Source of the DNA: an uncultured bacterium
GTDB lineage: Bacteria; Patescibacteriota; Gracilibacteria; Absconditabacterales; Absconditicoccaceae
Length of the DNA: 57,250 nt
NCBI GenBank assembly: GCA_903904875.1
Contig: CAIVEC010000003.1
Span: 1-57,250, forward strand
Direction of reading: 5' to 3'
The translations under genes were made by a program, and so were the position numbers. The stretch's first letter is position 1. Each line of letters begins with the position of its first letter. Shown piece by piece: positions 1 through 57,250 of this stretch. The notes below the pieces were generated by a model. The model saw only the letters and a program-made list of their open reading frames with translations, was not told the DNA's origin and ran no database searches.

Positions 1-314
1 AAAGATGAACATCATGTTTTCCATGAATAGCATCATTACAAAGGATATACCGGTAAAATGATACTATTTCACCATTTTGCGGATCAAAGACAACAATGTA
101 TGTATACGTACTATCGAATACATCGCCATCTATGTGATCAAGATTGAACATCACCGCACTTATCCTGTTAACTTCAGTGATAACATTCGGCGCTGTTTGT
201 TTCTTCACAAAATGGATTTCTAAATTTCTCCACACCCTTGCAAGGGTTTTTACTGTTAATTCCTGATCCAATACGTCTTTAGGAACAGGAGTTGTAAGAT
301 TTTCTTTTTCCATA
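1..314 (-). CDS. Partial protein of unknown function (3' end beyond window)
   Basis: The gene runs off the window, and only about 104 N-terminal residues are visible. It starts at the ATG whose complement is at 312-314. The visible part begins MEKENLTTPVPKDVL and later contains FDPQNGEIVSFY, a beta-strand pair faintly like GNAT-type acyltransferases. That similarity is weak, and one CGG codon falls in it (read here as Trp), so I assign no function. No signal peptide or membrane segment is visible, so it is probably cytoplasmic. A possible promoter lies about 46 bases upstream. Confidence 0.6.
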
Positions 315-359
315 TTTTGTTTTTTAGATTATTTTTTGTTTTTTTTGTTATGAGTTGAC

Positions 360-387
360 ATTTTATGAAAATAATATAGAAAATCAA
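360..387 (-). promoter_or_regulatory. Possible promoter of the partial gene at 1-314
   Basis: On the minus strand TTGATT and TAAAAT are separated by 16 bases, about 46 bases before the ATG of the partial gene. The DNA is AT-rich, so this match could be accidental. Confidence 0.35.
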
Positions 388-439
388 TGCGTTTTTTGTG
401 AAAATTTTAAAATACCGCAGTCAGGGAGACATACGGCAT

Positions 440-532
440 TTCTTGAATTCAGAATGTATAATTTATAATGCAGAATTTTAAAAATCGTACCTTTAATTCT
501 GAACTCTGCATTCTACATTCTGCATTCTTATT
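440..532. repeat. Heptad inverted-arm repeat (theme ATTCTGC)
   Basis: The left arm has heptads like AGAATGC and AGAATTC. The right arm has ATTCTGA, ACTCTGC, ATTCTAC and ATTCTGC. The arms are complementary across a spacer of about 15 bases. The element ends at the rpsA stop codon. It belongs to the window-wide heptad family. Confidence 0.7.
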
Positions 533-1988
533 ATTTTTTAGTAGTCTTTTTCGCTGGAGCAGCTTTTGCAGCGGTCTTAGTAGCTGGTATTTTAGCAGCT
601 GGTTTGTCCTCTTTAGAGGGTTTTTTTGCAGGTAATCTTTTCGCTTTTTCTACCACCTTATCTTTTTTATCAGGATTCTTTTCAAGCTTTTCTGTAATCC
701 TTTTTGCTTTATCTTCGAGCTTTTCTTCAGAGAGTTTCTTTATGACTCCAGCCAATCCTCTACCCTCGAATTTCTTTACAGGCTTTGCCGGAACAGTTTC
801 CTGTACAGGTTTATCTGCCACTTCGGCGGAAGTTTCTGCAGCAGCTTTTGGAGCAGTAATCGGCTTCTTAGCAGGCTTTTCTTCTGGAGCAGTCTTATCG
901 TCACCAATTCCTTTCATACTCAATCAGATTTTTCTGTTTTTAGGATCGAGTAAGATGATTTTTGTCTTCACAATCTGTCCAAGTTTCACTACTTCATTCG
1001 GATTCTGGATAGATTTCTGTGAAAGCTCGCTCAAGTGAACCAATCCGTTGATATCCTGGAACACTCTCACGAATACTCCGTATGGTACGAATCTGATGAC
1101 TTCTCCTTCGATGATATCGCCGATCTTGTATGCTTTTGGCAATGCTGTCCGCGGATCGTCTTTCAACTTCTTGCTGGATAATGATATCTTTCCGTTCTCC
1201 AATCCGATGACTTTTACGCTGATTTTATCACCGATCTTTCCAAGCTTCTCGATATTATTGACATGTCCATAGGTGATTTCAGAGATATGCACCAATCATT
1301 CAACCGTTCATCCGATAGTCACGAATAAACCGTAAGAAGATAATCCGCTCACAACTCCGTCGTATACTTTTCCTACTTCAAGATCCTTGAGGATATTTTC
1401 TCTTTCTTCTTTGAGCGCTTCTCTTTCTGAAAGGACGATTCTCTTTTCATCTTCATCGATATTGATGATTCTTACCTTAAGTTCTTTTCAGATAAGGTCC
1501 AATAATTTTTCAAATATGATTTCCTGATCACCATCTTCCACTCTCGGATAATGGATAGGAGCCAATTGCGATAATGGGACGAATCCTTTGATTCCATGCA
1601 TATCTACAAGTAATCAACCAAGATTCGCTTCGGTAGGAATAACCGTAATCACATCATCAGCTTCGAATTTTTTCATAATGGATTTCCATACATCGTATTG
1701 TAATAATTTAGTGATGGATACAATATAATGTCAGTCTTCATGCCTGATATTGGTATTTACGATTTCAAGTTCGATCTCTCTTCCTGGTTCCAGATCATAT
1801 CCGGATCTTTCAAGTTCTTTTACTTCTTTGGATAAGATAACTCAGGTAAATGCGTTATTGTCACAGTCGACTAAAATTCCGTTTTCAATTGCTTTGAGGA
1901 CAACTCCTTTTACTTTGTGTCATTCCTTGATTACAGGAATGGCTATTTGACCAGAGCGCAGTTGCTCTGTTATGCTTACAGTAGCCAT
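531..1988 (-). CDS. rpsA: 30S ribosomal protein S1 with long basic C-terminal tail
   Basis: S1 binds mRNA on the small ribosomal subunit. The 485-residue product carries about four S1 (OB-fold) repeats, near residues 20-90, 100-175, 190-262 and 287-360. The last two are clearest (GLVHISEITYG, GLVHLSEL). In-frame TGA codons occur throughout. One, at residue 355, gives NRKIGLSMK, the normal end of an S1 repeat, and joins the S1 part to a 130-residue Lys/Ala/Pro-rich tail. The conserved DPW motif after the third repeat is spelled DP-CGG (codon 1149-1151), supporting CGG=Trp. The tail resembles histone H1- or AlgP-like basic tails and is not part of standard S1. The start is the ATG at 1988. Confidence 0.93.
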
Positions 1989-2091
1989 TAGAATATAAAA
2001 CGTTAAAAAATAAAATAAGATGAAGGAAATCTGCGAGTATTATACGAAGTAGATTTTCCCATCGTCTCTATCCAGCATAGCTGGATAAAAA

Positions 2092-2114
2092 AAATGCTTA
2101 CTTAAAAATAAGCA
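2092..2114 (-). terminator. Rho-independent terminator after rpsO
   Basis: On the minus strand, TGCTTA pairs with TAAGCA across a T-rich loop and is followed by eight T. It sits directly after the rpsO stop. A separate palindrome, TATCCAGC/GCTGGATA, lies at 2069-2088. Confidence 0.7.
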
Positions 2115-2116
2115 AA

Positions 2117-2383
2117 CTAAACTTTAACACTTACTGATTTTGATATGGTGTTGTACGTAGACAACTTTTTGGATTTTAGATACTTGAGGAATGCTCTTCT
2201 CCTAGCGACTTTTTTGAGCAATGATCTTTTGGCATCAAAATCTTTTTTGTGCAAAGCGAGATGCGCTTGCAATTCAGCGATTTCATCCGTCAAAAGTCAG
2301 ATTTGGACTTCTACGGATCCCGTATCATTGTCATGGAGCTTGAATGATTCCGGCGCAGTGTCTTTTGTTGTTTTTTTTGGCAT
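2117..2383 (-). CDS. rpsO: 30S ribosomal protein S15
   Basis: S15 is a primary 16S rRNA-binding protein of the small subunit. The 88-residue product is the usual length and keeps the family signature DTGSVEVQIGLL, then LHKKDFDAKRSLL and ARRRAFLKYLK. The glycine in VQIGLL is encoded by TGA, so a standard-code reading would miss the gene. The start is the ATG at 2383 after a purine-rich stretch. It lies upstream of rpsA on the same strand. Its terminator at 2092-2114 suggests separate transcription. Confidence 0.95.
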
Positions 2384-2464
2384 AGTAAAAATAGGATTAG
2401 AAAAATAAAAGATGACGGTGTAAAACAAAGCCAACAGTAGTTAACCGTTATAGGCAATGCCTTA

Positions 2465-2533
2465 CTTTAGAACTTAGAGCATAGAATTTAGATTTAATTT
2501 TCTGAATTCTGCATTCTGCATTCTGAATTCTAA
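2465..2533. repeat. Heptad repeat between rpsO and tRNA-Arg
   Basis: The left part has heptads ACTTTAG, AACTTAG, AGCATAG and AATTTAG. The right part has ATTCTGC, ATTCTGC, ATTCTGA and ATTCTAA. The parts are imperfectly complementary. Confidence 0.65.
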
Positions 2534-2534
2534 T

Positions 2535-2607
2535 TACCCCCGACAGGAGTCGAACCTGTGTTTACTCCTTAGGAGAGAGTCGTTCTATCCAACTGAACTA
2601 CGGGAGC
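2535..2607 (-). tRNA. tRNA-Arg (anticodon CCT)
   Basis: A 73-base cloverleaf on the minus strand. The acceptor GCTCCCG pairs with CGGGGGT. The anticodon stem ACTCT/GGAGT closes the loop CTCCTAA, so the anticodon is CCT, reading AGG. The T arm has GGTTCGACTCC. The CCA end is not encoded. It serves the AGG part of the Arg codon set, which is used normally here. Confidence 0.93.
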
Positions 2608-2710
2608 AAAACAAGTGTTTTTCTGTTATAGAGCAAAAAAAACAGTCCCTCCTCGGGCTTAGCCTCATTGTATAGTATTTTGGAGTAGAAAATCAAGGAA
2701 ATTTAGCAGA

Positions 2711-3649
2711 TTACGAGAATTCGTTAAATACCTGATAGACGATCAAGAGGAACAGGAATACCACAATGGCGATGACGAAGATATTTATGATGATTCATTT
2801 AGCTTTTTTCCAAGCATCCTCTTTACCGGAAGACGTAATCAAAAGATATCCAGCATAGAAAAGGGCAAGTACAAAGAGTCAACCAAGAACCCATCCAAGT
2901 ACGATAGCGACATTGACAATCATATCGGCGGCTTTTGCACCAAAGGCCGGTGTCTGAGCGATGTAGAAGATATAGTCGATAACTTTGATCAACACCAAAG
3001 CGATCACGACATTGATGGCTCACTTTTGGGCTATTTTCACCTTATCCGATTTATCCATCGCTGACATCATCCTGAAGCCATAGACCACCAACATGATAAT
3101 AGCAGCAAAAAACGCAAGGACTTTGAAAAACGAGAGAATCTGCAAAAACAATGAATTTTGAAGACTACTCACGAGTTGTTGGCTTCCTTGAACATTACCG
3201 ATATTCAAGACCGTTCAGAGAATCCACGTCACTCCAAAAATCAGAAAAGCACCATACAGGATATAGATAAGGCTCGTAAACGCTTTTTTGGGTCCATCAG
3301 GCTCCTTGGCTTTCATGATGAAGTTTACTCAGGTGATCACCAAAAAGATAAAGAGTATGACAAATCATAAATTTCTGATGATATCCCGCAATTGGCCTCA
3401 TGCACTAGCGCTACAAGCACCCGTAGCGACCTGATTAGGATAAAAGAGATTCTGTATATTTTGCATCAAGGTAAGATTCCTATCGATACAGATATTAAAT
3501 ACCGTTTCCACTCTACCGTATTTATCAGGGGTGGTATCTGTGAGATAATTAGCGAAATTATCATTGAATGATGGTGCAGCAGCATAGCTAAATCCACCAC
3601 CTATGATAACAAGCGTAAGCACTAGTATTGCTTTTTTGATACCACTCAT
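2711..3649 (-). CDS. Multi-pass membrane protein made of three VirB2/TrbC-like hairpin modules
   Basis: A 312-residue protein with an N-terminal signal peptide (AILVLTLVIIGGGFSYA) and then three units. Each unit is a hydrophobic segment, a short charged loop and a second hydrophobic segment. The loops contain KAKEPDGPKKA, AMDKSDKVKIAQKG and SGKEDAWKKAKG. This is the pattern of VirB2/TrbC-type pilin-like subunits, but fused in tandem. Several TGA codons encode glycines and restore one frame. It is the last gene of a minus-strand run (PrgI-like, vWA, single VirB2-like, this gene), suggesting a role in a type IV secretion-like assembly in the cytoplasmic membrane. A VirB6/TrbL-like role is an alternative. 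The family assignment is inferred from the pattern, not from a search. Confidence 0.7.
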
Positions 3650-3651
3650 GT

Positions 3652-3692
3652 TTCTAAATTTTAAATTCTAAATTTTAAATTCTAAATTTTTT
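3652..3692. repeat. Heptad repeat TTCTAAA/TTTTAAA
   Basis: Alternating heptads TTCTAAA and TTTTAAA fill the 41-base gap between two genes of the membrane operon. The string is nearly self-complementary. It abuts the stop codon of the upstream gene. Confidence 0.75.
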
Positions 3693-4182
3693 AGAATCCG
3701 GTGTTTCCTCAATACCCTCAGAAGATCGAATTAATGAGAGAGACCGCTAACTTGATGATAAAGTAAAATCCAGTCAAGATAACGACTCCTATCACGATAT
3801 TGATGATATTTTTTTTGATTTTAGCTATTTCGCCTTCTTTGTGGACTGCATTGGTCACCATAAGCAATCCGTTGTAAATCAACAGAATCACGGCCACAGA
3901 AAGTCCTATATAGACAGCCCATTGCAGATATGGATTGATATTGTTCCTAAACCGATCCAACGTATTCGCTATTTTATACTGACTTGCGTACGCTCATTGT
4001 TTATCAGTCGCATTATCAAGCGCTGTCTGTTGTATTTTATATTCATCATTTGCTTCACCGACAACAGTATCCAAAATCTGGATAGGATTATTGCCATATT
4101 TTGATCGGCTATCAGATTGTGCAAAACTAAGAAGCGGAAGTGAGTAGCAGAGAATTACAATAGCTAAAATAAGTTTTTTCAT
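3691..4182 (-). CDS. VirB2/TrbC-like pilin-like membrane protein
   Basis: A 163-residue protein with a signal peptide (LILAIVILCYSLPLLSFA), a polar region and two membrane segments (residues about 85-107 and 120-145). The membrane segments are separated by the charged loop HKEGEIAKIKKN, the standard VirB2/TrbC layout. The C-terminus GGYGGNTGF contains glycines encoded by TGA. The single-hairpin form contrasts with the triple form encoded just downstream. It probably acts as a membrane or pilus subunit of a T4SS-like machine. The start is the ATG at 4182, right before the signal peptide. Confidence 0.7.
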
Positions 4183-4240
4183 TCAGCGGGCAAAGAAGTA
4201 AATATAATACAAGTATATGGAAATATATGCATTTTTCAAA

Positions 4241-5206
4241 TTATCTTTTCCCTTGGGAAAGAGAGATAGAAAGTCTGAAGATAAAAAGTCAAAGAAGAGC
4301 CAACACGAGAAGATAGATCAGATAGTCATTAAGTTCCCAGAGGATGTTTTGGATTTTTTGTTGTTGATGAGCGACGATATTCTGTGAAAGTTCGGTAAAA
4401 AATTGATTGAAGGAGGTATCGCCAAGCACTCTATAGAATTTTCATCAGGTCTTGTCAGCGAGTTGCTGCAGCAAGGTAAGATTGATATCGGTAGTGACAT
4501 CATCATTCCATGTATCGCGACCGATAAGATAATTTTCCTGACCTACACCGAGAACAAAGAGCGGAACTTTGGTTTTCTGATAATACGAAATAACCTGCAT
4601 CGGATCATATCCTACATTTGAATCGCCATCTGTGATCAAAATAACGATTCCAGGTTTGTATATCTCTTGATTGGCGAATTGTTGGAGATTTTCGGTACCG
4701 AGAAGAAGTGCATCACCGATTGCTGTTCACAAAAAATCTTTTACCGGAGGGAAATCTCCGAGATTCATGGACTGCAATTTAGCGATGATAGCAGATGACG
4801 AGGAAGAAAACGGTATATAGACAAATGGTTTTCACGAGAACGTGATCAATGAGATAGAGTAACCCTCCAGCTGTTGGACAAGCGAAATCAAAGATGTCTT
4901 TGCAGCGACGAACCTGCTTGGACTCAAATCATTGGCGGACATAGATAACGAAACATCCAGGATGATCTGGATGGGGATATTTTTTTCTATAACCACCTGT
5001 TTATCAGATATCAAGGAGATACGCAAAGGAAGAAGCACGACACACGCCACAAGTATGCAAAGCAAGATATTGTACAATAACCGGCTCCTCTGCTTCATAT
5101 GTTTCAGCGGAACAAGGAATTTCGGTTTCTGATTAAAAAAGAAAAGCACTCCGCAAAGTGCGATCAGTGCTACGCTTATTCGTATTCCGTTGAGAGAAAA
5201 TGACAT
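4241..5206 (-). CDS. BatA/BatB-like von Willebrand factor A domain membrane protein
   Basis: A 321-residue protein with two N-terminal membrane segments (about residues 10-25 and 43-62), a vWA domain and a C-terminal membrane segment (about 292-310). This is the BatA/BatB layout. The metal-site motif DVSLS (residues 84-88) is present, followed by ITDGDSNVG. In this family the vWA domain coordinates a divalent ion and binds protein partners outside the membrane. Two TGA codons would otherwise split the gene. It begins 18 bases after the upstream PrgI-like gene and precedes pilin-like genes, so it may assemble or check the T4SS-like complex. No MoxR ATPase, a common BatA partner, is visible here. 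Confidence 0.8.
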
Positions 5207-5224
5207 ATAGGTTTCATGGATGGA

Positions 5225-5680
5225 CTAAATCAATCATTTTTTTTCTATATCTGTCAGGATTTGCTTATCGAATTTATTCTCTTTCTGCTCGATGATCTGT
5301 TTTTCTTCTTTAGTCTTGGACTCCTGGATCATAATATCGAGCGGATTCTTTTTCTCGTAATTGACCTGGAATTTTTTCTTCGCATCAAAAAAGTTATTTC
5401 TGATGAGTTTGGCTATATAGGCGACAAGTCATAATTCCGAAACCTTGAAAAACGCTATGACGATGAAAATGATAAGGATTATGATAGCGACCAATACACC
5501 GACTACCTTGGATCCTGATTTTGAGAATCCATTGAAAGCCGCTAATGCAGCGGCGACTCCGATTGCAAGGACGAACATCTGAATCACAGAGATAGTCAAT
5601 GGTCCGATACTGAATGTCATACCGGCAAGCAATCCTCTTTTGATATTCTTTGGATAGACGACTTTCATTAATAGTCTCAT
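5225..5680 (-). CDS. PrgI-like (VirB3-type) membrane protein
   Basis: A 151-residue protein. It starts MRLLMKVVYPKNIKRG and continues with FSIGPLTISVIQ, which resembles the PrgI family motif (GPLT..Q). Two hydrophobic segments follow (about residues 31-49 and 58-80). The C-terminal half is charged and probably coiled (IMIQESKTKEEKQ). In Gram-positive T4SS, PrgI-type proteins are small membrane components located beside the VirB4 ATPase. It is the first gene of the minus-strand membrane operon, and a terminator at 5725-5755 separates it from the receiver-domain gene. A TGA codon gives the glycine after FKVSEL. The family call is moderate because it rests on a short motif. Confidence 0.6.
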
Positions 5681-5724
5681 AAAAATAAAAGTAGTGATAG
5701 TATACGAAAATACATTTCATTGTC

Positions 5725-5755
5725 AAAAAAAAATCTGTGGGAAATACCACAGATT
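5725..5755 (-). terminator. Rho-independent terminator after the receiver-domain gene
   Basis: On the minus strand AATCTGTGG pairs with CCACAGATT (9 bp) around TATTT and is followed by nine T. It separates the gene ending at 5778 from the membrane operon. Confidence 0.85.
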
Positions 5756-5777
5756 ATCAAAAGAAGTTTACACAATT

Positions 5778-6182
5778 TTACGCTGACTCAGCTTGTCTGA
5801 GAGGAACCAGCTCAAATGCTTCATTGAGTTTAACATCCTGTTGGATGTCATACTTGATGAAACCAAAATGAGCACCGCGTAATAATCCCGTATCAATGCA
5901 AGATTGTGTTCCTGTAATCATAATGATTATGCAGCGGGTTGTCTGAAATCTCTGAATATCAGGGATAAGATTATATCCGCATTCAAGACCCATATTCCCA
6001 TCTAAAGTGATAATATCAAATTTTTCATTCCGAATCTTTTTTTTCGCTGCCGAATATTTGTCAACAGTATGAATATCACAACCGTTGACGAAGTTTCGGG
6101 TTAAAAACGCAGCTACTGATTTTTGATCGGATAGCGTGTCATCCACAATCAGGATTTTGGGCGAACTTTGCAAATCTTTCAT
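5778..6182 (-). CDS. Stand-alone response-regulator receiver domain protein
   Basis: A 134-residue protein that is entirely one receiver domain. It has the acidic pair VDD near the N-terminus (ILIVDDTLSD), a candidate phospho-acceptor Asp in ITLDGNMG, the Thr position in IMITGT and a Lys in GFIKYD. No output domain is attached, so it should act by phosphorylation-dependent protein contact, as CheY- or Spo0F-like proteins do. No histidine kinase is next to it. It ends in a real TAA and has its own terminator. No in-frame TGA is needed. Confidence 0.85.
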   Translation of the reverse strand: MKDLQSSPKILIVDDTLSDQKSVAAFLTRNFVNGCDIHTVDKYSAAKKKIRNEKFDIITLDGNMGLECGYNLIPDIQRFQTTRCIIIMITGTQSCIDTGLLRGAHFGFIKYDIQQDVKLNEAFELVPLRQAESA

Positions 6183-6342
6183 AATTTTTTTTTAGTTTTT
6201 TTTTGTTTTTATGTTTTTAGTGGCACGTGTATAGGGATTTTTATATCATTTACAAGAGGAAATTATGTGATATAATATTTATTTTGAGATATTTTCAGAA
6301 TATGGGTAGATAATTTACACGTTATAGAGTTGAAAAAAATAA

Positions 6343-7341
<999 letters not shown>

Positions 7342-7379
7342 GGCGCCGGGACTTCCCAAGAAGTCCAACGCCGCTTTTA
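7342..7379 (+). terminator. Nested-hairpin terminator after trxB
   Basis: An outer stem GGCG/CGCC encloses an inner stem GGACTT/AAGTCC, with CTTTTAT following. It shares its layout with elements at 27971 and 29186. Confidence 0.7.
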
Positions 7380-7451
7380 TCTACTAGGAATGATTTTAAA
7401 ATTCCTATACGGCAAATAAAAAAAATCTTTTACTTTTTTAATCAGAAAAAA

Positions 7452-7793
7452 ATGTGAATACTTCACATCTCTTCCATTGAAGAATTCAAAAAAGAAATTC
7501 TGGAGCATAAGGGATTGTCAGTTGTCGATTTCTGGGCAGAACGATGCGGACCATGCAGGATGCTCGGACCGATCATAGAACAATTAGCTGACGAACATAA
7601 GGATATCAAAATAGCTAAAGTGAATGTAGACGAAAATCAAGAATTAGCTGCAACTTTCCAAGTATCCTCTATTCCTGTTGTGTTTTTTCTCAAGGATGGA
7701 CAAGTAGTAGATAGAATTATTGGAGCAAATCCTTTAATCGTTTATCAAGAGAAAATAGCTGAACATTCAGCACCTGCGAAAGCAGCCGAATAA
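7452..7793 (+). CDS. trxA: Thioredoxin
   Basis: A 113-residue cytoplasmic disulfide reductase, the partner of the adjacent trxB. The active site reads F-W-A-E-(CGA)-C-G-P-C. The CGA is residue 31 with Cys32 and Cys35, matching the numbering of the classic WCGPC site, so CGA is best read as Trp. The cis-Pro loop SIPVVFF and the C-terminal DGQVVDRIIGA are normal. TGA is the second codon (M-Gly-I), so under the standard code the true ATG at 7452 would be rejected. An A-rich stretch precedes it. A terminator follows at 7812-7839. Confidence 0.95.
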
Positions 7794-7811
7794 GTTAAAT
7801 TACAAGCAAAT

Positions 7812-7839
7812 AAAAATCCGAGCGATGCTCGGATTTTTT
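7812..7839 (+). terminator. Rho-independent terminator after trxA
   Basis: AAAATCCGAGC pairs with GCTCGGATTTT around a GAT loop and is followed by a T run. The hairpin can work in both directions and also lies at the 3' end of the convergent gene. Confidence 0.9.
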
Positions 7840-7852
7840 CGTGAAGAAACAA

Positions 7853-8293
7853 TTATTTTATTTTCCTAGAAAGAATGACCCGCTTTTCCTTTATTTGAAA
7901 TTCATTTGATTCAAAAAAATCAAGTGAAGTTGTATTTTTTGTATAAACATCAGTTATCATATCTGTCTTTCCTAAACGTTTTAATTTTTCAGAAGCTGAA
8001 TCCAATAATACAGAAGCGATATGCTGATGCCTATATTTTTTATCGACAAATATATACGTCAATCGAGCGACATTAGGTTTCTGAGAGGAATAATTTTTCT
8101 CTACCAAAACAAAACCAACAATGCCGGTTTTGTCACAGCACACCATTCCCAGACCAAAGGATTTTTTTAGATATTTTCTTATGGAATTAACGCTTCGATC
8201 CCAGGAATATTCTGATTTCAAAGCAAAATATGATTTGCCTAACAAAAAAATGGGTTTGATATCATTCTCTTTTATCAATCTATAATGCATCAT
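7853..8293 (-). CDS. GNAT-family N-acetyltransferase
   Basis: A 146-residue single-domain protein. The N-terminus MMHYRLIKENDIKPI is the usual GNAT first strand and helix. The acetyl-CoA-binding region follows the strand ARLTYIFVDKKYRHQHIASVL, close to the R/Q-x-x-G/A-x-A/S loop (RHQHIAS). The C-terminal strand SLDFFESNEFQIKEKR is typical of the fold. The family transfers acetyl groups to amines, but the substrate cannot be told here. It contains no in-frame TGA. It converges with trxA. Confidence 0.85.
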   Translation of the reverse strand: MMHYRLIKENDIKPIFLLGKSYFALKSEYSWDRSVNSIRKYLKKSFGLGMVCCDKTGIVGFVLVEKNYSSQKPNVARLTYIFVDKKYRHQHIASVLLDSASEKLKRLGKTDMITDVYTKNTTSLDFFESNEFQIKEKRVILSRKIK

Positions 8294-8310
8294 GTTATGA
8301 TAATATAAAT

Positions 8311-9801
8311 TTATTGGATCGAAATATTAGCAGCGAATTCAGATCGTGCTGGATCCATGATCTGGATAAGGAATTTCATTCAGTTAGCTGCGGTTTTTTG
8401 GAGAATGCTATTTCACACATTATTTAATGTACCCTTGATGCTACACGTGAATATCCTGACTTTCGGATCCTCATGCAATGTCGCCTTATCTGAGAATTTC
8501 GTGATATCCATCTGAGTAGAACAACGAACCCCAGGAAGACCAAGATCTTCATCTACATTCAATGATTCATAGGTGATATTGCTGGATGGGAATACGATGG
8601 AATACCCTCTGCTCGATGTGAAAGTTATGGCTTTCTCTAAATTGATAGGGAATTGTTTCACAGAGGTATCGATGGTCGGTGTAGATGTTGTCGTAGCAGT
8701 TGTTGTTGTGGTATCTGGTGATGGATTTGTGGTATTGGAGATATAACTAAGCTTAGTTCCTCCTGCAGCTTGTGATGGATCAATGAATACTTTACAGGTA
8801 GCGGAACCGTCAGCAGTAGGTCCTTGAAGATTGATGATCAATCCATTGAGATCTACACCGAGCGAATTCGTCGTCACTTGCATAAGCGAAGTCGAACCGT
8901 CAGTACAGAGCGTCTGTATTTTGGACAACATAGTATTTTGCACATAATATGCCGTAGGCAAGATGAATGCGTTGGCGACATCTATCACTTCTTGTTCAGG
9001 GATATCATTGATGAAATATCCATAATATGTACCGTTGGTGAAGAACCATGACGTCACTCATTCCAATTTATATAAGGTGGTTCCATACGAAGTAGAGACG
9101 GTTTTTTCTGCACTAGCTCAGATATTCTGCTGAAGTTGTGCACAATTTTTGTTAGGATCAGTTTTCTTGCAGGAGAAATATGAGATCTGGATGATCTGAT
9201 TGGTTGCGATATTCTGGACTTTCAAAATACCGTTTTCTCATTGATTGAGCACTGTATATTTTGATCAGAATTCTGCGGGAAGATAGAGAGCGGCTTGAGG
9301 GATATAGATTCAACTTCCTGATCACAGCATTGTTCACGTAGCTCAGCTGCTTGCCAAAGCTCAAGAGACAATACTTACTTCCACGATGTAGATATCATTG
9401 AGTTCTTTTTCTACCGTTCCTTGGATATCCACAAGACCGCTATAGAGACTAAGATCCAATGTCTTGCTTTTGAGACCCACGATAGTGGTATCAGCCAGGG
9501 TTAAGGTATGCGTATAGGAGATAAGGTCGCCATTCGCTTGCAACATACCCGACAACGATACTTCTTGTCCGATTTCAAATCATGTGGTAGATTCTATGGA
9601 GGAAGAGAACCGATTGCTGATGCGATCAAAATTATTGAACAGCAAAAACGCTAGAACAAACGTACAGATAATTACAACAAATAAGGTAAGCAACGATATA
9701 GATCTTCTTGGTGGTTGCATCATAAAGTCATTTCCTTGACCAAATAAAGGTTTCTTGGTAGGAGGAACAACATTCTTTTTGAAATTCATTTGAGAGTGCA
9801 T
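8311..9801 (-). CDS. Membrane-anchored exported protein of unknown function
   Basis: A 496-residue protein. After a short cytoplasmic N-terminus (PPTKKPLFGQG) there is one membrane segment (LLTLFVVIICTFVLAFLLF, about residues 38-56). The rest is extracytoplasmic, rich in beta-strand and Ser/Thr. A Thr-rich linker (PSPDTTTTTATTTSTPT) sits near residue 365. At least ten TGA codons supply glycines, several close together around 9310-9363, and without them the gene breaks into small pieces. I recognise no domain. The start is the ATG at 9801; an ATG five codons later is possible. It stands alone between the acetyltransferase and the divergent MscS genes. Confidence 0.8.
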
Positions 9802-9991
9802 AACAAAATAAAAAAAATATATGCATAGAGAATGGTATGAAATTTAGACTGCTTTTCAATCCAATAACCCATATTGTATAATTTTTTGGGTAATTAGGCA
9901 ATGATTTTTGGTGATTTTGACCGGTTGATTTGAAAAAATAAAGGTTCAGGAGTATACTTTAAGTGTATTTTATACCTTCATATCTTTACCA

Positions 9992-10975
9992 ATGAATACA
10001 CAAGTAGCAGCAGCAACAGCAGCAGCACAGCCTACAGCTCTTCAGAACTTCATGAATAGCGCCGTAGTTACCTATGGACTTAAAATACTAGGAGCTATAG
10101 CAGTTATCTTGCTTCTTTTGATGATTTCTAAATTTATCTCAGGGATAGTCAGAAGGAATATCGTAAAAAACGCTGATCCTTCGAACAAACATATCGATAA
10201 AATCTGAAAACTGATGGGAGATATCACTTTTTATATCCTCGTCATTTTCTCATTTTTCATAGGATTTGAAATGGTTGGATTCAATGTAGGACTTATCCTG
10301 TGAGGTATCTCATTTGGAGTATGATTAGCCTTCAAGGAAATTCTTGGGAACATAATCGCAGGTATCATGATTCTCTACACTAAAGAATTCAAGCTCGGAG
10401 ATATGGTAGAAATCGAAGCGGATCAAGCATATTTCGGAAGAATCGAAGAAATAACCATCAGATATACGGTCATCAGGACATTGGATCTCAGACAAGTAGT
10501 CTTGCCGAACATGACCTTAATCACGGTACCCATCAAAACCTACAGTGCAGAACCATTGGTCAAACTCACGGTAATGCAACGAATGGATTATGATAGTGAT
10601 CCAACCAAGGTCATTGAAATAATGAAAGAAGCGATCAATAGCATAGATTTTGTCAAAAACAAAGAAAATACGAAAGTATTTGTGAATGATCGATTAGATA
10701 GTTATGTAGAATATAAGTCATATTTTGAATTTGATCCTAATTGTGGATATGGATTATTATATGAAGTAGCCATAGCACAAGTTTCCAAAAAAATCTATGA
10801 AGCATTTTGCGCAAACAACATGTATTGTCCTTATGACATCAAGACGATAGATTTTGAAAGCAAGGATGATCAGAAAAAAATCCAAGAAGAGATACAAGGA
10901 AGAATTCAAGAAGAAATGAAAGGATCAGTGCAATGACAAACACAAGAAAAAGCGCAGACACAGACACCTGCCTAA
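9992..10975 (+). CDS. MscS-family mechanosensitive channel (first copy)
   Basis: A 327-residue membrane channel that releases solutes on osmotic downshock. It has membrane segments at about residues 22-48, 75-92 and 97-125. The last is the glycine-rich pore helix (GISFGVGLAFKEILGNIIAG), in which TGA encodes key glycines. The cytoplasmic beta domain follows (KLGDMVEI, GRIEEITIRYTVIRT, LPNMTLITVPIKTY). The C-terminus is a Gln/Glu-rich tail ending QTQTPA after an in-frame TGA. A second MscS gene starts 24 bases downstream, so the two probably form an operon. Confidence 0.9.
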
Positions 10976-10999
10976 TCTTTTATTTCTATTCAGGAGAAT

Positions 11000-11836
11000 A
11001 TGTTGCAAGCAATTGTTCCAGATATCATACAATCACTGATCAAAAATCGAGAAAGCATACTGCTCAAAACATTTCTTGCAATAGGCATATTTTTTGCGAT
11101 TTTCCTTATCAGCAAGTTTATTGTAAACAGAGTAAGACAAAGGATAGAAAATAATTCTTTGCAAAATGATGTATACACACATAACATATCCAAATTAACA
11201 GGAAACATCATCTTCACATTTCTCATGGTGTTCGATATCCTAGCGATATTCCAAGTCATAGGATTTGATACAGCGATGATCATGTGATGAGTGTCATTTA
11301 GTATTGGTTTCGCTATGGAGACCATCATAGAAAACATGGTAGCAGGAGTTATGTTTATCACTATCAAAAAATTTAAAGTAGGAGATTATGTAGAATTTCT
11401 CTGAAGCCTTAATATGAAATGAACTATAGAGGAAATTAATGTCAGATATTCTGTCATTAGATCGTTTGATCATAGAGGACTTATTATCCCAAACAGCATT
11501 TTAGCACAAACACCGATCAAAACGTACAAAACAGAACCAATTATGAGAGGAGATATTGAACTTAATGTACCGCGTCATGTAAATATAGATCAGATACAGA
11601 TGCTTCTCAATCAGACCATCAACGCAAATAAACATGTCATACAAAAAGAATATACGACGACATTCATTACTGGCTTTAATAATATGGGTATCGGAATAAA
11701 ATCATTCTTCTTCGCTAATCCACAAAAAAAATCTGCTATTCTCACGACCAGAGAACTGAGAGTAGAAATCATGAACGCATTTGAAAAATATGGTATCAAA
11801 AAACCATACGCTCATATAACACTTACTGCTGAATAA
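11000..11836 (+). CDS. MscS-family mechanosensitive channel (second copy)
   Basis: A 278-residue paralogue of the preceding gene. It has membrane helices at about residues 20-40, 65-88 and 95-122. The pore helix begins IMGGVSFSIGF, where two adjacent TGA codons (11285-11290) give the Gly-Gly. The cytoplasmic beta domain contains KVGDYVEFLG, GTIEEINVRYSVIRS and IPNSILAQTPIKTY. The ATG at 11000 has a good ribosome-binding site (AGGAG at 10992-10996). It is shorter than its neighbour at the C-terminus. Two divergent copies suggest channels with different thresholds or mixed heptamers; this is inference. Confidence 0.9.
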
Positions 11837-11940
11837 GAATTATTCAACCATCATAACACAATTTCAAAAAATGTATGAAATAAGAATTCATTGACTTTTT
11901 ATAAAAAATAAGTATAAGATATAAAAATAAAAAAAATCTC

Positions 11941-12222
11941 ATGGAAACAAAAACCAACAACAAAGAAATTGGCATTGAAATAAATCAAGCCAAGCGCCAC
12001 AAAAGACACATATGGACATGGACAGTTTTCTGTATCATCCATGCAGTCGTAGTGATGAACATAGTACCGACGATGAAAATAACGATGCAAACAAAAGTCT
12101 ATGAACCAAGTTCACTTATGGTATTCTGGAATGCAGCGATATTCATCATCTTTGTAGTCCAAATAGGATACCATTGGATGCGATACAACTCGTATATGAG
12201 TTTAATAAAAACCCATGCATAA
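11941..12222 (+). CDS. Small two-pass membrane protein
   Basis: A 93-residue protein with a charged N-terminus (KEIGIEINQAKRHKRH) and two membrane segments (about residues 28-48 and 62-80). The second ends in an aromatic stretch (YHWMRYNSYMS). It has no known motif, and I do not recognise the family. It follows the two MscS genes on the same strand after a 104-base gap and may belong to their unit. It ends before a strong bidirectional terminator. No in-frame TGA is present. Confidence 0.7.
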   Translation: METKTNNKEIGIEINQAKRHKRHIWTWTVFCIIHAVVVMNIVPTMKITMQTKVYEPSSLMVFWNAAIFIIFVVQIGYHWMRYNSYMSLIKTHA

Positions 12223-12229
12223 AAAAAAA

Positions 12230-12260
12230 TATGCCTTCGTATTTCGAAGGCGTTTTTTTA
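12230..12260 (+). terminator. Bidirectional rho-independent terminator
   Basis: GCCTTCG pairs with CGAAGGC around TATTT. It is flanked by a long A run on the left and seven T on the right, so it can end both the plus gene ending at 12222 and the minus gene ending at 12272. Confidence 0.85.
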
Positions 12261-12271
12261 TTAAAAAAATA

Positions 12272-13045
12272 TTATTCTCAAGATATTTCTTTTATCTGAT
12301 CACGAATAACCGCAGCTTGTTCAAACTCCCACGCAGCTATGGCATCGTCCAGCTGTTTTTTTAAGTCTTTGAGGATGATTTCTTTTTCGAATTTAGTCAT
12401 TCTTTTGAGTCTTTTGGTTTTTCCTCTCGTGAGTTTATCGAAAGACTGGGAAAGCACTTCATCCGTTTTTACCACATCCAATCATTTGATATTAGATTCA
12501 GCTTTTTCTGGAGTGATATGATGCTCTTTATTATATTTGTCTTGGATACCGCGGCGACGATAGGTCTCCCGCAATGCCTTGATCATCGATTCGGTGAAAT
12601 TATCGGAATACAAGATAACTTCACTGTTCGGATTTCTGGATGCACGTCAGATGATCTGGATAAGTGATGTTGTGGAACGAAGGAATCATTCCTTATCAGC
12701 GTCAAGTATTGCAAGCAAAGTGACTTCAGGAAGATCAATCCCCTCTCTGAGCAAATTCACTCACACAATGATATCGATAGTTCCCGTTCTCAGCTTTTTT
12801 ATAATCTCTCGACGATCGATGGTTGCTATTTCGCTATGCAAATAGAACGCTTTATATCATTTGGAAACGAGAAAATTCGTCACCTCTTCGGAAGATTTTT
12901 TGGTCAGCGTAAGCAAAAGGACTTTTCATTTTTTGGCGATATGCTCATCCAGTTTTTTCAGCAGATGTTCCAAAAAAGCCGGCTTGGTGCCAGTGAAATC
13001 ATTTCCTTGCATAAAATCTTTGAGATTCTTGTATTTAGCGAACAT
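12272..13045 (-). pseudogene. uvrB: C-terminal half of UvrB (N-terminal half absent)
   Basis: UvrB is the damage-verifying helicase of nucleotide excision repair and is normally about 660 residues. This 257-residue reading frame holds only the second helicase domain (LTLTKKSSEEV, FYLHSEIATIDR, VGVNLLREGIDLPEV, ILDADKEGFLRS, IGRASRN) and the C-terminal UVR motif (AAWEFEQAAVIRDQI). The Walker A domain and the beta-hairpin are missing. A TAA lies one codon before the ATG at 13045, and no UvrB-like sequence follows upstream. Instead there is a tandem-hairpin repeat at 13096-13224. All motifs are intact, so it may still be expressed as a fragment. Whether a full copy exists elsewhere cannot be seen. 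Confidence 0.85.
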
Positions 13046-13095
13046 AGATTAGAGAAATATAAACAGCAATTACTCTATTGTTTTGATGATTGTTA

Positions 13096-13224
13096 ATTGA
13101 GACACAATGAAAATCTGATTTTTTCTTGAAGATTTTCATGATGTCGAAATTATACCAACGATTTTAGATAATTTAATTTTGAATGAAGTGATAAAATTAT
13201 ATATATCTAAAACAGTTTGGTATA
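13096..13224. repeat. Tandem-hairpin element, copy 1
   Basis: Hairpin 1 (13096-13151) has flanks ATTGAGACACAAT and ATGATGTCGAAAT around a GAAAATC/GATTTTC stem. Hairpin 2 (13152-13224) is a long imperfect inverted repeat (TATACCAA...TTTTAGAT against ATCTAAAA...TTGGTATA) with loop GAATGAAGTGA. A second copy lies at 18302-18415. Both sit upstream of a minus-strand gene. Confidence 0.7.
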
Positions 13225-13289
13225 CAAGAAAAGTTTGAATATAAATACGGAATAGATACAACAAACAAAGTTTTAATGATTAATAAAAA

Positions 13290-13925
13290 ATGATGAAATT
13301 ATATCTCTTCGGCTGAGCAGAGACAAAAGCTGATGGACATTCCAATGTAGAGCCATTTCTCAAAATCATTGAAAAAACCATAAAAGAAATTAATCCAAAA
13401 CAGATTCTCCATATTCCTTTTGCGAGAATAACAGCATCCCTAATAGAATGGGACGGTGATCGGTTCAATAAGCATATTCACTTGGAATGAGTGGAATATC
13501 TTAACGCAGTGAATAAGAATGATATCAAAAAGGCGAATTCCCCATTGATATTCATCAGCGGTGGAAGCAAGACTGCAAATTTATTGAAAGAGATACAAGC
13601 AGATCCATCCTTAGAGCACCTGATTAGAAATGCAGAATATATCATCGGTGAATCAGCAGGCGCTAAGGTTTTGTGAAGCGCTGTAAGAATAGGTGAAGGT
13701 GAATTGGTAAAGTGATTATGAATCATAAAAGATTCCATTATCGAGCCGCATTATACCCAAAAATGAGGCCAGCAATTACTTGCAGAAGAGATGAAAGAAA
13801 CCGGTTTAAAATACGGAATAGGAATAGATGAAATGACAGGTATGGAATTTGATCTTGATACATTTCCTCAAGAATATAAGAAAATAGGAGAGGGAAATAT
13901 CGAAATCAAGGAGAATAAGGGATAA
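13290..13925 (+). CDS. Peptidase S51-family (dipeptidase E/cyanophycinase-like) protein
   Basis: A 211-residue cytoplasmic protein with the S51 signature. It has a glycine-rich loop IFISGGSKTANLL (about residues 86-98) and the nucleophile elbow GESAGAKVLG (Ser about residue 125), followed by a downstream His in IEPHYTQKGG. Members cleave Asp-X dipeptides or cyanophycin, and the substrate here is unknown. TGA encodes glycines at several places, including right after the GESAGAKVL stretch. Two ATGs are adjacent (13290 and 13293). It is divergent from the uvrB fragment, with the hairpin element between them. Confidence 0.8.
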
Positions 13926-13953
13926 TTTTCGTCAGAAAGAATCTTTGAAATTA

Positions 13954-13981
13954 TTGCAAAAAAAACAATTTTGGATATACT
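13954..13981 (+). promoter_or_regulatory. Promoter of the PKD surface protein gene
   Basis: TTGCAA and TATACT are separated by 16 bases, about 40 bases before the ATG at 14021. Confidence 0.5.
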
Positions 13982-14020
13982 ATATATATCAGAAATGCTC
14001 TTTTAAATAAAAACAAAATT

Positions 14021-16873
14021 ATGAAGAAATATTTCTGACTATTATTATCATTGATTTTACTGCTTTGAACGTCGGCATTCGCTGCCTACGAAGATTTTTC
14101 CAATCAGTTGCAGACTATGGGATTGGATGTCAAAGCTATTGAATCTCAGAACAGCATTTCGCGTTACGATGTAGCAAGATTGCTTAATATCGTGGAATGT
14201 AAGGATTGTATACATCCAAATCAAGATATGATAAGCAAGTATGTACAAGCTTTTTGGTCATCATTTACAGCAGCATCAGGGACTGATTTTACCGACATCA
14301 GCTTTCTCGGTGGATTGTATAATGATGTTTCCTACTATTATTGTGTAGCCTATGCAGGAGACAATACGTATATGAGATGATATCCCAAGGCGACCAGCCC
14401 GGTCTGCGGAGGACAATTTTGCGGAACCAAGAAAACTACGACAGCGGAATTCATCCAAGTGGTAATCAATATCCTAGCTAAATATATCTACAAAGATATC
14501 TCTCTCAACCGAAAGGAGGTAAACACGCGAGTAAGTAAACTTACAGCTGATAGTTATGAAGCCAAGAATTTCACTACTGATGATAAAAAAGTCATTACAG
14601 AGAAAAGCAAGACGTGTGATAACGTCTGTGCACTGCAAAATAATAACGAAGTGAATCTCTATCTGAAATACTGTATGTTCAACCTCGCAAAATGCTCTAT
14701 GCAGGAAGTCGGAAAGATCAAACAATGATATCGGCCAGTTGCCGAGCTTAATCTGCTCTATAGCCAAAGTATAATAAATATCGATCAGACCCAACGAAGG
14801 AATACGGATAAAAACATAGACGGGAAAACTGTACTGGATACGTTATTCAAGCTCAACGGGAAAGTGGATTGTATGTTCAATAACGATTATGATTGTGACG
14901 GATTGGATAATGCGAAAGATAACTGTCCAACCACCTATAATCCTTCGCAAAAAGATACGGACAACGACAAAATAGGAGATGTCTGTGATGATGATATCGA
15001 CGGAGATACGATAAAAAATCCGATCGGAATCGTAGATGAAGAAGGAAAGATAGATATTTCCAAATGGACAAAAGATATGGATAATTGTTTATTTGTAGTC
15101 AATACCGGACAAGAAGATACCAACCAAAACAGTATCGGAGATGCCTGTGAAACTATGGGAAATCAGATAGGAATCTATATTAGTATGGACAAGCTCGAAG
15201 GAAGCGCACCATTGACGACAGTATTTACTGCAGTAAGTAAAGGGAATGTGAATGAAGTTGATTGGGATTTCTGAGATGGAACCCAAGGACAATGAACACC
15301 GATCACACATACCTTCATCTCACCAGGCATGTACAATGTGAAAGCGACAGCTAAAGGGAATTCTGCTGACGCTCAAGCCCAAGTCATTGTCATCGTAGGA
15401 TGACAAGCGGGAGATGGTAAAGCGCTGCAAACCAGAGCAAGCATCATTTGATGAAAAGCTGGTACGGAAAGCACATTATCAGCAGTACTATTAGGAACAT
15501 TTAACGAACTAGAATGGACGTTCACAAAAGAGAATATCACGTCCAAAAAAGCACCTAATGAAAGTTTCAAGAGGATATTCAAGGAATCATGAGAGAATAC
15601 GGTTTTGGTAAAATGATACAGCGACGGAAAATTAGTCGGTATGAGCTATTTCACCATCGGGATAGATGAATGAAGATGAGCGATACTCCAAAGCAATATG
15701 GCTAACGCTGAAATAAATCAGAAGGTCCTTTTCGATACCAAGACCTATAATATCAAACAAGCAGATGTGGTAAACGTGGATCGGGATTTCTGAGACGGGA
15801 CCAAAAACAGCAATACAACACTGACTATGGAATATACGTATACCAAGCCAGGAAAAAAAGTAATCACCCAAATCATAACGCTTACCGATGGGAAGAAACT
15901 GACAAATATCATCACGATGAATATAACAGATACAACGCTTTTGGCATCATATGCATTGCTTATGACGCCATCCACGTTGATTGCAAATATAGGGCAGAAG
16001 ATAAATTTCACGACACGTATCATAGGGAATATGCTCAAGACTCCTATTGTGCAAATAGCAGAATTTGCCGATGGAGTGACGCAGAAGAAAGCATGAACGG
16101 AAAAAATGCCAAGCCTTTTTGTTCATAGCTATCAAAAAAACGGTTCACTGACACCACAGGATAGCATATATATCAATCAATGTACCTATCTCCAAAACCA
16201 AGCGACTCTGGTAATCAATGGAACCGATAGCTGTCTGGATGCCAAGATACAAGGCAATCTCAAAAACACGTATAAATGCGACTTAGATGGAGATGGAATA
16301 CCGGACATCTGTGATACGGACATCGATGGTGATGGAGTGAAAAATCTACTCGGAATTATCAACTTCGAAAATAAGGATTGTTCATATGTAAGCGATCCAA
16401 GCAAACCAAATGCGAATCTCAATCAAGAAATATTAGCGAAACATTACCAAAGCATATGTTCGCTTGATAACGCACCATTTAATGCTAATCCAGATCAGCT
16501 TGATCTCAATCAGGACGGCATTGGCGATGCACAGCAAAATACACCGACATTAGATTTGGTATTAGGCAGTGGAGAAGCACTTGATACTGACGGCGATGGA
16601 ATTCCTGATATAGAAGATCTCTGTCCAACCATCAAAGGGACAATCAATAATAATGGTTGTCCAGAAATTGATCAAGAACTTGCATGTAATCAAATAAGCC
16701 TCGAAGATATGCTTATAGTCAAACCGACCGAATGCAATCAATGTCCTTGCCAGTTTTCTGATTTTGCAAGCGATCTCACCAATAACGATCAAGTAAGAGC
16801 GGTTTTGCGGGATAAGAAAAAAACAATCCAGTATAAATTTTCTTTACCATGGATTGTCAATTTTCAGCAATAA
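14021..16873 (+). CDS. Large secreted protein with PKD domains and thrombospondin type 3 repeats
   Basis: A 950-residue exported protein. The signal peptide YFGLLLSLILLLGTSAFA carries two TGA-encoded glycines. After a Cys-containing N-terminal region come two calcium-binding thrombospondin type 3 clusters (DYDCDGLDNAKDNCP, DTDNDKIGDVCDDDIDGD near residue 290; DLDGDGIPDICDTDIDGDG near residue 755; DTDGDGIPDIEDLCP near residue 855). Between them lie PKD-type beta-sandwich domains (VDWDFGDGTQG, THTFISPGMYNVKA; VDRDFGDGTKN, YTYTKPGKKVIT). In both PKD motifs the glycine of DFGDGT is TGA. The protein is probably a calcium-stabilised adhesin or surface protein. No sortase motif or C-terminal anchor is visible. 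Confidence 0.9.
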
Positions 16874-16886
16874 TATAATTAGGTAA

Positions 16887-17066
16887 TTATTCAATAGCAC
16901 CTACAGGACAAGAAGCTTTTGCTTCTTCGTATTTTTTTTGTTCTTCTGGACCTTCTGGTTGTTTGATAAGTTTAGCTTTTGACGGATTACCTTCCACTTT
17001 AAAAAGTTGATCATCAATTGCAGCACAGGTGCCACATCCGATACACGTATCATTTATATTTGCCAT
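16887..17066 (-). CDS. Small 4Fe-4S ferredoxin
   Basis: A 59-residue electron carrier. It has CIGCGTCAAID near the N-terminus and a last Cys in ASCPVGAIE, which together give four Cys (CxxCxxC plus CP). This matches a single-cluster ferredoxin of the Desulfovibrio/Thermotoga type. The charged middle (KQPEGPEEQKKYEEAK) replaces the second cluster. The start is the ATG at 17066. It probably serves soluble redox enzymes in a fermentative metabolism; no partner enzyme is adjacent. Confidence 0.9.
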   Translation of the reverse strand: MANINDTCIGCGTCAAIDDQLFKVEGNPSKAKLIKQPEGPEEQKKYEEAKASCPVGAIE

Positions 17067-17090
17067 AATCTAATAGATAATCAAATAAAA

Positions 17091-17735
17091 TTATTCAGAA
17101 TGATGTTCGTGATGTTCATAGGTATGATGATGTTCTTTCGGTTGTTCTTCAGTTTCTTCTTCATCGAAGAGTCCCTTAAATGATTTCTTATGCTGGATCT
17201 CTTTCATAGCGTCTTCATCGACTACATTGACGATCTTGGTCTTGTGCGCATTCTCTTTGGCGTGTTTGATAACGGATACCAACGTCAACACAAGTCACAA
17301 AAGCAAGAAGAGCTGAATAAGATTATATCAAAAAGTTACTTTCATAAATTGTGTTTGTCTTCCTACAAGTCAAATAGCATCACCGATACCTAGAAAAGCG
17401 GTAACAATAATCCACAAAAAACCAAAATTGAAGAGCGAATCGTTTTCCTTGAACCCGAAATATCCGATGATGAAGTTTTTGAATTTAAAGTTCATATTCC
17501 AACTCAAGAGTACAATCATGGATACAAGAATAATCAAAAAACTTTTAAACATGTAAAATATTCTAAATGAATGTGATATGCCACTTAATGGAGAATATTT
17601 AATCAATGGACATGCTAAAAGCAAAAAAGCAAGAATTCGAAGATAAAGGACAAAAACCTTTTGATTTTTAGTAAATCTTCAGAATTTTTGAGTGAATCTT
17701 GAAATTCTTTCAGAGAGATTAAGTTTTTTGTGCAT
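17091..17735 (-). CDS. Four-pass membrane protein with acidic, His-rich tail
   Basis: A 214-residue protein. The N-terminus is basic (MHKKLNLSERISRF), followed by hydrophobic segments at about residues 27-42, 60-76, 98-113 and 135-152. A cytoplasmic tail ends KEHHHTYEHHEHHSE, which could bind metal ions. TGA codons lie in the third and fourth segments. An internal ATG at 17552 would remove the first segment; the upstream ATG at 17735 is preferred because the frame is open and has a normal membrane N-terminus. I do not recognise the family. It is cotranscribed with its neighbours on the minus strand. Confidence 0.75.
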
Positions 17736-17826
17736 CTCAAAACAGAAAAATTAAAAGACATATGATATCGGAAGTAGTAGTAATGATTTATTCCTCGTTT
17801 TCAAACAATTTTGTCCAAGATATACA

Positions 17827-18273
17827 TTAGAGATTATATGCATCATTAGTGATAGGTTGAGGAAGTTGTGAATTTGAAGAAGAATCTATATTCTGGTAAA
17901 GTTGGCCGTTGTATTGGCTATTCTGTTGGCTCTTTTGGATTACATTGCCGAGATTGAAAAGATCATTGACAAGTTCTCCCGCTCTGCCGAAAATATTTGT
18001 CGGAGTATAGATATCGTATTCTGGAACTTTCATTCGTTTCAAGATTGTCGGTATAAGGAATAAGAGAACGATAGTCAGAATGACTCAGATAATCATAAAT
18101 CTGATGCTATTCCGTCATTTTTTCTTATTTTCTTCCTTGCTATGAGCAAAAATGAACAAGATGATAGCACGAATAAAGGTATATACACACCCAACGATAA
18201 CCAAAATCACCACCAAGGCCAAAACGGTCAGGATGACATTTTGAAAATCAGCATTAGCATAGATACTATTCAT
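17827..18273 (-). CDS. Small two-pass membrane protein, possibly VirB2-like
   Basis: A 148-residue protein with two hydrophobic segments (about residues 12-42 and 57-75). They are separated by the charged loop HSKEENKKKGRN, whose glycine is TGA. The layout resembles the pilin-like proteins encoded at 2711-4182. The C-terminal half is soluble and Gln/Asn-rich (IQKSQQNSQYNGQLYQN). The gene lies just downstream (minus strand) of the second tandem-hairpin element. The relationship to T4SS pilins is inferred from layout only. Confidence 0.65.
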
Positions 18274-18301
18274 TACCAATAGAAAAAATTAAAATATGTA
18301 T

Positions 18302-18415
18302 ATTGAGACACAATAAAAACTTGAATGTAGTGAGAGTTTTTATGATGTCGAAATGATATTTACTATCCAAATAAGTCCGAAATGTAATGAGGGATTATTG
18401 TGATAGTAAATATAT
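18302..18415. repeat. Tandem-hairpin element, copy 2
   Basis: Hairpin 1 (18302-18354) has the same flanks as copy 1 but a different stem (AAAAACT/GAGTTTTT) and loop GAATGTAGTGA. Hairpin 2 (18355-18415) pairs ATATTTACTATC with GATAGTAAATAT around GAAATGTAATGA. Stem sequences differ between the copies while pairing is kept. The remaining bases up to 18530 hold nothing else I can identify. Confidence 0.7.
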
Positions 18416-18530
18416 ATTATTCAATCAAAAATGAAAAATATTTTTGAAGGATAATATATACCGGTGATTTTTGATACATAAAGTACAAGCGTCAGTGAAG
18501 TAATTTATGTTTTCAAAAACAATCGGTGGA

Positions 18531-18830
18531 TTATTTTTTCTCCTCTTTTTTGGTTACTCCTTTTCTTTCTCTATGTTCGATGAATTTATTAAAAAGCTCG
18601 TTTTTTGTCTCTTTTAATAAGATTTTTGCTAACCTTTCTGAAGGCTTAGCTCATTTTTTGATCCATGAAACGATAGCATCTGTATCTACCTTCAAAATAT
18701 GTTTTACAGGATCATATGATCACAAAACTTCTTTGTATCCATATTTTACCGGTTTGGTATGTTCGGAAAGAACAACCCTATAGAAAGCTAAATTTGTTCT
18801 TCCATGTCTGGAAAGTCTGATAACTAACAT
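18531..18830 (-). CDS. rpsP: 30S ribosomal protein S16
   Basis: S16 is an assembly protein of the small subunit. The 99-residue product begins MLVIRLSRHGRTNLAFYRVV, close to the family MVxIRLxRxGxKxxPFYRIV. It continues with LGSYDPV, in which the glycine is TGA, and AIVSWIKKGAKPSE, in which another TGA gives the glycine of KKGA. The C-terminus is Lys/Glu-rich. The start is the ATG at 18830. It lies just downstream of rpmG on the same strand. Confidence 0.94.
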
Positions 18831-18906
18831 GTTGAATGTATAAAAAATAAAATTTGTTGTTAAATTTTACCCCGCAAAGCGGTGGTTAAAAGTTGAAATA
18901 AGAAAA

Positions 18907-19080
18907 TTATTTCAGTTTTTCTCTCGATACGTGAGTAGTTTTTTTCTTGTCTTGTTTGCAATACTTTTTCAATTCCAATTTCTGGGTAATAGTTTTGTTC
19001 AAACTCGTGTGATAATTGGTTTTTCCACATTCCTTGCATTGCATCGCTACGATAATTCTTCATCATTTTTTTTTGGCCAT
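18907..19080 (-). CDS. rpmG: 50S ribosomal protein L33
   Basis: A 57-residue large-subunit protein. It has the signature CKECGKTNYHTSLNK and KLELKKYCKQD, the zinc-ribbon form with one CxxC and the later Cys. Two adjacent TGA codons give MAKKKGGRI at the N-terminus, so the proper start is the ATG at 19080 and not an internal one. An ORF in another frame over the same bases is a shadow. It lies upstream of rpsP. Confidence 0.93.
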
Positions 19081-19143
19081 AGGCGTAAGGTAATAATAAA
19101 TAAAGCTATTTTGAATGACGATTGATGACTGAATTAATTGATT

Positions 19144-19217
19144 TGGCTCCAAGGAGACTCGAACTCCCGACCTCGTCCTTATGAGAGACGCGCTCTAACC
19201 AGCTGAGCTACAGAGCC
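19144..19217 (-). tRNA. tRNA-Met (anticodon CAT), probably elongator
   Basis: A 74-base cloverleaf. The acceptor GGCTCTG pairs with the 3' strand ending GGAGCC. The anticodon stem CGTCT/GGACG holds the loop CTCATAA. The paired G1-C72 and the lack of a GGG/CCC anticodon stem argue against an initiator. A tRNA-Ile with lysidine-modified CAT cannot be fully excluded. Confidence 0.88.
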
Positions 19218-19226
19218 ATATACATT

Positions 19227-19313
19227 CGGTGAGGGGGGGATTCGAACCCCCGAGACGATTTCTCGTCTGACTCGTTAGCAGTGAGTTGACTTCGACCACT
19301 CATCCACCTCACC
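19227..19313 (-). tRNA. tRNA-Ser (anticodon GCT)
   Basis: An 87-base type II tRNA with a long variable arm (CAGACGAGAAATCGTCTC). The acceptor is GGTGAGG/CCTCACC. The anticodon loop CTGCTAA gives GCT, reading AGC and AGT. No CCA is encoded. It is 9 bases from tRNA-Met. Confidence 0.93.
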
Positions 19314-19436
19314 ATGAGTATTTTCGATACAACAAAAAAATCGTGTGGTGATTGTATATACAATTACTGTTGAATTTCAAGAACAAAAGTATACATTTCC
19401 AAGCATTGATAGGCAATTTTTACCCACTAGAAAAGA

Positions 19437-20039
19437 ATGATGGCGGATGAAATAGGAGGGATTGGATTGGACGAGCTGAGCGGCTGATGAGAAGTGAGGG
19501 AAGATATGAATAAAGTGACTGAGGAAGCGGTCAGAAGAGTCCAGGACAACCAAAAAAAAGCCCAACAAGTAGGACAGGACATCAAAAAAGATAAAGCGAC
19601 TAATAATAAGTTCGCTAAATTTCTTACATTTTTACTTAAGGATATCAAAAATGATGAGTTGGTAAAACAGATATATCATACATTTTTCAAGACCAGACAT
19701 GAGGAAACAGATCTCGTACACTTGAGGAAAAGTATGAACACCATAGTTGTTGCAGGGATATTCGTACCATTTTACCAGGAGGAAATCAAGGAATTGGAAC
19801 TGGAATCCATCTATCAGGACATATGGACTTTTGATAGAGATGTTCACTTGACCAAATATATTGAGTATATCAAACAGTTATTACTTAAACATCATGATAA
19901 TATCGTCATAGATAAGCACGAATTCAGCAAATTATTGACGCAGATAGCAGAATATTATCATCTTACTGAAAAACTTTCGGCAGAAAAGGCCATAGAATTT
20001 GAAAATACCCTCAAAAAAGAGCTTTCTCTCAACGAATAG
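19437..20039 (+). CDS. Helical cytoplasmic protein of unknown function
   Basis: A 200-residue, strongly charged, mainly helical protein. The N-terminus is glycine-rich (GGIGLDELSGGGE), with two adjacent TGA codons, followed by a Lys/Gln-rich helix (RVQDNQKKAQQVGQD). The rest has heptad-like hydrophobic spacing and many acidic and basic pairs. There is no signal peptide or membrane segment. I do not recognise the family. It precedes the even larger unknown gene at 20172 on the same strand and may be functionally linked to it. Two ATGs (19437 and 19440) are adjacent. Confidence 0.7.
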
Positions 20040-20171
20040 TGATCAAACCAACAGATTCAACCATTTTTAGGGATTTTGTCAACCCTATTTTTTTATTTAG
20101 AGCAGGATTTTTGGTAATTCTTACCGTTGTGGATATACTTAGATGTACAAAGTTTTACTTGCCCTATACGG

Positions 20172-22787
20172 ATGACTACAATCAATAAGGAAATCACTAT
20201 AGATAAAGCTCCTTGAGAAGCCAATTATCCTGAAAAGCTGATTAACTTTAATATATATAAACCTTTTCATGATGCATTGGTAATTATTAATCCGCCAGTT
20301 ACTGATATTTTTGATAAAAACAGAATAAAGATAAAACAAGATGGAGAAAAATATATCTTCAATATCGATGGAACGAATAAATTTACCGTAGATGAAGCTA
20401 ATATAGCAACATTTATGAGACAATATTGTAAAGATAATGAAACACGAAAAGCGGAAGAAGATGTATTAGTCAAAATAGAGAAATTAAAAGAGTGATTAAA
20501 AATCGAGTATATCAAAAGCACGACAAAAACAGAACTTGATGCACTCAGCGGTGAAATCAATAAATTAGAAAAAAAGTTGACTCTGGAAGACGCCAAAATC
20601 ATATTATCAAGGAATATCTTATATTTCGAACAACAAAAACATGATGTTGATGAATTTATATCAGCGAATAAAATAGACAAAAATCTTCGAAAAGCATACA
20701 AATCGCAGGTACAGGATCGTCTCGATACGCTCTACAGACTAAAAAATGCAATAGAGGTACTCGAACAACACAAAAACGAGAAATATACCATAGAACGAGA
20801 GACCAAAAACGGAAAGAAAAAGATAAAAGAAGTAAAAGAGATAAAGATGGATGATATCAACGCTTTTGATATGGAAAGAACACTTGAACAAATCGGTGTA
20901 TCATTGAAGGCGATAGCGGATGAACAACCTGATTTTATAATGACAAGAAACAGCATTATAAGCCAGAAAGCAGATATAACACCATATTATTCAATTGTCA
21001 TCAACGAAAAGAAAGACGCGAAAACACTTAAGAATGCACTCAAAAAATACAACAAACAATATGGGATCTTAGATAATCTTGAAGCTGATGCAGCGAAAAA
21101 GACAGAAGTAGCAAAAGATCTCGAAGCATTGGAAGAATATCTCAACACCGTGATAGCAAATCCTGATACGTATAAGCCGTCAGAGCATCCATTTGTACCG
21201 ACTCATAAAAAAGAATTTTATTCATTATTGAAAGTGACGCCTGAATTGTCAGAATTTTTACAATACAACAAAAATGATGTAAATGCGACAGATATAAAAA
21301 ATACAGGTGCAAGCACATGAACAGGCACTCCTGAAAAAGGTGCATGAACTGGTACTGCAGGAACAGAAAATGACAAAAATACTAAAGAATATACATCAAG
21401 TACCTATAGCGATTCCAAGGAAGCATTTGAAAAATGAGGAATAAACGGGTTAAGTAAATACTGGCTAGATCAAAGCAATATGAAACCACAACAGAAACAA
21501 TTCTGGTGAGGAGTAGGTAATCTTGCACTTACGGGTTGAATAATTTTTATAGGATGGAAAATGATTTCCAGCGCGTTCAAACTGCTTTCAGAGAAAGGAA
21601 GAAGTAAAGAAAATCTAGGAAAAAATCTTGGACGATTACTTGGTCCTACAGCACTTATATTCTGATCACAGGCACGAAGCGGAGAAGGTCCAACCAAATT
21701 ATTTACCTGAGGAGCGCTTACAGAAAAAATATCTGGTGTTTTCGGTCGAGGAAGCACAACAAAAAAGGGGAATGAAACACAGCAGGATAGAGAAACACGT
21801 CTCAAATATAAATCTTTTCCAGGAGCTACTGCCCTCTTCAATGGATTGAGCTATGGAGAAATGAAACAATTCCTTATACAAGATGGTGACAGAATGAAGA
21901 TAGATCCAACGCAATATCAAAAACTTCTTGATATGTTCAAAACAGGAGATAAAAAAAACGAAGCTGCTGCGACATTTCTTGATACCGTAGGAAAAGACGA
22001 TAAGAAGAACATGATCGACCTCGCATTAACCGGTATGGGAATCACACGAGAAAATATACAGGATGAAACCAAGGCTGATAATAAATTCGATAAATCGGCT
22101 TCCTATGCAATAATAAGACTCCGCGAAGTTAGTGAATATTTGGAAACGAACAAATACAACAAGGTAAATCCAGAAACCATGTCGTTGGTAGACAATTATA
22201 TTGCCGGTAAAGAAGGTGCTTACACGCTCGAAGAACTCGATAAAAGAGGTGATGTCTTCTACAAAGAGACTGAAGTCGTAGACCAGACATGATTAGCTGC
22301 CAAAGTTAAAGAGCTAGCCAAGGATGATCCAGAAAAAGAGGAAGAACTTCTCTTAGCACTCAATACTTTCTGGGAGAACATGCAGAACGCAAGCAGAAAA
22401 ATAGATATCACATGAACATGGGAAGCAATGACATTCAAGACCTACGATCAGACATCTACTATCAATCTCAAAAATAAAGAATTAGTAGGATTTACTCCAT
22501 CAAGATTTACGAGTTACTATGAAACTTTCAAAGCTGCAAACCTAACAAACCGCATTAAATTTCTCTGTAAGGATAAAGAAGCGACAACTAAGGAACCATT
22601 CCATATTTCTATTCCAGGAGGTGATATAGAATTTGCAGATCCAAGTATGTTTAAATTTGATACAGAAATCGTATCTGCGGGACTATGATGATCGCTCAAA
22701 GAAATTTCTCCTACATTAGAAACATATAAACAAGCATACTGTGATTACCTCAACACGCTTAAATTCCGGAAAGCAAAAACAGTATAG
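20172..22787 (+). CDS. Very large protein of unknown function with one membrane segment
   Basis: An 871-residue protein. Residues 1-340 are charged and helical, with likely coiled coils (KIEKLKEGLKIEY, ERETKNGKKKIKEVK). A Gly/Thr-rich linker (TGASTGTGTPEKGAGTGTAG) follows near residue 375, then a single hydrophobic segment at about residues 441-463 (GVGNLALTGGIIFIGWKM). The C-terminal 400 residues are mixed helical. No signal peptide or catalytic motif is visible. More than ten TGA codons must be read as Gly for one frame. The gene follows another unknown helical protein. It may be a lineage-specific structural or membrane-tethered factor, but this is a guess. Confidence 0.75.
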
Positions 22788-22825
22788 TTAAATTTCTATT
22801 GAATAACTACTGAGGACTGCTATAT

Positions 22826-22903
22826 TGAACGTTGAAGCGACTAAACGTCGAAACGACCAAAAAATCGTTTGAGCGCTTCAGCGTTTTATCGTTTAGGCGT
22901 TTT
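22826..22903. repeat. Octad inverted-arm repeat
   Basis: Eight-base words AACGTTGA, AGCGACTA and AACGTCGA form the left arm; AGCGCTTC, AGCGTTTT, ATCGTTTA and GGCGTTTT form the right arm. It is an 8-base variant of the heptad family and ends just before the next ATG. Confidence 0.65.
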
Positions 22904-22904
22904 A

Positions 22905-23891
22905 ATGAAAGTCAGCAACAAATTAAACATTCCTGAAAAACATATCCTCATCGTCGGCAATCGATCCTATAAGAATCTCGGAGACGAGCTGATTTTGCTA
23001 TGAACGGTAAAATTGCTATTGCAGGAATGAAAAAAGATAACCATCGCAGCGTATGACACCCAGCGGCTCAAAAAATTCTTCAGCCAATTTATTGATGTAG
23101 ATAAAATAACCTTCGTGACTGAGATACCGAAAGGCTTCCGTTCACGGATCAGATACATCCGCAAAGGAAAATTGAGAGAACGGAAACTTCGGAGAAAAGC
23201 AGATGCCGTCATCATAGGATGATGAGAAATCATCACGGAAGAGAATAAGCACTCCTATCGATATCGGTTAGCATCTCTTCTCCCCTGTCTGAAAAAACCT
23301 CGTTATCTCATGGGAGGGATACAATTCCCAAAAAAAATTTTCAACAGATTCCTTTTCAAGAAAATATTAAAAAGAACGAAACGCATCTTCGCAAGAGATC
23401 ATGAGACGATTCACGAACTCAAAAAATATGGATATAACAATATAGAGTTTTTTATGGATACGTCATATTTTGCCTATGACCGGAAAAAGAGATATGGAGA
23501 ATCAGAAAGAAAGTACATAGTAATTAATTTGAACAAGAATGCAGAAAAATTTTTTCCGGAAATCATCCAGGACGTGAAAAAGCTCTATAATCAGTGATAT
23601 GAGGTTATGTACGTTCCTGTTGCCAAAGGGAAAAACGAGCATTATGATGATATGAGATATGCACGCAAGATACAAAAAGGAACAGGGATAAAAGATCAGC
23701 GATTCAGTCAGTTGGATCGGGAAGAAAATTTTGAGTATTTTGTAAAGACACTCGCGCAAGCGAATATCGTCATCAGCAGCAGGCTGCATCTGTTTTTGAT
23801 AGCGAGTTTTCTAGGAGTTCCTACCAAGGTTTATCCGTATCAGAAGAAAATATTGAAGATGCAGAACACAATCAAAGAACTTAAAATTTAG
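22905..23891 (+). CDS. Polysaccharide pyruvyl transferase-family protein (CsaB-like)
   Basis: A 328-residue protein that probably adds pyruvate ketals to a surface polysaccharide. The N-terminal Rossmann-like half has ILIVGNRSYKNLGDELILLG (the NxGDE motif) and AVIIGGGEIITEE. The C-terminal half has the family signature ISSRLHLFLIASFLGVPTK (RLHxxIxAxxxGVP). Glycines in LLLQEGK and IIGGGE are TGA, two of them adjacent. Several CGG codons fall in Arg/Lys-rich stretches and would be Trp. It opens a surface-polysaccharide block. CsaB activity anchors SLH proteins in other bacteria, and an SLH protein is encoded at 37720. Confidence 0.82.
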
Positions 23892-23968
23892 AACTTAGAA
23901 ATACCTATAGTCCATGCTAAGACAAATCCAACATTATTAATTATTCATTTTTAATTATTAATTATTTT
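23884..23968. repeat. Heptad repeat with CTATAGTCCAT core
   Basis: The right arm has AATTATT and CATTTTTAATT heptads. The inner part CTATAGTCCATGC resembles the core seen in other copies. Confidence 0.55.
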
Positions 23969-23971
23969 GAA

Positions 23972-24475
23972 GTGGATATCATTTCTCACGGGCTATATGG
24001 ATGAGTCGTCTTCGGCAACAAGAACAAGAAGCAATTCCGGCTCTCTGCAGCGTTCGGTGTATTACCGGATTTTCTAGCGTTCGGATTCCCATTTGCCGTA
24101 GGTATCATCGCTATGCTTTCCTGAGATGGAAATATGTTCAGCGGATGATATCATACCCAGCCGAACTATATTCATTACATATATAATGTCACGCATAGCC
24201 TCATTACATGGGCCGTTGTCTTCGGAGCGCTTCGGCTGATATACAAAAAACCCGTCAAAGCGAGTTTTGCATGGTTATTGCACATATTGATAGATATACC
24301 GACACACTCATTAGCGTTCTTCGCTACACCGTTCCTCCGACCGATTTCCAATTATAGGTTCAACGGTATCGCATGGAGCAATCGAGTCATCTTCATTCCT
24401 AATCTCATAGTATTGGCTATATTATATAGTATCTATTTCTATAAAAAATATCGCAAAAATTATATTCATAACTAA
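23972..24475 (+). CDS. Membrane-bound metal-dependent hydrolase-like protein
   Basis: A 167-residue membrane protein with the conserved His/Asp pattern of the YdjM/DUF457-like family. It has DIISHGLYGG near the N-terminus, VLPDFLAFG, VTHSLITW and HILIDIPTHS. About four hydrophobic segments carry these residues near the membrane face. The family is predicted to bind metal and hydrolyse an unknown substrate. The start is GTG at 23972, since no ATG lies between it and an upstream in-frame stop. Its TAA overlaps the stop of the convergent glycosyltransferase by two bases. Confidence 0.72.
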
Positions 24476-25389
24476 GATTTCATTCCATCTATCGTTCATC
24501 TCCGAAGCGCCTTGATAAGCTTTCATTTTTCCTTTCTCTTTGCGTAGAGAAGTATTTTGATGATGAGCCGTAACGGCTGTCCTCGAAATCCAAGCAGATA
24601 GAATTGTAGTTTCTGGATCAGATTTCCATATTTTTTTACGAAAAGCATCCTGTGTTTCGCCTTTCTGTAGGCAGCATATTCATTGCCGACCCGCGCTTCC
24701 TCGAGCACAGTCTTATTTCTTTCCATATGACAGATCTTCAAGTCACGCAGCACCACGATCGGATATCATGTGCGATGGATCCTATAGGTAAAATCCAAGT
24801 CCTCACAGACGAAATCCAAGCGTTCATCGAAGAGGATTTTTTTGAAGATATGTGCGGGAGCGAAAAGTGAATTTCAGGAATACATCTGGATATAGTTCCG
24901 TTCTTTCTGTCATAAGAAATACGGAATCGGCCTGGATAATCGATAGTTGAAACGAGAGAATCAATTATTTTGGATGGTTCACGTCTTCCTGTACATCAAG
25001 GTCGGCGTCAGAACAAAATCTTTCTTGACGATATGCCTGTATTTTTCTCGGAGTGAGATATTCTTTTCCAGATAATCATGGTCGAACTGTTCGTCGTCGT
25101 CCATGAGCAGGATAAAGTCGCCTTTTGCTGCCTTGATTCAGTAATTTCTCAGCACACTCGCATTTCAGCCGATCATCGGCTCTTTAGCATCACGCTGAGT
25201 ACGGAATGATGAATTCAGGTTGGTGATATAGTGGATGTCGTCATGTGACCTAAATTCCCCTTCTTCCGTCAAATGTTTATCTACTACAAAAATAACCTCA
25301 AAATCTTTGAAGCTCTGTCTCTGTAAGCATTCACTAATATTTTTCATATTCTGATCTCACCTGGTCGGGATGACGATACTGAGTTTCAT
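24472..25389 (-). CDS. Family 2 glycosyltransferase
   Basis: A 305-residue cytoplasmic or membrane-associated enzyme. It starts MKLSIVIPTRGDQN, the usual GT2 first strand, and has the nucleotide-sugar-binding DDDEQ (LLMDDDEQFD). A later acceptor-site region has FVCEDLDFTYRIH, the ED motif. The C-terminus has the amphipathic pattern LGF-x-GQPL-x-LIIKILLYAK, where both x are CGA/CGG and read well as Trp. TGA encodes glycines in PTRGD, MIGGN and others. It probably builds a surface glycan with the divergent ligase gene. The start is the ATG at 25389. Confidence 0.88.
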
Positions 25390-25441
25390 AGCTAAAGACT
25401 ATCGGCTAAAAACTATCGACTAATGCAGTATACCTATTTAG

Positions 25442-26824
25442 ATGAATTTTTCCATTGTTTTTATGGTACGAACAAATATATTTTTAGTACATTTACCCTT
25501 AGCGATCTGCATGGTAAAATTCTTGAAACCGTTTTTGATATTCGTGGTGATGTATCACCTCTTCGTCACCGTCATATGGTACGGAGTATTAGGATGAGCA
25601 TACCCGGAGATACCAGCGCTCGGAAGAGATGCTATTTGGCTGTTTTTTTTCGCTATCGTACTTATAAATAATTTCAGGACCATCAAGACATATCTCAAAA
25701 CATGGAAACGGCCATGGATAACACTGATCATCATACTCCTTTTTGGTGTAGGCGTTTCCCTCCTCAAAGGGAAATGAATCTACGATATCTTCGTAGGCAT
25801 CAAATACGGACTTATCTATCTCTTCATTTTTCTTTCTTCCACTTTTCTCGGACGGATATTCACCGAAAAGAATACGAACAAATTTCTGAAATTCCTGAAA
25901 TATTTACTGATCACCACCCTCATCGTTTGATTTCTCCGACAAGGATTGAAATTTATCCGGCCTGGACTCTTCCTCAAAATCGGATACGGACCGTTTAATG
26001 ATTTCGTATTCGGAGTGAAACCACCAATCTATTATCTGACCTGATATAAATGAACTCCAAGACGACAAGGAATTTTTTCATGACCGAATAATTACGGATA
26101 TTTTCTGATTGCATTTTTGCCTGCAGTGATGTTCTTTTTCAAGCAGAAATACGAAGCTATCAAGAAATTGATGATAAACAACAAGAAGACCATCATCAAT
26201 ATTTCCGTAGCTTTGCTCTGGATTTTAGCGATAGTATTGACGCTTTCCAGAACGGCATTTATCGGTGGAATCGTCGGCCTGGCCGTCATCAATATTCAGC
26301 GGATCAGAAAGCACAAAAAAATCGCGATAGGGATATGAGTGATTCTTCTGGCGGGATTAGTCGGACTCAGCATACTCAAATGGGATTCTACGATAGGACA
26401 TATCCAAGCTAAATTCGGCAGCATCAAATACGTCATCGATCAGCCAAGCGGCTATGGCTTGGGAACTTCAGGACCCGCGGTACACTTCAACGGAACTATT
26501 TTGCCGGAAAACTATTATATCCAGCTGATGCTCGATATAGGTACGATAGGATTCTTTTTACGAGCAGTCATCATTCTGCAGATCACTCGATGAGCAAGGA
26601 AGATACAAAAAGTATTCAAAACACTCAAAGCTAATGCAAACATACAGACAATATATCTTATCCGGACATGACTCAATATCTGACGAGTTTCCCTGCTTGT
26701 CATGGGTATGTTCCTGCATGTCTTCGAAGATAGCATGGTCAACTACTTATTCTTTGTTTCATGGTGAATACTGATGTGATACTTATCTACATACATTGAT
26801 AAAAAGTTGCCGAAAGGTAGCTAA
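25442..26824 (+). CDS. O-antigen ligase/polymerase (WaaL/Wzy-like) membrane protein
   Basis: A 460-residue integral membrane protein with about ten hydrophobic segments and one large outer loop. The loop holds GIFSGPNNYGYFL and, further on, LTLSRTAFIGG, both matching the Wzy_C/WaaL pattern. This family joins lipid-linked sugar chains to acceptors or polymerises repeats outside the membrane. At least twelve TGA codons are read as Gly. Many CGA/CGG codons fall in aromatic-rich positions (for example LNIG-CGA-VSLLVMG) and fit Trp. It is divergent from the GT2 gene and ends before a strong terminator. The start is the ATG at 25442, with a second ATG seven codons later. Confidence 0.82.
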
Positions 26825-26866
26825 ACAATCGACAAAAAAAATAGCTTTAGATATAGCCATTTTCGT

Positions 26867-26889
26867 CGCCCGCCTAAGCGGGCTTTTGT
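26867..26889 (+). terminator. Rho-independent terminator after the O-antigen ligase gene
   Basis: GCCCGC pairs with GCGGGC around CTAA, followed by TTTTG. It also lies at the 3' side of the convergent hsp20 gene. Confidence 0.8.
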
Positions 26890-26898
26890 CAAAATAGT

Positions 26899-27252
26899 TT
26901 ATTTATCGTATTCTACTTCGAGGGAAATTTTTTCTGGTACCAACGCTTTCGGTACGATGATTTGTAAGGTATTATCAGGAGTGAGTTTACTATGGATCTT
27001 GTCGAAATACACTTGAGGAGGAAGATCGATCACTTGTTCTATATTTCACCGGTAGCATTCTTCCTTGAGAGAGATCAGATTATCTTTTACTTTTGGTTTG
27101 ATTCTTTCTCAGGTTATCACAAGCCTATAATCTTTGATGGAAAGCTTAAGGGTTTCTTTTTTGACGCCTCATAAGGGAAGTAAAATAACAATCTCTTGAG
27201 GAGATTCATAGATATCATACGGAATACGAGGCATTTCTTGTTCTTGTTTCAT
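26899..27252 (-). CDS. Small heat-shock protein (Hsp20/alpha-crystallin)
   Basis: A 117-residue ATP-independent holdase chaperone. It shows the alpha-crystallin beta-sandwich: IYESPQEIVILLPLGGVKK, LSIKDYRLVITGER, then IDLPPQVYFDKIHSKLTPD and LQIIVPKA. The terminal region lacks a clear I-x-I/V anchor but has ISLEVEY. Glycines in LPLGGV, ITGER and CYRGN come from TGA. It is shorter than most members, with a minimal N-terminal arm. It stands alone on the minus strand. Confidence 0.88.
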
Positions 27253-27277
27253 GAAGAAAAAATTTAGAATATAAATT

Positions 27278-27369
27278 TTTTTAATGAATAATGAATAGTG
27301 AAGAATGAATAATGTCGGTATTTTTCTATTAATAAATATTTTCCTACATTTTTCATTATTAATTTTTAA
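27278..27369. repeat. Heptad inverted-arm repeat (ATTATTC/GAATAAT theme)
   Basis: The left arm has AATGAAT, AATGAATAGTG and AAGAATG words. The right arm has CATTATT and AATTTTTAATT. It lies between the hsp20 start and the next gene's stop. Confidence 0.65.
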
Positions 27370-27948
27370 TTAAATTTTAGGGTTTTGATCAGCTTGAAGA
27401 TCTATACCGATCACTTTTACTATTTGATTTCTTCTTTTTTCTGGTCTAGGAATCCGACGTAAAGTCACTTCACCATTTTGTGCTATATCTCCTTCCGTCA
27501 AAATGATAAGATCACCATTATCAAACATACTATAGAACAAACCTGATTTTTTGATAGTGATAGTCTTGATGCTTTGTGCACTGATCGTCACTACATTCCT
27601 TTTGAAAATACCTCATTGATCATACATAATCATACAATTTGGTATCACAATAATAAAGTCCATCTTGTAATCGATAAATTTTCCTATAACAGGGAAAAAG
27701 AACACAAGATCTATAATAAGGATAGCAATAACAATATATCCAAAATAACCGCCACCCAATCGTCTATAAAAAAATATAAGCCCAAAAACGGTAATCAACA
27801 AGACAAATGTAAGAGGAATAATAACCTTATAGATTTGATATAACATGCTTCTTCAGAAACAGAGAACATTTTCAGGACCATATTTTCCTTGATACTCTTC
27901 AAATGTTTTTTGTCTCAGCTTAGTGTCGAAATTTGAAAAGATTCTCAT
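27370..27948 (-). CDS. Membrane protein with bacterial PH-like domain
   Basis: A 192-residue protein. A soluble N-terminus (MRIFSNFDTKLRQKTFEEY) precedes two membrane segments (about residues 45-63 and 72-92). The C-terminal domain is beta-rich (ISAQSIKTITIKKSGLF, ILTEGDIAQNGEVTLRRI). This is the layout of YdbS/YdbT-type bacterial PH (bPH_2) proteins, whose role is poorly known. TGA gives the glycines in LCFGRS and YDQGIF. The start is the ATG at 27948, which restores the N-terminus in front of an internal ATG at 27846. It resembles the protein at 36041. Confidence 0.7.
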
Positions 27949-27970
27949 ACGGATACACTAAGGATAAAAT

Positions 27971-28041
27971 AAGACGCCGAAAATCCCATAAAGGATTTTA
28001 ACGTCGTTTTTATCTATAGGAATTATTGGAATTCTTATAGA
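27971..28041. repeat. Nested hairpin with T tract plus second hairpin
   Basis: GACGCCG and AACGTCG flank an inner stem AAAATCC/GGATTTT, then TTTTT. A second hairpin CTATAGGAATT/AATTCTTATAG follows. The layout matches 7342-7379 and 29186-29245. It also lies downstream of lepB on the minus strand. Confidence 0.55.
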
Positions 28042-28051
28042 TAAAATATAA

Positions 28052-28639
28052 TTAGAACGATTGGAAATTAGGGAAAAATCTCAGATATACCTTACCGATG
28101 ATATGATCAAACGGCACTTCATAACTTGATCATTCGTAGCAATCCAGTCCGAAACAGCAGCGGGAATCAGTAGAAAATCATCTATTATCTCCCATAACAA
28201 AAAATCCTCACGTACTTATTTTGAATTCGCTGATGCCGCATCTCGCTTCCGTTTTTACTGATCAGGTCAGATATGATTCCGGTAACGTATTGCATTGTTC
28301 TATAGCATTTTCTGTTTTGCAGATTTCTACACCGCCATTTACGAGTTTCACAGTTTCTCCAGGAAGTCAGACAATCCTTTTGATGTACGGAATGGTTTTA
28401 CCAGGAGGTACAAACACGATTACATCGCCTCTATTGAGCTGGCTGAATCTCGGAGTGATCTTATCAACGATGATAAAATCGTTTTCTTCAAACGTAGGCG
28501 ACATACTTGCTCACACCACGGTATACGGATTAGCGACAAAAAATCTGATAAATAATACGATTCATCCTACGAATATCAGAAACGATACCATATCAAAGAG
28601 ATCCAAGAGGAAATATCTCATTTTCGTTTTAAAGCTCAT
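28052..28639 (-). CDS. lepB: Signal peptidase I
   Basis: A 195-residue membrane protease that removes Sec signal peptides. One N-terminal anchor (about residues 17-36) is followed by the catalytic Ser in GASMSPTF (Ser45) and the catalytic Lys in PYIKRIVGLPGE (Lys87). Box D/E is GDNRGFSTDSR, in which the glycine after Arg is TGA. Other TGA glycines are in VGGIV, VVGAS and IVGLP. Both catalytic residues are present, so it should be active. It would serve the many secreted proteins in this window. The start is the ATG at 28639. Confidence 0.94.
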
Positions 28640-28751
28640 AATTTACAAAGTCTAATGTATAAAATAATTACTGATACTTTTTATATGTATATATAAGTAT
28701 CGACATATATTTTTCGTCGTTTTTATTTTGAATTTTTCAACATTTCAATGT

Positions 28752-29159
28752 CTAGAATGGTACTTCGTCGTCTTCTGGAACTACAGGATCAGCAGTTGCT
28801 ACTACATGTTCATCATCCCCTCCTTGTCCTTTCGGATCCAAGAAGATGAAATTGTCAACGATAATTTCAGTAGAGAACTTGTCTTTTCCTTCACTGTCCT
28901 GTCGTTTCCTTGTTCTAAGTCTTCCTTCGATGTAAATCCTTTTTCCTTTGTTCAAATACTTTGCCAACACTTCAGCGCCTTTTCCATAGGCTACACATCT
29001 GTGATATTCCGCATCTTCAAGCACGTTCCCTTCTTTGTTCTTGAATTTTCTGTTGGTCGCAACAGTGAAATTCACGACAGAAGTTCAGCTGCTTTCAATG
29101 GTTTTTACCTGCAGATTGTTGGTAGCTCTTCAGATAATCATTACTTTGTTCAAATCCAT
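28752..29159 (-). CDS. ssb: Single-stranded DNA-binding protein
   Basis: A 135-residue OB-fold protein for replication and repair. It begins MDLNKVMIIGRATNNLQVK, where the G of IIGR is TGA. It has VNFTVATNRKFKNKEG and EYHRCVAYGKGAEVLAKYL. The conserved strand RLRTRKWQD is written with CGA at the Trp position (codon at 28902-28904, residue 86), strong evidence for CGA=Trp. The C-terminus ends DDEVPF, the acidic tip used for partner binding. The start is the ATG at 29159. Confidence 0.95.
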
Positions 29160-29185
29160 GATTCGATCAAATTATCGTGTAAAAT

Positions 29186-29245
29186 AAGACGTCAACAATC
29201 CTATCAAAAGACCAAGTCCACGAAGGGACGTTATAACGTCGTTTT
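29186..29245. repeat. Nested hairpin upstream of ssb
   Basis: GACGTC and AACGTCG flank a longer inner region, followed by TTTTC. It is preceded by AAAATAAGACG, as at 27966. It stands in the 5' region of ssb. Confidence 0.45.
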
Positions 29246-29287
29246 CATAATCTCCTTCAAAAATATTTTCTATTTTTGATTGAAGAT

Positions 29288-29362
29288 TATGTAGTTAACA
29301 ACTAAACAATTTCTTATTATATTCAGAAATTGGTTGTTAAACTATATCCAATTTATTTGGAT
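29288..29362. repeat. Long palindrome between ssb and tRNA-Leu
   Basis: TAGTT-AACAAC-CAATTTCT pairs with AGAAATTG-GTTGTT-AACTA around a 10-base AT loop. A short palindrome ATCCAATTTATTTGGAT follows. The remaining bases of this 320-base gap hold nothing else I can identify. Confidence 0.55.
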
Positions 29363-29480
29363 AAAATATGATGAAAAAACAATCATCACATGATATGTAA
29401 ATAATCAGCACCCAAAATCAATTGATTTTTGCCGAGATTTTCGTAAATACTCACCACCAAATACACAGAAAAACCATTAT

Positions 29481-29567
29481 GCCTGGATGATGGAATTGGT
29501 AGACATGCTAGACTCAAAATCTGGTGTCTGTAAGGACGTGAGGGTTCGAGTCCCTCTCCAGGTACCA
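29481..29567 (+). tRNA. tRNA-Leu (anticodon CAA)
   Basis: An 87-base type II tRNA with an encoded CCA end. The acceptor is GCCTGGA/TCCAGGT. The anticodon stem CTAGA/TCTGG holds the loop CTCAAAA, giving CAA, which reads TTG. The long variable arm is present. Confidence 0.93.
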
Positions 29568-29570
29568 TAT

Positions 29571-29600
29571 AAAAAATGTCTGAAGCAATTCAGATTTTTT
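29571..29600 (+). terminator. Terminator after tRNA-Leu
   Basis: TCTGAA pairs with TTCAGA around GCAA, followed by a T run. Confidence 0.75.
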
Positions 29601-29612
29601 ATTAAATAAAAA

Positions 29613-29638
29613 AAAGTTGCTCGGATACGGCAACTTTT
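29613..29638 (-). terminator. Terminator of the gene at 29660
   Basis: On the minus strand AAAGTTGC and GCAACTTT form a hairpin followed by eight T. Confidence 0.75.
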
Positions 29639-29659
29639 AAACGAATTTACTTATTACTT

Positions 29660-30154
29660 CTACTGATAATTTTTTTCCTCGGCATAATAGCCAGGTTTCA
29701 TGTTAAATTCATCACCACAATAACCGTCATTTGATTTTGCATGTTCATCACAGACATCATATTCACATACGCTTCCCCACACATTGAAGATGATGCGTTT
29801 GGTCGATTTTTTCGTGCAATCATGGTGCATGCAATCGTTCTTGGGAGAAAAGCGGTAAGGAATCTGATAAAGGTGATGGAAATGGTCTCTGCCATAGATT
29901 CTCGTGGCTTTGATTTCCAGATGATAGACGATATCGAATTTCTGGAGCTCATTCGACTCAAATTCCTCTGTTGTCTCGTTGTATCGGCCCATATGTGAAA
30001 AGATAGAATAATATTCCTTTCCAAATTCGACAGTCACCTTTTCATCTCCTATGGACTTGACGACACCATCTGCGCCATGAAAGTAGTCGTCGTCCGGGAC
30101 GATGATCAATACATCATCTCCGGGTTGTAATTCAATATCTAATTTGTCTTTCAT
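29660..30154 (-). CDS. Unknown protein with KOW-like N-terminus and Cys/His cluster
   Basis: A 164-residue cytoplasmic protein. The first 50 residues look like a small beta-barrel (QPGDDVLIIVPDDDYFHGAD, GVVKSIGDEKVTVEFG), similar in style to KOW/SH3-like domains. The C-terminal half has His- and Cys-rich spacing (CMHHDC, CEYDVCDEH, GYCGDEF), suggesting one or two zinc sites. A nucleic-acid-binding role is possible but not shown. It contains no in-frame TGA. A clear promoter lies 36 bases upstream, nearly identical to that of the next gene. Confidence 0.75.
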   Translation of the reverse strand: MKDKLDIELQPGDDVLIIVPDDDYFHGADGVVKSIGDEKVTVEFGKEYYSIFSHMGRYNETTEEFESNELQKFDIVYHLEIKATRIYGRDHFHHLYQIPYRFSPKNDCMHHDCTKKSTKRIIFNVWGSVCEYDVCDEHAKSNDGYCGDEFNMKPGYYAEEKNYQ

Positions 30155-30189
30155 AATATGATTTTTTTTTAATTTTTTATATTTTTATT

Positions 30190-30217
30190 CTTATATATAT
30201 TTACAAATAAAAGTCAA
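30190..30217 (-). promoter_or_regulatory. Promoter of the gene at 29660-30154 (twin copy 1)
   Basis: On the minus strand TTGACT and TATAAG are 16 bases apart. The block resembles 30873-30900 over about 40 bases. Confidence 0.7.
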
Positions 30218-30232
30218 CGCTGAAATTTTTTT

Positions 30233-30260
30233 AAAAAAACTGTTGAGAAGACCCAACAGT
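30233..30260 (-). terminator. Terminator after the membrane gene at 30273
   Basis: On the minus strand ACTGTTG and CAACAGT form a hairpin followed by seven T. Confidence 0.75.
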
Positions 30261-30272
30261 AATAATACTTTC

Positions 30273-30848
30273 CTATTTTATACCATACATTCTTTGGCGG
30301 ATAATCAGCCAGGAACCAAAGAATATGATGATAGAACCCAATAAGCTGATACCAGGATATACGAGCTCCAAAGAGTTTTTACACCCCATAGCGGTATCCA
30401 CAAAGATGAGGGAATATCCGACAATCATGAGGAACCAAGGCAATAGCGGTTCAGTCTTTTTCTTGAAAAGGTTACCCATCATAGGGACAAAACCCAACGC
30501 TATGATTATCTGGATAACCATATTAGACCATAGTGCATTGCTCAACGCCCACACAATCAAACTGACGATACAGATGCCTATACAAACCCAATCAACAGGT
30601 GCAAGTGATTTCCGATCAGTTTTTTTGCTTTTTATTATACCGATGATCACGATAGCAAGTGCAGAACAAGGCATGATTGCTGGTGCGATCCAATATTCAG
30701 AGAATATCGTGTAGGTAAAGAAGTTTATCACGTCTGCTATCAGCCAGATAGCGAATGCAACAGGTGAAGGGATGAATTTCGTAACAAGGATATGACGAAT
30801 ATAGAAACAGACCGATGCGAATAAGATAATGAATTCTGCAGTTTTCAT
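30273..30848 (-). CDS. Multi-pass membrane protein of unknown function
   Basis: A 191-residue protein with six or seven hydrophobic segments and short polar loops (KSKKTDRKS, FKKKTEPL). It ends in a basic tail (RQRMYGIK). Its general shape recalls small PQ-loop or sugar-transporter-like proteins, but no PQ motif is visible. The frame is open to 30893, but a promoter at 30873-30900 overlaps that region, so the ATG at 30848 is the better start. No in-frame TGA is present, unlike most genes here. Confidence 0.7.
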   Translation of the reverse strand: MKTAEFIILFASVCFYIRHILVTKFIPSPVAFAIWLIADVINFFTYTIFSEYWIAPAIMPCSALAIVIIGIIKSKKTDRKSLAPVDWVCIGICIVSLIVWALSNALWSNMVIQIIIALGFVPMMGNLFKKKTEPLLPWFLMIVGYSLIFVDTAMGCKNSLELVYPGISLLGSIIIFFGSWLIIRQRMYGIK

Positions 30849-30872
30849 ATATGTTCTTTTTTGTTTTTTGCT

Positions 30873-30900
30873 CTTATATATATTTACTGACAAAAGTCAA
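30873..30900 (-). promoter_or_regulatory. Promoter of the membrane gene at 30273-30848 (twin copy 2)
   Basis: On the minus strand TTGACT and TATAAG are 16 bases apart, with the -10 about 25 bases before the ATG at 30848. It shares AGTTGACTTTT and TAAATATATATAAGA with its twin at 30190, apart from small changes. Confidence 0.7.
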
Positions 30901-30974
30901 CTCTGAGATTTTTTTCTTGTTTTCTTCATCATCTTCGTTACAGTTTCATTCAATATTTACCATTACAAAAATCC

Positions 30975-32360
30975 ATGAAGATCGTTTTAGTCTGAGCAGG
31001 ATGAACAGGAATGTCGGGCGTAGCAGGAATGCTGCATGATTTATGATATACCAATATCCACTGCATCGACGCAAATCAAAGTGAACTCACGGATAAGCTG
31101 AAAACTAAAGGTCTCAAAGTCATCATCGGCCATGGAAAATATAAAGTCCAGCTCTGAGATGTCGTCATTTATTCTGAAGCGACGGCGGAATGCGAGGAAG
31201 TGCGTGAAGCGAGAAAAATCATGAAAGCCAATAGGAAAGTGATGGTCATCCTGAATTATTTCCAATTTTTGGGAGAGATATCAAAATATTTCACCAGCGT
31301 AGGATTCGCAGGTACGAACGGGAAAAGTTCTTCCACTGCTCTAGCGATCCATACGGCAAAAAGATTGTTGCCGAATTTCGGATTGGGAATCTTGTGAGCG
31401 CTCGTGCCAGGGTTCAACACGGAAAGTTATGTAATCGACAAGAAAGCCACACCAGCAATCAAAAATATCTTCAACTATATTTTCACCGGCAAAGGACTCG
31501 ATTATGCAAACGTAAAAAAATATTTCTTCTTCGTCGAAGCGTGTGAATACAAAAGACACTTCTTGCATCTGGATTTGGACTACGCGGTAATTACGAGTCT
31601 AGAACTAGATCATGTGGACTATTATAAGAATTTAGCGGATTATATTTCAGCATTCAAAGAACTGACCAAAAAGACCAAACATTTCATTCTGATTCCCAAG
31701 ACACTGAATTTCCAATCCAAACTCTGAACGAACCCCAACATCAAAAAGATTCCTATCAAAGCGACTCCATTCAACCACATCCGATGAAAACATAATGATA
31801 TCAATGGCTCACTGACACTCGAACTTATGACGAGATTATGCAAGGAGCCGAAGACAAAAATATTGAGTACGATGAAAACATTTTGATGACTCCGAAGAAG
31901 ATTGGAATATCTGATCAACAACGAAAACGGAGCGAAGATATTCACGGATTACGGGCATATGGCCTCCTCTATCGAGTTCGGCTACATGGCATTGAAACAC
32001 AAATTTCCTGGCAAGAAATTATTCGTCATCTTCCAGCCGCATCAGATAAATAGAATTATATTATGACGGAAAGATTTTCAGAAAGCATTGAAAAAATATG
32101 ATCAGGTCATGATCTACGACATTTATGCTGCGAGAGAGAACATCAAGGATTTCATCGCTCATCATGCCTTCATCAAGAAAGAGAATATCACTACACTGAA
32201 CGACCTAGGCAAGCATTTCGCGAAGGAATGCTGAGGAACCTACACCACCGATTTCTCAGTCATCACTAAAGCAATTCAGAAAACGCAAAAAGACAGCGTA
32301 ATTGTTGTATATAGTGCCGGAGACATTGATTACAAATTAAGAAAATACCTAGGAAAATAA
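30975..32360 (+). CDS. murC: UDP-N-acetylmuramate--L-alanine ligase-like Mur ligase
   Basis: A 461-residue cytoplasmic ligase of peptidoglycan synthesis. MurC adds L-Ala to UDP-MurNAc using ATP. Motifs in order: the N-terminal Rossmann loop VGAGGTGMSGVAGML (three glycines are TGA), the ATP loop GTNGKSSS (residues 113-120), SLELDHVDYY, TDYGHMASSI, FQPHQINRII, DIYAARE and SAGDI. Together these fit MurC or the related Mpl better than MurD/E/F. Tandem TGA codons occur before the C-terminal domain. No other mur gene is in the window. A terminator follows at once. Confidence 0.85.
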
Positions 32361-32370
32361 TTTCTCACTA

Positions 32371-32400
32371 TAAAAAAATGGCCGATATGGCCATTTTTTA
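32371..32400 (+). terminator. Rho-independent terminator after murC
   Basis: AAAATGGCC pairs with GGCCATTTT around GATAT, followed by a T run. It is nearly symmetric and may also serve the convergent gene. Confidence 0.85.
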
Positions 32401-32422
32401 TTTATTTTTACATTAAAAGAAA

Positions 32423-33283
32423 TTACTTGATAATAGGACGAACAGGATAGATTTGTGATTTATCATCTTTACTAATTCATCAATAATATAATGTTGGTGC
32501 ATAAGGTCATGATCGCCATAATCCATACATTCGTGCTTTATCTTTATTATTTTCATTTTCTGTTGTTGAAGAATCATTAATTTCATTCTCTACCTCTGAA
32601 AACAACCAAATAGAGCCAGATTTTCACCAATCTCCGACCTCTCACTTAATATCACTAAAAGTATAAACTTTACCAGACAACTGTAAACCTAATATAGTAA
32701 TAAAAGCATATGATGACAATCTAGATTCATTACCTTCAAAATTAAGCGCCTCTATCGATTTAATACAATCATTTTTTCATGGGATCTTCATCCCTTGTTC
32801 AGCAAGAAGTTCATTTTGTTTTTTTAATGTATTGAACATAAAATATGTTTCCTGCATGTTTGAAAAAGCGTTACTAGGATTAGTTACCTTAGGATCACCT
32901 CCTACTGAATATGTAAAAATAGTTTTCTTATTTTGTTGGGCTTTGAGATTTTCTCTCGCTCGTTTTATTCCTCAAATTTCAATATAATTTGAATCATAAT
33001 TAATTGTTTCTAGTTTTTTGAAATTTTTATCCGTAAGCATCTTTTTTTCTTTAAGAGATTCTATTATTTTTTCTATATTCGCCTTATCATCAACTGTCAT
33101 GTTAGGTTTATTGAGCAAGTATTGTTCATACTTTGTTGTCGATTTTTCTGTAAGAAGCCCTTTAATAAGTTCATCTTTTTTGGTTTGAGAAAATTTTTTT
33201 AAATTTCTAATAGCAACAATATCCTCAGCTACTTCATGTCTCTTCTGTGCAAGTTCAATTTTTTTTGGATCTTTTACAGCCAT
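32423..33283 (-). CDS. Unknown protein with FISUMP-like C-terminal end
   Basis: A 286-residue protein. The first 100 residues are charged and helical (ELAQKRHEVAEDI, LKEKKMLTDKNFKKLE). The C-terminal part looks like a compact beta domain containing GEVGDWGKSGSIWLFSEV and ending YYGGISKDDKSQIYPVRPI. The YPVRP ending is typical of FISUMP/DUF1566-like lectin-fold domains, but the match is short. No signal peptide is visible. Six or so TGA codons encode glycines, including a Gly-Gly pair near the end. Its function is unknown. Confidence 0.7.
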
Positions 33284-33374
33284 GATGATAGATTAGTAAT
33301 AAATGGTATTATAAGTAATTATATACAAAAAAAATATATTGTCAAATTTTAACATATCGAATCAGTTATTAATT

Positions 33375-34022
33375 TTATTGCCTCTTATACAATCCTACAA
33401 GCTGCGATTGAGCGACTATTTTTCCTCACATCAGCTCTATCAATCTCTCTTTGGAGAATCCTGACGAGATGTCTAATTTTTCAGAAAGTGCGTAGAGTTT
33501 GAAAACATATCTATGCGTTCCGCTTGGCGGACATGGTGCTCACCATGCTTGCTCTCACCAGCTATTCTGTCCGAGGATTCATTGATCAAACGTATCTTGT
33601 GAGATGATAACATCACCAGTTTCAGGTAGTGGAATATTAGCGAGAAGCAAATGATCTCGTACGCCAGCAGGCGCGTCAGGATCATCGACAATAAGTGCTA
33701 AGCTTTTCGTGTCAGTCGGAATATCATCTATCGTTAAGATAGGAAAACGACCTTCCCCATCGCAGGTATATTGGAAAGGGATAAGTCCTTTATCGGTAAA
33801 GTCAGTGGAAATGTTCATTGTAATGGTTTGAATAGGTAAAATCGTTTGAGCAAAACGTCTTCCTGAAAAACAAAAAAATCCAGAGCCATCAGCGCTAGGA
33901 TTCCCGTGTTTGACTAAAGTATTACCATCACAGATCCGCGTATCTTCAGGAGATAGGAATCTCAGACCTGCAAGGACAAGTATACAAGCAACGATGATAA
34001 TGAGCCATATACGTTTTCTCAT
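33375..34022 (-). CDS. PEBP-family protein (YbhB/YbcL-like), membrane-anchored
   Basis: A 215-residue protein of the phosphatidylethanolamine-binding family. An N-terminal membrane anchor (IWLIIIVACILVLAGLRFL) is followed by the PEBP core: IPFQYTCDGEG, the signature LALIVDDPDAPAGVRDHLLL, and the C-terminal GPCPPSGTHRYVFKLYAL-like segment, where the G before APCPPSGTH is TGA. The ligand-site residues DPDAP and GxHRY are present. Bacterial members are of uncertain function. In-frame ATGs at 34037 and 34061 are possible; 34022 directly precedes the basic residues and the anchor. Confidence 0.85.
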
Positions 34023-34099
34023 ACCATGAATATACATTTCCGGCTTTTTTTTACAAATCAAATTGCTATATACGGATTACTTTACTTTGGAAACGAAGA

Positions 34100-35347
34100 A
34101 TGTTATTAGTCGGTGACATCCATATCAATACACGTTATCAGGATAAGATTCTGACCGGACTCAGAGACACTTTTTCCGCATATCCCGACGAAAAGACCAT
34201 TATCTTTTTCGGAGACTATGTCTACCATTTCGCGTACGACAGAAACGCATTGCTCCAACTGTATAAATTATTTCTCGAATTATTCGAACAAGGAAAAGAT
34301 ATCTACATCCTTTCAGGAAATCACGATCGATTGTGAAGTTCTTTCGTCTTCGAAGAAGCACAGAAAGCGTTTGATGTGCTCTTGCACGATAGATTTAAGG
34401 AACTCACCAAAGGCAAAGGGAAAGTGCATTTCGTAACGAAGCCATTAGTGCAGACAATAGAAGGCGAAGAGATATTATTACTGCCATTTTTTCTACCAGG
34501 TGAAAATGAATTAAGCAATTATAGTCCGAAAAACGAGAGGCTGAAATCCATCAGCGATTTCGCAAATCTGCTTCAGAAGTCGAACAACAAGCACGAAGCA
34601 TTTTCCTGATATATCAATAATTTTCTCGCTGAACAGATCGATAGAAATCCGAACCTCACGATTTTTCATCACTACTATATCAACGGAACACCATTTCCAT
34701 GACAGAAATCCAGATTCAATTACAAGGATGTGGCGTTGAATGAACAGTTTCTAGATATTCCAAGCATCAAGCTCATTTCTGGACACCTCCATCAACCGTT
34801 CACCCATACGAATTACTTGTGTCTAGGCAGCGTTCGATCGACAAGTTCGTTAGAAACTAATCAGAATAAATATATTTTTCACTACGACACGAAAAGCAAA
34901 AAAATCACGGCATTGCCCATCACTATTAACCAGCAAGTTATGATAAGAACCAAAGAAGCATTGACCGAAGCAGCATTACTGAAGGAATTGCAAGCCATCA
35001 ACGAAGCGAATAAAAAGTATTTCAGTTCGCCAGAATGGAATATCAGTTTCAAAGAAGATGTGAAACCCAACTTATCAAATATTTCACTGACCCTCAACGT
35101 CGAACATATCGATTACGACAAGATGGACGAACTCATCGATGCAGATCTCCGCAAATCATGCAAGGATATCAGGCTCAAGAAAGATATGGAGAATATGGAT
35201 TCTCTGCTGAATAGCTTCAAAGTCTCTTCGGAAGATCTCAACGGTTTCTCAGACCGGAAAAATATCCTGCAGGAATACATGCAAAAAAAATTCGGGAATG
35301 ATTACCCGAAATACGAAAAAGTTTTGAAAGAGATGAAGTTATTATAG
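34100..35347 (+). CDS. Calcineurin-like metallophosphoesterase (SbcD/Mre11-like)
   Basis: A 415-residue protein with the full metallophosphoesterase motif set. It has GDIH (Asp6, His8), FFGDY, GNHDR, IFHHYY and SGHLHQPF, so both metal ions can be bound. The order and spacing resemble SbcD/Mre11 nucleases. The C-terminal 160 residues are helical and charged. No SbcC-like ATPase is adjacent, so the nuclease role is inference. TGA encodes glycines after GNHDRL and in PFPGQ. It converges with the NlpC/P60-like gene, with four bases between the stops. Confidence 0.82.
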
Positions 35348-35351
35348 ATTC

Positions 35352-35936
35352 TTATGAAACAAACGGAGGAGCAAAAGAGATAGAAGTATATCAGTAATTT
35401 CAACGCAATTCGCTAGGAGATACTTTTCTGTATCCGACTCCTGCCAGTGATGCATCATAGATATAGAGCTCATTTGCAGTATAACTGGAGAGTATCCCTA
35501 CATGAGGACATACTCATTTTGGATTGAGAAAAAACAGCAAATCTCAAGCCTCGGGAGTTTTTCATTTGATAGCGAATGTATTACGAGCAGCGGGAGTGAG
35601 ATTACCATTGAGAGAATTTTTATACTTATTGTATATCCCATAGCTTTGAGAAACACCATCAAGTGAATGATCTCATATTTCATTAAATATTTTTTTGACA
35701 AAAGTATCACAAACATATGGATGCCCATACATAAGTTTTGGTTTTGCATCACTAATGGTTTTGGCTGTTTGCAACAATGATTGTATTTTATCAGTATATT
35801 CCTTCAGTTGAACAGCTTTGAGATCGGCTTCTGTCTTGTTTTTACCCATAACCTCGCGAGCTAAATCTTTCAGCTCAGCCCTAATTCATGGATTACCTGG
35901 TAGAATATTTTTGGAAGCTTCAAATGTTTTTGCCAT
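35352..35936 (-). CDS. NlpC/P60- or CHAP-like amidase
   Basis: A 194-residue protein with a papain-like cell-wall hydrolase pattern. It has the nucleophile Cys76 in HPYVCDTFVKKIF, then AGDLLFFLNPKG, the catalytic His145 in CPHVGILSSY and a following YIYDASL. This C...H order is that of NlpC/P60 and CHAP enzymes, which cut peptidoglycan peptides. No signal peptide is visible, which is unusual for a wall enzyme, so intracellular or non-classical export is open. TGA encodes glycines in EAGDLL and PKGVC. The helical N-terminus (residues 1-65) is unassigned. Confidence 0.75.
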
Positions 35937-35953
35937 GAGAACATATATTATTA

Positions 35954-36040
35954 TAAAACAAGTGTTAAATTTTAAGTGCTAAGTTCTAAATAGAAGAATT
36001 TTTTATTTAACACTTAGCATTTAGCACTTAGCATTATATT
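35954..36040. repeat. Heptad inverted-arm repeat (CTTAGCA theme)
   Basis: The left arm is GTGTTAA, ATTTTAA, GTGCTAA, GTTCTAA. The right arm is ACTTAGC, ATTTAGC, ACTTAGC. The arms are complementary across about 25 bases. Confidence 0.75.
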
Positions 36041-36667
36041 TTAGTAATCTTCCTCATTCTCTTCAGAAGTTTTTTTGTCCATATACTCTTTCACTACTTC
36101 GCTCAATGCTTCAGCGATGATAGACATCTTTTCATCAGCGATAGGAATGGCCTTATCGACTGAAGTCCCAGGCGAGAATTGTGTTTTGTATTTCAATATT
36201 TTTTCTGCCTCTCTCTTTGGATCATTGATATTTTCAAAGGGATATTCTATGCCATGTTCCAGTTTGATAGAGATATTTCATCTTGAAAACAGTTTATCCC
36301 AAAAGCTGTTCTGACTATTGGTGACGGTTTCTATTTTGTTCCGTTCGAAGAAATCCGTCTTGTATTCGAAGAGTCATTCCCGCATGAACATGGTGATGCC
36401 GCCCGCAGAAAGAATCAGTCAGTCTAAATAGATATTGAGGAAATCGATGATGTATTTTATGAAAAAGCCTATTCCGAGGATACCGAAAAACCAAGGCAGA
36501 TACGGCCGTATCATATATTTATCAAGGACAATAAAGAGTACATACAACACCAGCAGAAAAAGGAGCGTCCTCAAGGTAAGCTTGATGAAAACACTCGCAT
36601 TATGTCAGATGACATGAAAAATCTCGTCCACTTTTACATACCTTTTCATGATCTGTTTTCTCAGCAT
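36041..36667 (-). CDS. Two-pass membrane protein with PH-like cytoplasmic domain
   Basis: A 208-residue protein. A basic N-terminus (MLRKQIMKRYVKVDE) leads to two membrane segments (about residues 30-48 and 58-78). A beta-rich domain follows (LDGLILSAGGITMFMREG, IETVTNSQNSFWDKLFSRG, ISIKLEHGIEYPFENI), as in YdbS/YdbT-like bPH proteins. The C-terminal 60 residues are charged and helical. TGA supplies glycines in LDGLI, REGLF and SRGNI. It is similar in plan to the protein at 27370. Function unknown. Confidence 0.72.
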
Positions 36668-36705
36668 ATTTTATGAATAAACGACTAAACATAGGAATGT
36701 AGCGT

Positions 36706-36954
36706 CTATTTTTTCTTTTTAGTTACTGGCTTGGCAGCTAGAGAAGCCATTTTTTTCTGTTTTTCCAAGAATTTCTCCATTCTTCCCTTCACGACTTTCT
36801 TGATTACTTTATCCTTATTGAACGCTGGATGGCATTGATAGCAGGTTTCCACTTTGATAGGACCGGGAACAGTGGTATTGACGGTGAATTTCGCGCCACA
36901 GATACATTGCACTTCCACGTCCTTGAAATAATTTCCGTGTATTCACTTTTTCAT
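36706..36954 (-). CDS. rpmE: 50S ribosomal protein L31
   Basis: An 82-residue large-subunit protein. It starts MKKGIHGNYFKDVEVQCICG, where the G of KKGI is TGA. It keeps the zinc-type Cys pairs CICG and CYQCHPAF, followed by NKDK. The Lys-rich C-terminal extension (about 30 residues) is longer than usual. Starting at an internal codon, as a standard-code reading would do, loses the conserved N-terminus. It lies downstream of ndk on the same strand. Confidence 0.94.
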
Positions 36955-36982
36955 TGATAATAATGTAACAAATTAAAAAGAT

Positions 36983-37059
36983 TATGGTTACAGGTCTCAG
37001 GTTACAAGTTACAGGTTTAAAATATCTTGCTCCCTGTTTCCTGCGCCTTGCTCCTGTTA
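36983..37059. repeat. Heptad repeat (GGTTACA / CTCCCTG themes)
   Basis: GGTTACA, GGTCTCA, GGTTACA, AGTTACA and then CTCCCTG, TTTCCTG, CGCCTTG, CTCCTG. The two parts have different words. It lies between ndk and rpmE. Confidence 0.65.
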
Positions 37060-37064
37060 TGTAA

Positions 37065-37568
37065 TTAACGAGTGTATAATTTATGCATAGGATCATAATC
37101 GAACAATTCATCTTTTTTGAACCGATGTTTGATTTCCGCTTCAGCCTCTTCTACGTCTCCAGAAGCATGAATAAGATTCGGCACACCGATATTTTGTTTA
37201 TCTCCATAGGCAAATGACATATGTGCATAATCTCCTCTGATAGTGCCGGGAGCTGCAGCTTTCGGTTCGGTTGTTCCTACAAGTTTACGGACATATTCTA
37301 CGATTTCCACTCCCTCGAGCACGATAGCGATCATAGGTCCTTTGCTCATCATTTCAAGCGTAACATCAAATGCTTTTTGTCCGCGTCTGGAAATCATCTT
37401 TCCAAGCGTTTCATAGTGATGATAGAGGAAATCCTTATCAGGACGGACCATTTTCATGCCGACGATATGGAGCCCTGCTCTTTCGAAACGGGAGATGATC
37501 TCTCCGACAACACTACGACCTACACTATCCGGCTTCAATACAACCAAAGTTCTCTGTATATGAGTCAT
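37065..37568 (-). CDS. ndk: Nucleoside diphosphate kinase
   Basis: A 167-residue enzyme that moves the terminal phosphate from NTPs to NDPs through a phospho-His. It has QRTLVVLKPDSVGR at the start, VLEGVEIVEYVRKLVG, and the phospho-His in NLIHASGDVEEAEAEI. The usual H-G/A-S-D-S is HASGD here, a one-residue variation next to the catalytic His. It is about 25 residues longer than typical Ndk, with extra residues before the active-site loop and at the C-terminus. The start is the ATG at 37568; the frame is open to 37637, but that extension is hydrophobic and not conserved. Confidence 0.93.
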   Translation of the reverse strand: MTHIQRTLVVLKPDSVGRSVVGEIISRFERAGLHIVGMKMVRPDKDFLYHHYETLGKMISRRGQKAFDVTLEMMSKGPMIAIVLEGVEIVEYVRKLVGTTEPKAAAPGTIRGDYAHMSFAYGDKQNIGVPNLIHASGDVEEAEAEIKHRFKKDELFDYDPMHKLYTR

Positions 37569-37655
37569 TTCTATCAATAACAAAAAAATAAATAGGTTTT
37601 TGATTATTACTGTTTTACTGGGGATTTTCAAGCTCAATTGACCACTATTTTTATG

Positions 37656-37683
37656 TTGAAAAGCTCGGTATATTAGTTATACC
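37656..37683 (+). promoter_or_regulatory. Promoter of the SLH protein gene
   Basis: TTGAAA and TATACC are 16 bases apart, about 37 bases before the ATG at 37720. Confidence 0.5.
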
Positions 37684-37719
37684 TTTTTTTGAGCATTTTA
37701 TCTTATATATATTTTTTCC

Positions 37720-39468
37720 ATGCATAAAAAATTACTCTGAATATTTTTCGCAGTGACAGCGCTCATTCTCGTTTTTCCTGTCAAAGCGGAAACGACCGGA
37801 AATTTCCAGATTGTCATAGATCCGGTGACTCATAAGATAACCATCGTCATGAATACGGGTTCGACAGCTACCACAGGGACGACAACCACAGGAACAGTGA
37901 ATACGTGAACGATAGTAAATACATGAACGGCAACGAACACAGGAAATACGACGACATATACAGGAACGGAATTCCAGCAAGCGCTTGCATGGATGTACGC
38001 CAACGGATTGACGAAATACAGCAATGAAACCGACTATAGGGCAGATGACGGACTCACCAGGGAAGAAGCGGCAAAAATCATAGGCCAGGCTTTCGTTACG
38101 CTCGGCTACAGCCAAGAGACCAAGAATAATAGCTGTAATTTTACTGATTCCAGCGAAATGGATCCGACGCTTGCCAACTTCATATTGAATTCATGTAAAC
38201 GAGGTATTTTCAAAGGGACAACCGATAACAAATTCTTGCCGACAGAGAAACTCACCAGACCGCAAGCTATGGCATTATTAGTAAGGATTTTTGAAGGAAA
38301 AGTATCCAACGAAAGCAGGATTCCTCGATGGGGAGATTATTATGTGAAAGGACAAGCTATGTGACTCACGACACTGAATAATCAAACAGCTTTTGATAGC
38401 TATATCACCAGAAGAGAGATGGCTATCTATATACGGAGACTCAAAGAGATAGCCACCAACGAAACTATCAAAGCTATGATGCTCAGCAGATTATCCGGAC
38501 TCGGAACTACAGGACAAAGCTTCAATAGCGGAATGCTCGACAACTTTGGGACACTAGCGGATTCACTCAGCATAAACAATGATCCTGAATTGCTTGAAGC
38601 GATCAGACGGATGAACGACAACGGATTGACCAGCTACAAGACCATTCCTGAATATCAGCCTTTCGCAATCCTCAACAGGGAACAGGCAGCGAAGATATTG
38701 ACCATGTTCGCCGGCATATTCAACTTCACCACATCAGGAACCATAACGAACGATTGTAATTTCCAAGACATCTCTTCAACGGATGCATCATTGACGGCGT
38801 ATGTGCAGCAAGCATGCCAGCTCGGCATCATGAAATGATCGAACGGATATTTCAATCCAAAAAACACCATGTACAAGTCGGAATTCATCGCAGCCATCAT
38901 AAGACTTTTCCAAGGAGGAAAACTCGATGAGAGCGTCTCGCCTCGATGGAAGAATTATTTTGAGAAAGCGCAGGATATAGGCATGATCGGACCTGCTGAT
39001 GCAGTGACCTTCGAGAATCCTATCACCAGATACGAAGTGGCGTTGTTCTTGTATAGATTCAAAGTGAAATACCAGATCACGCAGAATCTCAATAATAATA
39101 CCATCGAAAATCAGATCGTCAGCACGGTTCCAGGATCCATCACTACAGGAACCAATAATATGCCTGAGTCCGATGTGTACGTGGATATGAATTTACTGCA
39201 GAATGGAAACTTAGACATAGGATATATAGAGATATTCGGACAGAGATACAAAGTCGTGAAATCCAAAACGGAGATATATCTCACCAACAACATCGCACGA
39301 TACGGAGACCTCTTCTCACTCGATACAGAAACGAAAATAGGGACGACGAGCTTTATCGTCAGTAACCTCTCGCTCCTGGATGGAACAATCAGGATAGGAG
39401 ATACTACATTTACCATCAGTCCTATCAGCAATACTAACGCGTATTATAAGATCAACAAGACTAAATAA
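37720..39468 (+). CDS. Secreted S-layer-homology (SLH) domain protein
   Basis: A 582-residue exported protein. The signal peptide is LLGIFFAVTALILVFPVKA. A Thr/Gly linker (TGTVNTGTIVNTG) follows, then SLH-like repeats at about residues 85-140, 145-200, 290-345, 350-400 and 410-445 (for example LTREEAAKIIGQAF, LTRPQAMALLVRIFEG, LNREQAAKILTMFAG, ITRYEVALFLYRF). SLH domains bind wall-linked pyruvylated polymers. Internal repeat comparison aligns LAWMYANGLTKY (TGG) with AI-R-(CGG)-MNDNGLTSY, supporting CGG=Trp. The C-terminal 120 residues form an unassigned beta domain. A CsaB-like gene is encoded at 22905. Confidence 0.88.
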
Positions 39469-39493
39469 TTTTTATTCTTTTTACAAAAACATC

Positions 39494-39898
39494 ATGGCAA
39501 CCAAACCAACAGCTACAAAATCTCACGGACGAAGCGTGCTTAGGATCTATTTTCTTCTCATGACCCTCGTAGGAGTGATCGGGACATTAGTCGCCTTAGG
39601 ATTTTTTCTATATACCGTAGGCAAGAAAGTAATCATCACCAACAACGAATATATCGTAGGAGAAAGATATTACGAATTGGATCAGTGTTCGAATACCGTA
39701 GTTGCGGACACCAAAACAGTCAAACCGACAGACGCAGAGATAGCGAAATGCAAGGAAGAGAAGAAAGTGACGCTCATCCAGGCAAGGAACGCATTATTCA
39801 AGGAAGATATGCTCAGCGGAGCAATCCGGACGCTATTGTTCTTCGTATTATTGATGGTGCACTACCCAAGATTTATGAGATTTAACAAGAAGGACTAA
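39494..39898 (+). CDS. Small two-pass membrane protein
   Basis: A 134-residue protein. A basic N-terminus (KPTATKSHGRS) is followed by a membrane segment (about residues 19-45), a soluble loop with two Cys (DQCSNTV, AKCKEEK) and a second membrane segment (about residues 109-122). It ends HYPRFMRFNKKD. I do not recognise the family. It starts 25 bases after the SLH gene on the same strand and is probably cotranscribed. It may assist export or anchoring of that protein; this is a guess from position. Confidence 0.75.
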   Translation: MATKPTATKSHGRSVLRIYFLLMTLVGVIGTLVALGFFLYTVGKKVIITNNEYIVGERYYELDQCSNTVVADTKTVKPTDAEIAKCKEEKKVTLIQARNALFKEDMLSGAIRTLLFFVLLMVHYPRFMRFNKKD

Positions 39899-39905
39899 TC
39901 AAAAA

Positions 39906-40046
39906 CAATGAGTGCTAAGTTTTAAGTTCTAAGTTGTAAATAAAAGATTTGTCTTTGTATGAACTATTGTAATGTACGATAGTCTATAATAAAACGAATA
40001 CATACACTTAACACTTAGCATTTAACATTTAGCATTTTAGTATCGA
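39906..40046. repeat. Heptad inverted-arm repeat with conserved core
   Basis: The left arm is GTGCTAA, GTTTTAA, GTTCTAA, GTTGTAA. The right arm is ACTTAAC, ACTTAGC, ATTTAAC, ATTTAGC. The core AACTATTGTAATGTACGATAGT at about 39962-39983 is palindromic and recurs in other copies. Confidence 0.8.
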
Positions 40047-40049
40047 AGT

Positions 40050-40991
40050 ATGGAAGTGAAAAAAATCAACACAGGCAAGCTTTTGAACATCAATCACACA
40101 TGAAGACCGGATACGTTCGACGAATTCATCGGACAGGAACATATCAAAGGAGTCGTGAAGACAGCCATAGAAAGCGGGAAAAAAAGGAAGTGACATATGG
40201 GACACATCTTATTTTCCGGTCCCAGCGGATTCGGGAAGACGACGATGGCGCACATCATTTCGAAACAAGGACAGGTGAACATCAAAGCCGTGACATGATA
40301 CGCGATAACGAAACCCTCGGAGATCATAAGCATCTTGAACACGCTCGAGACCTGAGATATCTTCTTCATCGACGAGATCCACAGATTGAAGCCGAACATC
40401 GAGGAAGTATTGTATATCGCGATGGAAGATTTCGTCATCGATATGGTGATGCCGGAATGAGGTAATGTCAGGATCCCGATCAATCCATTCACGCTTATCG
40501 GCGCAACGACGAAATCCGAGATGCTGAGCCAGCCTATCAAGAACAGATTCGTCTACCATTTCCATTTCATGGAATACACGCCGGACGAAAAAGAAGTCAT
40601 GATCAGAAAATATCTAGATAAATACGAGATAAAGACCAGTGATGAAGTTGTGAAAAAAATCAGTGAAAAGGTCGGCGCAGTGCCGAGAGAGATCCATAAT
40701 CTCTGCATCAAGATACGTGACTTCGTCATAACCAAATCAAAGGAAAAGACCTTGACTGATTCACTTCGAGAGGAATTCCTCAAACACAGCCAGATCGAAG
40801 AAGGCGGCATGACTCCCCTTCACGCCAAATATCTGGAAATACTGGAAAAAGCTGACAGACCGATGTGAGTAAAAGCCATCGCTGTGCAATTAGGAATCAA
40901 TGAAAAGGCAGTCGAAGAGGATGTAGAACCGTTGTTATTGAAATTAGGCAAGATTGAAAAATCATGAGCGGGAAGGATTTTAGTTTCGTAA
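40050..40991 (+). CDS. ruvB: Holliday junction branch migration helicase RuvB
   Basis: A 313-residue AAA+ motor that drives branch migration with RuvA. It has [16 protein letters not shown], the Walker A loop GPSGFGKTT (residues 57-65), the Walker B segment [11 protein letters not shown], the GATTKSEML sensor and the Arg finger segment QPIKNRF. The C-terminal winged-helix part includes [12 protein letters not shown] and IEKSGAGRILVS. TGA encodes Gly in HTGRPD, RKGHM, VTGYA and PEGGN. The protein is slightly short, and the sensor-2 region is divergent. The start is the ATG at 40050, right after a heptad repeat. Confidence 0.92.
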
Positions 40992-41016
40992 TTTTTTTTA
41001 CTTTTAATATATCACA

Positions 41017-41250
41017 ATGACACCAGAAACAACAGCGGTCGCTGCGCAAGTAGCACCAGCATTCGCTAAAGGAACTATGGTTTTGATCATGGTACTCGTC
41101 GTACGAGAAATGGTTTGGAAAGGAATCGCACTTTGGAAAGCGGGGACCAAGAAACAATTGGCACGGTTCATCTTCATATTTATCTTCAATACCGTAGGGC
41201 TTCTGCCGATCATCTACCTCGCATTCTTCCAGAAAAAGGGAAAGAAATAA
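41017..41250 (+). CDS. Small DUF5652-like membrane protein
   Basis: A 77-residue protein with two membrane segments (about residues 19-35 and 50-68). The charged loop ALWKAGTKKQLARF lies between them, and the tail AFFQKKGKK is basic. The pattern VREMVWKGIALWKAG and FNTVGLLPIIYLAFF matches small CPR membrane proteins of the DUF5652 type, of unknown function. It starts 25 bases after ruvB and may share its transcript. No in-frame TGA is present. Confidence 0.78.
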   Translation: MTPETTAVAAQVAPAFAKGTMVLIMVLVVREMVWKGIALWKAGTKKQLARFIFIFIFNTVGLLPIIYLAFFQKKGKK

Positions 41251-41292
41251 GAGTATAATATTTCCTCAACCACCCGCCACAGCGGGTAATTT

Positions 41293-41374
41293 GCCGTCGT
41301 GGTGGAATTGGTATACACGTACGTTTCAGGTACGTATGTCGCAGGACTTAGGGGTTCGAGTCCCCTCGACGGCA
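41293..41374 (+). tRNA. tRNA-Leu (anticodon CAG)
   Basis: An 82-base type II tRNA. The acceptor is GCCGTCG/CGACGGC. The anticodon stem TACGT/ACGTA holds TTCAGGT, giving CAG, which reads CTG. No CCA is encoded. A CCCGC/GCGGG hairpin lies just upstream. Confidence 0.92.
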
Positions 41375-41407
41375 GTAAAAATATGAATTTTCATTACCAT
41401 AAAAAAA

Positions 41408-41433
41408 TCTTGCCGAAAATGGCAGGTTTTTTT
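41408..41433 (+). terminator. Terminator after tRNA-Leu(CAG)
   Basis: CTTGCC pairs with GGCAGG around GAAAAT, followed by seven T. Confidence 0.8.
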
Positions 41434-41484
41434 ATTATCAATATGTTTCAATAGTTTTGATTGAGTGAATGATGGGTCAAATAT

Positions 41485-41512
41485 TTGACAAATAAAAAAT
41501 TCTAGTTATAAT
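41485..41512 (+). promoter_or_regulatory. Consensus promoter of secreted protein gene 41542
   Basis: A perfect TTGACA and a perfect TATAAT are 16 bases apart. The block including AAATTCTAGT recurs almost exactly at 42541. Confidence 0.85.
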
Positions 41513-41541
41513 TAAATATATTTATTTATTTAGCACAATGA

Positions 41542-42552
41542 ATGAAAAAATTATTCAGTAATATGCACGAGCATCTGCTCAAGCATCCATGCAAATATCT
41601 CGGCCTCGCAGCCTTCTGTAAAGTCATGCTGCTTGGATTACTAAGTATACCACTCTTGCAAACGATACAACATACGTATGCAGGATGATGGACTATTACC
41701 GCTACAGCTGGAGCAGGTGGAACTATCACTCCTTCATGAGCAATATATGTAGGACATTTAGCAGATCAGTCATTCACTATCACACCTAATGCATGATATA
41801 ATATAAAAAATGTATCAGTAGATAGCATATCTCAATGAGCTATTCCTTTTTATACTTTCACTACTGTTATCAGTGATCACACAATTACAGCAGAATTTAG
41901 ACAGCCGCCGATAGTATCTACATCTTCTGCATCTGCTATTACCAGCTCTTCAGCAACACTGAATGGTACCCTAACTAGTTTAGGCACAGCAAGTTCGGTA
42001 GATGTTTATTTTGAATGGGGACCGACCGCAGGCTATGGCAATACAACTTCTACGCAACCAATGACTACTACAGGTTCGTTTAGTGGCAGCATAACTGGAC
42101 TTACACCAAGTATGACGTATCATTTTAGAACAGTAGCTAACGGTGGATCAGCGGGCACTGCATACGGCGGTGATATGACTTTTCCTACAAACGCGGCACC
42201 TACAGGATGAGTACATCATCATAATGGCGATAATTGTTGTTTATATAGTAATTCTACACAAAATTTGCCAGGAGCCAATAGAGATTGTAGAGATTTTTCA
42301 CCAAGTCCTTACGACAAAGATTGTAGACCTCAAGAAGAAATAGAATGTGCAAAAGATATTCCTTTATGTCTCGACCTTACAGGTAAAGTACAACAACTCA
42401 TAGACCTCAACAACCTCTTCACCAATTGAGTTACAACAACAACTACAACCCAAAAAGTAACTCAAGATAACAGTCTCTATTCTTTTCTCAAATACTTTGC
42501 AAATCAATTATCCAAGCTTAATAATTCATTAATACAAAATTTGACAAAATAA
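41542..42552 (+). CDS. Secreted fibronectin type III-like protein
   Basis: A 336-residue exported protein. A long basic N-terminus (MHEHLLKHPCKYLG) leads to the hydrophobic export segment (VMLLGLLSIPLLQT). Repeated beta domains follow. One contains VDVYFEWGPTAGYGNTTST and SMTYHFRTVANGG, a fibronectin III-like pattern often found in envelope proteins. The first domain is glycine-rich with TGA glycines (AGGWTITATAGAGG). A Cys/His-rich patch (HHHNGDNCC) and a C-terminal helix (YSFLKYFANQLSKL) end the protein. It is probably a surface or shed protein. The ATG at 41542 is used, since an ATG four bases upstream opens only a short frame. Confidence 0.8.
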
Positions 42553-42568
42553 AAATTCTAGTTATAAT
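42541..42568 (+). promoter_or_regulatory. Consensus promoter of secreted protein gene 42613
   Basis: TTGACA and TATAAT are 16 bases apart. The -35 lies inside the last codons of the preceding gene (TTG ACA AAA TAA). It is near-identical to 41485-41512. Confidence 0.85.
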
Positions 42569-42612
42569 TAATACAGAATAAAAAAACTTTTACCATCTTA
42601 ATCACGTTACCT

Positions 42613-44460
42613 ATGCACTCATTTTATAAACTTTTACCCTTTTACAAAAACCAAATGTTAAAGACTATGCAAAAACACACCCACGCCCTTTTATTCTTCA
42701 TATGAGGACTCTTTTTGATGCTTGTGTGACCATCACTGATTCCATTCAGTAGCGCAGCTACAACAATAGGAACAGAAGGATATTTTGTTGGAAATGATGG
42801 AATATATCGTGTATTCATACCTGATAGCACTAACAGCTATAAAGTAAGTTTACCAAAAATAGATAATGGTACGACTGCTAAAGTAACAATAGATACAGTA
42901 AGAGGAAATACATATACTGATATTTCTTTAAGCAAATATAACCAATTCGCTAATTATTATACCATATGATTTGGAAAATTAGGATTCACAGCAACAGATT
43001 GAAATACATACAAAATAAATATATATGATATAAATAACAACTTAATAAGAACAGATCAATTAGTTACCTATGTAGGTGCTGCTGGAAAAGTATCTTATGA
43101 AAAATTTAAGAATTCAACAACAGCTACAGAAAGAACAATAACCAACTGTACAAGTGACCTTGATTGCGGAGGATGACAATCTTGTATTAATTGATATTGT
43201 GAAGCATGATCAGCAGCAGGTAACACTAATACAGCAACATCAATACCAGTTTGTAATCCAGCATGTGTCAATTGAGAGTCGTGTGTAGGTTTTGTTTGTC
43301 AAATAGCATGATTTGTAAGTACTGATCAAACAATGGCTTTCGTACCACCTACGGATGCAGCAAAAATTTCTTCTGTAAATTCTTTTAAAGTAAACGTTAA
43401 TGGAATAGATGAATATTTCATAGGCATTTCAAATAACATTTCTGTATTTAAATATTATTCAATATACCCAGACGACGCAGACACAATGAATATAATGGAT
43501 AACGCAGGAAACGTAACAGATACATTAAAAATAGAAAGAGATGTAAATAATAGAGCGTATTTGATGATTGATAATAGATATGGTCAATTTACTAATGGAT
43601 TGCTTAGAGTTGAATTTGTAGGTGCAGACGTAAAAGCGAAAGTAACAAGCGAATTGATTTTCTTACCTCTTGCAACATATAAAACACGAACAACTACTGA
43701 TCCAACTAAAATCACAGCAAATACATTAACAACTCTTGAAAATCAGCTTACAAGAATAACAGGTAACACTCACGCAGCAGCAAGATTTGCTTCATGTAAC
43801 AGTGATGCTGATTGTATTGATGGACGATGTAATGCTGATCAGGTATGTATACCAGGTATGAGACCAGCAGAAGCAGGTAATACAACGGCAACAAGTTTAT
43901 CGAACGAAGAAGATGCATGTAGTACTAACGCCGATTGTACTCATTGAGTATGATGAATATGTAATTTGAATGCTAATCCTAGATATTGTAGTTATAATAT
44001 AGTAAATACCACTCCGGCAACATCAATGGGAGGATTAGGTGCTGAATCATGATGTGTTCCCGCTTGTCTAAGCGATCAACACTGTGGTCCTGACTGAGAG
44101 TGTTATAGTAATCAAATAGTAGCTGGTTTTGTATCTCTCGACACAGCATTAAAAGTTGCAGGTTTAACAAACACACCTGATAGTAAAGTATTATCTGACG
44201 TGGTAGATTATTTCACAAAAGTATTTAATTTATCCTTTAAGGTTATACAACAGAACCTTCATAATTTATTTTATAATGTCCAATACACCCAAGAATATTT
44301 AAAGTATACAAATGAAAGAATTAACAATACAAATAAATATTTACCACTTACATCACAACAAAAAATTATTTTCAATAATACAGAGAACCGCATTACAAGT
44401 GATTTTAATAATAAAGCAAAAGTTATTAATGATAATTATACACTAATTAATCAAGAATAA
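42613..44460 (+). CDS. Secreted protein with repeated Cys-rich motifs
   Basis: A 615-residue exported protein. The signal segment is ALLFFIGGLFLMLVGPSLIP, with TGA glycines. Beta-rich regions are interrupted by small Cys clusters of the form C..D.DC..G..C....C (CTSDLDCGGGQSC, CNPACVNGESCVGFVC, CNSDADCIDGRCNADQVC, CSTNADCTHG, CVPACLSDQHCGPDGEC). These look like EGF- or Dickkopf-like disulfide knots. The C-terminal 90 residues are helical (VIQQNLHNLFYNVQ). It shares promoter and C-terminal helix style with the gene upstream. Later ATGs (42655, 42667) are possible starts. Confidence 0.82.
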
Positions 44461-44485
44461 TAATACATAAATTTTCTCTCAACAA

Positions 44486-44515
44486 AACCTCATCCTCTCC
44501 GGTGAGGTTTTTTTT
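44486..44515 (+). terminator. Terminator after the Cys-rich protein gene
   Basis: AACCTCA pairs with TGAGGTT around TCCTCTCCGG, followed by a T run. Confidence 0.8.
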
Positions 44516-44532
44516 GTTTTTTATATATTTTG

Positions 44533-44578
44533 TCCTCCTTTGTAAAGGAGGGGAACCACGGGAGTGGTGGAGGATTTA
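44533..44578. repeat. REP-like palindromic sequence
   Basis: CCTCCTTTGTAAAGGAGG is a hairpin, followed by CCACGGGAGTGG, another palindrome. The style resembles intergenic palindromes of other bacteria. The rest of the 265-base gap has a TGCCTGCGGTAGGCA hairpin and AACTAAATA/ATATTTAGTT arms. Confidence 0.5.
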
Positions 44579-44725
44579 AAAGTATTTAACTCCATAAAAC
44601 TGCCTGCGGTAGGCAAGGCGATAGAAAAAAAACATATCCAGCGGAGCGTTTAAAAAAATTCATTTACAAGATAAACTAAATAACTATAAAACAGCTATAT
44701 GATATTTAGTTATTTATATTTGCTC

Positions 44726-45592
44726 ATGTCTGATTTACTTCATCAGTATTGAAACTTAGACGTCCTCTGACGATACAGCAAAGTAGCTCCTTATCTAAAG
44801 AAACTCCTTAAAAAGAAAGAGATCGCCAGCAAGATTGTCGGAGAAAAATTTGTTTTGCTCAAAAGAGGAACACAGAACGCTCCTCTCTTTATTGACGATT
44901 TCAAGGAAATAGACGACAAGTATCTCCAGCTCAGAGCTAAGCATCACTTAGACGAAGTCAAAGACCAACTTACTCCGAAGCAAGTGCTGTTGCGGCAATA
45001 TTTCGTACCGAGGAAGCTGATTAACTTCTTCTACGCCTGCAATAACGAATATGGCAACACTATCGACAGGATTTTCATTGATATCGATAGACAGACAAAT
45101 TCTGCAGATGATGCGAGGAAAGTTGCCAGCGAATTAATTAAAAAAATTCTATCTGACAAACAACTTACGAAACTTATCGGCTACAAACCATTGATTCTCC
45201 GGACTGGTGCAAGCTTCCATATCTATTTATTGCTAAAAAAACCGATAGACCATGCCTTCTATGACAGCTATTTAAGCTACGGCAAAGGCAAGGAACAAAG
45301 CTTCACTTCTAGACGAGCGGCTGAAGTCAGTACAGCGACTAAACTGAATGTTTTGGCGGGCCACGAAAGGAAAAAATGAGCGATTATTTTGGATACCAGC
45401 AATACGCCTCCAGGAAAATTAGCGAGATGCCCGTTTTCGCTCCACATCAAAGACAGCAAAACCATAGACGGCATCTGTGTTCCGGTAAGCCAGGAAAAAC
45501 TAGCTGATCCTAAGCTCATCAGTAAGTTACAAAAACTCACCCCGGAAATCATACGAAAGAATATTGATCACTATGCATCATTGTTACCATAA
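44726..45592 (+). CDS. Archaeo-eukaryotic primase (AEP)-superfamily-like protein
   Basis: A 288-residue protein with the AEP core motifs in order: the metal-binding FIDIDRQ (Asp119, Asp121), TGASFHIYLLL (His165, the s-x-H motif), and a third Asp in ILDTSNTPPGKLARCPFSLH (Asp223, then Arg234 and the SLH). The last part matches the D...R.P.S.H arrangement of PriS and LigD-type primase-polymerases. It would synthesise primers or fill gaps. No ligase or helicase domain is attached. TGA gives glycines at residues 9 and 15 and before AIILD. I judge this from motifs only; a search could change it. Confidence 0.7.
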
Positions 45593-45625
45593 TTTCTTCA
45601 TAATATTTTTTTGCACGTCAAATAA

Positions 45626-45653
45626 AAAAACAACTATGGTTAGTTGTTTTTAA
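45626..45653 (+). terminator. Terminator between the AEP-like gene and tRNA-Val
   Basis: ACAACTA pairs with TAGTTGT around TGGT, with flanking A and T runs, so it is probably bidirectional. Confidence 0.75.
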
Positions 45654-45660
45654 GTTTTTA

Positions 45661-45737
45661 TGGTGGACGATAGAGGATTCGAACCTCCGACCCCTTGCAC
45701 GTCAAGCAAGTGCTCTGACCAACTGAGCTAACCGTCC
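45661..45737 (-). tRNA. tRNA-Val (anticodon GAC)
   Basis: A 77-base cloverleaf including an encoded CCA. The acceptor is GGACGGT/ATCGTCC. The anticodon stem CTTGC/GCAAG holds TTGACGT, giving GAC. Confidence 0.93.
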
Positions 45738-45748
45738 ATAATTTTACT

Positions 45749-45820
45749 TGACCTCGCCCGGAGTCGAACCGGGATTACAACCTTCGCAGGGTTGTGTCCT
45801 ATCCATTAAACGACGAGATC
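45749..45820 (-). tRNA. tRNA-Arg (anticodon GCG)
   Basis: A 72-base cloverleaf. The acceptor is GATCTCG/CGAGGTC. The anticodon stem CAACC/GGTTG holds CTGCGAA, giving GCG. Most bacteria use ACG (inosine at position 34), which also reads CGA. A G34 tRNA reads only CGT and CGC, as expected if CGA and CGG no longer mean Arg. No CCA is encoded. Confidence 0.9.
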
Positions 45821-45830
45821 ATAAAACTAA

Positions 45831-45957
45831 TTAACAATTAATAATTAAGAATGAATAATGTTGGTATTTGTAAACACAGACTATAGCCAAATAATACAAT
45901 AGTTCATATAAAGATGAATCTTTCATTTTTCACTATTTATTATTCATTATTCATTAA
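45831..45957. repeat. Heptad inverted-arm repeat overlapping the gatA 3' end
   Basis: The left arm has AATTAAT and AAGAATGAATAATG. The right arm has ATTATTC words up to CATTAATTT. The core GACTATAGCCAAATAATACAA lies near 45881. The right arm encodes the last residues of GatA (LMNNE). Confidence 0.75.
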
Positions 45958-47364
45958 TTTTTCCAAATATCTGCCGAAACCGAAAAGCTTCTTCTCAGCT
46001 CGTTTCTGAGCCATTAATTGAATTCCTGTCGGCATTTGTTCTCATTGATCTTCCACCATGCCCATCGGTATCGACATCGCTGGCAACCCTCACATATTCG
46101 CCGGTATCGTATACATATCCGCTAGATAGACCTTCAACGGATCATCAGTCCTTGAGCCGAGTTTCCATGCAACTTCCGGTACGGTAGGCGTGAGGATGAT
46201 GTCGTATTTTGCGAATATGGTGTCAAATTCCTCTTGCAACTCCTCTCTCGCTTTCTGCGCTTTGAGATAATATCACTCGTAGTTCGCAGAGCTCAAAACA
46301 AAGGTACCAAGCAGAATCCTTCTCTTCGCTTCTTCGCCGAATCCCGCAGACCTGATTTGCTCGTAATATTTCTGGATGGTATCGGCATTCATGCTATCGG
46401 ATTGGAGTCCGAATTTTATCCCGTCGAACCTCGCAAGATTGGTACTTACTTCTGCAGGCATCAGCGTGTAATACATCGGTACGGAATATGCAAGCATAGG
46501 CAAGCTGATATCTTCGACGATAATTCATTCTGCACGAAGTTTTTCCACGGCAGCTAAGAATAATTTTTTTATCTGAGGATCAAGCCCTTCTCATAAAGCC
46601 TCTTTAGGGACTCCTATTTTGAATTTTTTCACTGATTTCTCATCAAGATTTTTCTTGTCATTCACGAACTCATCAGCACGAGGATCGCTCTGCGAATCTT
46701 TCGGATCGAATCCTGCTATAGCTTGCAATAATATTTCAGCGTCATCTACCGTAGTGGTCAAAACCCCGACCTGATCTAAACTCGATGCCATGGATTGTAC
46801 GCCATAACGGGAAACCATTCCGTAGGTCGGTTTCATTCAGACGATTCAACACCGCGCAGCGGGCTGACGGATACTTCCTCCCGTATCGGTTCATAACGCT
46901 GCCATGCACGCGCCAGAAGCGACGGCTACAGCAGATCATCAGGAACTTCAGCCAGGAGTTCTATCTTTACCGTATGTATTTTTAGTCTTTCAAAAGTATG
47001 AAGTTTCCGTAGTGGATCACATCGCAAATTCATCCATATTGGTTTTTCCTATCATCAGTCATCAATTTTTTTCTAAGTTGAGAAAACAGGTCGCGCTATA
47101 CGGACTGATATAGTCTTCAAGTATTTTTGATCCGCACGAAGTGATGTAGTCCTGAGTCAGAATGATGTCTTTGATGCCTATCGGCGCAGCTTTCAACGGT
47201 CTCGAAGCAAACTGGTCGAGATGAGATTTCACATAGTCTTCATGGAATCTCACAAAAGAAAAATAGTCAGCATTCAATTTCTTTGCGGTTTCCAGATAGT
47301 TTTTAACGACATCCTGAGCTTTGAATGTGTCGCTGGTTATATAGTCTTTGAGTGTAAGATTCAT
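45940..47364 (-). CDS. gatA: Glu-tRNA(Gln)/Asp-tRNA(Asn) amidotransferase subunit A
   Basis: The amidase subunit that releases ammonia from Gln to convert mischarged tRNA. The 474-residue product has the catalytic Lys in PIGIKDIIL (Lys65), the cis-Ser loop [15 protein letters not shown] (around 138-151) and the nucleophile in [12 protein letters not shown]. Glycines 142 and 143 of the Ser loop are two adjacent TGA codons (46936-46941). Later conserved parts are [11 protein letters not shown] and [11 protein letters not shown]. The last codons come from a heptad repeat. It begins 18 bases after the membrane gene at 47383, so they share an operon. GatB and GatC are not in view. Confidence 0.95.
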
Positions 47365-47382
47365 ATCTGCAATAAAAATAAA

Positions 47383-47841
47383 TTAGTTTCCGAAGTTTTG
47401 AAGCAAGTTTTTGAGATCACGCATATCTTGGGTGGAAAGTCCGTTTGAAGATGTTGTCGTCGTTTTCTTTGTTGTCGTTGTTTTGGTCGGAGTGGTTGGT
47501 GGAGTCGTAGTGGTCGTTGACGAAGTTGTTCAAGTTTCACTTACTCCGGTATCAAAGTTTTCTTGGGAAAGTGAAGCATCATTGAGCAAAAGCGTATCAT
47601 CACCTGTGGATACGATTCATGTATTTTCTATTATTTCACCCGTGACAGCAAGCACTGTTCATGAAGTAACGATAGGAGTTCCCGTAAGAGAGAAATGAGT
47701 GCCGATGGTAGTATTGGAGAAAGATTCAAGATCATGCAAGAGTTCCTTGGCAGCTGTCGGCTTGATCACACGGTAAACCAAAAAAGCTATCACCAAGAGA
47801 AAAATGACAAAAATAAGTCTTTTGATAAATCTCATCGTCAT
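47383..47841 (-). CDS. Membrane-anchored protein with Thr-rich linker
   Basis: A 152-residue protein. A basic start (MTMRFIKRL) and one membrane segment (IFVIFLLVIAFLVYRVI) place the rest outside. The outer part has a small beta-like region and a Thr/Pro/Ser-rich linker (STTTTTPPTTPTKTTTT). It ends with an amphipathic helix (TQDMRDLKNLLQNFGN). TGA gives glycines after TPIVTS and in ENTGIV. No domain is recognised. It lies directly upstream of gatA on the same strand. A start two codons later (MRFIKR) is equally possible. Confidence 0.75.
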
Positions 47842-47896
47842 ACATACAAAATAAAGCTGGTATACTATATATATTTAGCCAAATGTTGCAATACTA

Positions 47897-47937
47897 ATTA
47901 GACTTTAGAGCTTAGAACTTAGACTTTAGATGTTAGT
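47897..47937. repeat. Heptad repeat (CTTAGAA theme)
   Basis: ACTTTAG, AGCTTAG, AACTTAG, ACTTTAG, ATGTTAG in a row: a single arm between two divergent genes. Confidence 0.65.
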
Positions 47938-48005
47938 ATTAAGCATTGGCTTTTACATTAAAAAAATTCTATTGCCTCCGCGGTTTTTTTCAGTAAAAAC
48001 CATAC

Positions 48006-48884
48006 ATGCTCAAATCGATACTCAAGAATTCAATTGATTATATGAAAAACGACCACAAGATCATCAGATTGACGCTGGCGACATCATTTTTTCATTCATT
48101 GATTGCAAGTTTATTAATTATTTTGAACGTAAATACCCTCTTCGCAAGGAATTATAAGAACGGGCTGTATGTAGGGAGAGTCGCCGAATTTTTTGTCCAA
48201 GAGATCAACAGAAATCAGGTCATCAGCCGGGTGATCGGTATAGCGATAGTGCTGTTTATAGCATATTCACTCATCTATCCCATAGGACAAGCAGCGATTA
48301 TCCATTATCTCAATGATAAGAACAAAAGCATTAGGAATGCACTCAAGAAAGGAAGGGAAAATTTTTTCCCTATGTTTGAATATGGGATTGTTTCACTGAT
48401 CTTATCGCCGACCGTGTATCGGTTGGTTATCCTCAAGATAGCGGTTTCCGGAGGCATGCATGGCAGTTTTACCATTTTCATGCTCATCTTGCGGTTTATT
48501 GTGATGACGATTATCAATTGCCTCAAGGTCTATACCAGATACATCATGACGTTGGAAGGGAAATGACCGTATGAAGCAGTACTCCAAAGCTGCGATCTCT
48601 CGTTCAAGCATTTCAAAGAAAGCTTCAAATATGTGAGAATACAGACTATTCTGATCATCAATTTTTCACTCAATCTCTTCATCATCCTCTTGATACCTAT
48701 TATCCTGATTTATCTCGCCATCGTATTCAATGTCATCCAATATACGGCAGTCAAACGAAGCGTCTATGGATTATTCTTCTTTGGCATCATCTTCGGTTCC
48801 TATGCAAGCTCTATGGTAAGGGCGTTCTTTGCGTATTTCCGGCAGGAAATCTACGATAGTCTCAACCACCAAAAAAACCAGTAA
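48006..48884 (+). CDS. Multi-pass membrane protein of unknown function
   Basis: A 292-residue integral membrane protein with about six hydrophobic segments (near residues 25-42, 78-100, 125-145, 150-172, 210-240 and 248-270). A conserved-looking loop is LYTRYIMTLEGKGPYEAV-like, with TGA giving the glycine after EGK. It resembles families such as DUF975 or the membrane domain found with glycerophosphodiester phosphodiesterase, in which similar loops repeat. This is a loose likeness only. It stands alone on the plus strand. The start is the ATG at 48006. Confidence 0.75.
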
Positions 48885-48940
48885 AATGCAGTTTTTTGGA
48901 TGATTGAGCTATACCTTTAGGTGTAGTCTTACGAAAAAAT

Positions 48941-49072
48941 AATGAAAAATTAAAAATTAATAATGAAAAATGTATGAATTGTATGCTTATGGACTATTGT
49001 TTATTACAATAGCTCATAGTAAAGCAAATTCCAACATTATTCATTATTCACTATTCATTATTCATTAAAAAG
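48941..49072. repeat. Heptad inverted-arm repeat with conserved core
   Basis: The left arm has AATAATG and AAAAATTAAAAATT words. The right arm is ATTATTC, ATTATTC, ACTATTC, ATTATTC. The core GACTATTGTTTATTACAATAGC (48991-49012) is palindromic. It fills part of a 395-base gap. Confidence 0.8.
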
Positions 49073-49103
49073 TTATATTATATAACTTTTTAGTAAAAAT
49101 GGC

Positions 49104-49134
49104 TTAAAACAGCCCTCAAAAGCTGTTTTTTTTT
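49104..49134 (+). terminator. Rho-independent terminator in the 48885-49280 gap
   Basis: AAAACAGC pairs with GCTGTTTT around CCTCAAAA, followed by T. It ends the unit of the membrane gene at 48006. Confidence 0.8.
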
Positions 49135-49161
49135 GTACAAAACAGCATTTCCGACTATAAT
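49133..49161 (+). promoter_or_regulatory. Promoter upstream of the VirD4-like gene
   Basis: TTGTAC and TATAAT are 17 bases apart. The -35 begins in the T tract of the preceding terminator. The ATG is 120 bases downstream, past a heptad repeat. Confidence 0.6.
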
Positions 49162-49169
49162 TGAAACTA

Positions 49170-49275
49170 AGGAGCAAGTCACAAGTCCCAAGGAGCAAAA
49201 AACCAACTTGTAACCTGAAACCTGTAACTTGTAACCAGGTAGTAAACATTTCAACATTTTAACACTTCAACATTA
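49170..49275. repeat. Mixed heptad and octad repeat
   Basis: AAGGAGC, AAGTCAC, AAGTCCC, AAGGAGC; then ACTTGTA, ACCTGAA, ACCTGTA, ACTTGTA; then octads ACATTTCA, ACATTTTA, ACACTTCA. It forms the 5' leader of the gene at 49281. Confidence 0.7.
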
Positions 49276-49280
49276 GTTTT

Positions 49281-52200
49281 ATGGAACTCGGTTTATGTGA
49301 ACAGCTTATCAAAGATAGTTATGAAAAAAATCCAGCGACTCTGGAAAATATTTCGCAATTGACAAGTTCAGCACGAGGAAAAGATAAATTGTCGTGTATG
49401 CAGATGATGTGAGGAACAACTCAGATCAAGAATTTTTTGTTAGGAAATAAATATACGCCGGCAAGTACAACGCAAGGAGCATGATTTGGAACGCTCCCCA
49501 GCCAAAAAGATCAACAAGCTGTACAAACTACTACGACTACAACGACACAAGCTACAGGACGAAAAGCTACAGCGCTTCATTATGGATGATACGCACTTGA
49601 TGGCTTGCTCATCTTCATCGGAGTAATGCTTTTCTTTATCATCGTCAGGAATATGCTGAGATTCTTTTATGATGTATTCAATTCAGGAAGAATCATCTAT
49701 CTCAAGATCTTATTGCCAAGAGGACAAAGCAAACTTGATCTTGAACAGGAAAAAGAGCTTGCCAAGGATATGAAGGAAAAAATCTGACGTATGGCACAGG
49801 TTATCCATAATATGCATAAAATAGGATATCTCAGCATGAGAGATAATTTTATGAGAAAACTTTTTGATAAGCCGAAATCGACACTGATCTATCATTACGA
49901 AGATGGGTTGCTCAACTTTATAATAGGAAGTTATCCGGAATACCAGCAGATCCTGGAAGGAGCTATCGCAGCACAGTTTCCTAACTGTTCGATAGAAAGA
50001 ACGCTCAGACCGAATTTTTTCAAAAAGAAATATTGGGATATTATGCCCCTGGAACCAAAAAAGAATGAGATTTTCAATATCAAAATCTATAAGCAGCAAC
50101 CTGATGATCCTATGAACAACATTATTGACGCTATGGGAAAAATATCAAGATATGATACGTTTAGCATGATCATACCCATCAAACCGATAGGACACAAATT
50201 CAATATAAGATCACAGAAAGCCGTCGATAGGCTTTACAAGAATCTTTCCATTTACGAACATAATAATGCATGGCGAAAATATATCATCATGCCACGAAAG
50301 CTCATCTGATTCCTCATCAGCGGACCAAGCGCAGCATTATTGACTTCAAAAAAACAAGAAGACAATGTTACTATGGTGCGTATGGTCAAAGCCAAAGAGG
50401 ATTATCTCAATTCCATGGGAGAAGAAGCGGGGTTACCGTTTTTCGATTCAGGAGTGCTTCTCGTAACAAGTTCTGACGATAAAAAGAATCTGGAAGGTAA
50501 TATTGATAATATCGTAAGTGCGACTACCGTCTATGGCGATGAATACGGAAATGAGATGGAAGATGCACAGACCAAAGGAGAAGCTTTCGGATGGTTTTTT
50601 AAGCCATTGCGGAAAATAGCGGTAAATAATTTCATCACAAGTTTCTTTTTTAAGTGATTCAAACTCGGTATCAATCAGCTCACGTCGCTCTTCCACTTCC
50701 CTGATGCGACCTACAACCGTGCACCGATCATTTCGCGGATGCAATATAAAGTATTGTCTGCACCACAGAATCTTCCTATTCTTTCACAGCCAAACGGATT
50801 TATTATGGGCGGAAAATTGGCGGAAAGTTATAAGAACGGTGATCTGGGCGAGATCCTCAAGGAATATGTCACGCATCGGGCAGTCGCACCAAAAACCACT
50901 GAATGACAGCTCTTACAGCTAGTGACAGAAAAAACAGAGCTTACCGGCAATGAAGTCATCATAGAAAAAGAAAGAAAGAAATACATCAAAAACACCGTCC
51001 AGAAAAACGGATACGGATATAAACTCTACAAGGATGGGATATTATTGGGAACGAATATCTACAGGAATACGCTCTCACCGGTCTATATGAAAAAAGAGGA
51101 TAGGATGAGACATCATTATTGTATCGGGAAAACAGGTACGTGAAAATCAGTCTTCCTGCAAACGATAGCCAGACAGGATATCCGAAACGGAGATGGACTC
51201 TGTGTAATCGATCCGCATGGTGATCTGGCGGAAGATATGCTTGCGTATATCCCGAAAGAAAGAGCGAAAGATATCGTTTATTTCGACGCAGGAGATGAAG
51301 AAAGACCGATGGGATTGAATATGTACGAAATCAATATCTTGGATGAAGCGGATAGGGTCGTCAACGACGCAACAGAAATATTCATCAAAATGTTCGGTCC
51401 GGAAATCTTTGGTCCGAGATTACAGGAATATTTCAAATACGGATCATTGACGCTACTCGAAGACTTCGAGGATAGACCTACCCTCTTGGATATCGTAAGA
51501 CTCTTCACCGATGACGGATATAGGGAATATAAATTAAAAAAAGTGACCAATCCTACGGTAAAAAACCGATGGGACAGGACATTCAATGCGATGGGACAAA
51601 GGGAAAAAGAAGAGATTATCCCGTATTTCTCAGCAAAATTCGTATCGTTCAACACCAACAGATTGATCAGAAATATTATAGGACAGACGAAATCAGCGTT
51701 TAAGTTTGAAGATATTATGGACAACAGAAAAATCCTCATCATCAATCTCAGTAAAGGTAAGATAGGAGAATCAAACGCTAACTTGCTAGGTATGATCATC
51801 GTATCAAAAATTTATACCGCAGCGATGGCGAGAGCAAGGATTCCAGAAAGCGAAAGAAAAGATTTCTTCCTCTATGTGGATGAGTTCCAGAATTTCGTAT
51901 CGTGAACATTTGCAGATATCTTATCAGAAGCGAGAAAGTACAGACTCTCGCTCATCATGGCTCACCAGTATATCGCACAGCTCGAACCTCCGAAAGGACT
52001 CGGCGATGTCGGTGGCGGAAAGAACGATGTGAAAGCAGCGGTATTCGGTAACGTGGGTACGATGCAGTCATTTAAAATCGGTGCACCCGATGCTGAATTT
52101 ATGGAAAAAGAATATGCGCCAGTGCTTTCGCAGGAAGATATCGTAGGTATTGCAAACTTTAAAGCGTATATCAAACTCAATATAGATAATGCAACTAGCC

Positions 52201-52574
52201 GCCCATTCAGTATCAACATGATCTATACGACCGATTATCAGAACAAAAAAATAGTACCAATCCTCAAAGAATATTCGGCGAAAAAATACGGAAGAAAAAG
52301 AGAGTTCGTCGATGCAGAAATGGAAGCGAGATTAGGTATCAACACCGATGAGACTAAGCTCCCGGAAAAGACGGAAGCGGAAAAAGCGGCAGCAGCGCTA
52401 GCAATGGCACCTGAACCTAAATTAATCCCTGTAGTTCCCGCAGAGGAAACAGCACCAGCAGTAACTCCAGCTCCTGCAGAGGAAACAGCACCAGCAATAA
52501 CTCCAGCTCCTGCAGCAGCTCCTGCACCAGTTGAAACAACTCCTGCACCAGCCGAAGCTGTTCCAGTGGAATAG
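49281..52574 (+). CDS. VirD4/HerA-like ATPase of a type IV secretion-like system
   Basis: A 1097-residue protein. After a soluble N-terminus and a Thr-rich stretch there is a membrane segment (LLIFIGVMLFFIIVRNML, about residues 110-128). The ATPase core has Walker A GKTGTGKS (residues 617-624), whose third glycine is TGA (51141-51143). A Walker B VDEFQNF follows near 867, with GLNMYEIN and AHQYIAQLEPP as in coupling proteins. The C-terminus is an Ala/Pro/Glu repeat (ETAPAVTPAPAEETAPA). It probably pumps DNA or protein through a T4SS-like channel with the PrgI- and VirB2-like proteins encoded at 2.7-5.7 kb. No relaxase is visible. Confidence 0.85.
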
Positions 52575-52575
52575 T

Positions 52576-53757
52576 TTACAAAGTTACAGAAAATATTTCT
52601 CCTCTCTTGTGAGTATCATCGACCTCGACTTTCAAATAATTCTCCGTCCGGCCCGATCACTTCCCTTCGACCAAGACAGAATGTTCAATTCATATATTTA
52701 GCTGATGAAATTCCTCTGCGAGTTGGTCAGCTATTTTTTTTAGTTCTTTTTCCCTGCGTTTCTTCGTAACGGTATCGACTTGATTCGGTAGTAATGAAGC
52801 AGGAATAGTTTCTCATATTTGATGAGCGGAAAATGGGAAGGAATGGACTTTATTTATCTTGTACTTTTGAATTCACTGTAAGGTTTCCTTGAACTTCTTG
52901 TCTGTCTCGCTAGGAAAGCCTATGATGATATCAGCTCCCAAGGAAACCGGGACTGCGGTTTTCACCGCACGTAATTTCGTTAATACGTTATCCAAGGTTT
53001 TTGCGGTATAGTTTCTTTTCATGCGTTCAAGCACAGCATCGGAAAAGCTTTGGATGGACAGATGAAAGTGCGGAAGTATTCTTGGATCCTCAATTACTTT
53101 AAAGAATTCATCGTCCAAATATTCTGGTCATAATGACGATAATCTAATCCTCGGTATCGTAGTATTGTCTAAGATGTAGTGAAGCAATTCAGTGAATTTG
53201 GATTCCTCAGGCTTGGTGGAATTACTGCATCACCAGGCAGCTATATTGACTCAGGTGAGCACGACTTCCTTACCTCATGACTGAACAAACTCATTTATTT
53301 CCTGGACGATATCTTCGCGCAGCCTGCTCATATGCTTGCCTCTTTTTTGGACGGTCAGACAGAAACTGCAGTAATTATCGCAACCGTTCTGGATGACGAT
53401 GAATTTTTTCGTATAGACGTTTTCTTTAGTCGTCGTGAATGAAGAGGTGTCCTTAGGATGTTCTCATAATAAGGTAATCGAATCCGAAAAAGGAAGAAAT
53501 TCAGGATATAAGTTGTAGAATAGTTCTGGTGAAATCACCTCTCCTCTTTGGAGCGTTCCGCATCCTGTGATATACAGGTGATATCATTCAGCTAATTTTT
53601 TCTTCGCTAATTTCATCCGCTTCTGCTTTGCCCTATCAGTCACCTCGCATGTGGTGATTAAGTATGATTTATCGGCAAAAGGATGATTGCGAAAATAATC
53701 GAGCCATTGGTTGAGGTAATATTTATTGAGTCTGCATCAGAAAATAGAATATTCCAT
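52576..53757 (-). CDS. mtaB: tRNA methylthiotransferase (MtaB/MiaB family)
   Basis: A 393-residue radical-SAM enzyme that adds a methylthio group to a tRNA base beside the anticodon. The N-terminal domain has Cys residues for the second cluster (FGCRLN, TTCEVTD, ITGCGTL). The radical-SAM cluster is NGCDNYCSFC. Downstream are VLTGVNIAAWG, HLSIQSFSDAVLERMKRNYT and ADIIIGFPSETDKKF. These fit MtaB (t6A37) best, with MiaB or RimO as alternatives. TGA encodes glycines such as that in FGCR. The C-terminal TRAM-like end is short. It converges with the VirD4-like gene, one base between stops. Confidence 0.85.
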
Positions 53758-53761
53758 GGAA

Positions 53762-53877
53762 ATTAATGAATAATGAATAGTGAATAATGAATAATGTAGG
53801 ATTTTGTTGTATTATAAACTACTGTAAATTACGATAGTCCATAAACACAGTTCATTCATTTTTCATTATTAATTTGG
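53762..53877. repeat. Heptad inverted-arm repeat with conserved core
   Basis: The left arm is AATGAAT, AATGAATAGTGAAT, AATGAAT. The right arm is CATTCATTTTTCATTATT. The core ACTACTGTAAATTACGATAGT (about 53818-53838) matches other copies. It lies between mtaB and secA. Confidence 0.8.
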
Positions 53878-53883
53878 TGCGAG

Positions 53884-56800
53884 CTAGCGAGCACCACAGC
53901 ATTTCTTGTATTTCTTGCCGGAACCGCAAGGACATGGATCATTAGGTCTCACCTTACCTCCTGGCTGTGGAACCATCGGTTCGTCGAACACTTGAGGAGT
54001 TCATTTCGGTTTGTTCGCATCATCCACTTCGAAGATTTCGAACCCATCAGTATTTTCGTATACCATCTTTTCTGGCGCTTTAGTTGGCTTTTCGAATTTA
54101 ATCTCTTGGACTTCAGCGCTCACTTTTTCGAGCATCCTGAGATATTCCGCTTCGCTTTGTGAATTAGCCATAACCACTTGCTGTGCTTGATCCTGCTGTT
54201 GCACCATAGCGAAATCGATGCCGGCGATATACGCAGTTACATCGAATTTGAGTCTGTATAATAAGATCTGGAATTTATCGTACGCTTCAGCTTTGTACAC
54301 GATCAACGGATCAAGCTGTGCATATCACATCAGACCTACTTTATCCCTGAGATATTCCATATCATCGAGATGCTTGACTCGCAACGTATCCAAGTGATAT
54401 AAATAGACGTCTTTGAATATCTGGTATAATCTATTTACATCCATCATTGCAAATTTTGCTTTGAGCTGATCAAGCATAAAGAGTGAAAGCTCGACCTGAA
54501 GCTGTTCAAACGTCATCTCTTCAAAGGTCTGGAATTGTTTATGTTCAAACTTAAGAGAAAATTCCTTGTCCATTACACGCAAGAATTGTGCAGGAGATTG
54601 TTCTAACGTTTTTGCATTAGCTATCTGTTGACGAACGATATCAGCCATATTTTCCTCGATCTCAAGCTTGATTTGCTCTACAAGATATTTTCTGAGTTCT
54701 TCATCTGTTTCACTGCCGAGGATATCATCTCTTTTTTTGTAAATCGCCTGTCTCTGTTTGTTGATGACGCTATCATAATCGAAGAGGTGTTTTCTGATAC
54801 CGAAATTCCGGCCTTCCATCTGCTTTTGCGATCTAATGATGGAACTGGTGAATTGCTTTTGACTGAGCTCGAGATTTTCAAGGTCATTTTTTCCAAGCAG
54901 CATAGCCGCCACTCATTGGATCCTTTCACCTCCCATCTTGCGCATGATCAAGTCATCAAGCGCGACGAAAAAGACAGATATTCCAGGATCGCCCTGCCTA
55001 CCGGCACGTCCTCTCAACTGATTATCGATTCTCCTTGATTCATGTTTTTCTGTACCGAGGATGAAAAGTCCGTAATGGAAATCCTGTCCTATCGTTTCTG
55101 TAGGTGCTGCATCAGCAGGTTTACAGAGTAATTCAGCGAATGCGGCAGTATTTGCTTTTTTGCCACGATTAAATTTGACCTTCATCATGATGCCGTCATG
55201 ACTGACTCGATTCTGTTCAGCAGTTCTGATAAACTCATCATTTATGCCGAGTTCTCTCGTGATACCGTCCATTGTAAGCTCGAATTCTATCGATGAATAG
55301 ATATTTATGGATACTCATTTTTTTTCTGTCATCACCTGTTTCTTGATCCGTTTCGCATAATTATCTGCAAGTTTTTCATTGAGTCCTTGTTCAAGTTTGA
55401 TATCTGTTCACCTACCGGCCATGTTCGTAGCGACTACGACGCTTTTATATTTTCCTGCCTGAGAAACGATGTGCGCTTCCTGTTCATGGAATTTTGCATT
55501 CAACACATAATGCGTGATCGCCTCTTTTTCTAATAGTCTTGAAACATATTCAGAGGTCGCGATATTTGCGGTACCGATAAGGATCGGCTGTCAGATCTCA
55601 TGGGAAAACTGGATATGCTGTTTGACGAATTTCCATTTGATGGATTCATTGTAGTATACTTTATCATTTCTATCCACTCTGATCGTCGGTTTGTTTGTCG
55701 GAGCTTCCAATACAGAAAGTTCGTAGATCTTTTCGAATTCTTCTCCTTCCGTCAAAGCCGTACCTGTCATACCTGCAAGCTTAACATATTGCTTGAAGAA
55801 ATTCTGGTAGGTGATTGTTGCAAGCGTTTTGGATTCTCTTTGGATCTTTACTCATTCTTTAGCTTCTATCGCCTGATGCAAGCCTTCGGAAAATCTTCTT
55901 CCTGGCATCGTACGACCGGTATGCTCATCGACAATAAGCACTTCATTATCTTTTACGATATATTCCTTATCTTTTTCATAGACTGCTTGTGCACGAAGCG
56001 CGTTTTCGATATGATGGATCTCTTCGTATCAAATGTCTTTGTAAAGATTTTCCACTTTGAGAATCTCTTCCAGTTTAGTGATACCTCTTCCGCTCAACGC
56101 CGCAGTCTTCGTTTTTTCATCGATATAATAATCACCGTCTTCTTCCTGATCTTTTCATGATTTAGCCTCAGTAAGCAGTTCCTGGAGTAATCATTTAGAT
56201 ACTTTTTTCTTGGAGGTGCATGGGGTCAATCCTCTCGCAATCTGTGCGTAATAGATATATTTTTCTGTAGCTTCAGCGTTCGGTTCGGAGATGATAAGCG
56301 GAGTTCTCGCCTCATCGATCAAGATACTATCTACTTCATCCACGATAGCATAATTGAGCGGTCTCCGGACAAGCGATCTGTCTTTCATGGATTTGACCAA
56401 GTTATCCCTCAGATAATCGAATCCAAGTTCTGAATTTTCCACATAGGTGATATCTTTGGAATATTCTTCTCTTCTTTTGTTCAAAGAAACGGTTTTGGTC
56501 ACACATCCGCATTGTAATCACAATCGGGAATAGACATGTCCCATCCATTGGGCATCACGGGAAGCAAGGTAGTCGTTGACGGTGACCACATGCACTCATT
56601 TGCCGAGCAAGGCATTCAAATAGACCGGCATGATTGCAACCAATGTTTTACCTTCTCATGTCTTCATCTCGGCGATGATTCATTTGTGCAAGATGATTCA
56701 TCATAAGAGCTGGACATCATACGGAACCATATTCCATACTAACATCTCGCCTTTGACTTCCACCTCGGAACCCACCATCCTCTTGCACGCCTGTTTTACG

Positions 56801-57009
56801 GCAGCGAACGCTTCAGGCAGAATATCATCTAAAGTTTCGCCTTTAGTGAGCCTGTCCTTGAATTCTTGGGTCTTCGCTTTGATCTGATCATCAGAAAGTG
56901 CATCGAATTCAGTAGAGAATTCGTTTATTTGTTTGACGATCGGTCGGAGTTTATTGAGCTGTTTCTGATTATAATCTCCAGCTATCAAGGTAATTATCTT
57001 TCCAAACAT
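53884..57009 (-). CDS. secA: Preprotein translocase ATPase SecA
   Basis: The motor that drives unfolded preproteins through SecYEG. The 1041-residue product begins [20 protein letters not shown]. It has the Walker A region MKTGEGKTLVA (around residue 117), whose first Gly is TGA (56656-56658), then [36 protein letters not shown] and [18 protein letters not shown]. The C-terminal SEC-C zinc motif [13 protein letters not shown] is intact. It is longer than E. coli SecA, mainly through an extended scaffold and C-linker. All pieces are in one frame once TGA is read as Gly. The start is the ATG at 57009. Confidence 0.96.
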
Positions 57010-57118
57010 GTTTTTTTGAAATTATTAAAATAGTTATCCGTGGTAAAGGATAGTGTATCGATGATATAAAATTTAATAGCTAAAACAATGGAAAAAATCA
57101 CAAAAACTTATTATTTAG

Positions 57119-57250
57119 TTTTCTTGACTGATAGGGGCGGCAATTTTATTTATTTGCGGGTTTGGCGTTAAAGCTGCAATCGTCCCGTTCCATACGTGGC
57201 TACCCGATGCGCATTCCGAAGCACCATCAGGAATTTCCGCGATGCTTTCC
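57119..57250 (+). pseudogene. Fragment of an NADH dehydrogenase/Mrp antiporter-type subunit
   Basis: The last 44 codons read as a membrane segment then [20 protein letters not shown], the hallmark of the proton-antiporter family (NuoL/M/N, MrpA/D, hydrogenase subunits) with its conserved Lys. A TAG lies just before, and there is no plausible start codon, though such proteins normally have more than 100 residues before this point. Codons are more GC-rich (GTC, CCG, TAC-CCG style) than nearby genes. It continues past the window. A chimeric assembly join at about 57120-57130 or a decayed or foreign gene would explain it. Confidence 0.6.

What the first reader, a model, noticed from the sequence alone, without database searches (positions are those of the whole stretch)
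45749..45820. tRNA-Arg with GCG instead of ACG fits the loss of CGA as an Arg codon
Bacterial CGN Arg boxes normally use ACG with inosine, which decodes CGT, CGC and CGA. Here G34 gives GCG, which should decode only CGT and CGC. This is the tRNA change expected if CGA were freed for another amino acid. It also suggests that tRNA adenosine deaminase TadA may be dispensable for Arg in this organism.
Basis: partly seen in the sequence, partly recalled or inferred. Interest (0 to 1): 0.72.

Follow-up and report, generated by a model that had tools for sequence, protein, structure and literature searches.

The report
Ancestral tRNA-Arg(GCG) beside reassigned CGA/CGG codons
This is an ordinary arginine tRNA of Absconditabacteria (SR1), bacteria already reported to read CGA and CGG as tryptophan; the tRNA is an old trait of the wider group, and the change of code was made by two other tRNAs.

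Summary
The tRNA is real: tRNA-Arg with anticodon GCG at 45749-45820 on the minus strand, with normal arginine identity bases (A20, A73). The genome is an Absconditabacterium (SR1) with TGA=Gly. CGA has lost its arginine meaning here, and so has CGG: both read as tryptophan. In 30 related SecA genes, residues opposite CGA are 52% Trp and 0.3% Arg; opposite CGG, 85% Trp and 0.6% Arg. CGT/CGC stay Arg. However, GCG is not the change that freed CGA. Relatives outside the family carry the same GCG tRNA next to arginine-type tRNA(UCG), so GCG is ancestral, as published for the Candidate Phyla Radiation. The change sits in tRNA(UCG) and tRNA(CCG), both present in this genome on other contigs; they have lost A20 and gained G73, like tRNA-Trp. 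No TadA was found: the best deaminase is a guanine deaminase. All of this matches Shulgina & Eddy 2021 (PMC8629427). One possible increment: in this genome CGA+CGG make up about two thirds of Trp codons, further along than the published usage. Verdict: observation confirmed, interpretation partly right, biology already known.

The parts
45749..45820 (-). tRNA-Arg, anticodon GCG; reads CGU and CGC; A20 and A73 (arginine identity)
45661..45737 (-). tRNA-Val, anticodon GAC, neighbouring tRNA gene
2534..2608 (-). tRNA-Arg, anticodon CCU; reads AGG
54379..54381 (-). CGA codon 877 of secA (gene 53884-57009, minus): opposite Trp in 25 of 25 outgroup SecA proteins
54808..54810 (-). CGG codon 734 of secA: opposite UGG-coded Trp in three family members; Arg or His in outgroups
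6778..6780 (+). CGG codon 129 of trxB (gene 6394-7341): opposite Trp in thioredoxin reductases of known structure (4a5l, 3d8x)
7000..7002 (+). CGA codon 203 of trxB: opposite Trp in 4a5l and Tyr in 3d8x

Best explanation
This is the ordinary tRNA-Arg(GCG) of a candidate division SR1 bacterium (Absconditabacteria). It reads only CGU and CGC as arginine (pairing rule, inferred); AGA and AGG carry most arginine. The trait is inherited from CPR-like ancestors that use GCG in place of inosine-modified ACG and so need no TadA. Because no tRNA-Arg(ICG) covers CGA, CGA and CGG depended on tRNA(UCG) and tRNA(CCG) alone. In this family those two tRNAs lost the arginine base A20 and took the Trp discriminator G73 with, mostly, purine1-U72, and a single TrpRS presumably charges them, so both codons now mean tryptophan. 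GCG is thus a precondition for the reassignment, not its result. Shown here: the sequences, the identity bases, the codon meaning by alignment, the distribution across families. Inferred: charging, wobble limits, order of events.
For: tRNA and its identity bases. tRNA(UCG) and tRNA(CCG) in the same genome with U20, G73 and purine1-U72, like its tRNA-Trp(CCA). In the family, 23 UCG and 21 CCG tRNAs matched and all end in G73, and 25 of 27 GCG tRNAs end in A73; UCG and CCG tRNAs of other families end nearly always in A73, and those read in full have A20 and A73 except for one mixed case, L136. Outgroups with GCG plus arginine-type UCG: G014, G066, G061, G131. Codon meaning: 30-gene SecA alignment, outgroup SecA and GatA, TrxB against solved structures, guanine deaminase CGA 91 opposite Trp, Pfam scores. 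No TadA. One TrpRS. Literature: PMC8629427.
Against: No experiment: charging and decoding are not measured. The bin is 87% complete in 49 contigs and lacks, for example, a recognised tRNA-Arg(UCU), so absence of a gene from it is weak by itself. A few Pfam families score slightly lower with Trp (PS_pyruv_trans -5.4 bits over 10 codons, DUF87 -2.7, UvrB -1.6). SecA CGG 734 stands opposite Arg or His in outgroups. My pattern for GCG and ACG tRNAs was too strict to test the whole phylum (16 of 380 genomes each), so the CPR-wide statement rests on the paper and on the class-level comparison.
Confidence: 0.93

Rival explanations
1. The GCG anticodon is a derived change that freed CGA: the lineage had tRNA-Arg(ICG) and TadA, replaced A34 by G34, and CGA was then captured by tryptophan.
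For: GCG and the CGA change occur together in this family, and TadA is absent.
Against: Families outside it have GCG with arginine-type tRNA(UCG) having A20 and A73. TadA over the cut-off is absent from 98 of the 99 class genomes searched; the one that has it, G008, is also one of the few with a tRNA-Arg(ACG). The CPR in general is reported to lack ACG.
Confidence: 0.05
2. CGA and CGG are still arginine, read by tRNA(UCG) and tRNA(CCG) as normal arginine tRNAs; GCG is just the CPR habit and nothing was reassigned.
For: ARAGORN calls both tRNAs Arg by anticodon; a few Pfam families score slightly better with Arg.
Against: In 30 SecA genes, conserved columns opposite CGA are Trp in 54 cases and Arg in none, and opposite CGG Trp in 14 and Arg in none; SecA CGA 877 is opposite Trp in 25 of 25 outgroups; both tRNAs carry Trp-type bases.
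Confidence: 0.02

Closest known systems
CGA and CGG to tryptophan in Absconditabacteria (Shulgina & Eddy 2021, eLife 10:e71402, PMC8629427)
   Same: TGA=Gly, CGA and CGG = Trp, tRNA-Arg(GCG) for CGU/CGC, tRNA(UCG) and tRNA(CCG) with Trp identity, no ACG, low GC
   Different: In this genome CGA+CGG are about two thirds of Trp codons; the paper reports CGA below 37 per 10,000 in all species, measured in Pfam domains, and one species in which they approach UGG
tRNA-Arg(GCG) of the Candidate Phyla Radiation
   Same: Anticodon, arginine identity bases, absence of ACG and TadA
   Different: In the outgroup families examined here CGA is still served by arginine-type tRNA(UCG)
CGN decoding in Mollicutes without TadA (Yokobori et al. 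2013, PMC3711424)
   Same: Low-GC bacteria in which the CGN box is read without the usual I34 set
   Different: There all four CGN codons stay arginine; here two have become tryptophan

Membership tests
Absconditabacterial genetic code (TGA=Gly, CGA/CGG=Trp) | In-frame TGA where glycine is expected | tested here: met
   Long frames open only with TGA read through; TrxB with TGA=Gly aligns along its whole length to solved structures, Gly opposite Gly
Absconditabacterial genetic code (TGA=Gly, CGA/CGG=Trp) | CGA and CGG at positions of tryptophan and not arginine | tested here: met
   controls CGT/CGC, AGA/AGG and TGG behave normally
Absconditabacterial genetic code (TGA=Gly, CGA/CGG=Trp) | tRNA(UCG) and tRNA(CCG) with G73 and without A20 | tested here: met
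Absconditabacterial genetic code (TGA=Gly, CGA/CGG=Trp) | tRNA-Gly(UCA) gene | tested here: inconclusive
   Not among the tRNAs identified in this 87% complete bin; the bin is incomplete and one model hit (G000:C6:21706-21787) was not read
Absconditabacterial genetic code (TGA=Gly, CGA/CGG=Trp) | Relationship to candidate division SR1 | tested here: met
   SecA 84-87% identical to close relatives that include named SR1 MAGs, and 65% to RAAC1_SR1_1
tRNA-Arg | C35, A20 and discriminator A or G73 | tested here: met
tRNA-Arg | Charged by ArgRS | not testable with these tools
   needs biochemistry

The most novel reading that the evidence does not exclude
In this SR1 genus the reassigned codons have overtaken the canonical one: CGA and CGG together supply most tryptophan codons (about 66% in this genome and 52-63% in four sampled relatives; 55% in seven SecA genes), a later stage of reassignment than the published survey describes, and in this genome CGG has risen as well as CGA.
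Probability: 0.7. Interest if true: 0.35.

Novelty: already known. Interest (0 to 1): 0.25.

Why it matters
It places the observation correctly: the wobble base of tRNA-Arg(GCG) did not drive the code change but made it possible, since without tRNA-Arg(ICG) the CGA and CGG codons depend on tRNAs that can switch identity. The side-by-side tRNAs of this family and its relatives show the changed bases (A20 lost, A73 to G73). Gene predictions for such genomes with NCBI table 25 alone write Arg in place of Trp at about 0.75% of all codons.

Tried and rejected
TadA: the best hit (L031, 87 bits against a cut-off of 150) is a guanine deaminase, closest to 1tiy and 1wkq; the second (L032) is ComEB/dCMP-deaminase-like. 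Phylum-wide counts of GCG and ACG tRNAs by pattern: too strict, 16 of 380 genomes each, not usable. Pfam bit scores alone are a weak test because many CGA/CGG codons lie in variable columns; alignments were decisive. Origin of tRNA(UCG) and tRNA(CCG), switched arginine tRNA or copied tryptophan tRNA: pairwise identity is 61% and 67% to own tRNA-Trp and 47-60% to outgroup UCG/CCG arginine tRNAs, while the UCG anticodon loop (CTTCGGA) is shared with the arginine type; unresolved.

Full report
Observation. ARAGORN places tRNA-Arg with anticodon GCG at 45748-45821 on the minus strand, next to tRNA-Val(GAC). Rfam's tRNA model gives 56.1 bits at 45749-45820. The acceptor stem pairs fully, A20 and A73 are present, and the loop is CTGCGAA. 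The pattern of anticodon loop plus T-arm occurs once in the window, against 0.01 expected by chance.

Host. The window is contig C3 of a genome of 965,715 bases in 49 contigs, 87% complete, with 37.6% GC. With table 11 the window breaks into short frames; with TGA read as glycine, full-length genes appear. SecA is 84-87% identical to close relatives that include MAGs named candidate division SR1 bacterium, and 65% identical to the complete genome RAAC1_SR1_1. The organism is an Absconditabacterium.

Is CGA still arginine? No, and neither is CGG. I masked both codons and aligned SecA from 30 members of the family. Opposite 96 CGA codons the residues are 52.3% Trp and 0.3% Arg; opposite 17 CGG codons 85.0% Trp and 0.6% Arg. 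Controls: TGG 75% Trp; CGT/CGC 65% Arg and 0.2% Trp; AGA/AGG 74% Arg and no Trp. Among columns at least 70% of one residue, CGA falls on Trp 54 times and on Arg never, and CGG on Trp 14 times and on Arg never. Outside the family, SecA codon 877 (CGA) is opposite Trp in 25 of 25 sequences. In TrxB, CGG 129 and CGA 203 are opposite Trp in the solved structure 4a5l. In the guanine deaminase of the same genome, CGA 91 is opposite the Trp of GAIYWAR. Reading CGA and CGG as Trp raises the Pfam score of SecA_SW, Amidase, PBP and Pyr_redox_2 by 4 to 6.6 bits and lowers a few others by up to 5.4. Reading CGT and CGC as Trp, the control, lowers Amidase by 12.3, Helicase_C by 10.2 and the UvrB domain by 16.9 bits.

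Which tRNAs changed? The genome also has tRNA(UCG) at C36:32558 and tRNA(CCG) at C26:27980. ARAGORN calls them Arg by anticodon, but both have U20, G73 and a purine1-U72 pair, as does its tRNA-Trp(CCA). In the family, 23 UCG tRNAs and 21 CCG tRNAs matched my patterns, all with G73, while 25 of 27 GCG tRNAs have A73; no ACG tRNA matched in its 33 genomes. In other families of the class UCG and CCG tRNAs nearly always have A73, and those read in full have A20. So the identity switch lies at the base of this family, in tRNA(UCG) and tRNA(CCG). One TrpRS gene was found in each of the seven family genomes searched.

Is GCG part of the change? No. Outgroup genomes such as G014, G066, G061 and G131 carry tRNA-Arg(GCG) together with tRNA(UCG) of full arginine type. 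[quoted passage not shown] GCG is therefore ancestral and a precondition. My phylum-wide pattern counts were too insensitive to add to this.

TadA. Of 99 class genomes, only G008 passes the TadA cut-off, and it is also one of the few with a tRNA-Arg(ACG), a fitting exception, although contamination of that bin is possible. The best deaminase of this genome scores 87 bits against a cut-off of 150 and is a guanine deaminase by similarity to 1tiy (E 5e-51).

Known or new. CGA and CGG to Trp in Absconditabacteria, with this very set of tRNAs, was published in 2021 and is cited in 2026 (PMC8629427, PMC13092985). The one increment is usage. In this genome CGA and CGG are 43 and 32-40 per 10,000 codons against 37-42 for UGG, or 66-67% of Trp codons on the window and on six other stretches; four relatives of the same genus show 52-63%. 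In seven SecA genes of close relatives the share is 55%. The paper reports lower use, but over Pfam domains only, so the two are not directly comparable.

Noticed in passing
window genes; L189-L194: CGA+CGG supply about two thirds of Trp codons in this genome (CGA 43, CGG 32-40, TGG 37-42 per 10,000), a later stage of reassignment than reported for the clade; close relatives show high CGA but little CGG.
   Followed up: partly
G008:C4:807-1268 and G008:C63:6141-6182 (L142): The only class genome of 99 with TadA over the cut-off is also one of the few with a tRNA-Arg(ACG); either a real exception or a contaminated bin.
   Followed up: partly
G012 (family f12), L136: tRNA(CCG) with A1-U72 and G73 but a different D-loop that keeps A20, in a genome with many in-frame TGA; may be a case of CGG to Trp outside Absconditabacteria.
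   Followed up: no
G189:C241:15273 and G050:C2:6789 (L050): tRNA-Arg(GCG) with discriminator G73 instead of A73 in two genomes of the family where G73 marks the Trp-type tRNAs; A20 (present in L050) may then carry arginine identity.
   Followed up: no
G026:C1:41481, G036:C1:13602, G098:C15:30320-30440 (L143): ACG-anticodon tRNA-like genes with an unusual D-arm (seen in L143) in one family of the class (f18); they may not be true tRNA-Arg.
   Followed up: no
window 12272-13045: A 257-residue UvrB C-terminal part stands as a separate frame instead of a full-length UvrB; possible frameshift or split gene.
   Followed up: no
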